From Aurantimicrobium minutum (GTDB lineage: Bacteria > Actinomycetota > Actinomycetes > Actinomycetales > Microbacteriaceae): a DNA stretch of 64,000 nt. The notes beneath the pieces were generated by a model that was given only the letters and a program-made list of their open reading frames with translations, made no database searches and was not told the origin of the DNA. Below are positions 1 to 64,000 of this stretch, piece after piece. The stretch covers positions 62,001-126,000 of the forward strand of contig NZ_JARXVT010000002.1 of assembly GCF_029892845.1 (NCBI RefSeq), written 5' to 3'. Each line of letters begins with the position of its first letter. The stretch's first letter is position 1. The translations under genes were made by a program, and so were the position numbers.

Positions 1-1
1 G

Positions 2-592
2 CAGCTCTATGGCCGTGATGGCATTGTCATGAATAGGCTCTGGGTTGCTGTGGCCAGACACTGGGACGACCAGGGGCTCAGCGCCTACGAGTGGTTACTG
101 CAGCGCAACACCTTGGTGGACATTGTGGAATACAAGAGAAACCTTGAACGCGAAAGCGAGGCCACTAAGGATCACTGGGGTGATTGCACCGAACATGAAC
201 GCAGAGAATGGACCGCAGCCACGCTGCGGTTCCCTCCCATGTTCTTGGGTGCAACCATCATGGCTCTGCATGACAACCATGCCAGGAAGACCGGCATCAC
301 CAACAGTAAGACCTGGATTGAGTTAGCCCTCGAGTTCAGAGCTTCAGGGTTCACCCCTGAAGAGTTTGTTGTTCTCAACACTCAGGTGAGGAAGTTCCAC
401 AAGAGGGGACAAGTGAACAGTCTCATCACCACAACTTGGGGCCTGAACAATATCCAGTTCGTACGGCTGGGTGCCCAGCAGTGGACGAACTGGCTAGAGC
501 GTTACCAGGCTGGTGAAGAGCCTCATGCCTTGGCTGAAGAGATCCTCGCACCTCACTGGATTGAGCAAGACCTCGGTGTTAATAATGAGTAG
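2..592 (+). CDS. hypothetical protein, 5' end outside the window
   Basis: The frame is open to the left edge, so the protein is cut at its N-terminus. An ATG at 29 is the first one visible, but the codons before it (L-Y-G-R-D-G-I-V) read like protein. No family is recognised. The last ~50 residues, rich in Trp and Gln (GLNN..FVRL..QQWTNW), recur in a truncated copy at 2345-2572. The 3' end overlaps the end of the convergent AbiEii gene by 14 bp. That overlap suggests the toxin-antitoxin module was joined close to this gene's end. Function unknown. Confidence 0.6.
   Translation, partial: QLYGRDGIVMNRLWVAVARHWDDQGLSAYEWLLQRNTLVDIVEYKRNLERESEATKDHWGDCTEHERREWTAATLRFPPMFLGATIMALHDNHARKTGITNSKTWIELALEFRASGFTPEEFVVLNTQVRKFHKRGQVNSLITTTWGLNNIQFVRLGAQQWTNWLERYQAGEEPHALAEEILAPHWIEQDLGVNNE
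431..522 (+). repeat. 92-bp imperfect direct repeat, copy 1
   Basis: This segment lies in the 3' part of the first gene. It matches 2420-2511 in the same orientation with about 7 mismatches in 92 positions by eye. The two copies bracket the AbiE module. Confidence 0.85.
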
Positions 593-1547
593 CGTCTAGC
601 CCTGAATCTATGTGGAGAACCCACAGGTTCAACTCCTCAATTGCGTCAGCCAGGCTGAGGTCAAATTCTGCAGAAGCAGCAGCATGCGAGTAATCCTGCG
701 CCCAGTGGTCGTGTGCTGTAACCACAGGCGGCCATTGACGCACGGGTAGCCCCGACAGTGCAGCTTCTGTAGAACGGGCTGTAAATACTGAAACTGCAGC
801 TTCGCGAAGCTCGTCGAGTGTCGGATGTCCTGTTACATCAACCAAGTCACGCAGAAGCAGTAAATCTATGACATCTCTGGGGCGGTCATTTATATAGCCT
901 GGGGGTTCGTGTGGATCGCTGACGGCATGCAGCTTTTGAGCGATCTGGTATTTCAGGGCTATTCCGACTAAAACTTCAGAATCTGGAAGACCAAAGCCGG
1001 AGAGGGGCGGGGCAATGACGTGTTCGTGCTCTTCCCCAATCCGAGCTTCATCAGGAGAGACTTCGAAAACAACTTTTCGCCAAGTCACACCCCGAATTTC
1101 CAAATAGATATTGAATCTCCGTGGATTGATAAGTTTTGTCGGCACATGAATTTCTTCTACTTCCCCACGACGCAAGGAAATGGGCCCCCATGGCAGTGCA
1201 AGTGCGCCTTCAAGCGCGACAAAGAACGCATCCAAGTCACCTCGGATGAGCCCATCGATGTCTTTGGTCGCTCGTGCTACCGAATTCAGTCGATGTTGCA
1301 GGAGCGTTCCCCCCTTGAGGAGGAAGAGATGACGCCCGTCACTATCTAACGCACGTTGAACCGCAGCAATTGCGACGGAAGATGCAATCAACCAGCCAAG
1401 TCTCCCGCCTTGTGCTTCGATACCGAGCTGACCTTGCGCGTGAGAGATCCAGGCATCTAAAACCTTTGCCGAAGCGGGTTGCTTATCTTTGGCTGGCAAT
1501 ACCTCCAGCATCTCGGCCACTCTTGAGGGGAGAACATCCTCACTCAT
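579..1547 (-). CDS. AbiEii/AbiGii-family nucleotidyltransferase toxin
   Basis: This 322-residue protein has the DNA polymerase beta-type nucleotidyltransferase signature of AbiEii toxins. A K-G-G-T-x-L motif lies near residues 78-83, and an acidic T-K-D-I-D motif at 94-98 should bind metal and nucleotide. The family forms the toxin half of type IV toxin-antitoxin and abortive-infection systems; related toxins transfer nucleotides to tRNA. The gene overlaps the upstream antitoxin gene by 8 bp, so the two are translationally coupled. The function is assigned from the motifs and the gene pair. The exact substrate is unknown. Confidence 0.88.
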   Translation of the reverse strand: MSEDVLPSRVAEMLEVLPAKDKQPASAKVLDAWISHAQGQLGIEAQGGRLGWLIASSVAIAAVQRALDSDGRHLFLLKGGTLLQHRLNSVARATKDIDGLIRGDLDAFFVALEGALALPWGPISLRRGEVEEIHVPTKLINPRRFNIYLEIRGVTWRKVVFEVSPDEARIGEEHEHVIAPPLSGFGLPDSEVLVGIALKYQIAQKLHAVSDPHEPPGYINDRPRDVIDLLLLRDLVDVTGHPTLDELREAAVSVFTARSTEAALSGLPVRQWPPVVTAHDHWAQDYSHAAASAEFDLSLADAIEELNLWVLHIDSGLDATHY

Positions 1548-2106
1548 GACGCGCCTCTAACTTGAGTTGCAATGCCTCTCGCTGGCCAGTGGTGAGATAG
1601 CCCTGCTTCTGGCCATTCTCTAGTGCTTGTCGCAAAAGGTAGGTCGGTGTACCGCCTTCGATGCACTGCTCTATTGCCTTCGAAGCTAGCACTATGGGGA
1701 CCTCCTCCCACCACCCCTTCTCGGCGGCATCAACATCTTCATAATGCACAACATAAGCTTCGCCCCCCGTGCGGCGAATCCTGCGTTGTGGAGATACCGT
1801 CAGGTGTATCACGTGAGGATTGATATCTGTCAGCCCATAAGCATCAAGAGCGGTTTCATGGGAAAGCACTGCTTCAGGTACTCCTGTCCACAGAACAGCA
1901 AGTATTTTCTGACCATGTTCACTAACGGGATACTTTGGAAAGCGATACACGCCATGTGCCTGGCGAACTAGTGTCCCCCGGTGCACGAGCATTTGCAGTC
2001 CCGGCGTGGAGATTCCCGCCTCAACCGCTTGCTGAGCAGTCACAAACCCGTGCTGCAACTCTGCAATGTTCCACAGCACATCCCGTGCTAACTGCTTCGA
2101 TTTCAT
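1540..2106 (-). CDS. AbiEi-family antitoxin and autoregulator
   Basis: A 188-residue protein with an N-terminal winged-helix region (about residues 8-55: Q-H-G-F-V-T followed by a basic A-x-G-V-Y-R-F wing) and a C-terminal domain typical of AbiEi antitoxins. The frame is open to 2199, but I place the start at the ATG at 2106. Homology-like sequence begins there, and a promoter with an operator palindrome sits directly upstream. AbiEi proteins neutralise AbiEii and repress their own operon by binding inverted repeats. The toxin gene follows with an 8-bp overlap. Confidence 0.85.
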   Translation of the reverse strand: MKSKQLARDVLWNIAELQHGFVTAQQAVEAGISTPGLQMLVHRGTLVRQAHGVYRFPKYPVSEHGQKILAVLWTGVPEAVLSHETALDAYGLTDINPHVIHLTVSPQRRIRRTGGEAYVVHYEDVDAAEKGWWEEVPIVLASKAIEQCIEGGTPTYLLRQALENGQKQGYLTTGQREALQLKLEARHE

Positions 2107-2142
2107 GTCAATAGTATAACGGAAACGTAATACTATTGACAG
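2107..2142 (-). promoter_or_regulatory. AbiE promoter covered by a perfect palindrome
   Basis: Perfect 11-bp inverted repeat: GTCAATAGTAT at 2107-2117 and ATACTATTGAC at 2130-2140, with a 12-bp spacer. On the minus strand a -10 element TATACT (2118-2113) lies 18 bp from a -35-like CTGTCA (2142-2137). The -10 ends 6 nt before the ATG at 2106, so the mRNA is probably leaderless. A repressor on the palindrome would block both promoter boxes, as expected for AbiEi autoregulation. Confidence 0.7.
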
Positions 2143-2344
2143 TCCAACAGCCATCGAGATGAATACCTCCACGCTCGTGAGGCTGTGCGAGGAAGCCATC
2201 TTGAAGGAAATCTACAGAGGATTGTTCGAGACAAGATTCGACTATCGTCATCACCTGAGACTAGAGACCGAAACTATTCCTCACGCACGAGTTGAGCACC
2301 GATGTGGATAACAACTCTGACCGCATCATTGGGGAGGGTTATGG

Positions 2345-2572
2345 GTGGCTGGTGCTTTCCGAGAAACAGGACGTAGCTTTCATCTCGTGCCTGAGATGAA
2401 CAACACAGCTCCTAGAGCGACAACCTGGGGCCTGAACAATGTCCAGTTCGTCCGGCTGGATGCCCAGCAGTGGACGAACTGGTTAGAGCGTTACAGGGCT
2501 GGTGAAGAGCCAGAGCTGCTGACCAAAGAGCTCTTGGAACCGCACTGGGTGACCCCAGATCTGAACCCCTAG
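2345..2572 (+). pseudogene. truncated copy of the first gene's 3' end
   Basis: The C-terminal ~50 residues (T-W-G-L-N-N-V-Q-F-V-R-L...Q-Q-W-T-N-W) are nearly the same as the end of the gene at 2-592. The preceding ~25 residues have no counterpart there. A GTG at 2345 could start a 75-residue peptide but has no clear ribosome-binding site. It looks like a leftover 3' fragment of a paralogue, or of the same gene after a duplication associated with acquisition of the AbiE module. Confidence 0.65.
2420..2511 (+). repeat. 92-bp imperfect direct repeat, copy 2
   Basis: Matches 431-522 in direct orientation with about 7 mismatches. Most differences are silent or conservative in the shared reading frame. 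Confidence 0.85.
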
Positions 2573-2624
2573 ACAGTGAGAAAGTACTGTGGGCGGGATG
2601 TTCCCCGCCCACAGTACTCCACAG

Positions 2625-2900
2625 TTATGCCGCACGAAGCGGAATGTGTTCCAGTTCATTGAGAACATCTGCCAGCTCATCTTCAGGCCACGAGAACTCA
2701 TGGATAACGAGATGACGAATATCTTCAGAAACCGAGGCATTGGCCTGGTGAGCTGCGGATATGCCGCAAGAGACTGCCAGCCGCGGATAGCCGAACTCGA
2801 GTGTCTCTCTGGCAAGAGTGAGATCACTCTCGGGCACAGTTTCACTCAGCAGGGTTAAGATTCCCCGAGCTGCGGTCATAGGGTCGGTCATGACAGTCAT
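2625..2900 (-). CDS. putative immunity/antitoxin protein for the EndoU nuclease
   Basis: A 91-residue acidic, mostly helical protein of no recognised family. The ATG at 2900 follows the EndoU stop codon by one base (TAA-A-ATG) and has a GGAAG element 5-6 nt upstream, so the two genes are translationally coupled. A second ATG at 2891 is possible. A small acidic protein directly behind a toxin domain is the usual place for an immunity protein or antitoxin. That role is inferred from position only. Confidence 0.55.
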   Translation of the reverse strand: MTVMTDPMTAARGILTLLSETVPESDLTLARETLEFGYPRLAVSCGISAAHQANASVSEDIRHLVIHEFSWPEDELADVLNELEHIPLRAA

Positions 2901-2901
2901 T

Positions 2902-3291
2902 TTATCTTCCGTTCCTGGGATTGTGGAGGGGCAGTGGGTGTTGAACACCCATGATGTTTTGAATAACTCCGGGACCACCTGTTGGGTATGCCGCGAAAGG
3001 CATCAGTGCCGATTGGCGAGAAATCAAAACAACCTGAATATTGACTCCAGCAACGATCCGACTCAACACCACTTTGTACCCCACAATCTCCACATATTGA
3101 GGAGATGCCAACACACTTTCCAGTGCGTGACGTATGTGCTCTTCATCCCACTCGGGTGGGAATTCAGTCTTGTTTTCTCGGCGCAGCCCTGAAAGATGAC
3201 CACCCTTCTCAGCATTACCCTCCTCACCTGTGAGGACGTGAGCAAGGAATTCCTCAAAGATACGCACGTGAGAAAAATTGAGGAAGGTCAT
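2902..3291 (-). CDS. EndoU-like nuclease, probable toxin
   Basis: This ~129-residue protein fits the bacterial EndoU nuclease domain (the PF14436 type). Numbered from the ATG at 3291, it has H18 in an A-H-V-L-T-G motif, G-G-H at 30-32, K41, F-P-P-E-W at 44-48, a V-A-G-V-x-I-Q-V-V strand near 80-88 and a terminal A-Y-P at 101-103. In the family the two His and one Lys form the RNase active site. There is no secretion signal or delivery domain, so it is a stand-alone toxin module with its partner gene coupled downstream. A GTG at 3318 is an alternative start. Neither start has a clear ribosome-binding site. Confidence 0.7.
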   Translation of the reverse strand: MTFLNFSHVRIFEEFLAHVLTGEEGNAEKGGHLSGLRRENKTEFPPEWDEEHIRHALESVLASPQYVEIVGYKVVLSRIVAGVNIQVVLISRQSALMPFAAYPTGGPGVIQNIMGVQHPLPLHNPRNGR

Positions 3292-3379
3292 CACGAGAGT
3301 GTGCCGAGGGGATGCCACAGAACAGGCATGACAGAACCTCAGTGTGGATAAGCAATGGCTAAACCTGCTTGGGGAGGAA

Positions 3380-3757
3380 ATGTCAGTGGGTCATGCGAGT
3401 CTGGAATTACCGGAGGGTAAGGAGGCATCAATGCCTGCACTGGGAACGTCGCTAGTCGTGAGAGACGTCAACGACAAAAATCTCTTCTCGAGAGAGCTGT
3501 GGTGGTGGAACCCACGGCCTCTAACCGGGAACCCACTTTTTACTCGAGTAGATGAACCCAGTTACACCGACTGGATTGCCAAGCTCACTCTGAAGCAATT
3601 CGTTGATCTCAACCGAGAACAGATCCAGAGCTACGGTTTGGAGCTCTGGAGATTCAAAGAAGACATCGAAGCAATAACTGCACAAATACGAAGTGGCGTG
3701 TGGGATGACGCAGCCATCACCGTGACCCTCTACGAATGGGAATCGGGTTACGCATAA
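3380..3757 (+). CDS. hypothetical protein
   Basis: About 125 residues, not recognised. It contains a W-W-W-N-P segment and an amphipathic C-terminal half. The start is uncertain. The ATG at 3380 lies just behind GGGGAGGAA, and a GTG two codons further gives better spacing. A GTG at 3344 extends the frame. It is followed after 27 bp by another orphan gene with a strong ribosome-binding site, so the two may be co-transcribed. Confidence 0.5.
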   Translation: MSVGHASLELPEGKEASMPALGTSLVVRDVNDKNLFSRELWWWNPRPLTGNPLFTRVDEPSYTDWIAKLTLKQFVDLNREQIQSYGLELWRFKEDIEAITAQIRSGVWDDAAITVTLYEWESGYA

Positions 3758-3784
3758 CTATTCATCCCATGAAGGAGGGGAACA

Positions 3785-4093
3785 ATGACTGTTTGGTCAG
3801 ATGAAGAACTGTATGGATTGAAAGACTTCACTTTTGGAGTCAGCACCGGCTGGAGAATCGCTCCTCATAAGACGCTCCTGCGCCGTTTTGAATCACCCTC
3901 GATCATTGCGGAAGCCGTAGCTTTTCCACCTGTACACACAGGTCGTGGAGCACGGACCGAGATTCTCTTTGAGGCAGACCAGATTCTTCCTGAGATGCTG
4001 GCAGCCCAGGACATGATGGAAGAATTGGGCTGGCCTAGCCGCAAGAAAGACAAAGCCAGCTATGTCATCTGGGACAAGGCCCGCAGCGCTTAA
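3785..4093 (+). CDS. hypothetical protein, possibly the front part of a broken gene
   Basis: 102 residues, not recognised. The ribosome-binding site is excellent (GAAGGAGGGGAACA before the ATG). The TAA at 4091-4093 is followed in the same frame by 78 further open codons (4094-4330). The protein ends abruptly after W-D-K-A-R-S-A. It may be a complete small protein or the N-terminal part of a ~180-residue protein cut by a nonsense codon. Confidence 0.5.
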   Translation: MTVWSDEELYGLKDFTFGVSTGWRIAPHKTLLRRFESPSIIAEAVAFPPVHTGRGARTEILFEADQILPEMLAAQDMMEELGWPSRKKDKASYVIWDKARSA

Positions 4094-4330
4094 GCCAAGA
4101 TCTTCAAAGGCTTGGTCAAGCAACTGCAAGAAGAAAGCCCCGAGTTCGAGACTGTTCTGGACGGCATGGGTGGTTGGCTACAAGCTCGAGGGCTTACAGA
4201 TCCACAACTGTGGCGAGAGCCACTTGTGATACCTATTGAGGTGATGAACAAAGTTCACCCTATGTGGGTCAGGAGCATCAAAATCCACAAACGCCCTGGG
4301 GAACTCGACCAAGGGAATATTGCAGGTTAA
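4094..4330 (+). pseudogene. in-frame continuation of the preceding gene beyond a stop codon
   Basis: Directly after the TAA at 4091-4093 the same frame stays open to 4330 and reads like soluble protein (A-K-I-F-K-G-L-V-K-Q-L-Q...). The only early start candidate is a TTG at 4112 with AAAGG too close to it, so independent translation is unlikely. I favour a C-terminal part stranded by a point mutation. A separate weakly translated gene remains possible. Confidence 0.4.
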
Positions 4331-4336
4331 GTAAGA

Positions 4337-4380
4337 AAGAACTTGTCCGCAACAGATGTTTCTGTCACGGACAAGTTCTT
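4337..4380. terminator. bidirectional hairpin between convergent genes
   Basis: A perfect 13-bp stem (AAGAACTTGTCCG at 4337-4349 with its complement at 4368-4380) encloses a loop with its own ACAGA/TCTGT mini-stem. It sits between the + strand orphan genes and the - strand lipoprotein gene. There is no long T-run, so it may be a weak or factor-assisted terminator. Confidence 0.6.
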
Positions 4381-4400
4381 AGCTAGATGCCGAAGACTCG

Positions 4401-5150
4401 TTATTTCTGAGTTTGGATAGAGATAGGGATTTCGTTGTAGTCGGCGTCATAGAATTTCAATTCCAGCGCACCACCAAATGATGCCCCAATGAAGTTATAA
4501 GCAACATTGCCGACTCGTCCTGCTGCTAGTTCTCCAGGGCCGTCCGTGAAGGAAACAGAAACCTGGCGGCCATTTGTTCCTAGGTAAGTTGCATCCCAAG
4601 GAAGCGAGAGATCACCAGCTGTAGAAGTAATTTCAACAACAATGACGAGGTCCCCTGCAATGGTGATGTACGAAGAGATGTAGCGTGCTGTACCAATTTC
4701 ACCAATTGGAGTGAGCTCCCCGCTACCTAGAGCGAGACGGCCGTTGAGAGATTTTCCACCTGCACTAAAGTCAGATAGCTTTCCGTCTTTGAAAATAAGA
4801 TCCGTATATGTGGCGCAAAAATCGTCTTTCTTAACCTCAGGCTCGTCGTAACCCTCCACGCACAGCAAGACTTTGTCCTGCTCAAAGACAGTGACAGTTT
4901 TTGTCTGATCAAGCGAGCCGCCATCTAATTGTGCTTGTTTATGGGCGCTTTGTTCAATCACATAAGCATCTGCATTGGAACCTTGAGCAGCGAACTCTTG
5001 AGCAGCAAGAACAGCTGCTGGGTCATTTTCATTGATAGCTGAGAAGTATCCTTCTACAACTTCTTTGGGATAAGAAGGTCCCGTCGAACAGGCAGACAAC
5101 CCTGTAACCAGTCCGAGAATTGCAAATAGCGCGACAAATCGCTTAGTCAT
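4401..5150 (-). CDS. hypothetical lipoprotein
   Basis: 249 residues with a clear lipoprotein signal peptide: M-T-K-R, a hydrophobic stretch and the lipobox L-S-A-C with Cys21. The mature part begins with a region like small NTF2-fold/DUF4878-type domains (E-V-V-E-G-Y-F-S-A-I-N-E-N-D), then a beta-rich C-terminal half. It is probably anchored on the outer face of the membrane. The ATG has a GGGGGAAA ribosome-binding site. Function unknown. Confidence 0.75.
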   Translation of the reverse strand: MTKRFVALFAILGLVTGLSACSTGPSYPKEVVEGYFSAINENDPAAVLAAQEFAAQGSNADAYVIEQSAHKQAQLDGGSLDQTKTVTVFEQDKVLLCVEGYDEPEVKKDDFCATYTDLIFKDGKLSDFSAGGKSLNGRLALGSGELTPIGEIGTARYISSYITIAGDLVIVVEITSTAGDLSLPWDATYLGTNGRQVSVSFTDGPGELAAGRVGNVAYNFIGASFGGALELKFYDADYNEIPISIQTQK

Positions 5151-5279
5151 AATATTTCCCCCATTTGTTTGACTAATACAAGACTACCCCCGCGCAATAA
5201 GGCTTGAAGAATCAAGAGAAACATTGAAACCCACAAGTAAAACTTTGTTGGGGTAGTTTCTATGCAAGGGGGGATTTAC

Positions 5280-7025
5280 TTGGTCACCATGATTCCACCT
5301 GGCGCGAAGCCAGGAACTAATAGGTCAGAGCGTGAAGTTTTCACAGCATTTGAGGGCATTCCCGACCGCCCTGATTGGATTGTGATTCATTCCCTCCAGT
5401 TGGCCCATAACTTGTTCTCCTTAGAAGGTGAAGCAGACTTCATTGTCTTCGTCCCGGGTAAAGGCATCGTGGCTATCGAGACTAAGAGCCCCAAGTATGT
5501 CGAATACACCGATGGCAATTGGTACCTAGATAAACTCCCCAACCCCACCAAGGATCCCCTCCAACAGGTTTCTCGAGCACGGTCCAACATCAGAGGTTTC
5601 CTCAAGCAGCACGATGAGAACATCAACGACATCCCCTTTGCCCGCATGCTGTGGTTCACATCCATCGCCCGCCACCAGTTCGTCAACAACTCTGTGGGAG
5701 ACATGCAGTTCTTTGAGTGGGAGCTCGGGCTCTCAGAAGACAAAGACAAGCCAGTTCAAGCCATAGAAAAGCTCTTAGAAAACCACATCAGTTTCTTCGC
5801 AGACAACGGCGAGGTCAATTACGACCCCGCAGCGTTCACGGCAGAACGTGCTGAAGCCATGGCTTCAGCACTACTGTCTAACTTTCGCGGTTATGAAAGC
5901 GCCGAAGAGCTAGCTAAGACCCGCTACAAAGTCGAGCAGAAGATGCTCGATGAGCAGCTGGCCATCATGGAACTCGTCGAATACAACAACCACATCTACT
6001 TTGATGGCGGGGCAGGCACAGGAAAGAGCTTCCTTCTCGCAGAGGCGGCCAGGAAATATGCCAAGCAAGGCAAGCGAACCCTCGTAACCTGCTGGAACTA
6101 CATGATGGCGGAAGAACTCGCTCTGACCCTCAACCGGCCCAACATCACCGTGAAGGACCTAAACACCCTCATGTTGGAGATGTGTGGGCTAGATACCAAC
6201 CCCGAAGGTGCTGACACGGATTGGTTTGAAGTGGAGCTCCCCCAGAAAGCACTTGAGGCACTGGAGAAGAATCCTGCACTAGGTGGCTATGAAGCGCTTT
6301 GCGTGGATGAGTTCCAAGACATAGCTGCCAACCTCAAACTCATTGAGTTAGTTCTTGCTTTGTGCAATGTGAAGAAGTTGGCAGACACCTCTATCGTCTG
6401 GGCTGGTGACCGCAATCAACAGATCATGCGCGAAGGTCAACAGACGATTGACCCTGCCACCCGCATGAAGCTCATCATGCCGGATACGGTTCATGTGAGA
6501 CTTCGCACCAACTGCAGAACAGTCCCCGAACTTGCCAAGATGATTCCTCGAATCATCAACATCGACACCGACATTGCCCGCCACCGAATCCCAGAAGGAT
6601 TCGAAGGCGGCCTGAACATTGTCACCAGCTCAGATGACAAACAAACTCAACACCTGGCAACGACAATCAGAAAACTCCTTGAGCGTTACAACACCAGGGA
6701 CATCGTGATTCTGAGCCCATTCGGAGAGACGAACTCCACCGTCGGCCAACTGCTTGAGCGTGGGGCTAGTAATGCCGACGAGCGCACACTCCTGTCACAG
6801 CTCGATATCGAGGGCACTGAAGGAAAAATTCGCTGGCGCTCGATTGCCAAGTTCAAGGGCTTGGAGTCACCTGTAGTTGTCATTACAGATGTGAATGAAA
6901 AAGCGAAAGTATTTGCCTCAAGCCTTCACAAACAACTCGATGAGTTGCTTTATGTGGGGATTACGAGAGCTAAGTATGAGTGCGTACTAATTGGAAATTC
7001 TGTAGACCCAGCCCGCTTGGATTAA
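5280..7025 (+). CDS. NERD-domain nuclease / SF1 helicase fusion
   Basis: About 581 residues. The N-terminal ~130 carry a NERD (nuclease-related) domain with an E-A-D-F-I-V...I-E-T-K pattern that matches the acidic and Lys active-site positions. The rest is a UvrD/Rep-type superfamily 1 helicase: Walker A G-G-A-G-T-G-K-S near 243-250, Walker B V-D-E-F-Q-D, a G-L-E-S-P-V-V-V-I motif and Y-V-G-I-T-R-A-K at the C-terminus. I choose a TTG start at 5280 because GGGGGG lies 6 nt upstream, the same layout as neighbouring genes. An ATG at 5262 is in frame but has no ribosome-binding site. A DNA repair or defence role is inferred. A histone-deacetylase-like gene lies downstream. Confidence 0.82.
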   Translation: MVTMIPPGAKPGTNRSEREVFTAFEGIPDRPDWIVIHSLQLAHNLFSLEGEADFIVFVPGKGIVAIETKSPKYVEYTDGNWYLDKLPNPTKDPLQQVSRARSNIRGFLKQHDENINDIPFARMLWFTSIARHQFVNNSVGDMQFFEWELGLSEDKDKPVQAIEKLLENHISFFADNGEVNYDPAAFTAERAEAMASALLSNFRGYESAEELAKTRYKVEQKMLDEQLAIMELVEYNNHIYFDGGAGTGKSFLLAEAARKYAKQGKRTLVTCWNYMMAEELALTLNRPNITVKDLNTLMLEMCGLDTNPEGADTDWFEVELPQKALEALEKNPALGGYEALCVDEFQDIAANLKLIELVLALCNVKKLADTSIVWAGDRNQQIMREGQQTIDPATRMKLIMPDTVHVRLRTNCRTVPELAKMIPRIINIDTDIARHRIPEGFEGGLNIVTSSDDKQTQHLATTIRKLLERYNTRDIVILSPFGETNSTVGQLLERGASNADERTLLSQLDIEGTEGKIRWRSIAKFKGLESPVVVITDVNEKAKVFASSLHKQLDELLYVGITRAKYECVLIGNSVDPARLD

Positions 7026-7094
7026 TACTGCTCGACCCACAATGTCAGTGGGTATCCGTATCCTCCTTCTTGTAGCAATTCCTGAGGGGGAAAC

Positions 7095-7235
7095 ATGGCC
7101 GGAGCACTACCCGAGATCGATCTCAAACGACTATCAGAGCCAATTGGCAACGTTGAGACCTCGCCAATCATCCTTAACTCTTCACACGGCATTCGCGTCA
7201 TCTCTGGTGCCCAGAACAAAGGCACGCTCCGTTAA
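7095..7235 (+). CDS. small hypothetical protein (46 aa)
   Basis: ATG at 7095 preceded by GAGGGGGAAAC, the strongest ribosome-binding signature in this neighbourhood. It encodes 46 residues with no recognised domain. It lies between the NERD helicase and the deacetylase-like gene in the same direction. Support comes from the ribosome-binding site and gene order only. Confidence 0.45.
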   Translation: MAGALPEIDLKRLSEPIGNVETSPIILNSSHGIRVISGAQNKGTLR

Positions 7236-7244
7236 CCGGTAATC

Positions 7245-7352
7245 ATGCCCGGTTACGACGTGATGAACGGGCTGGCTTCAGCCGGCCCCATCACCTTCAC
7301 ATTAGGAGTTGGACTCCTCTACCTGATTGGCACATGGATCAATCGGGAATAA
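7245..7352 (+). CDS. possible small membrane peptide (35 aa)
   Basis: ATG at 7245, nine bases after the preceding small gene stops. It encodes 35 residues, the second half a single hydrophobic helix (I-T-F-T-L-G-V-G-L-L-Y-L-I-G) ending in W-I-N-R-E. Its 3' end overlaps the first codons of the deacetylase-like gene by 19 bp. No clear ribosome-binding site. Tentative. Confidence 0.3.
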   Translation: MPGYDVMNGLASAGPITFTLGVGLLYLIGTWINRE

Positions 7353-8431
7353 ACAACATCAGTATTCCGTTACAACCAGACCCTGTAACGTTCCGAAAGG
7401 TCACCGCTATTACTCACACTCCAGAATCTATTCAGCACAAGTCCAAAAGCTCTATTGCTCCACTTCACGTGGCCTACTCCCCCGACTACCTGCAATGGCA
7501 GCTCGGTTCTGGAGATGGTTCCCACCCCACCAACCCCATTCGTGCTGAATTGGCTACGGAGATGCTCGTTGAAGAGCTCGGTAATGCCGTCAGCGTGATT
7601 GATCCTGCAACCGCGGACATGAAGCATGTCCGCGCTGCCATTGAGTCAATCCATGACCTGGATTATGTCTCCGCCGTCATCGATGACGGCGTGAGCGATG
7701 AATGGATACGTAACAAAACCTGGATGGGTCAAACCGCAGCCACAATGTTTGCAGGAACCCAAATGTTGGTCGAGGGCATGATCAATGGTGCTTTCAATGT
7801 GGGCTTCAACCCCCAGGGCGCTAAGCACCATGCTCAATATGCCAACAGCTCTGGGTTCTGCGTGTTCAACGACATGGCATGGGCCGCAGTTGAGTTTCAC
7901 AACGCTGGCTTGAAGCCTCTCTACCTGGACTGGGATATTCATGCTGGCGATGGCGTTCAGCACCTCTTGGAAGGCACCAGCATTCCCACCTTAAGCATCC
8001 ACAACCACTCGATCTACCCTGGTGATCCAGAAACCATCAATCGTGAGTTGTCCCGTGCGGGTAAGAACCACTCTGCCCACGATGAAGAACGCCACATATA
8101 TAACTGGGGCATTAACAATGGTGCTGGGGACGAAGTACTGCTTGAGCTCCTCAATGACGAGATTGAAGAAGTAGTTAAGCGCTACAAGCCTGACGTGATC
8201 CTTCTTGCAGCAGGTGCAGATGGACACGGCGGGACAAGCAACCTCGGTTCATCCAACAACTACACCTATGAGGGCTTCACCCAGGCAGCCAAGAAGGTTG
8301 CTGAGTGGGCTAACGCCTACTCCCAAGGCCGAGTCCTTATCGGAGGAGCCGGTGGCTACCAGCCTCTCGACCACACGCCCAGAATCTGGGCAAATGTGGT
8401 CAAGACAATCTTTAGAGAAATAGGGCAGTGA
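7334..8431 (+). CDS. histone deacetylase / acetoin-utilisation family amidohydrolase
   Basis: 365 residues with the arginase/deacetylase fold motifs: H-H-A near 165-167, G-F-C-V-F-N-D at 174-180, D-W-D-I-H-A-G-D-G at 199-207 (zinc ligands Asp and His), A-A-G-A-D-G-H and a late G-G-A-G-G-Y (catalytic Tyr). Bacterial members remove acetyl or acyl groups from lysines or polyamines. The ATG at 7334 lacks a ribosome-binding site and overlaps a tiny ORF. Recognisable homology begins near residue 43, so a later start is possible. The gene ends next to the convergent restriction operon. Confidence 0.85.
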   Translation: MDQSGINNISIPLQPDPVTFRKVTAITHTPESIQHKSKSSIAPLHVAYSPDYLQWQLGSGDGSHPTNPIRAELATEMLVEELGNAVSVIDPATADMKHVRAAIESIHDLDYVSAVIDDGVSDEWIRNKTWMGQTAATMFAGTQMLVEGMINGAFNVGFNPQGAKHHAQYANSSGFCVFNDMAWAAVEFHNAGLKPLYLDWDIHAGDGVQHLLEGTSIPTLSIHNHSIYPGDPETINRELSRAGKNHSAHDEERHIYNWGINNGAGDEVLLELLNDEIEEVVKRYKPDVILLAAGADGHGGTSNLGSSNNYTYEGFTQAAKKVAEWANAYSQGRVLIGGAGGYQPLDHTPRIWANVVKTIFREIGQ

Positions 8432-10612
8432 CTACTCTTCAATTAGCTCGTCAGATTCTGAAGAACCAAACTCTGAAGCTACTTGAAGTGACTCAAAATA
8501 GGTCTCCCTAAGATCGATGAAAGATCGATCTCCCTCAGGATCTACTAGCCAGAACCACCAGCCCGCTTCTGAGGAAGACCCAGTCACTGCTTTTGCAGCG
8601 GCACTGAGAGTTTCAAATCTTTTGCCATCAACGAAAATTCCACCGTCCTCGCTGATCTGAGCCTCTCTGCCGAAATGGGAAGAGACACGAGCGCGGATAA
8701 CGGTGCCAGGCGAGATCAATCCAGCGTTAACAAGGTCAGCAACTTTGATTGAGTAGATTGTTTTTTCTCGCTTTCCAACAATCTCACCCTTATGGCCAGC
8801 TGGAACTGGCCAAATTCTGAGAATGTCGTTAGCGAGTGAAGTGGTTCTTTCATGAACATCGTTAGCCGTCCAATCAGAGACACCGTTGTTGATTACATCT
8901 TGAGTGGTCAACAATGTCGCAGAGGCAATAAAAGATTCTCGTTTTCCATTTTCACCAAGCCAAGGCCCATTAGAAACTTTGCTATTAAGTGTTTGTGTAA
9001 GCAGAACTAGATTTCCAAGGGTGTGAACAAGGTCATCGCGGTGTACCCCGTATTCATCAACTTCATCTTCATCCCAGTTCGCTCGCCAATCCTGAGGGAT
9101 TACGTGCTCAATGGAGCAGAAGCCTCTAATCATTGGCTGTTCGCTAGCTGGATTTTTTCCTGAAACCGTAAACCATCCCCGTCGTTCATCCTCAATTGCT
9201 TCAAGAATCATTCGCAGACGAGCTCGGGCCATTCTATTATATATGGGAGACGTAAGAAGCTCATTCTTTAATTCTTCATCGCCAGGCCAATAGGAATTGA
9301 CGCTCGTTTGACGGGCAAAGAAAGCTTCTGCGATAACACCAGCATCATCACGTGAATGAGATGCAAGCTCATTAAGTAAGTCAACAATGACTTTGTTGTA
9401 GTTATTGGTTGAAGCGCGGACGATTGTTCTTCTTACGAGCCAGCTTTCAACCGTAACTAAAACTTTGTCGAGTTGGACTTGAGGAATTTCTGATTTTTCA
9501 GGATCTACAAGCCATAACAAAATTGGTCGCACTACTTGCGAGTCCATAGAGAGCGTTCTATATACAAATAGTTCTAAACGAGAAAGCGATCCAGAAGGGT
9601 TTGATGCAGCATCAGAGAAGTTTTTATAAAGTTCAGATGACTTGTGAAGGGTTGGTAATAAGTCTTCAACCGGAAGTTCGCTGTCTGTTACAAACCTTTT
9701 GAACTGTCCAAATACTTCTCTAGCTGGAACATCTACCAAGGTTTGGGCAATTAACCATTGGGTTAGAAATAACGAACTTCGTGTGTAATTGATGCGACCG
9801 GCTGAAACTTCTTTTTCCCAAAAAGGAGTTTCAAACTGTTGCCAGTATTGGTGGTAGGCAGCTTCCGCACCTTTTGGTGTTGTTTCTAGACGCTGAAATA
9901 CAAAATTCTTGATGAGGTCTGCTGCCGTAAGGGGGGTTCCTCGCGCATTTAGGGTTTCGAAAATCTCCTGAGCGTCTTCATCAGCGAGCAGATCGATAAC
10001 TACGATTTGCAAAAGTGTCCTGATGGTCAAAACCAGAGCATTTGCTCGAACTTCTAAAGTGTCGTCCGTTCCGAGCCAATCATTGATTTGTCCGTAGAAG
10101 AATGAATGAGCTTCCACCATTCTGCTATTGACATTGCTCAATGAGGAATAATCAATTGGCAGCTCAGCAGACATCACTTCATTGAATGCAGCTCTGTCAC
10201 GATTAGTCGGCCAAACCTTGAATTTTTCTTCGGGTTCTTGGGTGAAATATTCAGCGTTTTCCACCAAGGCTTCCAACTGCTTTGCAATGGCTTCAAAACC
10301 TTTAACTTGAACGCTGGCATGGGCGGCATCGATAAGCAGTTGGAGGGTAGTTAACCGCTGTTGACCATCAATGACAGTTCGAACAGCCAAGTTGCCAATT
10401 ACTGAAGGCTGCTGTTGAAGGACAACTGCACCCAGGAAGTGTGGAACGGGTTGCTGACCGAGCACAACCTTGTCAGCTACCCGCTTTACGTCTTCCCACA
10501 AAGGTGCCCACTGACCCTCTTTCGACCACACATAGGGCCGCTGAAAAAGGGGCACCAACAGCCTTTGTGGGGTGAAAAAGATGTCATGAGGAGTTCTTAC
10601 ATCAGTAAGCAT
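8432..10612 (-). CDS. GmrSD-like nuclease (DUF262 + DUF1524) with C-terminal RAMA-like domain
   Basis: About 726 residues. The N-terminal DUF262 domain has the D-G-Q-Q-R-L-T-T motif (82-89), which in GmrS-like proteins couples nucleotide binding to restriction. A DUF1524 HNH-like nuclease region follows, with S-I-E-H-V-I-P-Q and H-T-L-G-N-L-V-L-L motifs. The last ~90 residues (L-V-N-A-G-L-I, D-G-G-I-F-V-D-G, L-S-A-A-A-K-A-V-T-G, W-W-F-W) resemble the RAMA domain found in enzymes that read or act beside adenine methylation. The ATG at 10612 is preferred over the TTG at 10618. It is the last gene of the methylase/helicase operon, 44 bp behind the helicase. Modification-dependent restriction is the likely role. 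Confidence 0.82.
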   Translation of the reverse strand: MLTDVRTPHDIFFTPQRLLVPLFQRPYVWSKEGQWAPLWEDVKRVADKVVLGQQPVPHFLGAVVLQQQPSVIGNLAVRTVIDGQQRLTTLQLLIDAAHASVQVKGFEAIAKQLEALVENAEYFTQEPEEKFKVWPTNRDRAAFNEVMSAELPIDYSSLSNVNSRMVEAHSFFYGQINDWLGTDDTLEVRANALVLTIRTLLQIVVIDLLADEDAQEIFETLNARGTPLTAADLIKNFVFQRLETTPKGAEAAYHQYWQQFETPFWEKEVSAGRINYTRSSLFLTQWLIAQTLVDVPAREVFGQFKRFVTDSELPVEDLLPTLHKSSELYKNFSDAASNPSGSLSRLELFVYRTLSMDSQVVRPILLWLVDPEKSEIPQVQLDKVLVTVESWLVRRTIVRASTNNYNKVIVDLLNELASHSRDDAGVIAEAFFARQTSVNSYWPGDEELKNELLTSPIYNRMARARLRMILEAIEDERRGWFTVSGKNPASEQPMIRGFCSIEHVIPQDWRANWDEDEVDEYGVHRDDLVHTLGNLVLLTQTLNSKVSNGPWLGENGKRESFIASATLLTTQDVINNGVSDWTANDVHERTTSLANDILRIWPVPAGHKGEIVGKREKTIYSIKVADLVNAGLISPGTVIRARVSSHFGREAQISEDGGIFVDGKRFETLSAAAKAVTGSSSEAGWWFWLVDPEGDRSFIDLRETYFESLQVASEFGSSESDELIEE

Positions 10613-10656
10613 AAGCAAAACCTAATTTCAGTCGAATCAGCTCTCATACAAGCTGA

Positions 10657-13203
10657 CTAATTTGCCTCTACTGCAATGACAGTGTCATAGAGACCGTATT
10701 GACGCAGTCCGTCATGGGATTCGATACCCGTATATGAAAGAGAAGCATCTTCATAACGGCGGAAAGCGAACACAGCATTGTTCATGTGTGCTGAGTTAAA
10801 CACTCCTAATGTCACAAGAAGATTGAAATCTTCGACAGTGAGACCTGTGACTGTTTTGAATAGATCAGGCTCCAACTTAGTAATGACGTCTTGAAGAGTA
10901 TTTTCACGAAAATCAGTCAAATACATAAATGCAGGGATTCGTGTAGCAAATTTGATCAATTTTTCTTGAATCAATTTACGGTTTGACTTATATTCCTTCT
11001 CTTCTGCAGAGAGTTCCTTCTTTTCCTTATCTGTAAGGGAATCGCCCTCTTTGGCTTTAGTGGCCTTCACCTTTTCACTCTGGTTGATCACGGTTTCGAT
11101 GATGTTGTCACCGAGTGATCTGAAGCCCTCAATGTTTTGAATTGCTTCAAGTGCCTTTGCATTAGACAAGATCTTCTTCAAAGTTGCGTTGTCGACATTG
11201 ACCAACAAAGCAGACTCCCATTTACGGGCGAGCAAAGTGGCAGAAGTTCCAGCCATAGCCATATCTAAAACACCACCTGCGTCGATCTGGGTCATATGTG
11301 ACCCGTCGTAAGCAAGAACGGGAAGGAATTCAATCAATTCCTTGACTGAGACTTCTGGATTTGGTTCTTGTGGTGCCAGTCCAATTCCGTAATCAGAGAT
11401 CTGTCGAAGTGCACGAGTCGGTGCGAAGTCGAAAACAAAACAAACAGGTTTTTTAATTTCTTCAAGGTTGGGATCATCACCGTTGGGGTTATTTATTGAC
11501 CAAGAGGACTGAACCCGGAAAGCAGCTTGGAAATATGATTCTGGAGACTTTAAGTTTCTCAGCATCAGGATTGAAGACCACTGCGGAACTGTAACTCCGG
11601 TTGTCAACTTTCCACATGACAAAGTAATAGTCTTCGAGTCGTTGCCACTTCCGATGGCTTTACGCACAGGAGGAAGCGCTTCAAGGCCAATACCTGCTTT
11701 GGTTCCTGAAACATTCAGGACGGTATAACCATGCCAAAACACATTGTGATTTTCTGAAAGTAGATTCGCCATTGCATCGCACGCTGCAACATCTGGCATA
11801 AACCAGAATGAATGTTGCAGGTATGGAAGCAACCTGACATCAGAGTATGGGAATGGTGGTTTCTTACTTCCTTGCTGGAGGTTCTCTGCAATGTGTGGGG
11901 TATAGGAACCTCGAATAATTTCAAGCCACTTTTGAACTTCGGTCTTATATTTGAACTCTGCTTGGTCACCCTTTCCGCTCGCCTTGAAGAATTCGTTGAG
12001 ATCAAACTCATCAAACTCCCCCTGGCTAGCGATGGAGAGTACTTCATCAGGCATTTGATAGGTGAACAAGCGCATCTCAGGAAGTGATGCGTAAGGGTTG
12101 AGCTTGTCGGGGTGTTTCTCCGAAAACTTTTTCTTTGCTTTTTGTTCGTCTGTGTAAGTCCAGTTAAAGATTTGCTCTTCTATGAATTCGCCAGAGGAAA
12201 GAGCCCTGAAGGGAGTTCCTGAAAGATAGAGATAGGCACGCGTAGTGATGGGGAGGAAGTCTGCTTCTTTTCCACCCAGTTCTTCGAGTTCTTCCTCAAA
12301 AGTTTCTTGGTCATCGCCATACTCTTGCTTAAGCTCTGCCTTCACAACTGTTGCTTCTTCACCTTCGAAGAGCTCCTTGGCGCTGTCCCTCCAAGCACCA
12401 AAGTGATATTCATCGAATACAACTAGGTCCCACTTTGTTTCGTGGATCCAGTTGTTTTTTGGCTTCATCAGGCCAGTTTCTTTATCTTTTCCAAGTAGGT
12501 CTTGAAAAGATCCAAAGTAAACGACGGGGCGTTGTGGGTCTGCTTGTGTTGGGTCCTGCCCTACATTTTTTGAGAAGTACTGCCAGTCGTCAAAATCTTT
12601 GTGATTTTCTAGATCCGCTTGCCACGCATCTTCAACTGCAGGCTTGAATGTGAGAACAAGAATTTTCCTTGCACCGATCTTTTCGGCAAGTTTGTAAGTT
12701 GTGAATGTCTTTCCAAAACGCATTTTTGCGTTCCACAAAAATCTAGGGACTGCATTCATGTTTTCAGCCCACACTGAATTGAAATACGCGTGGGTTGCAT
12801 CGACAGCTTGTGCTTGCTCTTCTCGCATGTCAAAAGTGAGGTGATGGGTGCCAGTGAGCTTGACACCTTCTCGGAGCTCTGTAATCGCAGTCTTGACGTC
12901 TTCAACAGAACAGCGCATCCACTCCAGCTGAACGTTTTCAAAGCCTTTTCTCTTCAGATGTGCACGAACATCATGATCTGTGAAAAGGGAGCCATCTCGA
13001 CGCTCTCCCAGCTCATCTATTTCAATCGTGTAGTTCTGGATTGCTGCAGTCTTGGTCTGCTGTTCTACACGAGTCTTTACGTCTTGAGTGGTTTGACCAA
13101 CTTTGATCTGGCCCTTATGGTGCTCGTCTTGGATTGTGTAACCGTAGATACGAAGGCGAGATTCGACTTTCTCGGGGAAAAGTTCAAGCTCAGTTTTACT
13201 CAT
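10657..13203 (-). CDS. GIY-YIG-like nuclease / DEAD-like helicase restriction protein
   Basis: 848 residues. The N-terminus looks like a GIY-YIG nuclease: Y-G-Y-T-I at 20-24, I-K-V-G-Q-T at 33-38 and Arg45. An SF2 helicase core follows, with Walker A-like M-R-F-G-K-T at 161-166, D-E-Y-H box at 264-267 and L-S-G-T-P-F motif III. A Lys/Glu-rich coiled segment lies near 700-750. The start overlaps the methylase stop by 8 bp, so the helicase and methylase genes are coupled. The protein probably translocates on and cuts DNA lacking the partner methylation. Confidence 0.82.
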   Translation of the reverse strand: MSKTELELFPEKVESRLRIYGYTIQDEHHKGQIKVGQTTQDVKTRVEQQTKTAAIQNYTIEIDELGERRDGSLFTDHDVRAHLKRKGFENVQLEWMRCSVEDVKTAITELREGVKLTGTHHLTFDMREEQAQAVDATHAYFNSVWAENMNAVPRFLWNAKMRFGKTFTTYKLAEKIGARKILVLTFKPAVEDAWQADLENHKDFDDWQYFSKNVGQDPTQADPQRPVVYFGSFQDLLGKDKETGLMKPKNNWIHETKWDLVVFDEYHFGAWRDSAKELFEGEEATVVKAELKQEYGDDQETFEEELEELGGKEADFLPITTRAYLYLSGTPFRALSSGEFIEEQIFNWTYTDEQKAKKKFSEKHPDKLNPYASLPEMRLFTYQMPDEVLSIASQGEFDEFDLNEFFKASGKGDQAEFKYKTEVQKWLEIIRGSYTPHIAENLQQGSKKPPFPYSDVRLLPYLQHSFWFMPDVAACDAMANLLSENHNVFWHGYTVLNVSGTKAGIGLEALPPVRKAIGSGNDSKTITLSCGKLTTGVTVPQWSSILMLRNLKSPESYFQAAFRVQSSWSINNPNGDDPNLEEIKKPVCFVFDFAPTRALRQISDYGIGLAPQEPNPEVSVKELIEFLPVLAYDGSHMTQIDAGGVLDMAMAGTSATLLARKWESALLVNVDNATLKKILSNAKALEAIQNIEGFRSLGDNIIETVINQSEKVKATKAKEGDSLTDKEKKELSAEEKEYKSNRKLIQEKLIKFATRIPAFMYLTDFRENTLQDVITKLEPDLFKTVTGLTVEDFNLLVTLGVFNSAHMNNAVFAFRRYEDASLSYTGIESHDGLRQYGLYDTVIAVEAN

Positions 13204-14845
13204 TGTCCAACTCCATCGGGCGAATGAGTGCCTCTATAAACTCGATCTCATCCTTTGATAAATCGAATTTTTTATAAAGAATATCATCAGTCCATTTAAT
13301 CTCGAGTGGGACATCAGGCACAAAACTAAAGCGGTTACTGTATATGTCTTGAGTATTTTTGCGAAGAGAAACTAAAAATCTAACAAACCTTGTCCGTAAA
13401 TAATTATCATAATTTTTTGCGCTTAAGACGTCTTCAAATTGACCAGCTATAAGGTATGTTTCCGTGCATGCGGAGTAATCAGGTGCAACGATAGGTGAGT
13501 TGTATATCTGGTGAGGGGGTGAACCAGCCATTCCATATGCGCGCCCAATATAAACGTTGTGTCTTTGAACCCAAGCTGAATTTTTTGGAATTGCAGCCTT
13601 AGAGATAAATGAACTACCTCCATTCTCAAAGAGAATTATTGGGTCAGGAATTCCTTTCGGATTTGAACTACCTTTGAAGTTTGTTCGAAGACCAAATGGT
13701 TGAATGGGTGAAAAACGGGTGCTTAAGTTACCCCATCCAAGTTCTTCTGACTTTTGTAGAACTTTTTCAACGATTGGGATTGCTTCATTTCTTCTAACGA
13801 GGATGTCATACGCATTCAAAAAACGAGACTGAATTGGCGCAGTTAATTCTTTACCGATAATCGTTCCGACATCACATTTGCCTTTCCACGAGGCGTCCCA
13901 AAGGAAATATGAAACCCCACCTTCGATACGCGTGCCTGGAAAGACTTCAGAAGGGTCAGGGAAATCAATCAAAACTCGTAACCGGCGATCAGACAACATT
14001 TGAGCCCGAAAATCGTCAAGTCCTCTGCCGCCTGCAAACCAGCGGGACGGAGTAACCATGGTTATGAAATGAGGATCAAGTGACTTTGCGGCATCCACGA
14101 ATTTTTGATAGATAGGCATAGCAAAACCTCCAACGGAATCGCCGCCGCTTTGCCCAAGTTGATAGGGAGGGTTGCCAATAACAACGTCAAATTTCACTTC
14201 AGCTCCGAATTCTTTCTTCAGTAAGTCGTTAGGATTTTCAGTATGAAGAAATGGGTATGCGTAAGATTCCATTGACTCACGGTCATAATCACGCTGATTC
14301 GCTGCGCAATATTTACATTTACCGTCAATAGTGGTTGTTTCTTCAACCCCATCTGCATTGACAACAATGATCTTGTCTTTACCGCCAACCCACGTGTGTT
14401 CTGTTCTCTCAAACCAGATATTTCCATCTGGATTATCAAAGGCAGTAGCGATGGAATGTTCACCATTAGCCCATTTAGAGCAATACACACTTCTTCTAGC
14501 TAGGAGCGCTGTCAACTGAGTAATTCCTATGCCAAAAACCTGTTTGGTCAGAATGTGATTTACACGTTCTTGAAGGTCAGGAATCTCTTTGGCAAGACCG
14601 TGTGTGAGTCGCTCAGTAATTTCTCGGAGAAATACACCTGACTTAGTAAAGGGGTCCAGAAAGGTGACAGAACTGTCTTCCCAGATGTTTGCTCCGCCAT
14701 TTGAGTTAGCCCAAGTTTCCTCAAGCGTGTCCAGCATTCGGTTGGCGAACTCTGGTGGCGTGAATACTTCATCGTTAGAGAGATTCGCAATGCTGGTTAG
14801 GACGTCTGGGTTTCCCCGACGGAACTTAAATTCTGCTTGAGTCAA
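13196..14845 (-). CDS. Eco57I-type N6-adenine DNA methyltransferase
   Basis: 549 residues. The catalytic motif N-P-P-Y lies at 225-228 within V-V-I-G-N-P-P-Y-Q-L-G. The SAM-binding motif I is unusual (D-P-F-T-K-S-G at 64-70). A C-x2-C pair near 177-180 may be part of a zinc knuckle. The C-terminal half should hold target recognition. The TTG start overlaps the preceding methylase-like gene (TTGA, 4 bp) and has GGGG upstream. With the small methylase subunit it probably protects host DNA. The strand is AT-richer than the core genes, which suggests transfer. Confidence 0.85.
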   Translation of the reverse strand: MTQAEFKFRRGNPDVLTSIANLSNDEVFTPPEFANRMLDTLEETWANSNGGANIWEDSSVTFLDPFTKSGVFLREITERLTHGLAKEIPDLQERVNHILTKQVFGIGITQLTALLARRSVYCSKWANGEHSIATAFDNPDGNIWFERTEHTWVGGKDKIIVVNADGVEETTTIDGKCKYCAANQRDYDRESMESYAYPFLHTENPNDLLKKEFGAEVKFDVVIGNPPYQLGQSGGDSVGGFAMPIYQKFVDAAKSLDPHFITMVTPSRWFAGGRGLDDFRAQMLSDRRLRVLIDFPDPSEVFPGTRIEGGVSYFLWDASWKGKCDVGTIIGKELTAPIQSRFLNAYDILVRRNEAIPIVEKVLQKSEELGWGNLSTRFSPIQPFGLRTNFKGSSNPKGIPDPIILFENGGSSFISKAAIPKNSAWVQRHNVYIGRAYGMAGSPPHQIYNSPIVAPDYSACTETYLIAGQFEDVLSAKNYDNYLRTRFVRFLVSLRKNTQDIYSNRFSFVPDVPLEIKWTDDILYKKFDLSKDEIEFIEALIRPMELDNE

Positions 14846-15459
14846 TTCCCCAACTCCTCAATGCTCATGGGTGGATAAGTCTGGATTGGTGTGAAGATCT
14901 CGTGCTCTTCAAAGTTTTCAAAAAGCGAACCTTCAACAGAAGACCGTTGAGTCAAACTGTCGAATCGGAAATCACGACGTTGAAACTTCCCCTTGGTTAA
15001 GTAAGCCCATTCGGGAAAGACCAGGGGCTCTCCGGCTGGATGAGTCATGCTGAGGGCATCCCCTTGCAAGATATTTACTTCAAGCACATTTGACGCTGCT
15101 TTATACAAGTCAGACTCTTTGGCGATTTTCAGCGTTGAGGAAAAAACCTCTAGCAGATTTTCGCGGCACTCGATTGTGTTGTCTTCTAACAGTTCGATTC
15201 CATAAATGCACATCAGCCCAAGGAGTGCGTGGTGGCGCTTTTCGAAATCGTTCTTTTCGTATTTCGTCTCAACCGTGCTGAGTTTGCGTTTAAGAACTGC
15301 AACTAAAAAGTTCCCTGAGCCGCATGCAGGCTCTAGAAAGCGAGAATCAATGCGCTCGGACTCGTGCTTAACGAGGTCGAGCATGTCTTCGACCATCCAT
15401 TGAGGCGTGAAGACTTCACCATGGTCTGCAACACGTTGCTTAGATTTTACTAAGTCCAT
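14842..15459 (-). CDS. small methylase-like subunit without NPPY motif
   Basis: About 205 residues from the ATG at 15459, which has GGAGG and GAGGGG just upstream. The frame runs to 15531, but sequence typical of HsdM-like proteins starts here (K-S-K-Q-R-V-A-D-H-G-E-V-F-T-P). It has a classic SAM-binding motif F-L-E-P-A-C-G-S-G-N-F near 41-51 and G-D-A-L, but no N-P-P-Y. The expected place carries F-P-E-W-A-Y-L instead. It is probably a partner of the downstream NPPY methylase. First gene of the four-gene operon. Confidence 0.78.
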   Translation of the reverse strand: MDLVKSKQRVADHGEVFTPQWMVEDMLDLVKHESERIDSRFLEPACGSGNFLVAVLKRKLSTVETKYEKNDFEKRHHALLGLMCIYGIELLEDNTIECRENLLEVFSSTLKIAKESDLYKAASNVLEVNILQGDALSMTHPAGEPLVFPEWAYLTKGKFQRRDFRFDSLTQRSSVEGSLFENFEEHEIFTPIQTYPPMSIEELGN

Positions 15460-15651
15460 ATTCCCCTCGCCTCCAGGAATAAGGTTATCGGCTACTACGG
15501 ACATCCCCAGTGGGATTTCATGTCTGGACATTATTCGAATGAATAATTGAAGTTCAAAACCAAGCTCAATCTAGCCAGGTCACACCTCACTGCTGAGATA
15601 AGTTGAAGATGTAATAGCGGCGCGCGTGAGGGGCTTTCCCAAGCATTGAGC

Positions 15652-15688
15652 TTGAGAGGATGCCCGCCAAACAGCTTTAATGGGGGAA
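15652..15688 (+). promoter_or_regulatory. promoter and ribosome-binding site of the sigma-4-like gene
   Basis: TTGAGA (15652-15657) lies 18 bp before TTTAAT (15676-15681). The ribosome-binding element GGGGGAA (15682-15688) follows directly, and the GTG start at 15695 is 6 nt later. The mRNA leader would be very short. The divergent methylase operon starts about 200 bp to the left. Confidence 0.5.
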
Positions 15689-15694
15689 TCTACG

Positions 15695-17635
15695 GTGGAC
15701 AATAAAGAAACACCATCATGGGAAGGGTTTTTCCCTTGGTTATCTGAATTACTTCCCACTCAGGATTCACCTGAGTCGCAGTTAGCCAACTATTCAAAAT
15801 GGCTCGAACCTATTGATCAGACTCCTCAGAACATTGATGCTCGCGTTGAACAACTCTGCGGACTGATCGAAGTACGATTCGGAAACCGTTCACTTGAACA
15901 AATCTTTCCGATGCTTGACCATTGGTCGAATATCTCTGTCGTAACAGTTACAGGATTTGGCGAGGACATTACCTTCAACGAAACGAACTATCCCTTTGGG
16001 ATGATCGCCCACACGAATTTTGAAGACTTATATTCAATCGACAATCTTGCAATCGCGAACTCACGATCACTCCTATTCGATTTGATCCAGAAGTGTCTCA
16101 AACAAATCGGGATTGAAAGTAACAATAGAGAAGCGCATAAGCAACATTCTTCTAAATTGACTATTCCTTTTTCGGAAGCAATATATGAGCTTTTAGGTTC
16201 TTTAGACGACCGAGAAAAGCTCATCCTGGTTGATCGGATTTCAAGCAGTAAGCCAAGAACTCTTGATGATGTAGGGGCTGTATTCGACATCACGCGCGAA
16301 AGAGTGCGTCAAATTGAAAAGAAGTTGTTCCAAAAAATCAAAGACTGGGTTAAGAATTCTGAAGATATGAAGATTTTCTTGCCCCAGGTCAGGTTATTCA
16401 TTGGAGAAATTTCAGCGAGTAGCAACCTGATTGAAGCTTTTCCTGGCCTAGAAGTAAGGCTAGAACCATTCAATTTAAGAGGTTGGGGACTTCTCCCGGC
16501 TCTAATCAACGGTTTAGAAATTGAAGATAATTGGATTTTTGGATCCGGAGCAGAGAAAGTACAGCAGGGTTTTGATGAAATATTCGAATCTAATTCAGAA
16601 GGAATTGGATTCATAAAACTTGCTGACTTTGCCACTATTTATAGTTCATGGGGATCAAGCAGTTCTAAAGAACTACTTCAGTGGGCAATCACAAGGAAAT
16701 ACAAAACCTTTGAGGGCCTGCTGCTTTCTCCAAAGATTCAAAGCCAGACTGAATTAGCAATCGCATACCTGCAAAACAAGAATTCGCCTGCCCCAATCGA
16801 AGTTCTTTGCGGAGCAATTACACCAGGGAAGCCAAAAAGAAATCTCGCAACTCGTCTCGCAGAAGACAGTCGGATTGTCCGCGTAGGTCCAGAATCTTGG
16901 GGGCTCCCTGATTGGGAGCTCGATGTATATGACGGTATCCAAAATGTAATAAAGCGGCGTGTGGAGGCAGAAGGAACAGTTTCACTTTTGCAGTTGTTAG
17001 AGGAACTCCCAAAGCAATACGGGGTAGCTGAAAATAGCATTCGCACATACGCCGCTACGTTCCCCTTTCAACTTCATGGGGATGAAGTCAGCTTGGCTGA
17101 AGAGCGCAAAGGTGTTAACCGAAACGTAAACCGTGTTCGCAACCTCTATTTTGTTGACGAGAAGTTGGCATTTCGAATCTGTGTAAATAGTGAACATCTA
17201 CGCGGTAGTGGGATAATGCTCTCTGGCGCATTTGCTCAGGCAATTGGTGTTCAACCCGGGGAAAGTAGACAGTGGGACGTTGAAGGTCACACAGCTCAAT
17301 TTGCTGTCAATTGGGGTGGCGGCCAGCCACGTGCATCAAGTATCCGAGTACTCCTTAACGACATCTACGCGAAGACTGGCGATCAAATTGTCTTAATTTT
17401 TGATCGCGATACCGTCTCAATATCTAAAGTCCTTGTCGACGATTCATCACTTGAAAAAAAAATTGCTGCTCTCTGCTTACTCCCAGAAGGCAGTGAAGTA
17501 TCTCGAAAGAGTATTGCTCCTGCAATTGGTCTTCCAACGAACAGCGTATGGAATCAAATCATGGAACTGATGCGTCTTAGAAAAGATACAGAACTCCTTG
17601 AACTGCTTGAGAAGTACATAACGACACTTACTTAA
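15695..17635 (+). CDS. large DNA-binding protein with sigma-70 region 4-like and HARE-HTH-like domains
   Basis: About 646 residues. Residues ~170-217 match sigma-70 region 4 (L-D-D-R-E-K-L-I-L...T-L-D-D-V-G...I-T-R-E-R-V-R-Q-I-E). Around 390-415 there is an R-L-A-E-D-S-R-I-V-R-V-G-P-E-S-W-G-L motif like HARE-HTH/RNA polymerase delta winged helices. No sigma region 2 is evident. It stands divergent to the methylase operon and upstream of a second GmrSD-like gene. A regulator or target-recognition role for the island is inferred. The GTG start is set by GGGGGAA 6 nt upstream. Confidence 0.65.
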   Translation: MDNKETPSWEGFFPWLSELLPTQDSPESQLANYSKWLEPIDQTPQNIDARVEQLCGLIEVRFGNRSLEQIFPMLDHWSNISVVTVTGFGEDITFNETNYPFGMIAHTNFEDLYSIDNLAIANSRSLLFDLIQKCLKQIGIESNNREAHKQHSSKLTIPFSEAIYELLGSLDDREKLILVDRISSSKPRTLDDVGAVFDITRERVRQIEKKLFQKIKDWVKNSEDMKIFLPQVRLFIGEISASSNLIEAFPGLEVRLEPFNLRGWGLLPALINGLEIEDNWIFGSGAEKVQQGFDEIFESNSEGIGFIKLADFATIYSSWGSSSSKELLQWAITRKYKTFEGLLLSPKIQSQTELAIAYLQNKNSPAPIEVLCGAITPGKPKRNLATRLAEDSRIVRVGPESWGLPDWELDVYDGIQNVIKRRVEAEGTVSLLQLLEELPKQYGVAENSIRTYAATFPFQLHGDEVSLAEERKGVNRNVNRVRNLYFVDEKLAFRICVNSEHLRGSGIMLSGAFAQAIGVQPGESRQWDVEGHTAQFAVNWGGGQPRASSIRVLLNDIYAKTGDQIVLIFDRDTVSISKVLVDDSSLEKKIAALCLLPEGSEVSRKSIAPAIGLPTNSVWNQIMELMRLRKDTELLELLEKYITTLT

Positions 17636-17722
17636 GGGCATCTCTAGTTTTAGAAGTAACTTGATCACGTTTTCAAACTGTGATCAACTTAGCTACAGCC
17701 AACAGGTTTTCTAGGGGGAAAC

Positions 17723-19549
17723 ATGCAAATTGACGCCAGTGAAAAATCACTTCACAACATACTGAGTGGAAATGTCACTCTGACAATCCCCCCATTTCAG
17801 CGTAATTACGCTTGGAAGACCGACCAGATTGATGCATATCTCGAGGATGTATTCAACCTTGCTTTGGATCCAGGTAGCGAGCACTTTTTCGGCCCTGTAG
17901 TTCTTCTTGAAGACAAGAAAGACCTCAGCATTATTGATGGCCAGCAGCGTCTGACTACCACCATTATTTTGTTGTGCATTATTCGAGACCAGCTTGAATC
18001 CTTTACAAACTCGAACTTTGTAAAAGAAGGACACAATTTTCCTCTGGACATGCTGTTGACCCAGATGTTGAAGCATGACGACTTCATCCATGACAGTTAC
18101 ATTGCCAATTATCAGATCCAGGATGTTTTCAAGACTCACATCTTGGCGCCAATGAACTCAGTCAATCGGAAAGTATTTAATCCTGGCGGCAAGGGCCTGA
18201 CAACTGATGAAAAGCGCGCAACAACCGAACTTCGGTCTGCATATTCGCGAATTCAAAAAAGGCTAAATGACTGGCTCAAGCCCAACGCTGGGGATGAAGA
18301 TGCTATGAAGAGCCAGCTTTTCTCTTTGATCAATGCCTTGAGAAATGGTTTCCGACTTCTTGAAATCCGAATGTACACAGCAGATGATGCCTACATTTTG
18401 TTTGAAACACTCAACGAACGCGGTCTTCGACTCACCCCAAGCGATTTGCTGAAAAACTTTACTCTCAGAAATGTTGCAGCCAAAGATTCAGACAAAATCA
18501 CTAAGGTTCTCAAGCAATGGGATGACTCCATTTCAACCCTCGGCGACTACCCCTTTACAAAGTTTTTACGTCACTTCTTGCTCTCTTCGCAGGTATCCAA
18601 AGTTCAAGCGCAAAAGATCTTCAAGCTCTTTAGCGACCGGGTTGCTAAATACGGTGATGGTGGCGCTATGCGTAACCTCAACGAAATTGAAAGCGCTGCA
18701 AACGTCTACGCAAAGCTTTTGGGAGATTCCTCAAACTTCGGTGATTCGGCAATTGATGACGCTAATGCTCGTCTGAATCTCTTCTCAGAGACCCACAGAG
18801 TTTTCCTCTTACGCGTCATGCTCGGAAGCTTCACTAACAAAGCGAAGCTCAAAGCGACATTAGCCACAGAAATCATGGCATTTAGGTGGATCCTCACAGG
18901 TCGTAACGCTCAAGAACTTGAAACCCTGTACCAGAAGGCAAGCGACCTGCTTTTCACTGACAATCAGGGAACAATGGCAGCCGAAGATTCAGCCATTGAT
19001 GCAGCCATCAGCTTCCTCATGTCCTCATTGCCCAGCGATGATGCTGTTCGTTCCTACATGATTGAAAACCCAGCACGACGTGATCTTGTCTTCTATGCAC
19101 TCAAGCGTGCAAACTTCGCAATCCAGCCCGTAGGGTTCAACTACCAACAGTCCAAACTGCATGTTGAACATCTAGCACCCCAGAACCCAGCGATTGGTTC
19201 CAGCTGGTTCACCAAGGTTGCTGAAAGAACTCCTAGCGACCCCAACGCACCCACATATGACGACTTCGTACAGAAGTGGGGAAACCTCAGCATCCTGGAA
19301 TTCGAAGTAAATATCTCTATCAGCAATGCCGATTGGACAGACAAGGTTAACGGTAAAAATGACGGCCTTCTGAATGGGCTTAAGAACTCACTTATTCAAA
19401 TGAATAAGGATCTCTCAGTTCTTCCCGACTGGACAGCAGATCTTATTGATAAGCGGACTGCTTGGTTGGCTGATGCAATGGTTGCATTGACTCGTCCTGA
19501 AAATATCGAAGGAACTCCCGGATCAGTCAGTTCCTATACCGGCAATTAA
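17723..19549 (+). CDS. second GmrSD-like protein (DUF262 + DUF1524)
   Basis: 608 residues with the DUF262 motif D-G-Q-Q-R-L-T-T at 72-79 and P-P-F-Q-R-N-Y-A-W near 23-31. The C-terminal DUF1524 HNH-like region shows L-H-V-E-H-L-A-P-Q-N and K-W-G-N-L-S-I-L. Unlike the copy at 8432-10612 it has no RAMA-like tail. AGGGGGAAAC precedes the ATG. GmrSD-type enzymes restrict modified (for example glucosylated) phage DNA. It is probably co-transcribed with the regulator-like gene 87 bp upstream. Confidence 0.82.
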   Translation: MQIDASEKSLHNILSGNVTLTIPPFQRNYAWKTDQIDAYLEDVFNLALDPGSEHFFGPVVLLEDKKDLSIIDGQQRLTTTIILLCIIRDQLESFTNSNFVKEGHNFPLDMLLTQMLKHDDFIHDSYIANYQIQDVFKTHILAPMNSVNRKVFNPGGKGLTTDEKRATTELRSAYSRIQKRLNDWLKPNAGDEDAMKSQLFSLINALRNGFRLLEIRMYTADDAYILFETLNERGLRLTPSDLLKNFTLRNVAAKDSDKITKVLKQWDDSISTLGDYPFTKFLRHFLLSSQVSKVQAQKIFKLFSDRVAKYGDGGAMRNLNEIESAANVYAKLLGDSSNFGDSAIDDANARLNLFSETHRVFLLRVMLGSFTNKAKLKATLATEIMAFRWILTGRNAQELETLYQKASDLLFTDNQGTMAAEDSAIDAAISFLMSSLPSDDAVRSYMIENPARRDLVFYALKRANFAIQPVGFNYQQSKLHVEHLAPQNPAIGSSWFTKVAERTPSDPNAPTYDDFVQKWGNLSILEFEVNISISNADWTDKVNGKNDGLLNGLKNSLIQMNKDLSVLPDWTADLIDKRTAWLADAMVALTRPENIEGTPGSVSSYTGN

Positions 19550-19558
19550 TTGATCAGT

Positions 19559-20758
19559 TCACTCTGAATCAAGAGATAAATCTGCTTCCTCAGCAAATTT
19601 CGCTGCCATCGTGGGGTTTCCTCGAGTGAGCTTCTTGATTGTGATGTCCTGAGCCTTGTTGTTGGCTAGGCGAAGGTTGTTCTCTGAACCCTTGAGTTCT
19701 TCCTTGACCTTCTCAAGTGCCTTGATGGACTTATCTATCTCTTCGATGGCTTTGCCAAACTTGCCAGCGGCAAGTTCGTAGTTCCGGAAGAAGCCCGACT
19801 TGAATGCTTCAAGGTCGTCCTCGAAGGTCGTGATGTCAATGTTCTGTGCTTTGATGCGGGCAAGCTCTGTGCGGTCTTCCACGGACTTCATTGCTGCATT
19901 GCGTAGCAATGTAATGATCGGGATAAAGAACTGTGGTCGGACCACATACATCTTGGGATAGCGGTGAGAAACATCCACAATGCCAGTGTTGTAGAGCTCA
20001 CTGTCTGCTTCGAGCATGGAAACCATGACGGCATATTCACAACCCTTGAGGTTGCGGTCCTTATCTAGTTCCTTGAAGAAGTCTTCGTTCTTCTTCTTGG
20101 TGGCCGTGGTGTCAGCTTCATTCTTCATCTCGAACATGATGGACGTGACTTCCACGTTCTCATCGGTGAGTTCTCGGAATATGAAGTCACCCTTGCTGCC
20201 TTCTTTAACTTCGTTGTCTTTCTCGAAGTAGGCATTGGGGAAAGCGCTGGGGCGAATGGTATTGAAGGCAACTTCACAGTGTTGTTCGAGAGTTTCACCG
20301 AGCATCTTGGTGGAGAGCTGCGTCTTGAGATCTCTCAGACGCTCAATTTGATCTTCACGATCCTTGAGTTGGGTTTCATATTTGTCTTTAAGAGCGGTCT
20401 CAACCATTTGCTTTTCCAGCTCGGCGCGCTCAACCGCGTGCTTGAAGTCGTCACGCTCCTTCTCGACCTTGGAAAGGGCTTGAGTGACAGCCAACTTCTT
20501 TTCTGTCTCTGCAGAACCGAGCTCTGCGGCAAGGCGTTGGATCTCGTTCTCTTTTTCGGCGACCTTAGCTTTGAGCTTTTCAGCTACTTTGGCTTCCGCG
20601 AGCGCGATCTCTGTTTCTTTGGCTTCTGCTGCAAGCTGGAGGCGCTTTTCTATCTCTTCCTCAAACTCGTGAGTTCTAACTTGGGTGAGAATGTCTGCAT
20701 AGTTCGCCTCGTCGATGGTGAACGCAGTCTTGCAGTGTGGACACACGATTTCATGCAT
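19559..20758 (-). CDS. DUF2130-family protein (coiled coil, nuclease-like C-terminal domain)
   Basis: About 399 residues from the ATG at 20758 (GGGAGG ~12 nt upstream). It begins with a zinc-ribbon-like C-P-H-C, then a long Lys/Glu/Ala-rich coiled coil (~25-155). The DUF2130 domain follows with G-D-F-I-F and F-E-M-K-N-E motifs that resemble a PD-(D/E)XK active site. Proteins of this family are often found with restriction or repair genes. The biochemical role is unknown. It converges on the second GmrSD-like gene with 9 bp between them. Confidence 0.75.
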
Positions 20759-20861
20759 GTGAATCATTTCCTCCCAATAAATCACGCAAGCTCACAATGT
20801 GGTGTGAGTTCCCCTTTGAACCTTCCACCAGCTTAGGGTTCAGAGCATGATGTGTATGAAA

Positions 20862-20910
20862 CCAAATAGAGCAGCAGTCTCCTTCCCCCAGGAGGTGCTG
20901 CTCTATTTGG
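20862..20910. terminator. strong hairpin between two minus-strand genes
   Basis: A perfect 15-bp stem (CCAAATAGAGCAGCA at 20862-20876 and its complement at 20896-20910) with a 19-nt loop that can pair CTCCT with AGGAG. It lies just after the VWA gene and before the DUF2130 gene, both read leftwards. Confidence 0.7.
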
Positions 20911-20916
20911 AACTTA

Positions 20917-21627
20917 CTAGCTCGCTACTGCGTCAGGGCCTTGCTGGTCATCTGCGCGACGAGCCTGCTCTTCTGCTTCTTTGCGGCGCTGTTCATCTGC
21001 TTCGGCTTCAAGGGCTGCAATGCGCTCTTCCGCAAGGAAGAGCTTCTTCTGCTTGCGACGAACGTCCGTCATATAACGGGACATGCTCTTAGCTGATGCA
21101 TCAACGCCGCCAGCACCAGGTGCGAAGGTGAGTGCGCTACCGGCATCAAAGCCAAGATCCATGCCGTTCAGGACGGCGTCCTGGTTAGCCCCGAGGAAGA
21201 CAAAGTCCCACTTATAGTCGTCCTTCTGGGACTGGACCAGTTTCTTGATGGCAGAAGCCTTGTATTCGACCGAAGAGTTCTCTTCACCATCGGTGACAAC
21301 AATGACCTGCACTGTTTCTGGGCGAGCATGTTCAGGCATAGCTGCAAGTGAGCGCCCAAACTCTGTCACCCCAATACCGATGGCGTCATAGAGAGCAGTG
21401 CCACCACGTGGTTCAATCTTGATCTGGAGATCTTTAGGGTCGGTCAACGAACACTCGTGCTTCACCTCAGTGTCGAAGGTGAAGAGATCAACAGTCAGCA
21501 AACCTGGTTCAGCAAGCTGGTCCGCGATCAGTGCGTTGAGGCCGCCCTCCATGTCTAGCTTGATGGACTCCATGGAACCACTGCGGTCAACAATAAGGAG
21601 CAGTGCGGTGTAATTCGGATCGGTCAA
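20917..21627 (-). CDS. von Willebrand factor type A domain protein
   Basis: 236 residues. A complete MIDAS metal-binding site is visible: D-R-S-G-S-M near 14-19, G-T-A-L-Y-D-A in the middle and D-G-E-E later. The C-terminal ~45 residues are charged and Glu/Arg-rich, probably a coiled tail. No signal peptide, so it is cytoplasmic. TTG start with GAGGGGAAC upstream. In bacteria such VWA proteins often act as metal-dependent adaptors for AAA+ ATPases, tellurite-resistance-like modules or defence systems. No such partner gene is adjacent. Confidence 0.82.
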   Translation of the reverse strand: MTDPNYTALLLIVDRSGSMESIKLDMEGGLNALIADQLAEPGLLTVDLFTFDTEVKHECSLTDPKDLQIKIEPRGGTALYDAIGIGVTEFGRSLAAMPEHARPETVQVIVVTDGEENSSVEYKASAIKKLVQSQKDDYKWDFVFLGANQDAVLNGMDLGFDAGSALTFAPGAGGVDASAKSMSRYMTDVRRKQKKLFLAEERIAALEAEADEQRRKEAEEQARRADDQQGPDAVAS

Positions 21628-21734
21628 GATGTTCCCCTCTACACATTCAGCCCGGCGCTGTCTGTGTAGAGATGAGTATGCAGGGACCCACTGACATTGA
21701 AGTCATTAACATGACCTCCAAGAAAATTAAGAGG

Positions 21735-22559
21735 CTAATTCCCCATCAAATGAACATAATGTGACCCGGTGTACCACAGGCCTGTTTGTTCAGAGAATCG
21801 AAAGTCCCCCATGAATCCAATCGATTTCACGTAAACGCTCAATTCATCTAGCTGCATCGTGACACCGACATCACACAATGCGTCATACCAGCCCCATGCG
21901 TTGTCAATAATCACTGTGGCTTTATTTCTTTGCTCGTTAGTTACAACAGAGTAAGTTGCAACAGTTTCATGTTCGTTCCTGAGGAAGTAATGCCAGCCCT
22001 GTGGCTCTAAGTGCAGCCCCGCTGGGGAGCGGCTCAGGAACACTGATGACTCCTCATCGGAAATCGAATAGATACTGTTGGTCGATTCCTCAGAGCTTGT
22101 CGAAAGATATGACTGGTTGATGCCTCCCGACCAGGCGATGTAGTTCTCTAGATAACCGTCCTTGAACCACACATCCCTAATCAAGATGAGGGTGTCATCC
22201 ATCTGACCAATCACTTTGAGTATGTCCAGCTCTGAATGTGGCATGCAGAGGTAGAGATACAACTCAGACATCCCTTTACCTGGGTTTGCCCAGCCCAATC
22301 GATAAATCAGAAGCCATTGAAGGCTATGCCAATATGCAATAGCCCCAGATATGTCTTTCCGTGAATCTGGCTTCCTCGGAAGAGAAACAGGTGCAAGCGG
22401 ATTTGCTAAGGCTCGAAATGCGGAAGGCAACGCCCAGCCAAAATCGAGCTGATCCCCAAGAAGTTTTTTGGACAAAGCTACATTCTCAAGAAGTTCTTGG
22501 TTTTCTGCAGACTCAAAACTTGGCGTGGCCACTCGGACTACATTGAAAGATTTCCCCAT
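21735..22559 (-). CDS. hypothetical protein
   Basis: 274 residues, Trp- and Ser-rich, without signal peptide or membrane segment. No family recognised. The central part has a Ser/Glu stretch (S-T-S-S-E-E-S-T-N-S). The ATG has only a weak ribosome-binding site. The next gene upstream, on the same strand, ends 49 bp away and is also an orphan. Confidence 0.6.
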   Translation of the reverse strand: MGKSFNVVRVATPSFESAENQELLENVALSKKLLGDQLDFGWALPSAFRALANPLAPVSLPRKPDSRKDISGAIAYWHSLQWLLIYRLGWANPGKGMSELYLYLCMPHSELDILKVIGQMDDTLILIRDVWFKDGYLENYIAWSGGINQSYLSTSSEESTNSIYSISDEESSVFLSRSPAGLHLEPQGWHYFLRNEHETVATYSVVTNEQRNKATVIIDNAWGWYDALCDVGVTMQLDELSVYVKSIGFMGDFRFSEQTGLWYTGSHYVHLMGN

Positions 22560-22608
22560 GTTTTCACTCTACCTCTGGTGTTTTGAACACGTGCTTTGAG
22601 AAATCTTG

Positions 22609-23382
22609 TTATTCAGCATCGTTTCCTGGAAACGCCCTTTTTCTTACCCGAGCTTTAGTTTCTTCATCTGGCTCGGTCTGACTGAGTTCATGGAACCCCT
22701 TCAGCGCGAATGCCCATCCTTGAATATCAAACGGGCCATTCCACACTCCCCAATCAAAGAGATCCTCATCAAGTGCACCTCTGATCATCAGGCCCTCAGG
22801 TTTGAAGATGTCCTGTGCAGTGACCTTGAAGACTGTAGTCATGGCTTGCAACGCCACCTGTAACGCATACTTTGGGTTCCAGCCAGGTTCCAGGACCTTG
22901 AAGTGAAGCGGGAGGCCATCTTTTGGTTCTGTCCACCCGCTAAAAGCGAGATAGTCGAGTGCCTTCTGATTGCCCGAGACCGTGATGTCTTTTGTTCCCA
23001 GCTCGAGGTGGAGGGAACCATCACCTTCGTTGATGGCTTGGAGAAACTCGATCTCTCCCCCAGGTTCGTTATAGCCCCAGTTATAGGGAGCAGTCACGAT
23101 GTTGAGCCCCCACCTGCGGCCCACGCCATCTCGTGTGATGCGTGGAGCAAGTGCATCAACGATGGGAAGCCATTCCGAGCCCAGGAAGGGGTTGGCCAAG
23201 ATGTCGAGATCAACAACCTCGTCTATCTCAAATCCAGAAAGCTCACGGGCTTCCATCAATAGAACAGAGCTGTAGCCAGCTTTTTCAACCTTCAACATCG
23301 CATGTTCGAAGCTGTCAGCAACGCACCCGAATGTGAGACATTCGGGGTCTTTGTCTTGCACCTGAAATGAATAAACCTTCAT
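22609..23382 (-). CDS. hypothetical protein, TY-Chap-like C-terminal half
   Basis: About 257 residues from the ATG at 23382, which is preceded by GGAGGGAACA. The second half (a scoring helix, then L-A-F-S-G-W-T-E-P and a helix before V-F-K-V-T-A-Q-D-I-F) resembles the TY-Chap/secretion-chaperone-like domains common in actinobacteria. This is a weak match by eye. No enzymatic motif. Confidence 0.55.
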   Translation of the reverse strand: MKVYSFQVQDKDPECLTFGCVADSFEHAMLKVEKAGYSSVLLMEARELSGFEIDEVVDLDILANPFLGSEWLPIVDALAPRITRDGVGRRWGLNIVTAPYNWGYNEPGGEIEFLQAINEGDGSLHLELGTKDITVSGNQKALDYLAFSGWTEPKDGLPLHFKVLEPGWNPKYALQVALQAMTTVFKVTAQDIFKPEGLMIRGALDEDLFDWGVWNGPFDIQGWAFALKGFHELSQTEPDEETKARVRKRAFPGNDAE

Positions 23383-23497
23383 TGTTCCCTCCGCGAGAAA
23401 CAATATGCGGAACTACGGACAATCTCCCCGCTGAATATTCTTTGACAACGACGCATTCTCACGACAGCCTAAGAACAGGAAATGTAATGGGGGAATT

Positions 23498-25099
23498 ATG
23501 CAAATAATCAATGGCGAGGTGATCTACTCACCCAGTGACATCACATCTTGGGTGAAATGCCAATGGGGTTATGTCCGAAAGCTCGATAGCAAGCTGGGCA
23601 AAGGAAACATCGTTCCTCCCGAAACTGATGCCATGATGCAATACAGCGCAAGGCAAGGTAACCGCCATGAGCGGTACTTTCTCACCACACTGCAGGAGCA
23701 CTATGGCAAAGAGAATGTTTTTATCGTCTCTGATGAAGACCTTCCCAAAGATCTCCCTCGTTTAGAGAAGCTCACCACCATGGATGCGCGGACCGCGGAT
23801 GCCCTCAAAGAGCAATGGCCCGTTGTGTTCCAAGCATCCTTCTTTGATGGCAAATACACCGGCTTTGCAGACTTCCTCGAGTTTGTTGAAATCGACGGGG
23901 TCTGGGCGTATCAAGTGCTAGATACAAAACTTGCCCTCAGCGACAAATTGCACGTGTACGACCTCCAGTTAGCTTCCTACGCGCGCCACTTGAAGAGGCT
24001 TGGCATTCCGGTGCATGACACCGCCAGCTTGGTGCATGGGAACCTTAAAGAAAGCACCTACTTTCTTCCTGACATATATTCACGTCTCGACCTGAATTTG
24101 GATCGTCTCAACAAGGTAGAAGCTGAACGCAGAGCAGACCCTCTTCCCATCGCTTGGTTGTCAGATGCCTACAAAGTGTGTGGCGAGTGTGCGTCATGTG
24201 TGGAACAAAAAGAATTAGATCCAGGAGACCTGCTTTATGTTGCAGGTTTAGGCCCCTCTAAGCGCAACGTCCTTGTGGCTGCAGGGATCAATCGAATTCC
24301 TGAATTAGCCCAACTCGCTTCATCAGAGAATGTGGACATCACTCCCAGCACATTGCAGAAACTCACCACACAAGCTCAGCGGCAGTGGCGGGCAATCGAA
24401 ACTAATGACCCCCAGATTTCGGTTGAGAACCCTGCAGCGATTTCTGCCCTTCCTCCTGAGAACGAAGGGGATCTCTATTTCGACTTTGAAACTGATCCGA
24501 TTTTTTATGTTGAAGGCAGCAACCGTTTAGGTATCGCGTATCTCTATGGGCTGTATTCGAAGATTCCCTTAGATTTCAAGGCCTTCAGGAAATCAGAAGA
24601 TGGGCTTTTTCAATACCTGTGGGCAGATTCCCGAGATGACGAAGAAAACATGCTGTATCTGTTCATGATGAATCTCATGGACCACCTTCGGGAATACCCA
24701 GATGCTCACATCTACCACTATTCGCCGTTTGAAATTACGACCTTGAAGCAGCTTGTATTTCAGGAAAACAAGTTCATCATGGAGCTTCAGGATATTTTCT
24801 ATCTTGGAAAGTTTGTTGATCTGAAGTCCACTGTTACGTCTGCGGTTTCACACGGGCTTGCAGGTTTCTCGATCAAGCAGCTCGAGCCTTTGTATATGGG
24901 CAAAGAGTTGCGAACTGGAACAAAGAACGCAACTGCTTCCATCACTCGATATGACGACTACCACCGGACACTCAATGGTGAAGTGCTTGAACTCGGTGAA
25001 ACGGCAGATGAGATCAGAGAAGACGTTCTGCAATACAACCGCTATGACTGTTACTCAATGTTGAAATTGCGAAATTGGCTAGATTCCTTGAGTGCATAA
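23498..25099 (+). CDS. TM0106-family RecB-like nuclease without helicase part
   Basis: 533 residues. The N-terminal nuclease shows Asp125, D-T-K at 142-144 and Q-L-A-S-Y at 157-161 (PD-(D/E)XK and QxxxY motifs). Cys21 plus C-x2-C-x2-C at 228-234 matches the iron-sulphur pattern of Cas4/AddB-like nucleases. The C-terminal half is RNase H-like with D-F-E-T-D, H-Y-S-P-F-E and a final Y-D-C-Y motif. Family members usually continue into a ~600-residue helicase, and this one stops after the RNase H-like domain. The ATG follows GGGGGAATT. A role in DNA processing is inferred. Confidence 0.8.
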   Translation: MQIINGEVIYSPSDITSWVKCQWGYVRKLDSKLGKGNIVPPETDAMMQYSARQGNRHERYFLTTLQEHYGKENVFIVSDEDLPKDLPRLEKLTTMDARTADALKEQWPVVFQASFFDGKYTGFADFLEFVEIDGVWAYQVLDTKLALSDKLHVYDLQLASYARHLKRLGIPVHDTASLVHGNLKESTYFLPDIYSRLDLNLDRLNKVEAERRADPLPIAWLSDAYKVCGECASCVEQKELDPGDLLYVAGLGPSKRNVLVAAGINRIPELAQLASSENVDITPSTLQKLTTQAQRQWRAIETNDPQISVENPAAISALPPENEGDLYFDFETDPIFYVEGSNRLGIAYLYGLYSKIPLDFKAFRKSEDGLFQYLWADSRDDEENMLYLFMMNLMDHLREYPDAHIYHYSPFEITTLKQLVFQENKFIMELQDIFYLGKFVDLKSTVTSAVSHGLAGFSIKQLEPLYMGKELRTGTKNATASITRYDDYHRTLNGEVLELGETADEIREDVLQYNRYDCYSMLKLRNWLDSLSA

Positions 25100-25214
25100 T
25101 GAGCTTCTCAATTACACCGAGCTAAGCCATCCTCATCATGTCATTTCATCTTCACCAAATGAACGCTGTCTGTGCCTCCAGCTAGCTTTGAACTAAAGTT
25201 CTTATGGGGGAATC

Positions 25215-25889
25215 ATGATTCAGTTTTCAATACCAGCTGCACTCAGCATCTTTGCCGCAACGAGTGCAGTTGCCGTCACATCAGTCGCTGTGGCCCTTCC
25301 AGCCTTGCAGCAGTCGGAACCTGTGGCGGCCACAGCCTCTGCGACTCCCACCTCAAAGCCAACAGTTGCGCCCAGCACCGGTGACTCGCCTGCCAACGTG
25401 ATGAGTGACCATGACCTCGGTAATGGAGTAACACTCCAAGATGTGGCTCCTGGTCTCACGGCAAACGTGAGATCCACAGGTGTCACCTTTGTTTATGTGG
25501 GCCCCTGCACCGGCAACGGTTCCGGAGCAGGTGCTGCCATGACTATTTGGGGAAACAACGGCCAACAAAAGTCCTCTGGTAGTGCCGGCTACTGCAATGG
25601 TGGCCAGACCTTTGGATCTATCGGCATGGTGTGGAGCGAGGATACTCGTAACTCATATTGCTACTCCCCACTTGGAGGAGCTTCTGCCTACAGAGCAGAA
25701 GTGTTTGGCCAGTTCAGTGAGTGGGTTTCTATCCCTGCTGAATACATGCAGTGCGTCAACGGTCAGACACCAGAAGGTCCAACGCCTCCAGTTCAGCCAG
25801 CTCCTGTAACACCCGCAGAACCAGCACCAAGTGAGACCTCAGATTCGTCAAATACATCTGAAACTCCGAGCCCGAGTTCAACGCCTTAG
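25215..25889 (+). CDS. secreted protein with Pro/Thr/Ser-rich tail
   Basis: 224 residues. An N-terminal signal peptide or anchor (hydrophobic to about residue 30) leads into an Ala/Thr/Ser/Pro linker. A Gly- and Cys-containing beta-rich domain follows (four Cys, probably two disulphides), then a Pro/Glu/Ser/Thr tail without LPxTG motif. It is probably exported. Start ATG with GGGGGAATC upstream. No family recognised. Confidence 0.65.
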   Translation: MIQFSIPAALSIFAATSAVAVTSVAVALPALQQSEPVAATASATPTSKPTVAPSTGDSPANVMSDHDLGNGVTLQDVAPGLTANVRSTGVTFVYVGPCTGNGSGAGAAMTIWGNNGQQKSSGSAGYCNGGQTFGSIGMVWSEDTRNSYCYSPLGGASAYRAEVFGQFSEWVSIPAEYMQCVNGQTPEGPTPPVQPAPVTPAEPAPSETSDSSNTSETPSPSSTP

Positions 25890-25965
25890 GTATCACTTTG
25901 CACAAACACTGCAACACATTGGACAAGCAGAGAATTCTTTCTGCTGCTGAAAACGGGGAGAAGTC

Positions 25966-27327
25966 GTGACTGACGAACATGAATTTGACATCGTCAGCGA
26001 TGGACAAGGAATTGCACTTTTTGGCGAGGGCAAGGAACTAGACCTCTTTCTCAAGAGGGAAGGCCTGGTCGCGCGTCCGCTTGAGATGGCTCGTGTGGCA
26101 GGGGCTGCTGGAAAGGCCTCATCGGCAGTAAACGGGATTGCTCAGGCTTCACTCAACGCAGGCAGATGGGTCAAACTCTCTGAAAAATCTGCCAAAGCAA
26201 TGAAAACTTCCGGCATGATGAAAGGCTCCACGGACAAGCTTGTCCGTGGCATCTTCACCGGCGACAAGAGCAAAATCACAGGCATAGCTGAGTTCGTCAA
26301 ACCAGGTGCAGCTTTTGCGAATCCTATGGTGCTGGCCAACGTCTCCGGCATGATGACCCAGATGGCTCTTCAGCAATCCATTGATGAGATTGCTGAATAT
26401 CTGGCCGTCATCGATGCCAAGATCGATGACATCATTCGTGTGCAGAAGGATTCTGTCATTGCGGACATGATCGGTGTGGGTTTTGTCATTGACGAGGCCA
26501 TGACCATCCGTGCTCAGATGGGCAAGGTCTCTGATGTGACCTGGTCCAAGGTTCAGGCAACCTCGTTCCAGCTGGCTCGCACCCAGGCCTATGTTCTTCT
26601 TCAACTCGATGACATCTCCACGAAGCTCGGGAAAGAGAAGAGCATTGCTGCTCTGGTGAAGGCATCCCAAGATGCGCAGCAGCCCATTGCGGAATGGTTG
26701 GCTGTATTGGCTCGCTGCTCACAGCTCAATGACGCTGTGGGAGTCCTGGAACTCGACCGAGTGCTAGATTCCAACCCAGAAGACGTTGAAGGCCACAGGA
26801 CAGCGTTGAATACAGCTCGTCAGCAACGGCTGGACCTCATTACCTCGAGCACGGCTGGACTGATTACCCGCGTGGAAGCCCTTGGCGCCTACGCCAACGG
26901 CAAGTTATTACTCAATCCCTTTGAATCCCCCGCTGTCATCAAAGCAAGCAACACAATTGGTTCTCGTGTTGAGGACTTCCAGCGGGTTATGGAGATTGGT
27001 GAGAATCGAGAAGAACTCACAGCACGTCTGTGGGGGGAAGCTGCATTAGAGCTTCGTGACGACGTTGTCGAAACGTCAAAGCGTATAGGTACTGCAACCG
27101 TTGACGGCACCAAAAAGACCGTTGAGGCCTCTAAGAAAGCGCTGGAGCAGTCCAAGAAAGCTCTCAGTTCCGCCAAAGATGCTGTTCAGAACTCTAAAGA
27201 AGTCCACGAGGCATCCAAGCAAGCTCTCGATGCCTCTAAGCAGGCTCTCGAAGAATCAAAGAAAGCCTTAGGTAAAGGCTCTAAGTGGATTGCTGAGCGC
27301 GCAGCCAAGCTCAAAAGATCTGAGTAA
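25966..27327 (+). CDS. hypothetical protein with C-terminal SKxAL heptads
   Basis: 453 residues, GTG start behind GGGGAGAAGTC. A short N-terminal domain is followed by Ala/Gly-rich helices near 40-130 that could associate with membranes, then long helices. Residues ~390-440 form at least seven consecutive 7-residue repeats of the type x-S-K-x-A-L-x, an amphipathic Lys-rich helix. No known enzyme motif. It is 76 bp downstream of the secreted protein. Function unknown. Confidence 0.65.
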   Translation: MTDEHEFDIVSDGQGIALFGEGKELDLFLKREGLVARPLEMARVAGAAGKASSAVNGIAQASLNAGRWVKLSEKSAKAMKTSGMMKGSTDKLVRGIFTGDKSKITGIAEFVKPGAAFANPMVLANVSGMMTQMALQQSIDEIAEYLAVIDAKIDDIIRVQKDSVIADMIGVGFVIDEAMTIRAQMGKVSDVTWSKVQATSFQLARTQAYVLLQLDDISTKLGKEKSIAALVKASQDAQQPIAEWLAVLARCSQLNDAVGVLELDRVLDSNPEDVEGHRTALNTARQQRLDLITSSTAGLITRVEALGAYANGKLLLNPFESPAVIKASNTIGSRVEDFQRVMEIGENREELTARLWGEAALELRDDVVETSKRIGTATVDGTKKTVEASKKALEQSKKALSSAKDAVQNSKEVHEASKQALDASKQALEESKKALGKGSKWIAERAAKLKRSE

Positions 27328-27347
27328 ATCCAGTTGCACTGAATGCC

Positions 27348-27794
27348 TCACACAGAATCGCTGCTGTGAGCCAAGAGCTCAGCTCGCTTCTCAGCAGCTT
27401 CTGCCGGAGTGAGCCTGAGGGCCTCTGCTTCGCTCACCCCTAGTCGCATGAGTTCTCTGAGCAGGAAGAGCGGCAGGCTCTGTGGCGGTGCCTCCATGGG
27501 AGCAAAGCCACGGTCAGGAAGAGTTTTATCCCGAACGCAGTTCCAAAATTCTTCCTGAGTGACTTCGAGTTGTTGCTTGAGAATATGGGACCACATGTGT
27601 GGTCCATATTCTGAAGTGTTGATGGGCCTGGAAATACGCGTCCGCAGTACTCTGCCGTCCCACAGTGTTATTTCATAGGTCCTGTGGTGTGAGACGGGTT
27701 TCCCCGTGGCACCGCGAACAAGAGTCCACCCTTCGGTCCGACAGAAAGCATCGTGGCTTTCTCGATCTGCGGGTGGGTAGGTGTTACTCGCCAC
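27348..27794 (-). CDS. probable toxin of a Phd-type toxin-antitoxin pair
   Basis: 148 residues. It resembles actinobacterial proteins annotated as cytotoxic translational repressors of toxin-antitoxin systems: F-C-R-T-E-G-W-T-L-V-R-G-A, G-K-P-V-x-H-H-R-T-Y-E, R-T-R-I-S-R-P and W-x-x-I-L-x-x-Q-L. The start overlaps the antitoxin gene by 11 bp, so they are coupled. An mRNA-interferase-like action is inferred from that annotation, not shown by catalytic motifs. Confidence 0.72.
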   Translation of the reverse strand: MASNTYPPADRESHDAFCRTEGWTLVRGATGKPVSHHRTYEITLWDGRVLRTRISRPINTSEYGPHMWSHILKQQLEVTQEEFWNCVRDKTLPDRGFAPMEAPPQSLPLFLLRELMRLGVSEAEALRLTPAEAAEKRAELLAHSSDSV

Positions 27795-28203
27795 CTGTCT
27801 CGAACCATTCGCGTAGCTGTTCGTCTGTTGAATACTTCACGAGTTGAACGAGCGCCCAGTATTGCTGGTGGTTGGGGGCATCCTTCAATCGGGTATCCCA
27901 GTCAGCTGCATACTCCCGTAATACCAGGATGAGATCAGTTAATGCACTGTCTAGGTCAACTCCTTCAGCAGCGAAGGGACTATCTACCATCAGGGCGACG
28001 GTGAGAGTGTTCTCCGTGAAGATGGAAATACGTGGGCTGACTGTTCGGAAGAAATAGTCACGCAAACGGTCCAAAGGCAGCACCACAGAGACGTTGCCCT
28101 GCCTGGAAACAGAGACAGAAATCCCGTGCTCGGTCGCATCAAGAACTTCTTTGAGGTTTTCTCGAGCGCTACTGAAGCTGGGGTAGTCGGCAACGATCGA
28201 CAT
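27784..28203 (-). CDS. Phd/YefM-like antitoxin
   Basis: 139 residues. The N-terminal S-F-S-S-A-R-E-N-L-K-E-V-L-D and following H-G-I-S-V-S-V-S-R-x-G are the Phd/YefM DNA-binding dimerisation pattern. The longer C-terminal part should bind the toxin. GGAG precedes the ATG. A palindrome lies ~29 bp upstream and is the likely site of autorepression. The toxin gene follows with an overlap. Confidence 0.75.
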   Translation of the reverse strand: MSIVADYPSFSSARENLKEVLDATEHGISVSVSRQGNVSVVLPLDRLRDYFFRTVSPRISIFTENTLTVALMVDSPFAAEGVDLDSALTDLILVLREYAADWDTRLKDAPNHQQYWALVQLVKYSTDEQLREWFETGGE

Positions 28204-28231
28204 TGGCTATCTCCACGTTTCTGTAATTTAC

Positions 28232-28244
28232 GTACGTGACGTAC
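28232..28244 (-). promoter_or_regulatory. operator-like palindrome of the Phd-type pair
   Basis: GTACGT-G-ACGTAC, 6-bp arms around one base, within a run of ACGTAC-type repeats upstream of the antitoxin start. Phd-like antitoxins bind such short palindromes. Confidence 0.5.
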
Positions 28245-28308
28245 ATCGAGTACCTAACTAACTCATTTTATGTCTATGACTACTGGGAGTCAATGACAAC
28301 TATCAGCG

Positions 28309-29064
28309 TTACAGTTTCCCAACTAAAGCTTCTAGTGCTTCCTTCGCCAGAGATTGAACGAGTTGAGTGTGGTTTACCCAAGGCAATGTGCTCTGGTTCA
28401 ACACTGTTGCAATTGCTTTGACCCGCTTGCGACTCTCGCTACTCAACCCACTCAGAACGTGATCTGTATCTGTGAGGCATGCCAGTAACAACACTGCGTC
28501 CTCAGCATGACGCATCTTGTCACGTGAGTCTTCCAGGTATGCGGCACCCTTGAGGACTAGCGCTCCTCTCACGCTGGGAATGACAAGTGAAACAGTCCCG
28601 TCTCCCGTCTCGAGCTCAACATTGATTGTCTCTTTAAGCGCCCGGGTTCCCCCAGCAACCCCGAATAGGGGCCTGCCCAGATAAGCAGGCTTGTTCTTCG
28701 CTACATACCTATCAGCACAAAGAACATCAACTTTGTCCGGCTGTAGTTCATCTCCGATGTTTCGTTCAAATTGGTACGCGAATTTAGTTTCTTCATTCAG
28801 GATGAATCCTGCGCTCTGCAGCAACGCTGCAGTCTGAGCAAATGAAATAACTCCTGTTTCAAGATGCAATGCACTGTCGACATCTGTCGTTGTTCGTGGT
28901 TGAGGCAACCCTGCCAGCTGTGCGTGGAGAGAAACCATGAGACCACCGACAAGTGTCCACGACCTCTGTGGAAGAAGACGTGCAAGTTCAAACGCAACAG
29001 GCCAGGGTGGTTCTAGCCATTCACTCCCCGTTGCATCAAGATGCACAGTCTCACGTTCCGTCAC
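28309..29064 (-). CDS. nucleotidyltransferase-like protein, probable toxin (AbiEii-like)
   Basis: About 251 residues. L-V-G-G-L-M-V followed by T-T-T-D-V-D-S-A-L matches the G-G and D-x-D motifs of the nucleotidyltransferase fold used by AbiEii/MNT toxins. The frame is open to 29142. A GTG at 29064 overlaps the upstream stop (GTGA) and has GGGGAA at the right distance, so I choose it. Its partner is the HTH gene directly upstream. It is divergent in sequence from the AbiEii at 579-1547. Confidence 0.7.
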   Translation of the reverse strand: MTERETVHLDATGSEWLEPPWPVAFELARLLPQRSWTLVGGLMVSLHAQLAGLPQPRTTTDVDSALHLETGVISFAQTAALLQSAGFILNEETKFAYQFERNIGDELQPDKVDVLCADRYVAKNKPAYLGRPLFGVAGGTRALKETINVELETGDGTVSLVIPSVRGALVLKGAAYLEDSRDKMRHAEDAVLLLACLTDTDHVLSGLSSESRKRVKAIATVLNQSTLPWVNHTQLVQSLAKEALEALVGKL

Positions 29065-29669
29065 AGTTTTCCCCGAAGCTCCTCTAACCAGGTTTGCGCT
29101 GCAGAATGCTCTCTCACATCTCCGAAGATATAGAGGGCACATGCTTCGAGTACTTTACGGTGTGCTTGAGTTCCTTCGACAACAACAATGTCACCTGTGG
29201 AGTCTTGTGCCAGTCGTAGCTCACGTGCACGACTAGATGCGTTTTCAGCAATGAGGACAGCGTTTCCCCCTTTGGCTGAAAGTCCCAGCTCAGGAAGTAC
29301 AGCCATATCAAGATCATTGAGAGTAGTTGAGGTAGCCGATCTCCTCAGCGCATATCGCCCTCTCATGATCTGACCAATAAGCGCGTGTAGCGCCATGGTC
29401 GCTACCCGCTTCTTCAGCCTGCTCTTCTCTGTGCTGTCAAGGTCTTCCACATTGGTTCCAGAAAGGAGAGATAGTGCTGCATTCTGAGTTTCTGCACTCC
29501 AGTTGCGTCCTCGGTGATTGATCCTAGAGAACGCCTGTAACTGTCGGGATTGAATAATGTAGCTCGCGCCTACTCGATCAGCCGAGAGAATGCCTTCTTC
29601 AATTGCTCTGCGCACTTGCCTAGCTGAGATGCCCGCTTGTTGGGCAGCTTGTGAAACAGTGAGAGACAT
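29061..29669 (-). CDS. HTH protein, probable antitoxin/regulator of the nucleotidyltransferase
   Basis: About 202 residues from the ATG at 29669. The N-terminal ~50 residues form an excisionase/MerR-like helix-turn-helix (V-S-Q-A-A-Q-Q-A-G-I-S-A-R-Q-V-R-R-A-I). The rest is not recognised. The gene sits directly behind a promoter covered by a near-perfect inverted repeat, and the ATG is 6 nt after the -10, so a leaderless mRNA is likely. It overlaps the toxin-like gene by 4 bp. Confidence 0.68.
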   Translation of the reverse strand: MSLTVSQAAQQAGISARQVRRAIEEGILSADRVGASYIIQSRQLQAFSRINHRGRNWSAETQNAALSLLSGTNVEDLDSTEKSRLKKRVATMALHALIGQIMRGRYALRRSATSTTLNDLDMAVLPELGLSAKGGNAVLIAENASSRARELRLAQDSTGDIVVVEGTQAHRKVLEACALYIFGDVREHSAAQTWLEELRGKL

Positions 29670-29704
29670 ACATATATTGTCTGATATCGGACTATATATG
29701 TCAA
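29670..29704 (-). promoter_or_regulatory. promoter and operator of the HTH/nucleotidyltransferase pair
   Basis: On the minus strand TTGACA (29704-29699) lies 17 bp from GACAAT (29681-29676), and the ATG follows 6 nt later. A 12-bp inverted repeat with one mismatch (29670-29681 and 29690-29701, 8-bp spacer) covers the -10 and half of the -35. The geometry matches the AbiE promoter at 2107-2142. Confidence 0.65.
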
Positions 29705-29726
29705 TTATTTTCTCGGCGTTAAACAA

Positions 29727-29756
29727 CTCGCCCTCTGCACGTGTGCAGAGGGCGAG
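29727..29756 (-). terminator. intrinsic terminator of the liv operon
   Basis: CTCGCCCTCTGCAC at 29727-29740 pairs perfectly with 29743-29756. In the minus direction it is followed by TTGTTTAA. It lies 19 bp behind the livF stop. Confidence 0.75.
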
Positions 29757-29774
29757 TAATGAGTTTCTTTGTGA

Positions 29775-30533
29775 CTACTTCGCGTCAACATCCTTTGCCA
29801 GGGTGCCGAGGTAGAGCTCGATGACCTTAGGGTCATCGGCCAGCTCGCGGCCGGTGCCGGTATAGGCATCGCGTCCCTGGTCGAGAACATATCCACGGTC
29901 AGCAATCTGGAGGCAACGACGAGCGTTCTGCTCCACCATGATGACCGAGACGCCAGCCTTGTTAATGCGGCGTGTGCGAATGAAGGTCTCATCCTGACGA
30001 ACTGGAGACAGACCAGCAGATGGCTCGTCCAGAAGAAGGACCTTAGGGTCCATCATCAGGGCGCGAGCCATAGCGACGGACTGACGCTCACCACCGGACA
30101 GCGATCCTGCGCTCTGCTGACGACGGTCAGCGAGCACGGGGAAGATGTCGAAGATGGCGTCGAGACGCTCGCTTAGACGCTTGGGCTGCAGGAACAGACC
30201 CATCTGGAGGTTCTCCTGGATGGTCAGGCTGGGGAAGACGTTGTTGGTCTGAGGCACGAAGCCCACACCCATCTGAACCAGCTTGTTGGTCTTGAAGCCT
30301 GTGATGTCTTCACCGTTGAGGGTGACAGAACCTTCACGGATCTTGACCAGACCGAAGAGTGCCTTGAGGAGTGTCGACTTACCGGCACCGTTAGGGCCGA
30401 TGATGCCGATGAGCTCACCAGGGTAAGCCTCGATGGAACAACCGTTGAGGATGTTCACACCGGGGAGGTAACCAGCAACAAGGTTGTCGGCGCGCAGTAC
30501 TGGCTCGACGCCAGTCTTCTTTGCTTCAGCCAT
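29775..30533 (-). CDS. livF: branched-chain amino-acid-type ABC transporter ATP-binding protein LivF
   Basis: 252 residues. Walker A G-P-N-G-A-G-K-S-T near 47-55, signature L-S-G-G-E-R-Q near 145-151 and Walker B L-L-L-D-E-P-S-A-G-L. The F-V-P-Q and M-V-E-Q-N motifs are typical of LivF rather than LivG. It energises uptake of branched-chain amino acids or related substrates (family also covers urea/amide transport) at the inner face of the membrane. Last gene of livH-M-G-F; its start overlaps the livG stop by one base. Confidence 0.9.
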   Translation of the reverse strand: MAEAKKTGVEPVLRADNLVAGYLPGVNILNGCSIEAYPGELIGIIGPNGAGKSTLLKALFGLVKIREGSVTLNGEDITGFKTNKLVQMGVGFVPQTNNVFPSLTIQENLQMGLFLQPKRLSERLDAIFDIFPVLADRRQQSAGSLSGGERQSVAMARALMMDPKVLLLDEPSAGLSPVRQDETFIRTRRINKAGVSVIMVEQNARRCLQIADRGYVLDQGRDAYTGTGRELADDPKVIELYLGTLAKDVDAK

Positions 30534-31483
30534 TACTTCTTCTCCTTCTTGGGAGCATCCATTGCGCCTTCTTCGAGCAATGCGTCATCGCCGAGGTCGG
30601 TATCGTGGTGGGCTCCGAGGTAAGCATCGATAACAGCCTGGTCGCTCATCACGGTGTCCGCTGGACCTTCCGCAACTACGCGACCTTCTGCCATGACGAC
30701 AACCCAGTCTGAGATGTGGCGAACCATGTGCATGTCGTGCTCAACAAAGAGAACGGTAGTTCCTTCGTCGCGCAGCGACTGGATGTGGCCAAGCAGTGAC
30801 TGAGTCAGTGCAGGGTTCACACCAGCCATGGGCTCGTCGAGCATGATCATGACAGGGTCGCTCATGAGAGCGCGGGCCATTTCGAGGAGCTTCTTCTGAC
30901 CACCAGAGAGGCTACCGGCAAGGTCTTCCTTCTTCTCATAAAGCTTGAAGCGCTTGAGAAGATCTTCGGCCTTGGCGATGTTTGCCTTCTCTTGTGCTGC
31001 CCAGAGAGGCTTCACAAAAGCAGCAAGGAAGGATTCTCCACGCTGATCCTTGGCACCGAGAAGCATGTTCTGCATCACGGTGAGGCGCGACAGCGCCTTG
31101 GTCAGCTGGAAGGTGCGAACCATTCCGCTCTTCGCAACGGAGGCTGCTGCGGTGTTACCGAGCAGCTTGCCGTTGAAGGACCACTTTGCAGCCTTGTCAG
31201 CGGAGGGTCCACCAAACATCTTCTTTGCAGAGGATGGCTGGTCGAATCCGGTGATGAGGTTGAAGAAGGTTGTCTTACCGGCACCGTTGGGGCCGATCAG
31301 TGCGGTGATCACACCGCGCTGGACTTCTAAGTGATCAACATCAACAGCACGGTTACCACCGAAGTCACGGACGACGTTGTCGACCACGAGGATGGCATCG
31401 GGCTTTGAGGCTCCAGGAGTTTGCTTGACAGTCTTTAGCTCTGCACGAGCTTCTGTTGCTGTCTTCTTGGTCGCATTAGACAT
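30533..31483 (-). CDS. livG: branched-chain amino-acid-type ABC transporter ATP-binding protein LivG
   Basis: 316 residues. Walker A G-P-N-G-A-G-K-T-T, signature L-S-G-G-Q-K-K-L, Walker B M-L-D-E-P-M-A-G-V-N-P and the LivG-typical F-V-E-H-D-M. About 30 extra residues precede the domain and a charged acidic/Lys tail follows it. A short insertion lies between the Walker A region and the Q-loop (R-T-F-Q-L-T). It overlaps livM by 8 bp. Confidence 0.9.
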   Translation of the reverse strand: MSNATKKTATEARAELKTVKQTPGASKPDAILVVDNVVRDFGGNRAVDVDHLEVQRGVITALIGPNGAGKTTFFNLITGFDQPSSAKKMFGGPSADKAAKWSFNGKLLGNTAAASVAKSGMVRTFQLTKALSRLTVMQNMLLGAKDQRGESFLAAFVKPLWAAQEKANIAKAEDLLKRFKLYEKKEDLAGSLSGGQKKLLEMARALMSDPVMIMLDEPMAGVNPALTQSLLGHIQSLRDEGTTVLFVEHDMHMVRHISDWVVVMAEGRVVAEGPADTVMSDQAVIDAYLGAHHDTDLGDDALLEEGAMDAPKKEKK

Positions 31484-32462
31484 TGAAGTTCAGCTCCTTC
31501 TTGTCGCCCAAGATTCCTTGAGGCCTGAAGATCACCAGCAGCATCAGTGCGACACCAACCATGATCCATGAGAACTGCTCGGTCTGCTGAGTGTTCAAGA
31601 TGGCATCGGGGATGAGGATATCCACGGTGCCCTGAATGAAGATACGCAGAGCGAAGAACAGCGCCGATCCGAGGACGGGGCCCCAGATGGTGGCAGCACC
31701 ACCCAAGAGCATCGCGGTCCAGATGAGGAAGGTCATGTTACGACCAAGAGCATCTGGCTGGACCGAGGTGGGCAGGACGTAGAACATACCGCCGATAGCG
31801 CCGAGGACACCACCGATGATGAGGGCCTGCATCTTGAAGGCGAAGACGTTCTTGCCGAGGCTGCGAACAGCATCTTCGTCTTCACGGATGCCCTTGATAA
31901 CACGGCCCCAAGGGGAGCGCATCAGAAGCCATACGAGAACAGCGAAGATAACAACCAGGCTCCACGCGACGATACGGATGAACCATCCGTTAACGCCGGT
32001 GTTGTCGAAGTCGAACCACAGGAATGCTGTCTTTCCATCAGGGAAGGGAGACAGGGCACTGAAGGTGTTGCGGTAGGTCTCACCGGGGAGACCGTTAGAA
32101 CCACCAGTGACGGAGTTCAGTACCGAAGCACGACCGATCATGCGGACGATTTCCGCCGCGGCAATCGTCACGATGGCCAGATAGTCACCTCGCAGTTTCA
32201 GGGTTGGAATACCCAGAAGCAAAGCGAAGATGGTACCGGCTGCAATGGTGACCAGTGTGGCTGCCCAGAAGGGAAGACCAGCAATGGTGGCAACGGAGAA
32301 TCCGTAAGCACCAATGAGCATGAAGCCCGCTTGACCCATGTTCAACAGACCGGTGAAACCGAAGTGAACGTTCAGACCAATTGCTGCGATAGCAAAGGCA
32401 GCGGTGGTCGGCAGAATCATGTTCGCCGACATGTCATAGAGAACTTTAATCCACATATCCAT
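31476..32462 (-). CDS. livM: branched-chain amino-acid-type ABC transporter permease LivM
   Basis: 328 residues with about 8-10 membrane helices. The permease EAA-like loop I-R-E-D-E-D-A-V-R-S-L-G-K-N contacts the ATPases. Characteristic N-terminal G-L-N-V-H-F-G-F-T-G-L-L-N-M-G-Q-A and C-terminal F-R-P-Q-G-I-L-G are present. It lies 11 bp downstream of livH. Confidence 0.9.
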   Translation of the reverse strand: MDMWIKVLYDMSANMILPTTAAFAIAAIGLNVHFGFTGLLNMGQAGFMLIGAYGFSVATIAGLPFWAATLVTIAAGTIFALLLGIPTLKLRGDYLAIVTIAAAEIVRMIGRASVLNSVTGGSNGLPGETYRNTFSALSPFPDGKTAFLWFDFDNTGVNGWFIRIVAWSLVVIFAVLVWLLMRSPWGRVIKGIREDEDAVRSLGKNVFAFKMQALIIGGVLGAIGGMFYVLPTSVQPDALGRNMTFLIWTAMLLGGAATIWGPVLGSALFFALRIFIQGTVDILIPDAILNTQQTEQFSWIMVGVALMLLVIFRPQGILGDKKELNFNV

Positions 32463-32473
32463 GACTGTCCTCC

Positions 32474-33823
32474 TTAACCAATCCGCTCTTTGCGACCGAA
32501 GATACCCTGCGGACGAACCAGCAAGATAACAATCAGAAGCACAAGGGCTGTTGCGTACTTGAAGTCACCAGGTACAACGAAGTTGGCGAGCTCTACGGTC
32601 ATACCGATGATGAGCGAACCGACCAGCGCACCGAAGGCGGTACCGAGACCACCGAGGGTAACTGCGGCAAACATGAGCAGCAGCAGCTGCATACCTGTCT
32701 GCCAGTTAATGCCGTTGAGGACCAGGCCGAGCATGACACCGGAAAGACCAGCGAGTGCGGTGGCGATGACCCAGACCAGACGGATGATGCGGTCTACGTC
32801 GATACCGGAAGCCGCAGCAAGCGAAGGGTTGTCCGATACGGCGCGGGTTGCGCGTCCCGTGCGGGTCTTGAGAAGGAAGAGACCAACCAAGATGAGAACG
32901 ATAACCGAGAGGCCCATTGCCCACAGTGACTCGAAGGTCAAGGTGACGGGGCCGATGGTGAAGGTCTCAGGGTTCTTCATGAGGATACGGACCGTGGAGG
33001 CACCGTAGAACATCTGGAAGGTGTACTGCAGGGCGAGTGCCAGACCGATGGTCACAATGATCATCTGGGTCAGGGAAAGGCCCTTCTTACGTAGTGGCTT
33101 CCAGATCACCGCATCTTGGATGTATCCGGTGGCACCGGTCAGGATGACCACGATCACGATGGTGAGGAAGATGTTCAGACCCAGCACGTTGGCGAAGGTG
33201 TAACCCAGCAAACCACCGAGGGTGACCTGCTCAGCGTGGGAGAAGCTGGAGAGACCAGTAGTTCCGTAGATGAGCGAGAGACCAATAGAGGCCAGTGCAA
33301 GGAGGAGACCGAGTCGAAGACCGGAAACAACCTGCTGTGCGAGGCGGTCCCAGTTGAAGCCTTCTGCTGCAATCTGTTCCTGTGATTGGCCGTTGTCGGC
33401 ACCCTCACCAGTTGCACCATCTACCGCGAAGATGGCGCCCTTGACGAAGCCAAGGGTAATCTCGCGCTCCTGGACAGCGTCACCCTTGACGGTGACGCCT
33501 GCAGGCAGGGTCTTCTCATCGAGGGTAATTGTGTACGTTCCAGCGGTGGTAACCGCAGCGTTCCATTTACCGTCTTTGTCGGTCTCAACGACAATGCTTT
33601 CGCCATTGCCGTCAATAGTTAGTTTGACGCCTTCTCCAACACCCTTGATGGTTCCGTTGAAGCACGCAGTTGCTGTGTCAGCGACGCAAACGTCGCTAGC
33701 AGCGTGAGCAGCGGGAGCACCCGTACCCAGCGTGAACGAGAGAACCAACAGACCCAGGAGTACACCAAAGATGACTCGCAGGCTTTTTGGGCTGGAGCGG
33801 CGCGCTAAAGCTGTGTTTACCAC
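32474..33823 (-). CDS. livH: LivH permease with an exported N-terminal domain
   Basis: About 449 residues from the GTG at 33823, which has GGAGGT just upstream; the frame runs further to 33961 but lacks a better start. A signal peptide (S-F-T-L-G-T-G-A-P-A-A-H-A) is followed by ~110 residues with two Cys and a beta-sandwich pattern (K-D-G-K-W-N-A-A-V...G-T-Y-T-I-T-L), like carboxypeptidase-regulatory/Ig-like domains. Then comes a normal LivH permease with 7-8 helices (G-L-S-L-I-Y-G-T-T-G-L-S-S-F, G-G-L-G-T-A-F-G-A). Ordinary LivH proteins are ~290-310 residues. The extra domain probably faces outside, near the binding protein. Confidence 0.88.
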   Translation of the reverse strand: MVNTALARRSSPKSLRVIFGVLLGLLVLSFTLGTGAPAAHAASDVCVADTATACFNGTIKGVGEGVKLTIDGNGESIVVETDKDGKWNAAVTTAGTYTITLDEKTLPAGVTVKGDAVQEREITLGFVKGAIFAVDGATGEGADNGQSQEQIAAEGFNWDRLAQQVVSGLRLGLLLALASIGLSLIYGTTGLSSFSHAEQVTLGGLLGYTFANVLGLNIFLTIVIVVILTGATGYIQDAVIWKPLRKKGLSLTQMIIVTIGLALALQYTFQMFYGASTVRILMKNPETFTIGPVTLTFESLWAMGLSVIVLILVGLFLLKTRTGRATRAVSDNPSLAAASGIDVDRIIRLVWVIATALAGLSGVMLGLVLNGINWQTGMQLLLLMFAAVTLGGLGTAFGALVGSLIIGMTVELANFVVPGDFKYATALVLLIVILLVRPQGIFGRKERIG

Positions 33824-34065
33824 TGCACCTCCATAGGGAGAGCAACCGAACTGTTGGTCACGCGTTACCCTCCATTTACTTACACCGTATGTCGACTTTG
33901 ACAGACGATACGTGTCGATTATGTCGCACTTGTTAACCATGCGCGATATTGACGACCGCATAAGACTTTAGTAGGGGAATGACACCTTGCGCCAACACGT
34001 TAAGCTTGAGGGGAGTTGCATTACTGTAACGGCGCGGAAAATTGCCCGGCATATCAGACAAATAG

Positions 34066-35589
<1,524 letters not shown>

Positions 35590-35616
35590 TACAGAAAGAA
35601 CGTCTGGGGAACCACA

Positions 35617-36780
35617 GTGACTGAAATTGAGATCGGGCGCTCAAAGCGTGCTCGTCGCGCCTTTGCCTTCGATGACATCGCTGTTGTCCCTAGCCGTCGC
35701 ACCCGTGACCCACAGGATGTGTCTGTCAGCTGGGGCATTGATGCCTACCAGTTCGAGATTCCTATCCTTGCTGCCCCCATGGACTCCGTGGTCTCCCCCG
35801 AGACCGCTATTGCCATGGGCAAGCTCGGTGGTGTGGGTGTCCTGAACCTTGAGGGTCTCTGGACTCGTTACGAGAACCCCCTTCCCGTTCTGTCTGAGAT
35901 TCGTTCACTCCCTGCTGCAACCGCAACTAAGCGCATGCAGGAGCTCTACGCCGAGCCCATCAAGGCTGAGCTCATCACAGCGCGTCTGGCCGAGGTTCGC
36001 GCCTCGGGCGTGACCGTGGCCGCTGCGCTGTCTCCTCAGCGCACCCAGGAGTTCTACCAAACCGTGGTCAGCGCCGGCGTTGACCTCTTTGTGATCCGTG
36101 GCACCACGGTTTCAGCTGAGCACGTCTCCAAGGAGACCGAAGCTCTCAACCTCAAGAAGTTCATTTATGAACTCGACGTTCCTGTCATTGTTGGTGGCGC
36201 AGCCACCTACACCGCAGCCCTGCACTTGATGCGCACCGGTGCTGCTGGTGTTCTAGTTGGCTTTGGTGGCGGTGCTGCCACGACCACACGTGCTTCTTTG
36301 GGTATTCACGCACCGATGGCTACCGCCATTGCAGATATTGCGGGTGCTCGTCGCGACTATATGGATGAGTCCGGTGGACGCTATGTCCACGTCATCGCAG
36401 ATGGTGGCCTGGGCACATCTGGGGATGTGGTGAAGGCAATCGCCTGCGGTGCTGACGCCGTCATGCTGGGTTCTGCTCTTGCTCGAGCAACAGACGCTCC
36501 TGGTGGCGGATGGCACTGGGGCCACGAAGCACACCACGGTGAGCTTCCTCGCGGTAACCGCGTGCACGTGGGTCAGGTTGCTCCGCTGTCTGAACTTCTC
36601 TTTGGTCCTGCAGCTGTTGCTGATGGCACCTCCAACATCGTGGGCGCTCTGCGCCGCTCGATGGCGACCACCGGATACTCCGATCTCAAAGAGTTCCAGC
36701 GCGTTGAGGTTGTTGTTGCTCCCTACAGTGCAGCTGGTAGCTCCGCTGCCACTGCACCTGCTGCCGACGTGACGCTCTAG
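35617..36780 (+). CDS. GuaB3-family IMP dehydrogenase-related protein
   Basis: 387 residues. It has the IMPDH barrel without CBS domains (P-M-D-S-V-V-S-P near the N-terminus, G-G-V-G-V-L-N, H-V-I-A-D-G-G-L-G-T-S-G-D and G-S-A-L-A). It has no G-S-I-C-T-T motif where catalytic Cys sits in GuaB; the equivalent stretch reads G-F-G-G-G-A-A-T-T-T. Actinobacteria commonly carry this paralogue directly behind guaB. Its reaction is not established. GTG start behind GGGGAACCACA. Confidence 0.9.
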   Translation: MTEIEIGRSKRARRAFAFDDIAVVPSRRTRDPQDVSVSWGIDAYQFEIPILAAPMDSVVSPETAIAMGKLGGVGVLNLEGLWTRYENPLPVLSEIRSLPAATATKRMQELYAEPIKAELITARLAEVRASGVTVAAALSPQRTQEFYQTVVSAGVDLFVIRGTTVSAEHVSKETEALNLKKFIYELDVPVIVGGAATYTAALHLMRTGAAGVLVGFGGGAATTTRASLGIHAPMATAIADIAGARRDYMDESGGRYVHVIADGGLGTSGDVVKAIACGADAVMLGSALARATDAPGGGWHWGHEAHHGELPRGNRVHVGQVAPLSELLFGPAAVADGTSNIVGALRRSMATTGYSDLKEFQRVEVVVAPYSAAGSSAATAPAADVTL

Positions 36781-36782
36781 TC

Positions 36783-38537
36783 ATGACAGACACCGCTTCA
36801 ACGCAGGCCACAGGCCAGGGTGTGCTCAATGCGCACACCCGCGCTGAAGCGCTCGCTGCTATGGCAGCTGAAGAACTCGACATTCTTGTCATTGGTGGCG
36901 GCATTGTGGGTGCTGGCTGTGCTCTTGATGCAGCAACCCGTGGTCTGAACGTCGGTGTTGTTGAAGCACAGGACTGGGCGGCGGGAACCTCCAGCCGTTC
37001 CTCCAAGCTGGTGCACGGAGGTATTCGCTACCTCGAGCAGCTCGACTTCCACCTGGTTCAGGAAGCACTCACCGAGCGCGGTCTGCTTCTGCAGCAGTTG
37101 GCCCCCCACTTGGTCAAGCCCATCCGTTTTCTCTACCCCGTGGAGCACAGGATCTGGGAACGTGCCTATGTAGGTGCAGGCATGCTGCTCTATGACCTCT
37201 TCTCCTATGCCGGTGGCCGTCGCCCTGGCGTCGGACACCACCGTCACCTGAGCAAGCGTCAGATTGGCTTGGCTGCACCCAGCCTGCGCGCCTCCGGCAT
37301 CATCGGTGGCATGAGCTACTACGACGGTCGCGTCGATGATGCTCGCTATGTAGTGAACCTGGTTCGCACTGCGGTCGCCAACGGCGCTCACGCGGCGAAC
37401 CGCACCGAAGTGGTCGGCTTCTTGCAGAAGAAGGGCCAGGTCATTGGCGTCACCGTGCGCGACCTGGAGACCGGTAAAGAATTCCCCATCCGTGCCAAGC
37501 AGGTTATTAACTCCACGGGTGTCTGGACCGGAACAACCCAGGAGCTTGTCCACGATGGTGGAACGCTGCGCGTGCGGGCATCAAAGGGAATCCACATTGT
37601 GGTTCCGCGTGATCGCTTCAAGTCGGTCATGGGTCTGTTGCTGCGCACAGAGAAGTCCGTTCTCTTTGTTATTCCCTGGGGACGCCACTGGATCATTGGC
37701 ACCACCGATACCGACTGGACCTTTGACAAGGCACATCCTTCGGCGACCGCCACTGATATTCAATATGTGCTCGACCACGTGAACGCCGTGCTCGATGACC
37801 CCATCACCCACGATGACATCGAGGGTGTGTATGTGGGCCTGCGACCATTGCTGGCTGGCAACTCTGAGTCCACCACCAAGCTCAGCCGTGAACACGTTGT
37901 GGTCAAGCCCAAGCCTGGCCTGGTGCTCATTGCTGGCGGTAAGTGGACCACCTACCGCGTGATGGCCAATGACGCCGTGGATGCTGCTGTCTCTGAGCTG
38001 AATGCATTGGCTGGTGAAGGTTCCATCCCCGCCAGTGTGACCGCATCTGTGCCCCTGTTAGGTGCAGCCGGTTACAAGGCCTCGTGGAATCGTCGCACCC
38101 GCACTGCTGCGCGTGCGGGCTTGCCCAAGTCTGTCGTGGAACACCTGCTCAACCGCTACGGCTCGATGGCTGACGACCTGCTCGACATCATCGCAGCTGA
38201 CTCCAAGCAAGCAGAGTCTCTTCCTGGCAACCCTGACTACCTCTTAGCCGAGGTTACCTATGCCGTGACCCACGAAGGTGCTCTACACATCGAAGACGTG
38301 CTGACCCGTCGCACGCGTTTCAACATTGAAACGCGTGATCGGGGCATCGAAGCCGCTGCTGTGGTGGGCAAGATCATGGGCAAACTACTTGGCTGGAATG
38401 CTGCTGCTGAGAAAGCAGAAGTGAAGAACTACCGCCTAGGTATTGAAGCTGAGTTCGCTGCCGAGCAGCAGACCACGGATGAAGCGGCCAACACTATTCG
38501 CACAGCCGTGCCCACCATTACGGAGATGCCTTCCTAA
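36783..38537 (+). CDS. glpD: glycerol-3-phosphate dehydrogenase (FAD)
   Basis: 584 residues. The N-terminal dinucleotide-binding motif D-I-L-V-I-G-G-G-I-V-G-A-G binds FAD, with S-S-R-S-S-K-L-V-H-G-G-I-R-Y-L as the family signature. The C-terminal ~150 residues form the helical GlpD domain (A-E-V-T-Y-A-V-T-H-E-G-A). It oxidises glycerol-3-phosphate to dihydroxyacetone phosphate at the membrane and passes electrons to quinone. It begins 2 bp after guaB3 and overlaps the SURF1 gene by one base, so it is probably part of one transcript. Confidence 0.93.
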   Translation: MTDTASTQATGQGVLNAHTRAEALAAMAAEELDILVIGGGIVGAGCALDAATRGLNVGVVEAQDWAAGTSSRSSKLVHGGIRYLEQLDFHLVQEALTERGLLLQQLAPHLVKPIRFLYPVEHRIWERAYVGAGMLLYDLFSYAGGRRPGVGHHRHLSKRQIGLAAPSLRASGIIGGMSYYDGRVDDARYVVNLVRTAVANGAHAANRTEVVGFLQKKGQVIGVTVRDLETGKEFPIRAKQVINSTGVWTGTTQELVHDGGTLRVRASKGIHIVVPRDRFKSVMGLLLRTEKSVLFVIPWGRHWIIGTTDTDWTFDKAHPSATATDIQYVLDHVNAVLDDPITHDDIEGVYVGLRPLLAGNSESTTKLSREHVVVKPKPGLVLIAGGKWTTYRVMANDAVDAAVSELNALAGEGSIPASVTASVPLLGAAGYKASWNRRTRTAARAGLPKSVVEHLLNRYGSMADDLLDIIAADSKQAESLPGNPDYLLAEVTYAVTHEGALHIEDVLTRRTRFNIETRDRGIEAAAVVGKIMGKLLGWNAAAEKAEVKNYRLGIEAEFAAEQQTTDEAANTIRTAVPTITEMPS

Positions 38538-39295
38538 TGCTGCGCACTGCACTGAAAGTCCGCTGGATTGCCTTCCTGCTCTTGGTCATGGGAGCTGCAG
38601 CTGCTTTTGCGTGGCTGGGTCAATGGCAGCTCGAACGCGCCATCATTGCCTCTCAGCCCGTTGATGCTGAATCCGAGACGATCATTCCTTTGGTGGAACT
38701 GCAAGAACCAGGGATTGCACCCTCCGAGATTGCTTCTGGTCACATGACTGAAGTCACCGGCTACCTCTACCCCGATTCCTACACCGTGCTGACCGGTCGT
38801 CTGAACTACGGCGAAGCAGGGTACTGGTTAGTGGGACGCTTCCTCACCGAAGAAGGCTCACTCCCTATTGCTTTGGGCTGGGCTGCTGACGAGGCAACTG
38901 TTCTTGCTGTGCAGGACGAGCTCAATGCCGCTCCAAGCAGCGAGCCTGCTGTGGTGACCGGACGCTTCATGCCCACCGAAGCACCTGTGGTTCCCGAAGG
39001 GGAACAAGGACCCTTTGTGGAGAGCACGCTGTCTGTGGCCTCTCTGGTGAACCTGTGGCCAGACTTTGCTGGACCGGTTTATGAGGGTTACCTCGTGGCT
39101 GATGATGCTCCCGCTGGGTTGGACGTCATTGAGTCCATCCCGCCCATGAATGAGGGCTCGGTCAACTGGCTGAATATCTTCTATGCCGTCGAGTGGGTTG
39201 TCTTCGCTGGCTTCGCGTTCTTCATCTGGTGGCGTCTGGTGAAAGACGCCTACGAGCGGGAACTCGAAGAAAAAGCACTCCTCGAGGCAAAGTAA
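38537..39295 (+). CDS. SURF1-family cytochrome oxidase assembly protein
   Basis: 252 residues with the SURF1 layout: a membrane helix near 10-30 ending in L-G-Q-W-Q-L-E-R, an outside domain with V-T-G-Y-L-Y-P and G-Y-W-L-V-G, and a second helix near 205-228 (N-I-F-Y-A-V-E-W-V-V-F). SURF1 proteins help assemble the haem-copper cytochrome c oxidase. No oxidase subunit gene is in this window. Confidence 0.88.
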   Translation: MLRTALKVRWIAFLLLVMGAAAAFAWLGQWQLERAIIASQPVDAESETIIPLVELQEPGIAPSEIASGHMTEVTGYLYPDSYTVLTGRLNYGEAGYWLVGRFLTEEGSLPIALGWAADEATVLAVQDELNAAPSSEPAVVTGRFMPTEAPVVPEGEQGPFVESTLSVASLVNLWPDFAGPVYEGYLVADDAPAGLDVIESIPPMNEGSVNWLNIFYAVEWVVFAGFAFFIWWRLVKDAYERELEEKALLEAK

Positions 39296-39304
39296 ACTAG
39301 AGCC

Positions 39305-39835
39305 ATGCCTTTAGCCCCTCGCGCCGCAGATATTCCTCGCATTCCGAAGGCTCTGAAGTTCTACAAGGTGATGTCCTACATCACCGGTACTTTCCTTCTT
39401 CTGCTGGTGGCAGAGATGATCTTGAAGTACTGCATTGACTACCGCAGCAATACTTTTGTTGCCCCCAACGGCATGATTGATCCCGCCACCGGCGACTTCA
39501 TCTTCCTTGAGCCCGGCTATGAGATTGAACTCTTTGGCCCACAAGGCTTCTTGGCTCTTGTTCCCAACGACAGCGTTGAGGCCATCAACCTCTCTATTGG
39601 CATCTTGGTTATTCACGGCTGGCTCTATGTTGCCTACCTCTTCGCCGGCTTCCGCATCTGGTCCATGATGCGCTGGAACGCCGCCAAGCTGTTCATCATT
39701 GCCCTCGGTGGAATCATCCCCGGACTGTCCTTTGTCGTTGAACACTTCTATGCCAAGAAGGTCGTGGCATTCCTGGCAACTCAAGATGCCCCATCTTCTT
39801 CAACCCCCACCCCAGCAAAAGGAGAGGCCGCGTGA
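39305..39835 (+). CDS. DUF3817 membrane protein
   Basis: 176 residues with about three to four membrane helices ([16 protein letters not shown] near the N-terminus, then two further helices in the C-terminal half), matching DUF3817 integral membrane proteins. A ~30-residue extracytoplasmic insertion follows helix 1. The stop codon overlaps the guaA start by 4 bp. Function unknown; it commonly sits in this position in actinobacteria. Confidence 0.8.
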
Positions 39836-41397
39836 CGCAGCCCCAGCCCGTACTCGTCGTTGACTTCGGCGCCCAGTACGCACAACTCATTGCCCGCCGC
39901 GTTCGCGAAGCTGGTGTGTATTCCGAGATTGTTCCTCACTCCATCTCTGCTGCTGAGGTAGCTGCCAAGAACCCTGTGGGCATTGTGCTCTCCGGTGGGC
40001 CTTCCAGCGTCTATGAGCCTGGCTCCCCTTCTCTGGACCCTGCCATCCTTGAACTCGGCATTCCCGTCTTTGGTATTTGCTACGGCTTCCAGGTGATGGC
40101 TCAGGCTCTCGGTGGAACAGTGGCCCAGACGGGGGGACGTGAATACGGTGCCACCGACATGGCCATCAAGGCAGACCACGCCCTCGTGGGCGGTCAGCCC
40201 ACGACTCAGACTGTCTGGATGAGCCACGGCGACCAGGTCGCCACCGCTCCTGCTGGCTTCACTGTCGTTGCCTCGACGGAAGCAACCCCGGTTGCTGCCT
40301 TCGCCAACGACGAACGCCGTCTTTACGGCGTTCAGTGGCACCCTGAGGTCAAGCACTCTGAGTGTGGTCAGGATCTACTGGAGAACTTCCTGCACAAGTG
40401 TGCTGGGCTTCCTGCGGACTGGAACAGCGAAAGCGTTATTGAGACCCAAGTCGCTTCTATCCGTGCTCAGGTGGGCACCAGCCGTGTCATCTGCGGCCTT
40501 TCTGGTGGAGTTGACTCAGCTGTGGCAGCAGCCATTGTTCACAAGGCTGTGGGAGACCAGCTGGTCTGTGTCTTTGTGGATCACGGTCTGCTGCGTCAGG
40601 ACGAACGCCGCCAGGTTGAAGAAGACTACGTCAAGGCCACCGGCATTCGCCTGGTGACCGTGGACGTGCGCGAGCAGTTCTTGAATGCTCTGGCCGGGGT
40701 CAGTGACCCTGAGACCAAGCGCAAGATTATTGGCCGCGAATTTATTCGCACCTTCGAGCAGGCAGAACGCGACCTCATGGCCGAAGCTGCTGCCGATGGT
40801 GAACCCATCAAGTTCTTGGTTCAAGGAACCCTCTACCCCGACGTGGTGGAATCTGGTGGCGGTAGTGGAACTGCCAACATCAAGAGCCACCACAACGTGG
40901 GCGGTCTTCCTGATGACCTGCAGTTCGAACTTGTTGAGCCACTGCGTGCCCTGTTCAAGGATGAAGTCCGCGCCATTGGTCGCGAGCTAGGTCTGCCCCA
41001 CGAAATCGTGGGACGCCAGCCCTTCCCTGGTCCTGGCCTCGGTATTCGTATCGTGGGTGAGATCACTCAGGAACGTTTGGACCTACTTCGTGAAGCAGAC
41101 GCCATCGTGCGTCACGAGCTGACCGCTGCGGGCTTAGATGATGAGATCTGGCAGTGCCCAGTTGTTCTGCTGGCTGACGTGCGCTCTGTGGGCGTCATGG
41201 GAGATGGTCGCACCTACGGTCACCCCATCGTCTTGCGTCCGGTGTCCTCTGAGGACGCCATGACCGCAGACTGGACCCGTCTTCCCTATGACCTGCTTGC
41301 CAAGATCTCTAACCGCATTACCAATGAGGTTGCTGGCGTGAACCGCGTCGTGCTGGATGTCACCAGCAAGCCACCCGGAACTATTGAGTGGGAGTAA
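39832..41397 (+). CDS. guaA: GMP synthase (glutamine-hydrolysing)
   Basis: 521 residues, full length. The class I glutamine amidotransferase domain has the nucleophile in F-G-I-C-Y-G-F-Q and the His/Glu pair in W-H-P-E-V. The ATP pyrophosphatase P-loop is G-L-S-G-G-V-D-S-A, and the GMP synthase C-terminal dimer domain ends K-P-P-G-T-I-E-W-E. It makes GMP from XMP, completing the route from guaB. GTG start, AAAGGAGAGG upstream. The last 42 bp are duplicated at 42901-42942. Confidence 0.96.
41356..41397 (+). repeat. direct repeat at the guaA 3' end (putative attL)
   Basis: The last 42 bp of guaA, including the stop. Identical to 42901-42942 except two positions, CCC/CCA (Pro) and GAG/GAA (Glu), both synonymous. 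Confidence 0.85.
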
Positions 41398-41418
41398 GCG
41401 CAGGCTTATCCAATTGAC

Positions 41419-41448
41419 ACAGCTCCGAGCCTTCAAGCTCGGAGCTGT
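41419..41448. terminator. hairpin between guaA and the Fic gene
   Basis: ACAGCTCCGAG (41419-41429) pairs perfectly with 41438-41448 around an 8-nt loop; it is followed by ATCTGTCATT. It may stop both guaA and the convergent fic transcript. Confidence 0.65.
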
Positions 41449-41456
41449 ATCTGTCA

Positions 41457-42158
41457 TTAGCCTGACGAACCTTCGTAAGCCTCTGTTTCAGCGGATACAT
41501 AACCCGCCGATCCTCCCAAAGAAATTCCGGAAGTGCTCATCTGTTCTGAAGTGTCTCCAACTTCGCGGACAGACTTGTCAAAAATTCTTTGAAGTGGCTT
41601 GAGGTTCTTCTGTTCTGAAGCGACGCGACATGCAATGTCATTTTCAGAACCTGTAATGCAGAGCCAATTTATTTCCCAACCTGCATTCAGGGCAATTCGT
41701 GTCCAATACACTCGCTGCGTGCGACCGTTTCCCTCTCGGAATGGATGAATAAAGTTCAGTTCGTCATAAAACTTTGCAAGCTCTTCAACAAAAGACCTGC
41801 GGTTGAGGTCTCTGAGTTGCTGTGCATCTCGAAGATTGGATTCGAGATATCCAAGTGCATGTGGAATTTGATTAGCTGCTAAGAATGGCTCAGCCCCCTC
41901 GATATTTTTTCGAATATCGACAGTTCTTAATTTTCCAGCCCAGTCATAAATATCTTGAAATAGTTGTCGATGTATTTGCTGTATCTCAGAACCTGCATCA
42001 TTTGATAGCTCATCCATCGAGAACAGTTCTAGCTCACGAAGAGGAACTAGGTTTGCTTCAGCCTGATCCAAGGCGGCTTTTGTTCTCGCACCAACAAGGT
42101 TGTTTAGGGTCCCTGTCTCAGGATCTTTGTAAGGGTCTACAAAGTTATTTAAGCCCAA
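41457..42158 (-). CDS. Fic-domain protein, probable AMPylating toxin
   Basis: 233 residues. The Fic motif H-P-F-R-E-G-N-G-R-T-Q-R is complete (catalytic His, Gly-Asn-Gly-Arg anion hole). The upstream helix L-R-T-V-D-I-R-K and F-L-A-A-N-Q-I are typical of class I Fic proteins, which transfer AMP from ATP to targets such as gyrase or topoisomerase IV. A Ser/Gly/Glu-rich C-terminal tail is not conserved-looking. It overlaps the VbhA-like gene by 14 bp. Confidence 0.88.
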   Translation of the reverse strand: MGLNNFVDPYKDPETGTLNNLVGARTKAALDQAEANLVPLRELELFSMDELSNDAGSEIQQIHRQLFQDIYDWAGKLRTVDIRKNIEGAEPFLAANQIPHALGYLESNLRDAQQLRDLNRRSFVEELAKFYDELNFIHPFREGNGRTQRVYWTRIALNAGWEINWLCITGSENDIACRVASEQKNLKPLQRIFDKSVREVGDTSEQMSTSGISLGGSAGYVSAETEAYEGSSG

Positions 42159-42342
42159 ACTGTGCCCGGCCTCGCTGAATAAGTTCAGTCACTGAGATTC
42201 GGCCGAGGGCATACTCATTCATATCCTTGCGGGTACGCTCGTTCACTGTGAGATTTTCCATCTCGCCATTGTGAATGGCTCGTGCAATGACAAGCTTGCG
42301 CCTCGATTGCTCTCGGACTTTTGCATTAGAAATTGTTGTCAT
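42145..42342 (-). CDS. VbhA-like antitoxin of the Fic protein
   Basis: About 65 residues from the ATG at 42342, with GGGAGG 7 nt upstream. It has the layout of VbhA antitoxins: an inhibitory helix (A-R-A-I-H-N-G-E-M-E-N), then E-Y-A-L-G-R-I-S-V-T-E-L-I-Q-R-G-R-A-Q-F-G-L. The usual [S/T]-x-x-x-E-[G/N] inhibitory motif reads N-x-x-x-E-N, with Asn in place of Ser/Thr. It should hold the Fic enzyme inactive. Coupled to fic by the overlap. Confidence 0.8.
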   Translation of the reverse strand: MTTISNAKVREQSRRKLVIARAIHNGEMENLTVNERTRKDMNEYALGRISVTELIQRGRAQFGLK

Positions 42343-42420
42343 TACAGAACCTCCCGTCAGATTCAATTTTACTCGCTCATCAGTATTTCAACCAGCACTT
42401 GACTGACAAGAGGAAATCTT

Positions 42421-42810
42421 TCATGCTCGCTTTTCCCGAGAAAGCTGTGGCGAGCCAACGTCGATCGGCTGAACTTCTAAGGTCACTGAGTAACCCAATG
42501 CTCTCAGATAACGGGCAAACGTTGTGAGCTTCACATTCCCGTCGCCATTGACGACTTGAGACACTCTGCTTTCTCCTATGCCCAATTTCTCAGCAAGTTG
42601 TTTCTGTGTGACTCCAGTACTTGAAAGCGCTGTCTGAAGCAGAACAAGTGCATCATTTGTCAGTTGAGAAGCGGCAAGTTCCCGAGAGCCTGCTGGTGAT
42701 AGCTCAACATCTTCAAAGAAAGAAACCCGGACTTCTTTGGCATTGTGTGTTCCCACATAAATCATGGTACGGGAAACTTTACCTATTTGTAAAGTATTTA
42801 ATTCATCCAT
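42421..42810 (-). CDS. XRE-family HTH protein (HigA-like)
   Basis: Up to 129 residues. The C-terminal half is a Cro/C1-type helix-turn-helix (G-V-T-Q-K-Q-L-A-E-K-L-G-I-G-E-S-R-V-S-Q-V) with a short extension, as in HigA/MqsA-type antitoxins. The N-terminal half is not recognised. The start is uncertain: the ATG at 42810 has no ribosome-binding site and the ATG at 42765 sits near a TTTACA/TACCAT promoter-like pair. No toxin partner gene is next to it; it may regulate the element. Confidence 0.68.
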   Translation of the reverse strand: MDELNTLQIGKVSRTMIYVGTHNAKEVRVSFFEDVELSPAGSRELAASQLTNDALVLLQTALSSTGVTQKQLAEKLGIGESRVSQVVNGDGNVKLTTFARYLRALGYSVTLEVQPIDVGSPQLSREKRA

Positions 42811-42900
42811 CTGCTGACGATAGAGCTATAGGTGCCCTCAATAACTACATGGTCTCCTTATTGTGGAAATTTTTTCCCTCATCCCACCTGTGGTGTGACA

Positions 42901-42942
42901 GATGTCACCAGCAAGCCACCAGGAACTATTGAGTGGGAATAA
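42901..42942 (+). repeat. second copy of the guaA 3' end (putative attR)
   Basis: 42 bp repeating 41356-41397 with 2 mismatches, still encoding [13 protein letters not shown]-stop but with no upstream guaA sequence. Confidence 0.85.
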
Positions 42943-42960
42943 TCTCCCCCCCGTTAAACA

Positions 42961-42994
42961 GTGATGCTCCGAGAATTGCTTCTCGGAGCATCAC
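42961..42994. terminator. hairpin behind the second guaA end
   Basis: A perfect 14-bp stem (42961-42974 with 42981-42994) and 6-nt loop, followed by TATTTA. It is 18 bp after the duplicated stop codon, as expected for the original guaA terminator. Confidence 0.7.
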
Positions 42995-43030
42995 TATTTA
43001 TCACCGCACAATCACCAAGTGCGAGGAACT

Positions 43031-43062
43031 CGTGGCGTGAACTGAGACGTGTTCACGCCACG
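43031..43062 (-). terminator. hairpin behind the first binding-protein gene
   Basis: CGTGGCGTGAAC at 43031-43042 pairs perfectly with 43051-43062 around an 8-nt loop, 13 bp downstream of the substrate-binding protein stop. No T-run. Confidence 0.6.
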
Positions 43063-43075
43063 GGGTGGAACAGTG

Positions 43076-44389
43076 TTAGGACTTGCCCTCAACTGCGGAT
43101 GCCCACAGTGGAACGTTGACATCGTTGAACTTGTAGATTCCAACGAATGCCGAGGAGGGGTCATTCAGTGCGTTGAAGGGACCAACTGCAGATGGGCCCT
43201 GGTACTGAATGTCACTTCCTGCCTTGATCAGATCAACACAGGCAGCGAACGTGGTGCACTTTTCGCCACCGTTAGCACCGGAAACTGCAGCCAGGTTAGC
43301 CTGGATGGTTGCGGGCTTGTTGTCGCCACCCTTGGTTGCAGCGAGAGCTGCAAGCACGGTTGCGTCGTAAGACTCAGCACCGTAGATGAAGTCAGTGAGC
43401 TCTTCACCTTCGACGTCAGACCAGTACTTGCCAAGGAGAGCCTTGAGCTCGTCCGAAGGCTCTGCACCAGGAATGGTTCCCTGAGCACCTTCGAGAGTGC
43501 CTGCTTCGAAGTCCTTCTCAAAAGAGCTGGTGTTGCCATCCACGAAGTAGGTGTTCTTCATGTCCCAACCCTGAGCTACGAGCTCGGGGATGATTGCCTT
43601 GGTCTCATCGAACGCGATGACAACAAGTGCATCAGGCTTCTCAGCAAGTGCTGCAGTTACCTCAGAAGAGAAAGTGGTCTGCGATGGAGGGAACTCCTGG
43701 CCGGCACCTGCGGCACCGTAGACAACTTCTCCACCTGCCTCAACGATTGCTGCTTCGGTCGAGTCACGAAGACCGGTTCCGTAGGAGTCGTTGAAGACGA
43801 GGAATGCAACGCTTGCGTTACCGTCACCAGTAATCAGCTGACCGAGAGCGTCACCCTGAACGGTGTCTGGTGGTGCAACACGGAAGTAGAAGGGGCTGTA
43901 GCCAGAAAGAGTTGCTGCAGTATTCGCAGGAGAGATCTGGACTATGCCTGCTTCAGTGATGGCGTCAACAACGTTGAGTGACACGCTCGAGGATGCAGCA
44001 CCCAGCACGAAGGAAACCTTCTGAGCAATGAGGTCTTCTGCAGATGCAGTGGAAACAGACATATCGCTGGAGTCACCGGAGTCGGTGTTGTAGATACATG
44101 CGTCGGTGCCATTTACGCCACCAGCAGCGTTGATGTCTGCAACCGCAAGACCAACACCAGCAATTTCGGGTGGGCCGAGGAAGGCGAGGTTACCGGTGGT
44201 GGGCAGGAGAGTTCCTACCTTGAAGGTGTTATCGCTCGTTGCGTCTGCAGCACAGTTAGCTGCAACGTATGCAGATGCATCTGCGTTGCTATCGGTTGAT
44301 CCGCTCGTGCATCCGGCCAGCACCAATGCTGACGTGGCTGCAAGAGCAATCCCACCGAGGGCACGAGTGCGAAGAGAAAGATCGCGCAT
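43076..44389 (-). CDS. substrate-binding lipoprotein, Leu/Ile/Val-binding family, copy 1
   Basis: 437 residues. The signal peptide ends in lipobox L-A-G-C (Cys27). The mature protein is a full type 1 periplasmic-binding fold (K-V-G-T-L-L-P-T-T-G-N-L-A-F-L, S-P-A-N-T-A, Y-G-A-E-S-Y-D-A). It should deliver ligand to the LivHMGF permease encoded ~10 kb away. AAAGGAGC precedes the ATG. It is closely similar to the next gene along its whole length, so it arose by tandem duplication. It has its own hairpin terminator. Confidence 0.9.
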   Translation of the reverse strand: MRDLSLRTRALGGIALAATSALVLAGCTSGSTDSNADASAYVAANCAADATSDNTFKVGTLLPTTGNLAFLGPPEIAGVGLAVADINAAGGVNGTDACIYNTDSGDSSDMSVSTASAEDLIAQKVSFVLGAASSSVSLNVVDAITEAGIVQISPANTAATLSGYSPFYFRVAPPDTVQGDALGQLITGDGNASVAFLVFNDSYGTGLRDSTEAAIVEAGGEVVYGAAGAGQEFPPSQTTFSSEVTAALAEKPDALVVIAFDETKAIIPELVAQGWDMKNTYFVDGNTSSFEKDFEAGTLEGAQGTIPGAEPSDELKALLGKYWSDVEGEELTDFIYGAESYDATVLAALAATKGGDNKPATIQANLAAVSGANGGEKCTTFAACVDLIKAGSDIQYQGPSAVGPFNALNDPSSAFVGIYKFNDVNVPLWASAVEGKS

Positions 44390-44566
44390 GTTGCTCCTTT
44401 ATATGTAGTTCGGTTTACAGTCCGTAAGCCTCCCTCACGGTAATTCAGCTCTATGCTGTTCTTTATTCTTTGCTGTGCTTTGTTTGAGCCCAAACAAAAG
44501 ACATCCCCGTAAAGACAGGGATGTTGGATGTTGTAACGCAAGGACTTATTCCAAAGAGTGAAAAAG

Positions 44567-44602
44567 AACAGCACCCCCGGGCCGAAGCCCGGGGGTGCTG
44601 TT
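44567..44602 (-). terminator. intrinsic terminator of the second binding-protein gene
   Basis: A perfect 16-bp GC-rich stem (44567-44582 with 44587-44602) and CGAA loop. Read on the minus strand it is followed by CTTTTT. Confidence 0.88.
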
Positions 44603-44617
44603 TAGTGCATTTACTGT

Positions 44618-45931
44618 TTAGGACTTACCCTCAACAGCGGATGCCCATACTGGAACGTTGACATCGTTGTACTTGTAGATACCGATGAACGCGGAGGATG
44701 GGTCATTCTTTGCGTTGAAAGGACCAACTGCGGATGGACCCTGGTACTGAATTTCGTCGCCGGCCTTGATCAGGTCAACGCACTCAGCGTAGGTGGTGCA
44801 CTTGGTACCACCGTTAGCACCGGAAACAGCAGCCAGGTTAGCCTGGATGGTTGCGGGCTTGTTGTCGCCACCCTTGGTTGCAGCGAGAGCTGCAAGCACG
44901 GTTGCGTCGTAGGACTCTGCAGCGTAGCTGAAGTCAGTGAGATCTTCGCCCTGAACGTCAGACCAGTACTTGCCGAGGAGAGCCTTGAGCTCGTCCGAAG
45001 CAGCTGCACCAGGAATGGTTCCCTGAGCACCTTCGAGGGTACCTGCTTCAAAGTCCTTCTCGAAGGATCCGGTGTTGCCGTCTACGAAGTAGGTCTTGGA
45101 CATGTCCCAACCCTGAGCTACGAGCTCGGGGATGATTGCCTTGGTCTCGTCGAATGCGACAACTACGAGTGCATCTGGCTGCTGAGCCAGTGCTGCAGTT
45201 ACCTCAGAAGAGAAGGTGGTCTGTGCAGGAGGGAACTCCTGGCCAGCGCCTGCGGCACCGTATACAACAGATCCACCAGCTTCAACGATGGAAGCTTCGG
45301 TCGAGTCACGAAGACCGGTACCGTAAGCGTCGTTGAAGACGAGGAATGCAACCTTCGAGTTTCCGTCACCGGTGATCAGCTGACCGAGAGCAGAGCCCTG
45401 TACGGTGTCTGGTGGTGCAACACGGAAGTAGAAGGGGCTGTAACCCGAAAGAGTTGCTGCAGTGTTCGCAGGAGAGATCTGGACAACGCCAGCCTCAGTG
45501 AACGAGTCAACAACGTTGAGGGATACGGAAGATGAAGCTGCACCAAGTACAACCGATACCTTCTGCTTGATCAGGTCTTCTGCCGAAGCGGTAGAAACTG
45601 ACATGTCGCTCGAGTCACCGGAGTCGGTGTCGTACTGGCAAGCGTCAGTTCCGTTAACTCCACCAGCTGCGTTGATGTCTGCTACTGCAAGACCAACACC
45701 AGCGATTTCGGGTGGGCCGAGGAAGGCGAGGTTACCGGTGATGGGCAGGAGGGTTCCTACCTTGAAGGTGTTGTCGCTAGTTGCGTCGGCTGCACAAGTT
45801 GCTGCAGCGTATGCTGCGTCGCTTGAGCCACCGTCGGTTGATCCGCTAGCACAACCTGCCAGCACGAGTGCTGACGAAGCTGCAATAGCAAGACCACCGA
45901 GTGCACGAGTGCGAAGAGAAAATTCTCGCAT
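44618..45931 (-). CDS. substrate-binding lipoprotein, Leu/Ile/Val-binding family, copy 2
   Basis: 437 residues, lipobox L-A-G-C (Cys27). It differs from copy 1 at scattered positions only, mainly in the linker behind the Cys and some surface residues; the residues lining the cleft look shared. AAGGAGT lies before the ATG and a strong terminator follows, so it is a single-gene unit or partly reads into copy 1. Confidence 0.9.
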   Translation of the reverse strand: MREFSLRTRALGGLAIAASSALVLAGCASGSTDGGSSDAAYAAATCAADATSDNTFKVGTLLPITGNLAFLGPPEIAGVGLAVADINAAGGVNGTDACQYDTDSGDSSDMSVSTASAEDLIKQKVSVVLGAASSSVSLNVVDSFTEAGVVQISPANTAATLSGYSPFYFRVAPPDTVQGSALGQLITGDGNSKVAFLVFNDAYGTGLRDSTEASIVEAGGSVVYGAAGAGQEFPPAQTTFSSEVTAALAQQPDALVVVAFDETKAIIPELVAQGWDMSKTYFVDGNTGSFEKDFEAGTLEGAQGTIPGAAASDELKALLGKYWSDVQGEDLTDFSYAAESYDATVLAALAATKGGDNKPATIQANLAAVSGANGGTKCTTYAECVDLIKAGDEIQYQGPSAVGPFNAKNDPSSAFIGIYKYNDVNVPVWASAVEGKS

Positions 45932-46109
45932 GGTACTCCTTGGTGATAAATGTGATCAGAGCACGACGACGTGCTCTGTTGTATTACCAAACTAGGCGTT
46001 AGATGTTTCTCCAGACAACATATTCCGGTTACAACTAGGTAACAAACTGTTCGATACCGAAAGATTGTGCGTGAAAACGGCCTCTTTTGGCCTATTTATT
46101 GCGTTAAAC

Positions 46110-46140
46110 AGCACAAAGGAGCGCGAAGCTCCTTCGTGCT
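46110..46140 (-). terminator. terminator of the shortened binding-protein gene
   Basis: AAGGAGC/GCTCCTT stem extended by AGCAC/GTGCT with bulges; on the minus strand followed by TGTTTAA. About 35 bp behind the stop. Confidence 0.55.
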
Positions 46141-46174
46141 GAGAGTTAGTGCAGAGAGTTTGTGTAGAGAAGGA

Positions 46175-46978
46175 CTACTTCTTGGCAACCTCGATGGTCT
46201 TGCCGAAGTAGGCAACACCGGTGGTGGCGTCATAGTTGATCTGGCCTGCGGGGCCCATGAAGTTGATGGGCTGCTTGTCCTTGACTGCCGAAACACACAT
46301 GCCGTAGCTGGTGCAGGGGAAGCCGGTCTGCAGAGTGACAGCGAGCAGACCCTGAGTAATGGAGGCGCCGCCGTCATCTTTGCTCACAGTGGCAGCCAGG
46401 ATTGAAGCGATAGCCAAGTCGTAGGCTTCTGCACCGTAGGTCAGTTCACCCAAACTGGGGTCTGAAACCTTGAGGCGAGAAGAGAGAGTCTCGTCAGGGG
46501 TGATGGCGTCCACAGCCGCACCCTTGGGTGCGTTCTTCTTGGTCGCAATAGAGACGATCGCGACATTGCTGTCGTTCTTGGCAACCAGTTCTTCCAAGGT
46601 GGCAACAACAGAAGCTGACGCGGGAGCAATAATGACGTCCACACCACGGGAGACCAAGTCGTTGAAGCTTGCTTCGGTCGCGGTGGGGTCACCGTCACCT
46701 GCGTTACGGTGCAAGACCTCAACAGGAACCTCGTTGTACCCACCCTGCTCGTTGACTTCCTGAGCAGCCAGGTCAACACCAGCAGCCTGAGCAGCTGAGT
46801 ATGCAGCGAGATCACCAGAGACGGGGGTCATGTCACCGATGCGAAGGATGCCGTCTCCGGAAGGCTTCACAGGAGTGGGGGTCGCGGTGGGAACCACTGC
46901 TGAACCACCTGAACAGGCAGCCATACCGAGCACTACTGCACCGGCAACAAACACGGTTGCAATCTTGTTGAATCCCAC
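46175..46978 (-). CDS. shortened substrate-binding lipoprotein
   Basis: About 267 residues. I choose the GTG at 46978 because AAAGGG lies 5 nt upstream; a TTG at 46996 is also in frame. The signal peptide ends in M-A-A-C and a Thr/Pro linker follows. It aligns with the N-terminal lobe and the last ~90 residues of the two 437-residue proteins, but ~150 residues between them are absent. The reading frame is intact. It may bind ligand differently or be a decaying paralogue. Confidence 0.78.
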   Translation of the reverse strand: MGFNKIATVFVAGAVVLGMAACSGGSAVVPTATPTPVKPSGDGILRIGDMTPVSGDLAAYSAAQAAGVDLAAQEVNEQGGYNEVPVEVLHRNAGDGDPTATEASFNDLVSRGVDVIIAPASASVVATLEELVAKNDSNVAIVSIATKKNAPKGAAVDAITPDETLSSRLKVSDPSLGELTYGAEAYDLAIASILAATVSKDDGGASITQGLLAVTLQTGFPCTSYGMCVSAVKDKQPINFMGPAGQINYDATTGVAYFGKTIEVAKK

Positions 46979-47055
46979 GGTAACCCTTTTCGTCAAAGCA
47001 ACTTACCGCTCCACAGTACCCACCACAGGGGCAGTTCCTGCTGATGGCACGCGCT

Positions 47056-48006
47056 CTATTCGATTGTGAGCTCTTCGGCTGCGCGAGCAAGCCTGTTTGC
47101 TTTACCGTTGCGCAGCATGTCAGTGGTGAGCACGATCAGTGCCACCCAAATGATGAAGAAGCCCACCCAGCGAACCGGAGGCATGGGTTCGTGCAAGACA
47201 AAGACGGCCATGCAGAAGGAGAAGACCGGGGTGGAGTACTGGATCAAACCAATGGCGGTCAAGGGCAAGCGACGAGCACCAGCCCCAAACATGATCAGGG
47301 GAACTGCCGTCACGATTCCTGCTGAAGCAAGAAGCAAGGTGTGGGGAATGCCGTAACCAAAGAAGGTCAGGCCCACCACATTAGAGACGATGATCAACTG
47401 GATGATCGCCACCGGCGTCATCCAGATGGTTTCAATGGTCAGACCGCTTATGGCGTCCACGGCGCCACCCGTGCGCTTCTTAATGAGGCCATAAAGACCA
47501 AAGGATGCGGCCAAAGTCAGCGAGATCCAGGGGATGGTTCCGTAGCTGATGGTGAGGACGATGACAGCAATAAAGCTGATGCCCACCGCTACCCACTGCA
47601 GGGGACGGAGCTTCTCGCGCAGGACCAGCACACCCAAGACCACCGTGACGATGGGGTTGATGAAGTAGCCCAGGGAGGATTCCACAATCTGGTTGCTCAG
47701 CACCGCAATGATGAAGACCTGCCAGTTGATGTAGATCAACACTGCGGCCACACCGAGAGTGAGCATGAGCTTGCGCTGAGCCATGATGGCGAACAGCTTC
47801 TTCCAGTTCCTGGTCACTGCAATGAGGAAAGCGCAGAAGATCAGGGAGAAGAGAATGCGGTAACCCACAACCTCAAAGGGGGTGGCGGGCTCGAGCATGA
47901 GGAAGTACAGCGGGAACAAACCCCACAGGCCATAGGCGCCAAAGGCATAGAGCAGGCCTGGGCGAGATAACTTCTCGGGCACAAGAGAGGCACCGGAAGA
48001 AGTCAT
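47056..48006 (-). CDS. rarD: RarD/EamA-family transporter
   Basis: 316 residues with ten predicted membrane helices in two EamA halves. It carries the RarD hallmark W-G-L-F-P-L-Y-F near residue 28 and a Y-R-I-L-F-S motif. EamA proteins move metabolites or drugs; the substrate of RarD is not known. The start at 48006 has no strong ribosome-binding site. The 172 bp upstream contain a structured element described at 48111-48180. Confidence 0.88.
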   Translation of the reverse strand: MTSSGASLVPEKLSRPGLLYAFGAYGLWGLFPLYFLMLEPATPFEVVGYRILFSLIFCAFLIAVTRNWKKLFAIMAQRKLMLTLGVAAVLIYINWQVFIIAVLSNQIVESSLGYFINPIVTVVLGVLVLREKLRPLQWVAVGISFIAVIVLTISYGTIPWISLTLAASFGLYGLIKKRTGGAVDAISGLTIETIWMTPVAIIQLIIVSNVVGLTFFGYGIPHTLLLASAGIVTAVPLIMFGAGARRLPLTAIGLIQYSTPVFSFCMAVFVLHEPMPPVRWVGFFIIWVALIVLTTDMLRNGKANRLARAAEELTIE

Positions 48007-48110
48007 AGTTCGAGACTACTCCTGTGTATAAATGCCGACCGCTTGAGTTCAGAAACCACAGATTGAGATGAACAGTCGAAAAGTTTTCTCTGTTCAGCTA
48101 TTATTTAGGT

Positions 48111-48180
48111 AGTGGCGGGCAGTAGCCCTTAGAGCTTGGCAGTGTTCCGGACGGTTCGCGAGCCAGGCTCACACTTTTTT
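48111..48180 (+). ncRNA. candidate small RNA or structured leader
   Basis: On the + strand TCGAAA (48076-48081) lies 17 bp from TATTAT (48099-48104). About 70 nt later a hairpin (48132-48140 with 48162-48170, 9 pairs including one G-U) is followed within 4 nt by six T (48175-48180). A small GGGC/GCCC stem comes first. No + strand gene lies here. The opposite reading would place the structure in the leader of rarD. I recognise no known RNA family. Confidence 0.35.
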
Positions 48181-48712
48181 AAGTCAGATAAATTACCTCA
48201 TCCACAATGGGGCTGCTCCTTCGAAGCCAGTCACCCCCACTGTTGAATGACCACGCCACAGCGTCACTTACCCACAAGAGTGGGTGCTCGTGAGGACCTA
48301 CAAGCGAATACGGCAGTGACGTTTCTTGCGCCAGGAGTATCCCGGCAATCACTCGCCGATCAGCCTGCACGATGGACTCATCACGCTCAATAACTAACGA
48401 GAAAATTTCCGAATCAACCGCCATACCAATTAAAGCCTTGAGACATAGGGCTCGAGCCTCTTTTTCAGAAAGCCCCTGGCAAACAAAAACGGTCACGCTC
48501 AAGTCCAGTCTGGACATTAATGACAAAATTTCACGTCTGCGGCTGTCGCTCTCACTTTTGAAATGAAGACGTCGCTGGCTAGGCTTCAGCAGTTTCTTCA
48601 AGGCCTTATCTGAATGTCGAAGTGTGCTGATTTCTGAACTTGTAGCCACTAGGAAATAGCCACGCTCTTTCGATTCGTCAACAAATACTTTGTCTGCTCT
48701 TTTGAATGCCAT
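48179..48712 (-). CDS. DUF3800-like protein
   Basis: 177 residues. F-V-D-E-S at the N-terminus, L-H-F-K-S-E, an internal V-I-E-R-D and C-terminal L-L-W-V-S-D-A-V-A-W match the acidic RNase H-like pattern of DUF3800 proteins. No confirmed activity for the family; many occur in mobile or defence contexts. It stands alone between groES and rarD. Confidence 0.65.
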   Translation of the reverse strand: MAFKRADKVFVDESKERGYFLVATSSEISTLRHSDKALKKLLKPSQRRLHFKSESDSRRREILSLMSRLDLSVTVFVCQGLSEKEARALCLKALIGMAVDSEIFSLVIERDESIVQADRRVIAGILLAQETSLPYSLVGPHEHPLLWVSDAVAWSFNSGGDWLRRSSPIVDEVIYLT

Positions 48713-48793
48713 GGTCAGAATTTAGTTCCAACCACTGACCTCTCCGCGAGGAATTCACAACGTTGTGGATAGGTCAGGTGCGCATGGTTAAAC

Positions 48794-48825
48794 AACTGTG
48801 GCCCCGGAAAACCGGAGCCACAGTT
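48794..48825 (-). terminator. terminator of groES
   Basis: AACTGTGGC and CCGG arms pair around an AAAA loop with one mismatch, 15 bp behind the groES stop. Confidence 0.65.
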
Positions 48826-48839
48826 AGAGCTAAACGAAT

Positions 48840-49136
48840 TTAGCGAACAACAATTGCGAGAACGTCGCGAGCAGAGAGAACGAGGAATTCCTCGCCTGCG
48901 TACTTCACTTCGGTTCCGCCGTACTTGGAGTAGATAACCTTGTCGCCTTCTGCGATGTCCAGAGGAACACGGTTACCGTTGTCGTCAATGCGGCCGGGGC
49001 CTACTGCAACGACAACGCCCTCCTGGGGCTTTTCCTTGGCAGTGTCAGGAATGACGAGACCGGAAGCAGTGGTCTGCTCGGCTTCAACCTGCTTGATAAC
49101 AATGCGATCTTCGAGCGGCTTGATGGCGACCGACAC
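48840..49136 (-). CDS. groES: co-chaperonin GroES
   Basis: 98 residues, full length. It has the Cpn10 pattern: [10 protein letters not shown] near the start, the mobile loop [14 protein letters not shown] and Y-S-K-Y-G-G-T-E. It caps GroEL during protein folding. No groEL follows; the transcript ends at a hairpin. Two CIRCE elements upstream indicate control by HrcA. Confidence 0.96.
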
Positions 49137-49167
49137 GGTTGACCTCTTTCTTGAACTAAGTATGGGA

Positions 49168-49194
49168 TTAGCACCCGAACGTATCGAGTGCTAA
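49168..49194. promoter_or_regulatory. CIRCE element 1 (HrcA operator)
   Basis: TTAGCACCC, 9 bp, GAGTGCTAA. One mismatch to the CIRCE consensus. Located 32 bp before the groES start. Confidence 0.92.
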
Positions 49195-49214
49195 CTACGA
49201 GTGTACGTCGTGAA

Positions 49215-49241
49215 CTAGCACTCGCGCAATGTGAGTGCCAG
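49215..49241. promoter_or_regulatory. CIRCE element 2 (HrcA operator)
   Basis: CTAGCACTC, 9 bp, GAGTGCCAG. A more degenerate second copy between groES and the divergent methyltransferase gene, so HrcA may touch both promoters. Confidence 0.8.
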
Positions 49242-49266
49242 CTCAAGGATTGGTAGGTTTACAACC

Positions 49267-50460
49267 ATGGAGAGCGCAGAACTTCGCGAATTACTCACCC
49301 CTGAAGGGGTGGCGTTGCTGGACTCTCTCCCCGCCTACACCTCCAGCACGGATGTGCTGAAGATGGTGGCCAACCTGCGCAAGGACGGGAATTCCCCGTC
49401 TTTAGTGGCCACCGTGCTCACCCAGGCCAAACTTCGCGGCAAGGCAGTAGCCAAGTTTGGAGACTTTGCCCAGCGCATGCTCTTCACCGAGGCAGGACTT
49501 GAGCAGGCCACCCGGCTTCCAGTGGCCGCCCTGCATGCCGGACGTTATGTTCGCGCAGGGCTCACAAGTGTGGCCGACCTCGGCTGCGGTATTGGTGCAG
49601 ATGCCCTCGCATTTGCCGGGGCAGGCCTGAACGTTCATGCCGTGGACGCCGATGAAGTCACCGCTGCCATCACCACCTATAACTTGGCGCCCTTCCCCGA
49701 AGCAAGAGTGAGCCATGACACAGCAGAAGAGACTGACCTCTCTGATGTGGAGTCCGTGTATCTCGATCCAGCACGACGAACCTCCGGTCACACCAACACC
49801 AGCCGTCTTTCCAGCTCAGAGGACTACTCCCCCTCGCTCGACTTTGCTTTCGGCCTTGCCACGAAGCTCCCGACCGGGATTAAGCTCGGCCCTGGGTTTG
49901 ATCGTGATCTGATTCCAGAGGACTGCGAAGCACAATGGATCTCAGTCAACGGTGATGTGGTTGAGGTGGGTCTGTGGTTTGGCCCGCTCAAGCGCGAGGG
50001 CATTACCCGTGCTGCACTCGTAATGAACTCCGATGGTCTCCACGAACTTACTTCTGCTGCCGACTCGGCAGATGCCGAAGTCGGCGAACTGGGGAAGTAC
50101 CTCTATGAACCAGATGGTGCTGTCATCCGAGCACGCCTCATTGGTGACCTAGCCCGCAGCATTGGTGCTCACATGCTGGATGAACACATTGCCTATATGA
50201 GCAGTGACGTTGAGGTGAGCACACCCTTTGCTAGCACCTTCGAAGTCGTTGAAGAGTTGGCCCTCGATGTGAAGGTGCTGGCCAAAGAACTCAAGGCCCG
50301 AGGCATTGGCACGCTCGAGATCAAGAAGCGGGGCGTCGACATTGACCCTGCAGAGTTCCGCAAGCGGCTGAGCCTGTCAGGAAAGAACAGCGCGACGCTG
50401 TTCTTGACCAGGCTCGGCGAGCGCAGAGTCGCTCTTCTTGCCCAGCGCGTGACGAGCTAG
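49267..50460 (+). CDS. THUMP-like class I SAM-dependent methyltransferase
   Basis: About 397 residues from the ATG at 49267. SAM-binding motif V-A-D-L-G-C-G-I-G-A-D near 105-115, then L-D-P-A-R-R, the motif shared by this actinobacterial family. The C-terminal part (G-I-G-T-L-E-I-K-K-R-G-V-D-I-D-P) is a THUMP-like RNA-binding segment, so RNA is the likely substrate. The target base is unknown. It is divergent from groES. Confidence 0.82.
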   Translation: MESAELRELLTPEGVALLDSLPAYTSSTDVLKMVANLRKDGNSPSLVATVLTQAKLRGKAVAKFGDFAQRMLFTEAGLEQATRLPVAALHAGRYVRAGLTSVADLGCGIGADALAFAGAGLNVHAVDADEVTAAITTYNLAPFPEARVSHDTAEETDLSDVESVYLDPARRTSGHTNTSRLSSSEDYSPSLDFAFGLATKLPTGIKLGPGFDRDLIPEDCEAQWISVNGDVVEVGLWFGPLKREGITRAALVMNSDGLHELTSAADSADAEVGELGKYLYEPDGAVIRARLIGDLARSIGAHMLDEHIAYMSSDVEVSTPFASTFEVVEELALDVKVLAKELKARGIGTLEIKKRGVDIDPAEFRKRLSLSGKNSATLFLTRLGERRVALLAQRVTS

Positions 50461-50463
50461 CTA

Positions 50464-53325
50464 CTACCAGCCGGTCTCCAAGACATGCTCCAGCATGTCC
50501 ACGAAATAGTCAGCAGACTCCTGAGTAACCACCAGTGGCGGTTTGATCTTGAGCACGTTCTGGTAATCCCCGGTGGGCTGCATGATGACACCGAGTTCCA
50601 GCAGGCGATTACAGATGGCTTCTGTTTCTTCCGTTGCCGGTTCCAGAGTCTGGGTGTCTCGAATGAATTCGAGACCGAGGTAGAGACCCGAGCCATGCAC
50701 TCTGCCCACGATGGGGTACTGAGCTGACAGGCTTTGTAAGCGCTGCTTGAGGTGGGTTCCCACCTTCAATGCGTTCTCTTGCAGGCCCTCATCCTTGATG
50801 ATGCCGAGGATTGCTTTGCCGATCTCACTCGACACGGGTGAACCACCGGTGGACGAGAAGAAGTAGCCCTGGGTGCGATAACGGTTGGCAATCTCACGGC
50901 TGGTAATCACGGCACCGAGTGGGTGACCGCCACCAATGGACTTTGCCACTGCAACGATGTCGGGAATGACTCCTTGCTGGTGGAAACCCCAGAACCATTC
51001 ACCCAAGCGTCCGAAGCCAACCTGGACTTCATCCGCAATGGCAAGACCGCCCTGCGCACGAACAGCGGCATAGACCTGCTTCAGATATCCATCTGGCAGG
51101 GCGACGCCACCGGCATTGCCAAAGTAAGACTCACTGATGAACCCGGCAATCTCTTTACCTGACCGAGCGATGCCCTCAATAACCTCAACTGCTTCAGGAG
51201 CGTATTTCACCGCTTCTTCATCGCGGTGAATACCGCGATAGGAGTTGGCAGCATCCACGGTGTGGATCCAGTCAGGTCTGGTGCTCAGTGCATTGGGGTT
51301 ATCTGCAATAGAGGTGGACACCGCATCGCTTGCATAGGTCCAGCCGTGGTACTCCTCCTGCATGCAGACAATGTCGGTTCTACCTGTGTAGGCCATGGCA
51401 ACGCGCAGTGCGAGGTCTACTGCTTCTGAGCCTGAGTTCACGAAGAAGACGGTGTCGAGCTCAGGAGGAAGAGTCTCCGTGATGAGCTCTGCGTATTCAG
51501 TAATCGAGTGATAGTTGAAACGGGAGTTGGTGTTGAGCAACCGCATCTGGTTGGTCGCTGCCTCGACCACCTTCGGGTGGGCGTGGCCGACGGAGGCGAC
51601 GTTGTTCACCATGTCGAGATAGACGCGGCCGTTGACATCCATCAGATATTCACGCCATCCACGCTCCATCTGAGGAGGGTGCTGGTAGTAGTGCTCTTGC
51701 ACTTCAGCAAGGACTTTTTCACGACGCTCAAGTAAGTGGTCCGGTGCTGTTGGACTCGGATCAATACCCAGAGCGTGCGAGGGATCACCGAACAGGCTTC
51801 GCCATCCTGCTGCTAATTCAGCACTGACCATGGCAGGAACATCTACAGAATCATTGACCATGGCGACAGTGATAGCGACACGTGCTGGCAGTGTGGTGCT
51901 TGCAATCTGTGCCGAACGGAATTCCACCGTCTGGCCACCAGCGGTGACACTCACTACTCCGGGTGCTATTTCCAGAGCATGCGTCGTGGAAAACTCTGTA
52001 GCTTCAGCCAGCCAGATGGTGGCATGGGTGGGAATGGTCTTTGGCGTCTTTGGCGTGCGAGAAGGAGCACCAGCGAGCACGGGTTGCCATGCCGGAAGCA
52101 CTGCGAGATTTGCACCGCTGTCGAGAGCAGCCAGGGCAGCATGCTCGAGAGTCTCTGATGCCAGCCACGCACCCTCATCGTTGAGAGGTGAGGTGGTGCT
52201 GGCATCCAGCACCTTCACGTGAGTGAGGGAAGAAAGCAGATTGCCCCCGGACCACACCGAAGCAACAGGTGCATTAAGCCCCAGGTGGTGGCGAATGGTT
52301 GCTGACATCACTGCTGGTGGGACAGACAGAGCCTGGACCAAGATGCGCATTTCGCGGTCGAGCGCGCTGGTGGCATAGTCATTGTCTTCATCAATGCGGC
52401 TCTGCTGGCGACCGCTGAGCACCAACACAGCACCGCGCTGAATGACCAAGGGCCAGAGCGCGTCGATCTCATCATCGCTGAGCGGACGAAGCGAGTGGAA
52501 TGCGGCAATGGCAGGCAGAACACTGAATGGCTCAACGCCATCGTGGTGAAGCATCGAAGACACTGTGGTGGCAATTTCTCCCACAGCCCAGGAAGTGGCA
52601 ACATCACCGAAGTCGAGCACGGCGTCAGGAACTGACGAATCTTCCGGACACATCACGTTGTCGTCGGTGATGTCGAAGTGGCCGAGCTGCTGAGGCAGGT
52701 TCGGGCCAACAGTGCTGAGAATTGGAGAGGTCATCTCCAGTGCCTTGTGGACGAGCTTCGTGACCTCGGCATCGGGTTCATCACTCAGAAGCTGTTCAAT
52801 GACTTTTTCCGCAAAGAGCAAGTTCCACTGAAGCACTCTTCCACTGGCAGCGTGAGAGAAGTCTGCGAGTCCGCTGCTCACCATTCCTGCAATCTCGCCC
52901 AAGCGCGCAATCGCGTGAGGAGATAAGTATCCCGAGCCCATCAGACTGTTGCCCGGAATGAACTTAATCACGCGGCCATGAATCACGCCCTGAGAGGTCT
53001 CAAACAGTGCCGACATTGCACCGGTATCGCCCTCAACAATGGAGGGGATGCGCAGGTCTATCTTGCTGGCAAGGTGTGCTGCAGCCTCGTCTTGCATGTG
53101 GATTTCTTGTTCACTGAAGGCTGGGTTGCTGAGTTTGAGGACACCGAGAACTTCCCCGGAATCTTGTCTGCGCAAGATGAAGTTCTGATCCTGCTGACTA
53201 CCCAGTGATGAAGCTGAGGTGACAACGCCGAAATGCTTCTCAACCAGTGCCACAACCTCAGCCTCAGGAAGAGTGGGCGAAGGAAGTTCAGTCTGGCTGA
53301 AGTAGTCAAAGATGTCGGTATTCAT
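50464..53325 (-). CDS. phosphotransferase / class III aminotransferase fusion
   Basis: 953 residues. The first ~330 form an aminoglycoside-phosphotransferase/hydroxylysine-kinase-like domain (L-G-H-F-D-I-T-D-D-N-V, later L-D-F-G-D). A ~170-residue linker domain with Val-rich beta sequence follows. The last ~420 are a class III PLP aminotransferase: N-S-G-S-E-A, Y-H-G-W, D-E-V-Q-V-G-F-G-R and the PLP lysine in A-K-S-I-G-G-G-H-P. It resembles fusions related to AGPHD1/AGXT2L (amino-alcohol or phospho-amine metabolism). The substrate is not evident. Confidence 0.85.
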   Translation of the reverse strand: MNTDIFDYFSQTELPSPTLPEAEVVALVEKHFGVVTSASSLGSQQDQNFILRRQDSGEVLGVLKLSNPAFSEQEIHMQDEAAAHLASKIDLRIPSIVEGDTGAMSALFETSQGVIHGRVIKFIPGNSLMGSGYLSPHAIARLGEIAGMVSSGLADFSHAASGRVLQWNLLFAEKVIEQLLSDEPDAEVTKLVHKALEMTSPILSTVGPNLPQQLGHFDITDDNVMCPEDSSVPDAVLDFGDVATSWAVGEIATTVSSMLHHDGVEPFSVLPAIAAFHSLRPLSDDEIDALWPLVIQRGAVLVLSGRQQSRIDEDNDYATSALDREMRILVQALSVPPAVMSATIRHHLGLNAPVASVWSGGNLLSSLTHVKVLDASTTSPLNDEGAWLASETLEHAALAALDSGANLAVLPAWQPVLAGAPSRTPKTPKTIPTHATIWLAEATEFSTTHALEIAPGVVSVTAGGQTVEFRSAQIASTTLPARVAITVAMVNDSVDVPAMVSAELAAGWRSLFGDPSHALGIDPSPTAPDHLLERREKVLAEVQEHYYQHPPQMERGWREYLMDVNGRVYLDMVNNVASVGHAHPKVVEAATNQMRLLNTNSRFNYHSITEYAELITETLPPELDTVFFVNSGSEAVDLALRVAMAYTGRTDIVCMQEEYHGWTYASDAVSTSIADNPNALSTRPDWIHTVDAANSYRGIHRDEEAVKYAPEAVEVIEGIARSGKEIAGFISESYFGNAGGVALPDGYLKQVYAAVRAQGGLAIADEVQVGFGRLGEWFWGFHQQGVIPDIVAVAKSIGGGHPLGAVITSREIANRYRTQGYFFSSTGGSPVSSEIGKAILGIIKDEGLQENALKVGTHLKQRLQSLSAQYPIVGRVHGSGLYLGLEFIRDTQTLEPATEETEAICNRLLELGVIMQPTGDYQNVLKIKPPLVVTQESADYFVDMLEHVLETGW

Positions 53326-53428
53326 TGCTTTACTATTCTGGTCTTCTCTTCACTCAACCCCAAGCCGCAACGGCACTGTGAATCCAGCTGGGGCCCAGCT
53401 CGAGTTCACACTCTGCAGGGGTTGAGGA

Positions 53429-53674
53429 TCAGTACGTAATGGCCAAGATGGCCGTGAACACAATCACGCCGGAGACAATCTCGACATAACCGAGAACAAC
53501 GCCCCACTGGGCAAGCTTCATGCCGCGCTGGTTACTCTTCTTGATTTCTTTCAGAGCCTTATTGCCGAAATAGACGGCAAAGACTCCGAGAACCAGCAAA
53601 AGAACGCACGCTAAAGAAACAAATGCCCACGGGTTATAGCGAGCGAGTCTGGCTTCTGCGCTGTTGATACTCAC
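53429..53674 (-). CDS. small two-helix membrane protein (DUF4190-like)
   Basis: 81 residues with two membrane helices linked by a basic loop (N-K-A-L-K-E-I-K-K-S). The layout equals the DUF4190 protein encoded just upstream. Function unknown. Confidence 0.68.
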   Translation of the reverse strand: MSINSAEARLARYNPWAFVSLACVLLLVLGVFAVYFGNKALKEIKKSNQRGMKLAQWGVVLGYVEIVSGVIVFTAILAITY

Positions 53675-53683
53675 AGACCCAAC

Positions 53684-54031
53684 TTAGTAGCCGTACTGGT
53701 TGATTCCTGAAGCAATCACGACGCCAAAGAAGGCAACAACGAGAATGGCAACCAGAACACCAAGGCCAATACCGATGTATCCGGTGATGAGACCAGCCAG
53801 TGCAAGACCGTCACCCTGCTCGCCGGTGCGACGAACTTCCTTGCGTGCCATGTGTCCGGTCACCACAGCAACAATGCTGGAAACGAAAGGAATCACGGTC
53901 AGGCCGGCAATACCGGTGACGAGTGCAACGATGGCCAAGATGTTGGTCTTGGGTGCCATCACAGGCTCAGGAGTGACCACGGTCACAGGCTTGGCAGCTT
54001 TAGGGGTCTTGGGTGCAGCTTTTTCAGTCAT
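53684..54031 (-). CDS. DUF4190 membrane protein
   Basis: 115 residues. A Lys/Pro/Thr-rich N-terminal tail of ~30 residues, then two or three hydrophobic helices around [22 protein letters not shown], the DUF4190 hallmark. It lies 9 bp behind tsaD and 9 bp before the next small membrane protein gene. Confidence 0.78.
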
Positions 54032-54040
54032 AGTTCAATT

Positions 54041-55099
54041 TTAGTGAACATGGATGTCTGTAACTGGGAGTGTGCTGTCAGCTCCAAAGTTCAGCGAGGA
54101 AGGTTCTGCGCCTTCCATAATGAGCTCGGACGCCAGCGCTGCAATCATCGCGCCATTGTCAGTACAAAGCGAGAAGGCGGGAATACGCAGCTCCACCCCG
54201 GCAGAGTCAGCACGCTGCTGCGCGACTTCGCGCAGGCGTGCATTCGCTACAACGCCACCTCCCAGCAAAAGCCGAGGAACCCCATAGTCCTTACACGCAG
54301 CAATTGTTTTGCTGGTGAGCACATCAATGACAGCTTCACGGAAGCTGGCAGCCACGTCAGCGATGGGGATCTCTTCCCCGGCGTCTCTGCGCACCTCAAC
54401 CCAGCGGGCAACCGCTGTTTTCAAACCTGAGAAGGAGAAGTCGTAGCGGTGCTTCTCCATGTCCTTCGGAAGTGTGAGCCCACGGGGGAAGCGAATAGCT
54501 TTGGGGTCACCCTCGGCCGCAACGCGGTCGATCTGGGGACCTCCGGGATAGGGCAGACCTAATATTCTGGCCACCTTGTCAAAGGCTTCACCTGCAGCGT
54601 CATCGATGGTCTCCCCCAGTAGTTCAACGTCGCTCGTGAGATCACGAACAAGAAGCAACGAGGTGTGACCACCAGAAACTAACAAGGCAATCGTGGGGTA
54701 TTCGAGGGGACCTTCTTCGCCGAGAACATCAGCACCCACGTGGCCCACCAGGTGGTTCACGGCATAGAGCGGCTTATCCAGAGACAGCGCCAGTGCCTTC
54801 GCTGCGCCAACGCCCACCATCAGGGCACCTGACAAACCTGGGCCGCTGGTCACCGCGACAGCATCAAGGTCTTCGAGTCTGATGCCCGCGGTGGCAACAG
54901 CTTCAGTCAGGGCTGGGCGCAGTGCCTCCAGGTGGGCACGTGCAGCAACCTCGGGGACAACACCGCCATAGCGAGCGTGCTCATCCATCGAGGAGGCAAT
55001 GACGTTAGCGAGGAGTTCGCGACCACGAACAATGCCGATACCGGTCTCATCGCAACTGGTCTCAATACCGAGGACTAAAGGAGCGTCACGGTTCATCAC
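54041..55099 (-). CDS. tsaD: tRNA threonylcarbamoyladenosine transferase TsaD
   Basis: 352 residues, full length. ASKHA-fold motifs include [10 protein letters not shown], the metal-binding H-L-V-G-H and G-G-H-T-S. It transfers the threonylcarbamoyl group to A37 of tRNAs together with TsaB and TsaE, whose genes are upstream in the same operon. Overlaps rimI by 4 bp. Confidence 0.96.
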
Positions 55100-55578
55100 A
55101 GATCAGCTCCCTTCTTCATGATCACGGCGTCAATACCTTCGGGCTGGTAGTAGCCAGGACGAACAGCAATCTCTTCAAAGCCCAAGGATGCATAAAGCGC
55201 AATCGCATGAGGGTTGTCTGCACGGACTTCAAGAAAGACTCGCTTGGCATCGCGTGCTTCTACTTCATCCAGCAGCGCCGTCATCAGACGGCGTCCGAGA
55301 CCAGAGCTGCGGAACTCGGGCAGAACAGCAATGGTCTGAATATCTCCATCACCTGAGCCTCGGGGAGCCAAGAGCCCGGCATATGCCACAACACTGGGCT
55401 CACCGCCCAGAACATCCGTGTGTGCTTCGGCGACGAGATAGAAACAGTTCCTGTCTCCCACATCCCGAGCCATCGCTTCCATAGACCAGGCTTCACCAGC
55501 AAAGACAGGAGTTTCGATATCCATGATGGCGGGAACATCATCAGTGGTTGCTTGACGTAACACGATGCTGTCGATCAT
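55096..55578 (-). CDS. rimI: ribosomal-protein-alanine N-acetyltransferase-like GNAT enzyme
   Basis: 160 residues. GNAT fold with the acetyl-CoA loop R-S-S-G-L-G-R-R-L near 98-106, then [15 protein letters not shown] and G-F. Position between tsaB and tsaD is the standard place of rimI. Overlaps tsaB by 4 bp. Confidence 0.88.
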
Positions 55579-56222
55579 TTCTGACCACCCCGCATCTCTT
55601 GCACAACCCGCTTGGGACCGTTGCTCATGGTGACATCCGGCGAGCGCAGATAGAGCGCCTCGAAGGGAAGGAAAGCTCTTCCTGCAACCAACATACGCTC
55701 GGCCAGAACACCGAGCCAGCTGGCCGGGACTTCCGTGGCCTGAACATAGGCACTATCGGTCACGATGTATTCACCAGGCTTCTGAATGGCAGGCCCATGT
55801 GCACGAATGGGGCAACCCTGGTCATCCAAGCCGGTATAGAAACTCACATACTCTTCCTTGCGGCGAGCATCGGTGGTGACCGCGACGTTGTTTTCAGGAT
55901 CGGTATCCAAGAACTCAAGAGCAATAGCGTCGTGGCTATTCATGGGTAGCAGGATTGCCCCTGCGCCGAATGCGAACGCATCGGCGGCAGCAATCCCCAC
56001 CCGAAGACCCGTAAAGGGTCCGGGTCCCATGCCAGCAGCAACGTGGGTCACCTCGCTGGAGGCAATCCCTGCCTCACTCAGAACTTCATGGATAAAGCTG
56101 CCGATGATCTCAGCGTGACGCATGGTGTCGGGGGTGGAGCGAGAAGACAGGACTGTTCCGTCCTTCACTACAGCAATGCTGGTGCCTGCTGACGTGTCGA
56201 TGGAAAGGATGACGTTGCTCAT
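55575..56222 (-). CDS. tsaB: tRNA threonylcarbamoyladenosine biosynthesis protein TsaB
   Basis: About 215 residues from the ATG at 56222, which overlaps the tsaE stop (ATGA). The ASKHA N-terminus I-L-S-I-D-T-S-A-G and G-M-G-P-G-P-F-T-G-L-R-V-G are diagnostic. It is the non-catalytic partner of TsaD. Confidence 0.94.
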   Translation of the reverse strand: MSNVILSIDTSAGTSIAVVKDGTVLSSRSTPDTMRHAEIIGSFIHEVLSEAGIASSEVTHVAAGMGPGPFTGLRVGIAAADAFAFGAGAILLPMNSHDAIALEFLDTDPENNVAVTTDARRKEEYVSFYTGLDDQGCPIRAHGPAIQKPGEYIVTDSAYVQATEVPASWLGVLAERMLVAGRAFLPFEALYLRSPDVTMSNGPKRVVQEMRGGQK

Positions 56223-56692
56223 GCTGCTTCCCACCTTTTGCCATGCCCAGTCAGAATCACTGTGCGGGGCTCAATGAGTTCCTCGCCGAGTTCACCCGCA
56301 TTGGCGCCCTCGGGGCGTTCAATGACGACATCGAGCCAGGAGTCCACGATGCCATCGAGCATGCCGGCACCCCACTCGACCACGACAACGGAATGAGCGA
56401 AGTCGATGTCGAGATCATCGAGTTCAACAGCACTGTTCAAACGATAGGCATCCACGTGAACCAGAGGTGGGCCATCAACCAGGCTGGGGTGTGTGCGAGC
56501 TAACACAAAAGTGGGGCTGGTCACAGGACCACGAACACCCAGGCCTTCACCAATACCTCGTGTCAGCGTGGTCTTGCCGGCACCGAGGGGTCCGGTGAGC
56601 ACCAACACATCGCCCGCACGCAGTGCCTTGCCCAGCTCGAGGCCGAGTTCATGCATCTGGTCCGGATTCTCAATTGTGCGAGTTCCGAGCAT
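56219..56692 (-). CDS. tsaE: tRNA threonylcarbamoyladenosine biosynthesis ATPase TsaE
   Basis: 157 residues. Walker [10 protein letters not shown] near 37-45, S-P-T-F-V-L and V-V-V-E-W-G motifs. It drives cycling of the TsaB-TsaD complex. Touches alr by one base and tsaB by 4 bp. Confidence 0.94.
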
Positions 56693-57819
56693 TAGGCGTT
56701 CCCTACGTACTCATAATCGAGTCGGGTGCCAATCAGGCGCGTGACAATCTCATAGGCAATGGAGTTCGCAGCTGCAGCCCAGTCGTGAACCGAAGGCTGC
56801 CCCAATGCTGGGTCACCGAAGAGAACCACGTGATCGCCGACAACAACGGGGTCATCGCCCACGTTAAGCAAGAACTGATCCATCGCGATGCGACCTGCAA
56901 CGGGATAGGTTTCTCCGTTGAGCAGAACGGGTCCGTTCATGGACGCATCGCGGTTGATGCCATCGCCATAGCCAAGAGGAATCAATGCCAGGGTGTTCTC
57001 ACCTGCCGTGCGGTGGAGATACCCATAGCTCACACCGGTGTTCTCGGGAACGCGACGAACAGCCACCACCCTGGTTTCCAGTGTCATGGCAGGTGTGAGT
57101 CCGAACTGCTCTGGACGAAGCTCTTCAGTGGGAGCAATGCCATAGGCGGCAATACCGGAGCGCACCATATTGAAGCGGGTCTCGGGCAGCGTCAATGCTG
57201 CCAGTGAAGCGGCAAGATGAACATACTGTGGCTCCAGGCCAGCGTCCTTGATCTCAGAGAGTCCCACTGTGAACACCTTGAGCTGCTCGAGATCATCAGC
57301 GTCGGAGGTGTTGGAGAGGTGACTCATCACACCTTCAACGTCGAGGTCTCCAGAAGCATGAAGTTCTGCTGCGGTGCGCATGAAGTCAGCCCACTGTTCA
57401 GGGCTGGAGCCATTACGGCTCAGGCCTGTGTCGAGTTTGAGGTGAACGCGAGGGGTTTTGTGGGCACGGTGTCCAGCGGCAGCAATCACGTTGAGCTGTG
57501 AAACCGAGACAGCACCCAGAGTGATGTCGTTCTCGACAGCTTCATCGAAGGTTTCATCTGGTGCGTGGATCCAGCACAGAACAGGTACCGTGATGCCTGC
57601 TTCACGCAGTACCAGCGCTTCGGCGATGTCTGCTGTTCCCAGCCAGGTTGCTCCGCCGGCGAGCGCTGCCTTCGCAGCGGGCACCATGCCGTGGCCATAG
57701 GCATTTGCTTTGACCACGATGAGCACGTCGTCAACACCGGTGATCTCATACAGGCGCTTCACGTTGCCAGCAATGGCATCCGTGTTCACCTTGGCAATGC
57801 GGAAAGGAGTGTGGCTCAT
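56692..57819 (-). CDS. alr: alanine racemase
   Basis: 375 residues. The PLP lysine is in [10 protein letters not shown], and the catalytic Tyr lies in the C-terminal domain (G-V-S-Y-G-Y). It makes D-alanine for peptidoglycan. Its start overlaps the acpS stop by 4 bp. Confidence 0.95.
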
Positions 57820-58175
57820 GCTGCACTTCCTTCGGCAACGACGAACGCAACAGCAGCATTGGCATCGTGAGAGATGGAGAGGTGGAGGCTGTCGATGCCT
57901 TTGGAGCTGGCCATCTCCGCTGCAGCACCGGTTAGATCAAATGATGGCTTTCCCAGTTCGTCCTTGATCACGACCATGTCGTGAAAGGTCATCGAACCAG
58001 AGCCACCAAAGGCTTTGATCAATGCTTCTTTAGCGGCGAAGCGACCAGCAAGCGAGTTCGCGGGAAGCTCGCGCTCAGCATCGGTGAAGAGACGCTCCCC
58101 CAGCTTGGGCGTGCGTTCTAACGCCCGCGTGAAGCGAGCGATGTCGACAATGTCGACCCCCACTCCCAGAATCAT
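57816..58175 (-). CDS. acpS: holo-[acyl-carrier-protein] synthase
   Basis: 119 residues. G-V-D-I-V-D-I-A-R-F at the N-terminus and R-F-A-A-K-E-A-L-I-K-A-F-G hold the Mg/CoA-binding Asp and Glu. It attaches phosphopantetheine to ACP. It lies 6 bp behind glmS. Confidence 0.95.
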   Translation of the reverse strand: MILGVGVDIVDIARFTRALERTPKLGERLFTDAERELPANSLAGRFAAKEALIKAFGGSGSMTFHDMVVIKDELGKPSFDLTGAAAEMASSKGIDSLHLSISHDANAAVAFVVAEGSAA

Positions 58176-58181
58176 GAGTGG

Positions 58182-60032
58182 CTATTCGACCGTGACCGAC
58201 TTGGCCAGGTTACGTGGCTGGTCAACGTCCAAGCCCTTGGCGTCTGCGAGCTCCATCGCGAAGATCTGCAGTGGCACCACCGCGAGGATGGGTTCGAACA
58301 TGGGGTCGGCCAGAGGAATCTGGATGACCTCATCTGCATAGGGAAGAACAGCTGCATCGCCCTGCTCGGCAATCGCGATGACGCGAGCACCACGTGCTCG
58401 AATCTCCTGGATGTTGGAGACAACCTTGGAGTGGATCAGAGCTGAACCGCGAGGGCTCGGAACAATAACGAACACGGGCTGACCGTGATCAATCAACGCA
58501 ATGGGACCGTGCTTGAGCTCACCGGCAGCGAAGCCTTCAGCGTGGATGTACGCAAGCTCCTTGAGCTTGAGAGCACCCTCAAGTGCGATGGGGTATCCCA
58601 CGTGACGACCCAGGAACAGAACCGAAGGAGTGTCACTCATCCACTTGGCGAGCTGAGCAATCTTTTCACCGGTCTCGAGAACCTTGGTGACCTTGGCAGG
58701 CAGAGCCTGGAGGTCAGTAGCGAGACGGCGGAGTTCCTTCTCATCTACGGTCTTCTTGGAACCTGCGATGTGCAGACCAATCAAGTAGAGCGCGGTGATC
58801 TGTGCAACGAAAGCCTTGGTGGAGGCAACTGCAACCTCAGGACCTGCGTGGGTGTAGACCACAGCATCAGATTCGCGAGGGATTGTTGCACCCTGGGTGT
58901 TACACACGGAGATGGTGCGGGCACCTTGTTCGCGGGCATACTTGACCGCCATCAAGGTGTCCATGGTTTCACCTGACTGGCTGATCGAAATGATCAGGGT
59001 CTCCGGGGTAATCACGGGGTCGCGGTAACGGAACTCGTGTGAGAGCTGAACCTCAACAGGAATGCGTGCCCACTGCTCAATGGCGTAGGCGCCGACCATG
59101 CCTGCATAGGACGCCGTGCCGCAGGCAACCAAGATGATGCGGTTGATGCCGTTCAAGACAGCATCGCCCATCTCGGTCAGTTCAGGTACTTCCACGAGAC
59201 CATCCACAACGCGTCCGCGAACGGTGTTCGCCACAGCGTCGGGGTTCTCGGTGATTTCCTTCGCCATGAAGGAAGACCAACCGCCCTTATCCGATGCAGA
59301 CGCATCCCAAGCGATTTCATATTCTTCGATCTCGACAGGCTTACCATCGAAGTCCACGACCTCAACGCCGTCTGGCGTGATCGCCACAACTTGGTTCTGG
59401 CCGACAGCTGCTGCGCGGTGGGTGTATTCCACGAATGCGGCAACGTCAGAGCCGAGGAAGTTTTCTCCGTCGCCCAAACCAATCACCAGTGGTGAGTTGT
59501 GGCGAGCAGCAACAATGAGGTGAGGGGCATCGGTGTGAACCGCAAGCAGGGTGAAGGCACCCTCGAGACGGTTGACCACTAGGCGCATTGCTTCGCGCAG
59601 GTCACCGACCTCGCGGTAGACGTCCCCGAGAAGAACAGCTGCCACAGCAGTGTCAGTCTCAGATTCGAACTCGTAGCCTTTAGCCAGGAGTTCTGCCTTG
59701 ATCTCAGCGAAGTTCTCAATGATGCCGTTGTGAATGAGGGCAAGCTTGCCGTCGTCACCCAAGTGAGGGTGGGCGTTCACATCGGTGGGTCCACCGTGGG
59801 TGGCCCAGCGAGTGTGGCCAATACCGGTGTGACCAGGAATGAGGGGGTTTGCCTGAAGCAGGTCAACGAGCGCCTGGAGCTTTCCAGCCTTCTTGGCTGT
59901 CTCCAGGGTGCCACCATCGGTCAGGATTGCAACACCTGCCGAGTCATATCCGCGGTACTCCTGACGCTTCAGACCGCCCAAAAGAACGGCAAGAGTGTCT
60001 TGCTGACCGACGTAACCCACGATTCCACACAT
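58182..60032 (-). CDS. glmS: glutamine-fructose-6-phosphate aminotransferase
   Basis: 616 residues, full length. Cys2 of M-C-G-I-V-G-Y is the glutaminase nucleophile. Two SIS sugar-isomerase domains follow ([14 protein letters not shown]). The C-terminus N-L-A-K-S-V-T-V-E is standard. It makes glucosamine-6-phosphate for cell wall; glmM, the next enzyme, lies 1 kb upstream. First gene of the operon running to tsaD. No glmS ribozyme is seen in the short 57-bp gap to coaA. Confidence 0.96.
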
Positions 60033-60089
60033 AAGGGTTCCAGTTTAGTTCACGAGCGGCATAACGCCCGCGTAGGGCAGAATAGGCAG

Positions 60090-61043
60090 GTGAAGCTTGA
60101 GCAAACCGGTGCCATCTCTGTGCACACGACTCCCTTTGTGGAGATCTCCCGTGATGAATGGGCTGAGCTTGCTCCCACCACCGCTTCTCCCCTGACCGAG
60201 GCAGATATTGAGAGCCTGCGAGGCCTAGGAGACCGCCTCAACCTGCAGGAAGTAGAAGATGTCTATCTTCCGCTGAGCAGGTTGCTCTCTATTTATGCCT
60301 CTGGCGCACGAAAGCTGCACCGCGACACCTCCAACTTCCTCGGCGAGCGCGCCACCACCACGCCGTTCGTCATTGGCGTGGCTGGCTCTGTTGCCGTGGG
60401 GAAGTCCACCGTGGCCCGTCTGTTGCAGATGTTGATGGCTCGCTGGGAGGACACCCCCCGCGTTGAACTTGTGACCACCGATGGCTTCCTCTATCCCAAC
60501 GCTGAGCTGGAACGCCGGGGCATCTTGGACCGCAAGGGATTCCCGGAGTCCTATGACCGTCGCGCATTGCTGCGCTTCGTCAGCAAGATTAAGAGCGGTG
60601 CCGCTGAGGCCACTGCTCCGGTCTATTCCCACCTGAGCTATGACATCTTGCCCGACGAGAAGGTTGTGGTTCGCCAGCCTGATGTTCTCATTGTCGAGGG
60701 ACTCAATGTACTTCAGCCCCCCACCTCTGGTGGTGGGCTAGCCGTGAGTGACCTGTTTGACTTCACTGTCTATGTCGATGCTCGCACCCAAGACATTGCC
60801 ACCTGGTATCAGGATCGCTTCCTCTCACTTCAGCGCGGAGCTTTCTCCGACCCTGATTCTTACTTCCACCGCTATGCCTCGCTCACCGAGGACGAAGCGC
60901 GTGAGACGGCCAAGGGCTTCTGGGAACGCATCAACCTTCCTAACTTGGAAGAGAACATTCGACCCACTAGGTCCAGGGCAACATTGGTGCTGCGTAAGGC
61001 AGCAAACCATGCGGTCTCGACTGTCTTGCTGCGCAAGATCTAG
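60090..61043 (+). CDS. coaA: pantothenate kinase
   Basis: About 317 residues from the GTG at 60090, close to the family length; a GTG at 60120 is the alternative. The frame runs far upstream opposite glmS, but that part is not coding. Walker [18 protein letters not shown] and the type I PanK C-terminus are clear. It phosphorylates pantothenate, the first step to CoA. Divergent from glmS, convergent with glmM. Confidence 0.93.
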
Positions 61044-61055
61044 AGAAGAAGAGAA

Positions 61056-62417
61056 CTAGAGCGCGAGCTCTGCCTTGACCACATCAGCGATGCTGTGTGC
61101 CAAGCGGTCTGCAGTTGCCTGATCGGCAGCTTCGACCATGACGCGAACCATGGGTTCGGTTCCAGAAGGACGCAACAAGACACGGCCGGTGTCTGCGAGT
61201 TCAACCTCTGCAGCAGCAACAGCAGCATCAATTGCTGCGTTGCCGCCTAATGAGCGGTGATCAACACCGCGAACGTTGACAAGAATCTGGGGGAAGACGG
61301 TCATCACTGAGGCAAGCTCAGCAATGGTCTTGCCGGTGCGAGCCATTTCAGCGACCAAGTGCAGACCGGTCAAAATACCGTCACCAGTGGTGGCGTGTTC
61401 GGTCATGATGACGTGACCAGACTGTTCACCGCCGAGTGCAGCGTCGTGTTCAGCTAGTCCTTCGAGCACGTAGCGGTCGCCGACTGCAGTCTGGATGACC
61501 TTGATGCCGTGCTTGTTCATGGCTTTGTGAAGACCAAGGTTGCTCATCACGGTGGCAACGAGAGTGTCGTTCTTGAGGCGACCACGTTCTTTCATTGACA
61601 CCGCGAGGATAGCCATGATCTGGTCGCCGTCAATGACGTTGCCCTGGGCATCGACTGCCAAGCAGCGGTCAGCATCACCATCGTGGGCAATACCAATGTC
61701 GGCTCCGTGAGCCAGCACAGCAGCAGCCACCACGTCGAGGTGAGTGGAGCCCACACCGTCATTGATGTTGAGACCGTCTGGGTCTGCGGCAATAACCGTG
61801 ACCTTCGCGCCCGCGTCGGTGAAGACTTCAGGTGAGATGGCGGAGGCAGCACCGTGTGCACAGTCCAGCACCACGTGCAGACCGTTCAACTTGTTGGGCA
61901 GAGTGCCCAGCAGGTGAATGACGTAGCGGTCTTCCGCATCGGCGAAGCGACGAATACGACCAACCTCACCACCGGTAGGCAGCAGGTGATCGGCGTCTAA
62001 TGAAGCTTCGATGCGGTCTTCGACCTCATCAGGGAGCTTCGTTCCGCCGAAGGCAAAGAACTTAATGCCGTTATCAGGGGCAGGATTGTGGGAGGCCGAG
62101 ACCATCACACCAAAGTCCGCACCGATCGAGCTGACCAAGAAGGCAGCTGCAGGCGTGGGAATCACGCCAGCATCCAATACATCGATGCCTGAGCTGGCCA
62201 GGCCAGCAGACAGCGCTGCAGTGAGGAACTCACCAGAGATGCGTGGGTCGCGGGCAATGACCGCAGTAGCACGACGTCCCTCAGCTCGTCTGGCTTCAGC
62301 TCTGCGACCGCTGGTGAGAACCACCGCGGCCGACTGGGCCAGTGCCAAGGTTAGGTCTGCCGTGAGTTCACGGTTTGCTAAACCTCGGACACCGTCCGTG
62401 CCGAATAGACGTGCCAA
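61056..62417 (-). CDS. glmM: phosphoglucosamine mutase
   Basis: About 453 residues from a TTG at 62417, the only start codon in place in front of [11 protein letters not shown], where all family members begin. The phosphoserine loop is V-S-A-S-H-N-P, the metal site D-G-D-A-D-R and sugar-binding E-Q-S-G-H. It converts glucosamine-6-phosphate to the 1-phosphate. It follows rpsI by 31 bp. The frame is open upstream into rpsI but those codons are not glmM. Confidence 0.94.
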
Positions 62418-62448
62418 GGGACAGTCGATTACTTCTAGAGAAGCGAGA

Positions 62449-62940
62449 TTAACGCTTCGAGAACTGAGAAGCCTTACGAGCCTTCTTGAGACCAGCCTTC
62501 TTACGCTCGATGACGCGAGCGTCACGAGTCAAGAAGCCAGCCTTCTTCAGGATTGCGCGGTTGTTGTCGCGGTCAATCTCGTTCAATGTACGGGCAATAG
62601 CCAGACGCAGTGCGCCTGCCTGACCGGAAGGGCCACCGCCACTGATGCGTGCAACGACGTCATATGCGCCACCGAGCTCAAGCACGGTGAAAGGGTCGTT
62701 GATGAGCTGCTGGTGCAGCTTGTTGGGGAAGTAGTTTGCGAGCTCGCGGCCGTTGACCGTGATCTTGCCGGAACCGGGTACGAGGCGTACGCGAGCAATA
62801 GCCTGCTTGCGACGACCTACAGCTGCACCAGGAACGTTGAGGATTGCGCGAGGAGCCTTAGGGGCTGCTGCGACAGGAGTTTCGGTTGAGTACTCGGTGA
62901 CCTCTACGGCCTCGGTCTCGATTTCTGCGTTATCCGCCAT
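62449..62940 (-). CDS. rpsI: 30S ribosomal protein S9
   Basis: 163 residues. An acidic Ala/Glu N-terminal extension (~35 residues, usual in actinobacteria) precedes [11 protein letters not shown]. The C-terminus [12 protein letters not shown] reaches the ribosomal P site. Downstream of rplM by 34 bp. Confidence 0.97.
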
Positions 62941-62974
62941 GATTACTTAATCCTTTATCTAAATCTTCGAGGCT

Positions 62975-63421
62975 CTACTGAGCTACCTGAGTGAGGGTGT
63001 ATACCTTGGGCTGCTGTGCAGCGTGAGGGTGCTCAGCGCCGCGGTAAACCTTAAGCTTGCGGAACTGGTCGCGACCGAGTGAGGTCTTGGGGAGCATGCC
63101 ACGAATAGCCTTCTCCACAGCGCGCTCAGGGTTCTTCTCGAGAAGATCGGTGTAGGTGGTGGAACGCAGGCCGCCTGGGTAACCAGAGTGGCGGTATGCC
63201 TTCTTCTGTGCAGCTTTGTTGCCGGTGAGGACAACCTTGTCTGCGTTGACGATGATGACGAAGTCACCCATGTCCATGTGAGGAGTGTAGGTGGCCTTGT
63301 TCTTGCCACGCAGAATGGTTGCTGCGTGAGATGCGAGGCGTCCGAGCACGACGTCGGTTGCGTCAATGATGACCCAGCCGCGCGTAACTTCTGATGCCTT
63401 AGGCGTAAAGGTACGAGTCAC
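62975..63421 (-). CDS. rplM: 50S ribosomal protein L13
   Basis: 148 residues, full length. [25 protein letters not shown] and G-M-L-P-K-T are family signatures. Starts the rplM-rpsI-glmM unit. The 144 bp between it and truA probably hold its promoter. Confidence 0.97.
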
Positions 63422-63565
63422 AGTAATACTGCTTTCTTGTCGAAATGAGTGGTCCGTGTATCCCGCTCAGTCGTTGCGTTCTAATCCAGAATCTGGCTAG
63501 AACCCATCAGTCGAGGGCTCAACTTCGGCGGCCTGTCCACGTGGAACAAGCACCAAGGGTCTAAT

Positions 63566-64000
63566 TTACGCCATGGGAGCGTCGTCGGTCAATTCGCGAC
63601 GGCTCCGGGTAAGGTCTGCACGCGCTCCGACCTCGTCATCGGGAGGGTAAATAATCTCCATCAGGGTCAATCCTTGGGCAGGCATGACCTTGAACACACT
63701 GGTACGTTCTGCTTTGGTACGAAGTGTTTCAATCTCTTCCAGGCTGTTGGACTGGGATCCTGCTGCAACACAGGCCCCGACGAGCGAGCGCACCATGGAG
63801 TGACAGAACGCATCTGCCTGAAGCCTGGCCACGATCACGCCGTCTTCCTGGCGTTCCCAGTGGAACTCGTGCAATTCACGAATCGTGGTCGCGCCAGGAC
63901 GGGGGCGGCAAAACGCCCCAAAGTCACGCAGGCCAAGCATCATGGCTGCCGCCTCGTTCATGGCGTCCACGTCGAGTGAATAGAAGCTGAAGGTGGTCTT
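63566..64000 (-). CDS. truA: tRNA pseudouridine synthase A, N-terminus outside the window
   Basis: The last ~144 residues are visible, open to the right edge (K-T-T-F-S-F-Y-S-L-D). F-C-R-P-R-P-G-A-T-T and F-C-H-S-M-V-R-S-L-V-G match the TruA C-terminal half. It modifies uridines 38-40 in tRNA anticodon arms. A Glu/Arg-rich tail of ~20 residues follows the conserved part. Confidence 0.93.
   Translation of the reverse strand, partial: KTTFSFYSLDVDAMNEAAAMMLGLRDFGAFCRPRPGATTIRELHEFHWERQEDGVIVARLQADAFCHSMVRSLVGACVAAGSQSNSLEEIETLRTKAERTSVFKVMPAQGLTLMEIIYPPDDEVGARADLTRSRRELTDDAPMA

What the first reader, a model, noticed from the sequence alone, without database searches (positions are those of the whole stretch)
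8432..20758. Composite restriction island combining two GmrSD-like enzymes, a methylase operon and modification-reader domains
One operon encodes a small methylase, an Eco57I-type methylase, a GIY-YIG/helicase protein and a GmrSD-like nuclease with a RAMA-like tail, all coupled by overlaps or short gaps. Divergent to it are a sigma-4/HARE-like protein and a second GmrSD-like gene, followed by a DUF2130 protein. RAMA and HARE-HTH domains are both linked to modified DNA. This suggests one system that methylates self DNA, cuts unmethylated DNA, and also reads or attacks foreign modifications. I do not know this exact set as a named system.
Basis: partly seen in the sequence, partly recalled or inferred. 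Interest (0 to 1): 0.75.

Follow-up and report, generated by a model that had tools for sequence, protein, structure and literature searches.

The report
DrdVI-type split-methylase restriction island
The heart of this region is a bacterial DNA-defence system of an already named family (DrdVI), in which the DNA-methylating enzyme is divided between two proteins in an unusual, well-conserved way; the neighbouring genes are separate or optional companions rather than parts of one new system.

Summary
The genes are real, but they are not one system. The conserved unit is three genes, M1-M2-R (15531 down to 10657): two methylase polypeptides and a GIY-YIG nuclease fused to an SF2 translocase. This is a DrdVI-family split Type IIG restriction system: 62, 49 and 70% identity to the prototype, whose M1+M2 methylate GCAGCC. 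In 57 loci with enough upstream sequence, M1 was found in 56 and M2 in 57. GmrSD-RAMA is a recurrent optional partner, enriched with the core but also found without it, and once placed between M1 and M2. The sigma-4, second GmrSD and DUF2130 genes are not conserved with the core. What I did not find in print is how the methylase is divided. In the close family M1 keeps the SAM-binding motifs and lacks NPPY (62/62 and 37/37). M2 keeps NPPY (69/70 and 40/40) but has lysine for a motif I glycine and no motif II acid (66/66 and 40/40). Distant members deviate in detail. I infer one active site built from two proteins; this needs a bench test.

The parts
14842..15531 (-). M1: 229-aa SAM-binding half-methyltransferase (M1.DrdVI homolog, 62% identity); motif I EPACGSGNF at 15333-15307, motif II acid E113, motif III D158; no NPPY
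13196..14845 (-). M2: 549-aa gamma-class adenine methyltransferase fold plus target-recognition region (M2.DrdVI homolog, 49%); motif I DPFTKSGVF with Lys for Gly at 14656-14630, NPPY at 14173-14162
10657..13203 (-). R: 848-aa GIY-YIG nuclease (about 13146-12877) fused to an SF2 helicase/translocase (Walker A, DEYH, SGTPF); DrdVI homolog, 70%
8432..10618 (-). Accessory: GmrSD-type nuclease (DUF262 with DGQQR, DUF1524 with EHxxP) with C-terminal RAMA domain (about 8770-8486), 38 nt downstream of R
15680..17635 (+). Sigma70 region-4 protein, 651 aa, divergent from M1 with 148 bp between; not conserved with the core
17723..19549 (+). Second GmrSD-type protein, 608 aa (DGQQR, EHxxP, no RAMA match); not conserved with the core
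19559..20785 (-). DUF2130 protein; 75% homolog in a sister genome without R

Best explanation
The island carries a DrdVI-family (REBASE Type IIG-like) restriction-modification operon M1-M2-R with a GmrSD-RAMA gene attached as an optional extra. M1 and M2 together form one m6A methyltransferase: M2 reads the asymmetric site through its TRD and supplies the catalytic NPPY face, M1 supplies the SAM-binding face. R carries a GIY-YIG nuclease on an ATP-driven SF2 translocase, reads the same site through M1-M2, moves along unmethylated DNA and cuts it. Shown by others: M1 and M2 of DrdVI cloned together give one m6A motif in E. coli. Shown here: homology, gene order, coupling and the partition of motifs. 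Inferred: that the two polypeptides share one active site, that M2's lysine blocks its own SAM pocket, that R translocates before cutting, and that GmrSD-RAMA adds attack on modified DNA. The sigma-4/GmrSD2/DUF2130 genes are separate island passengers.
For: Identity to M1, M2 and R of pDrdVI is 62, 49 and 70% in the same gene order. M1-2.DrdVI: GCAGCC, m6A, IIG, cloned in E. coli ER2796 (whole text read). [quoted passage not shown] A Bibersteinia ORF resembles M1 at its N- and M2 at its C-terminus, though in a fragmented system the authors call inactive. Motif partition in genome loci: M1 GxG 62/62 and NPPY 0/62; M2 Lys for Gly 66/66 and NPPY 69/70; motif II acid 62/62 in M1 and 0/66 in M2. 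In viral contigs: M1 GxG and acid 37/37, no NPPY; M2 Lys 40/40, acid 0/40, NPPY 40/40. The M1 model matches the SAM half of CamA (5-160), MmeI and BrxX; M2 matches whole gamma MTases with TRD. In 5 of 8 distant systems translated, the NPPY half is a separate protein starting 8-10 residues before NPPY, about where M1 stops, and the degenerate half is fused to R. R keeps AKMR[FY]GKT, DEYH and SGTPF in 79 of 79 scorable copies.
Against: No activity, motif or phage data exist for this genome. The M2 model aligns to CamA from end to end, its N-terminal half included, so M1 would have to displace that half or act elsewhere. No complex model was run. Foldseek's own best E-value for the M1 model is only 0.012. 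Published clones carried M1 and M2 together, so neither has been tested alone in what I read. The lysine is not universal: of the 8 distant systems it is present in 4, replaced by STAG in 3 and was not located in 1; M1 has CGEAP instead of GxG in 2 of the 7 with an M1, and in L017.
Confidence: 0.6

Rival explanations
1. M1 is not part of the catalytic site but a SAM-sensing regulator. M2 is complete enough to methylate with an altered SAM pocket, and M1-SAM licenses R, as SAM is an allosteric effector in Type I enzymes (recalled).
For: M2 models as a complete gamma MTase including its N-terminal half; the Lys is conserved in the close family, which suggests a function rather than decay.
Against: M2 lacks both the motif I Gly and the motif II acid in every scorable close-family copy (66 and 40), and both are in M1. 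In five distant systems the NPPY half is a separate protein from the degenerate half.
Confidence: 0.26
2. One reading: all seven genes form one system that methylates self DNA and also reads or attacks foreign modifications.
For: All lie in one low-GC stretch; R is absent from the 7 other genus genomes; GmrSD-RAMA co-occurs with the core and sits between M1 and M2 in G416.
Against: sigma-4, GmrSD2 and DUF2130 relatives occur without the core, and the core occurs without them.
Confidence: 0.06
3. The M1/M2 split and lysine are decay: the operon is a degenerate, inactive remnant and only the GmrSD genes still work.
For: No activity data for this genome; a Bibersteinia relative is reported as fragmented and inactive.
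Against: All frames here are open. The pattern is the same in loci titled from many phyla and in the active prototype DrdVI. Overlapping gene starts are kept.
Confidence: 0.06

Closest known systems
DrdVI (Deinococcus wulumuqiensis NEB 479, plasmid pDrdVI), REBASE Type IIG
   Same: Same three genes in the same order; 62/49/70% identity; same M1 GxG, M2 KSG and NPPY pattern; 8-nt M2/R overlap.
   Different: M2, which holds the target-recognition region, is only 49% identical, so the recognition site may differ; M1 and M2 do not overlap there (8-nt gap); no GmrSD gene is annotated in the 9.4-kb stretch of pDrdVI that I read.
[quoted passage not shown]
   Same: Named in the same family; two methylase genes giving one m6A motif (passages).
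   Different: Archaeal; sequence not compared here.
Type ISP enzymes LlaGI / LlaBIII
   Same: Nuclease + SF2 translocase + gamma MTase + TRD; the M2 model aligns to LlaGI 866-1566, Z 19.6.
   Different: Single polypeptide; nuclease of another family (Mrr-type, recalled) rather than GIY-YIG; no separate M1.
OspHL35III Type IIG-like systems (Blow et al. 2016, PMC4752239)
   Same: MTase-TRD, translocase and GIY-YIG nuclease (figure legend).
   Different: GIY-YIG and translocase are separate proteins; MmeI-like MTase; no M1 half is mentioned.
GmrSD Type IV enzymes (GmrSD, BrxU, SspE)
   Same: DUF262 + DUF1524 with DGQQR and EHxxP in the translations (EHxxP as).
   Different: GmrSD1 adds a RAMA tail; two relatives also have a sub-threshold MGMT-like DNA-binding match.

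Membership tests
DrdVI-type split IIG system | M1 homolog, small, before M2 | tested here: met
   62% over 206 aa to M1.DrdVI
DrdVI-type split IIG system | M2 with NPPY and TRD | tested here: met
   49% to M2.DrdVI; NPPY present; model aligns along the whole of CamA and to LlaGI 866-1566
DrdVI-type split IIG system | R = GIY-YIG REase fused to translocase | tested here: met
   Pfam T5orf172 + ResIII; 70% to DrdVI; description
DrdVI-type split IIG system | m6A at one short asymmetric motif made by M1+M2 | not testable with these tools
   Known for DrdVI and MaeIV; no reads for this genome
DrdVI-type split IIG system | DNA cutting by R | not testable with these tools
   -
Type ISP (LlaGI) | Nuclease, translocase, MTase and TRD in one polypeptide | tested here: not met
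   Three separate genes; R-M2 fusions exist in distant members such as Enterococcus, Lactococcus and Pediococcus plasmids, still with a separate M1
GmrSD | DUF262 and DUF1524 domains | tested here: met
   PF03235 and PF07510 above cut-off in both proteins
RAMA | PF18755 above cut-off | tested here: met
   47.4 vs 35.2 bits in GmrSD1; no match in GmrSD2 at E<=1
HARE-HTH | PF05066 in the sigma-4 protein | tested here: inconclusive
   No match in it at E<=10; sub-threshold in 4 of 8 homologs
MZA (MzaA) | NF041931 above cut-off 800 bits | tested here: not met
   42.9 bits, sigma region only
MADS (MAD2) | NF047738 above cut-off 720 bits | tested here: not met
   27.9 bits for M1

The most novel reading that the evidence does not exclude
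DrdVI-type enzymes are a natural DNA adenine methyltransferase whose SAM-binding half and catalytic half are donated by two proteins in trans, while the catalytic protein still carries a dead, in most copies lysine-plugged, copy of the SAM half. That dead half has become a docking or switch element that couples methylation state to the GIY-YIG translocase, and GmrSD-RAMA is a second effector that reads the system's own mark.
Probability: 0.33. Interest if true: 0.65.

Novelty: new member of a known kind. Interest (0 to 1): 0.42.

Why it matters
It turns an apparently new composite island into a known family plus optional extras. If the two proteins really build one active site, this is a natural split methyltransferase, useful as a conditional methylation tool and a clean question in enzyme evolution.

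Tried and rejected
One composite seven-gene system: rejected by co-occurrence. A conserved sigma-4 + GmrSD pair: of 24 sigma-4 neighbourhoods fetched (L180-L199, L221-L224), a GmrSD gene is directly next to sigma-4 in 1 (L183, G259); a DGQQR-bearing ORF lies somewhere in the stretch in 4 (L181, L183, L196, L221). My ORF caller missed the sigma-4 gene itself in at least four (L186-L188, L222), so this is a lower bound. GmrSD-RAMA always paired with some methylase: in six core-free genomes (L166-L171) no ORF with an NPPY-type motif was flagged in the 20 kb; in a seventh (L177, G203) one lies about 8 kb away (motif search only). M1 as a frameshift fragment of M2: rejected, since it is a separate gene with its own motifs. 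M1 in L264: only a paralogous hit inside M2, so this row was dropped from the M1 counts. L029 has no M1 and only the C-terminal part of M2. No solved-structure relative by sequence for the M2 and R profiles at E<=0.01; the M1 profile matches only a Type I M subunit, 3ufb.

Papers: searches for prior descriptions were made; two returned nothing. I read PMC6430315 whole, section 17 of PMC4996451 (passages) and passages of PMC12839542, PMC12707154, PMC11037411, PMC5737866, PMC10113651 and PMC4752239; the other listed papers I saw only as listings. Nothing I read describes the partition of SAM-binding and catalytic motifs between M1 and M2. REBASE and most subscription papers were not searchable.

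An automatic ORF caller (first start codon, greedy by length) was used for neighbourhoods; in high-GC loci it over-extends genes and can hide small ones, so presence was recounted by tblastn where it mattered.
Full report
What is there. Seven open genes lie between 8432 and 20785. Four are on the minus strand in the order M1 (15531-14842), M2 (14845-13196), R (13203-10657) and GmrSD1-RAMA (10618-8432). Two are divergent from them: a sigma-70 region-4 protein (15680-17635) and GmrSD2 (17723-19549). A DUF2130 gene (20785-19559) follows on the minus strand. The stretch is low in GC (0.42-0.48 from 9 to 20 kb against 0.55-0.60 in most 1-kb steps right of 30 kb). R has no match in the seven other genomes of the genus, so this looks like an island.

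What the conserved unit is. With R as query, own genome included, 4 of 60 relatives and 9 of 394 class genomes have a match. The best 80, all 63% identical or more in the best segment, carry titles from Actinomycetota, Proteobacteria, Bacteroidetes, Verrucomicrobia, Chloroflexi, Acidobacteria, Nitrospira, Planctomycetota, Armatimonadota, Gemmatimonadetes, Cyanobacteria and others. Many are metagenome bins, so single titles may be wrong. High identity across phyla indicates horizontal spread (inference). Of the 80, 57 have at least 3.5 kb upstream of R: M2 is found in 57 and M1 in 56; the exception, L029, also has only part of M2. The 4-nt and 8-nt overlaps of this window are the commonest spacing (46 and 43 of 62). 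In 13 of 62 a spacing exceeds 200 bp; in two of these (L033, L104) R or M2 itself is in two pieces. Nine proteins inserted between core genes in seven other loci match KilA-N, DUF1016/YhcG (two), RhuM, AlbA, HigB, DUF4411, Fic and Peptidase_M78. Relatives of R were also found in 79 plasmid records and 5 phage records.

Its name. The same trio lies on plasmid pDrdVI of Deinococcus wulumuqiensis NEB 479, with identities 62% (M1), 49% (M2) and 70% (R). The methylome paper (PMC6430315, whole text read) lists M1-2.DrdVI: GCAGCC, 6mA, IIG, cloned and expressed in E. coli ER2796. [quoted passage not shown] So the core is a new member of a known family.

How the methylase is divided. In genome loci M1 keeps the GxG of motif I in 62 of 62 and lacks any NPPY-like motif in 62 of 62. 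M2 has lysine in place of the first glycine in 66 of 66 with that region present (8 rows lacking it set aside) and NPPY in 69 of 70, the other being NPPC (4 lacking the region set aside). The motif II acid is Glu in 62 of 62 M1 and Gly/Ala in 66 of 66 M2. In viral contigs, another collection that may overlap in content, M1 has GxG and the acid in 37 of 37 and no NPPY; M2 has Lys 40 of 40, acid 0 of 40, NPPY 40 of 40 (L264 dropped from M1; of 43 loci 38 gave an M1 hit and 40 an M2 hit). The AlphaFold model of M1 (pLDDT 83.6) matches the SAM-binding half of gamma MTases: CamA 5-160 (Z 10.9, rmsd 3.2, 135 aligned), BrxX 237-495, MmeI 288-469; Foldseek alone gave at best E 0.012. After the third strand it has a beta hairpin that carries the conserved QRRDF, in the place where motif IV would be expected. 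The model of M2 (pLDDT 80.3) matches whole gamma MTases with their TRD: CamA 9-577 (Z 21.7, rmsd 4.7, 403 aligned) and LlaGI 866-1566 (Z 19.6). Its residues 120-200, between the degenerate half and the NPPY half, are of low confidence, which would suit a flexible linker (inference).

Distant members. Eight distant systems were translated. In Enterococcus, Lactococcus and Pediococcus plasmids R and M2 are one protein, and a separate M1 precedes it. M1 was found in 7 of the 8; the Treponema stretch begins at the record end. The lysine is present in 4 (Enterococcus, Pediococcus, Treponema, Lactiplantibacillus), replaced by STAG in 3 (Arthrobacter, G173, G202), and not located in Lactococcus. M1 has GxG in 5 of 7 and CGEAP in 2 (Pediococcus, Lactiplantibacillus); a further fused system, L017, has CGEAP in M1 and SKSG in the large protein. 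This supports, but does not prove, that M1 and the NPPY half belong together.

GmrSD1-RAMA. Relatives aligned through the RAMA region occur in 11 of 394 class genomes, own included (my cut; in G203 the two parts lie on two contigs and were counted as one). Four of the 11 also hold the core, which 9 of 394 hold (p=3.9e-5; without the own genome 3, with 10 and 8 of 393, p=6e-4; not corrected for phylogeny). Positions vary: downstream in the operon here, between M1 and M2 in G416, convergent beside R in G045, the same locus as L089, 31 kb away in G386. Of the 80 genome loci, 6 have any GmrSD1 relative, and 3 of these align through RAMA, one of them in fragments. In one distant core (L016) a sub-threshold RAMA match (25.7 bits, cut-off 35.2) sits on R itself. 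A loose functional partner is the best reading. Whether RAMA reads m6A is unsettled in print (PMC11037411, passages).

The right-hand genes. Long sigma-4 relatives occur in 30 of 394 class genomes (my cut), 2 with the core. GmrSD2 relatives at E<=1e-20 occur in 3 and sigma-4 relatives at E<=1e-10 in 5 of 326 other order genomes, none in common. One genome (G259) does have a GmrSD gene directly after sigma-4, closer to GmrSD1 than to GmrSD2. No locus of the 80 has GmrSD2 as best match, and one has a weak (25%) DUF2130 match. A 75% DUF2130 homolog sits in a sister genome without R. They are best seen as separate.

Mechanism. M1+M2 mark one adenine in a short asymmetric site (known for DrdVI and MaeIV). 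By analogy to Type ISP enzymes, R is expected to translocate from unmodified sites and cut on collision; this is inference from the SF2 and GIY-YIG motifs and general knowledge. The shared M1/M2 active site is my inference and the main thing to test.

Noticed in passing
window 5262-7025 (+): NERD nuclease + UvrD-like helicase, best PADLOC match the NERD-helicase of a DRT system; another defence-like gene left of the island core.
   Followed up: no
window 7334-8431 (+): Histone-deacetylase-fold protein convergent with GmrSD1, the two genes directly abutting (8431/8432); no match in the 7 other genus genomes at E<=0.001.
   Followed up: partly
L201 (Corynebacterium crudilactis pCRULAC2): A DrdVI-type operon in which mobile genes and aminoglycoside resistance genes lie between M2 and R.
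   Followed up: no
L015 11319-14336 and L024 1964-4414: GmrSD-RAMA proteins of relatives have a further MGMT-type DNA-binding match after RAMA, below the Pfam cut-off.
   Followed up: no
L016 6849-7805: A DUF4268 gene overlaps the end of a distant DrdVI-type R gene, in the place where this window has GmrSD-RAMA.
   Followed up: no
L034, L035, L037, L042, L063, L065, L067: Genes inserted between M1, M2 and R match KilA-N, DUF1016/YhcG, RhuM, AlbA, HigB, DUF4411, Fic and Peptidase_M78.
   Followed up: partly
L181 8892-11204: A sigma-4 relative with an RNA polymerase alpha C-terminal domain match, E 8.7e-7.
   Followed up: no
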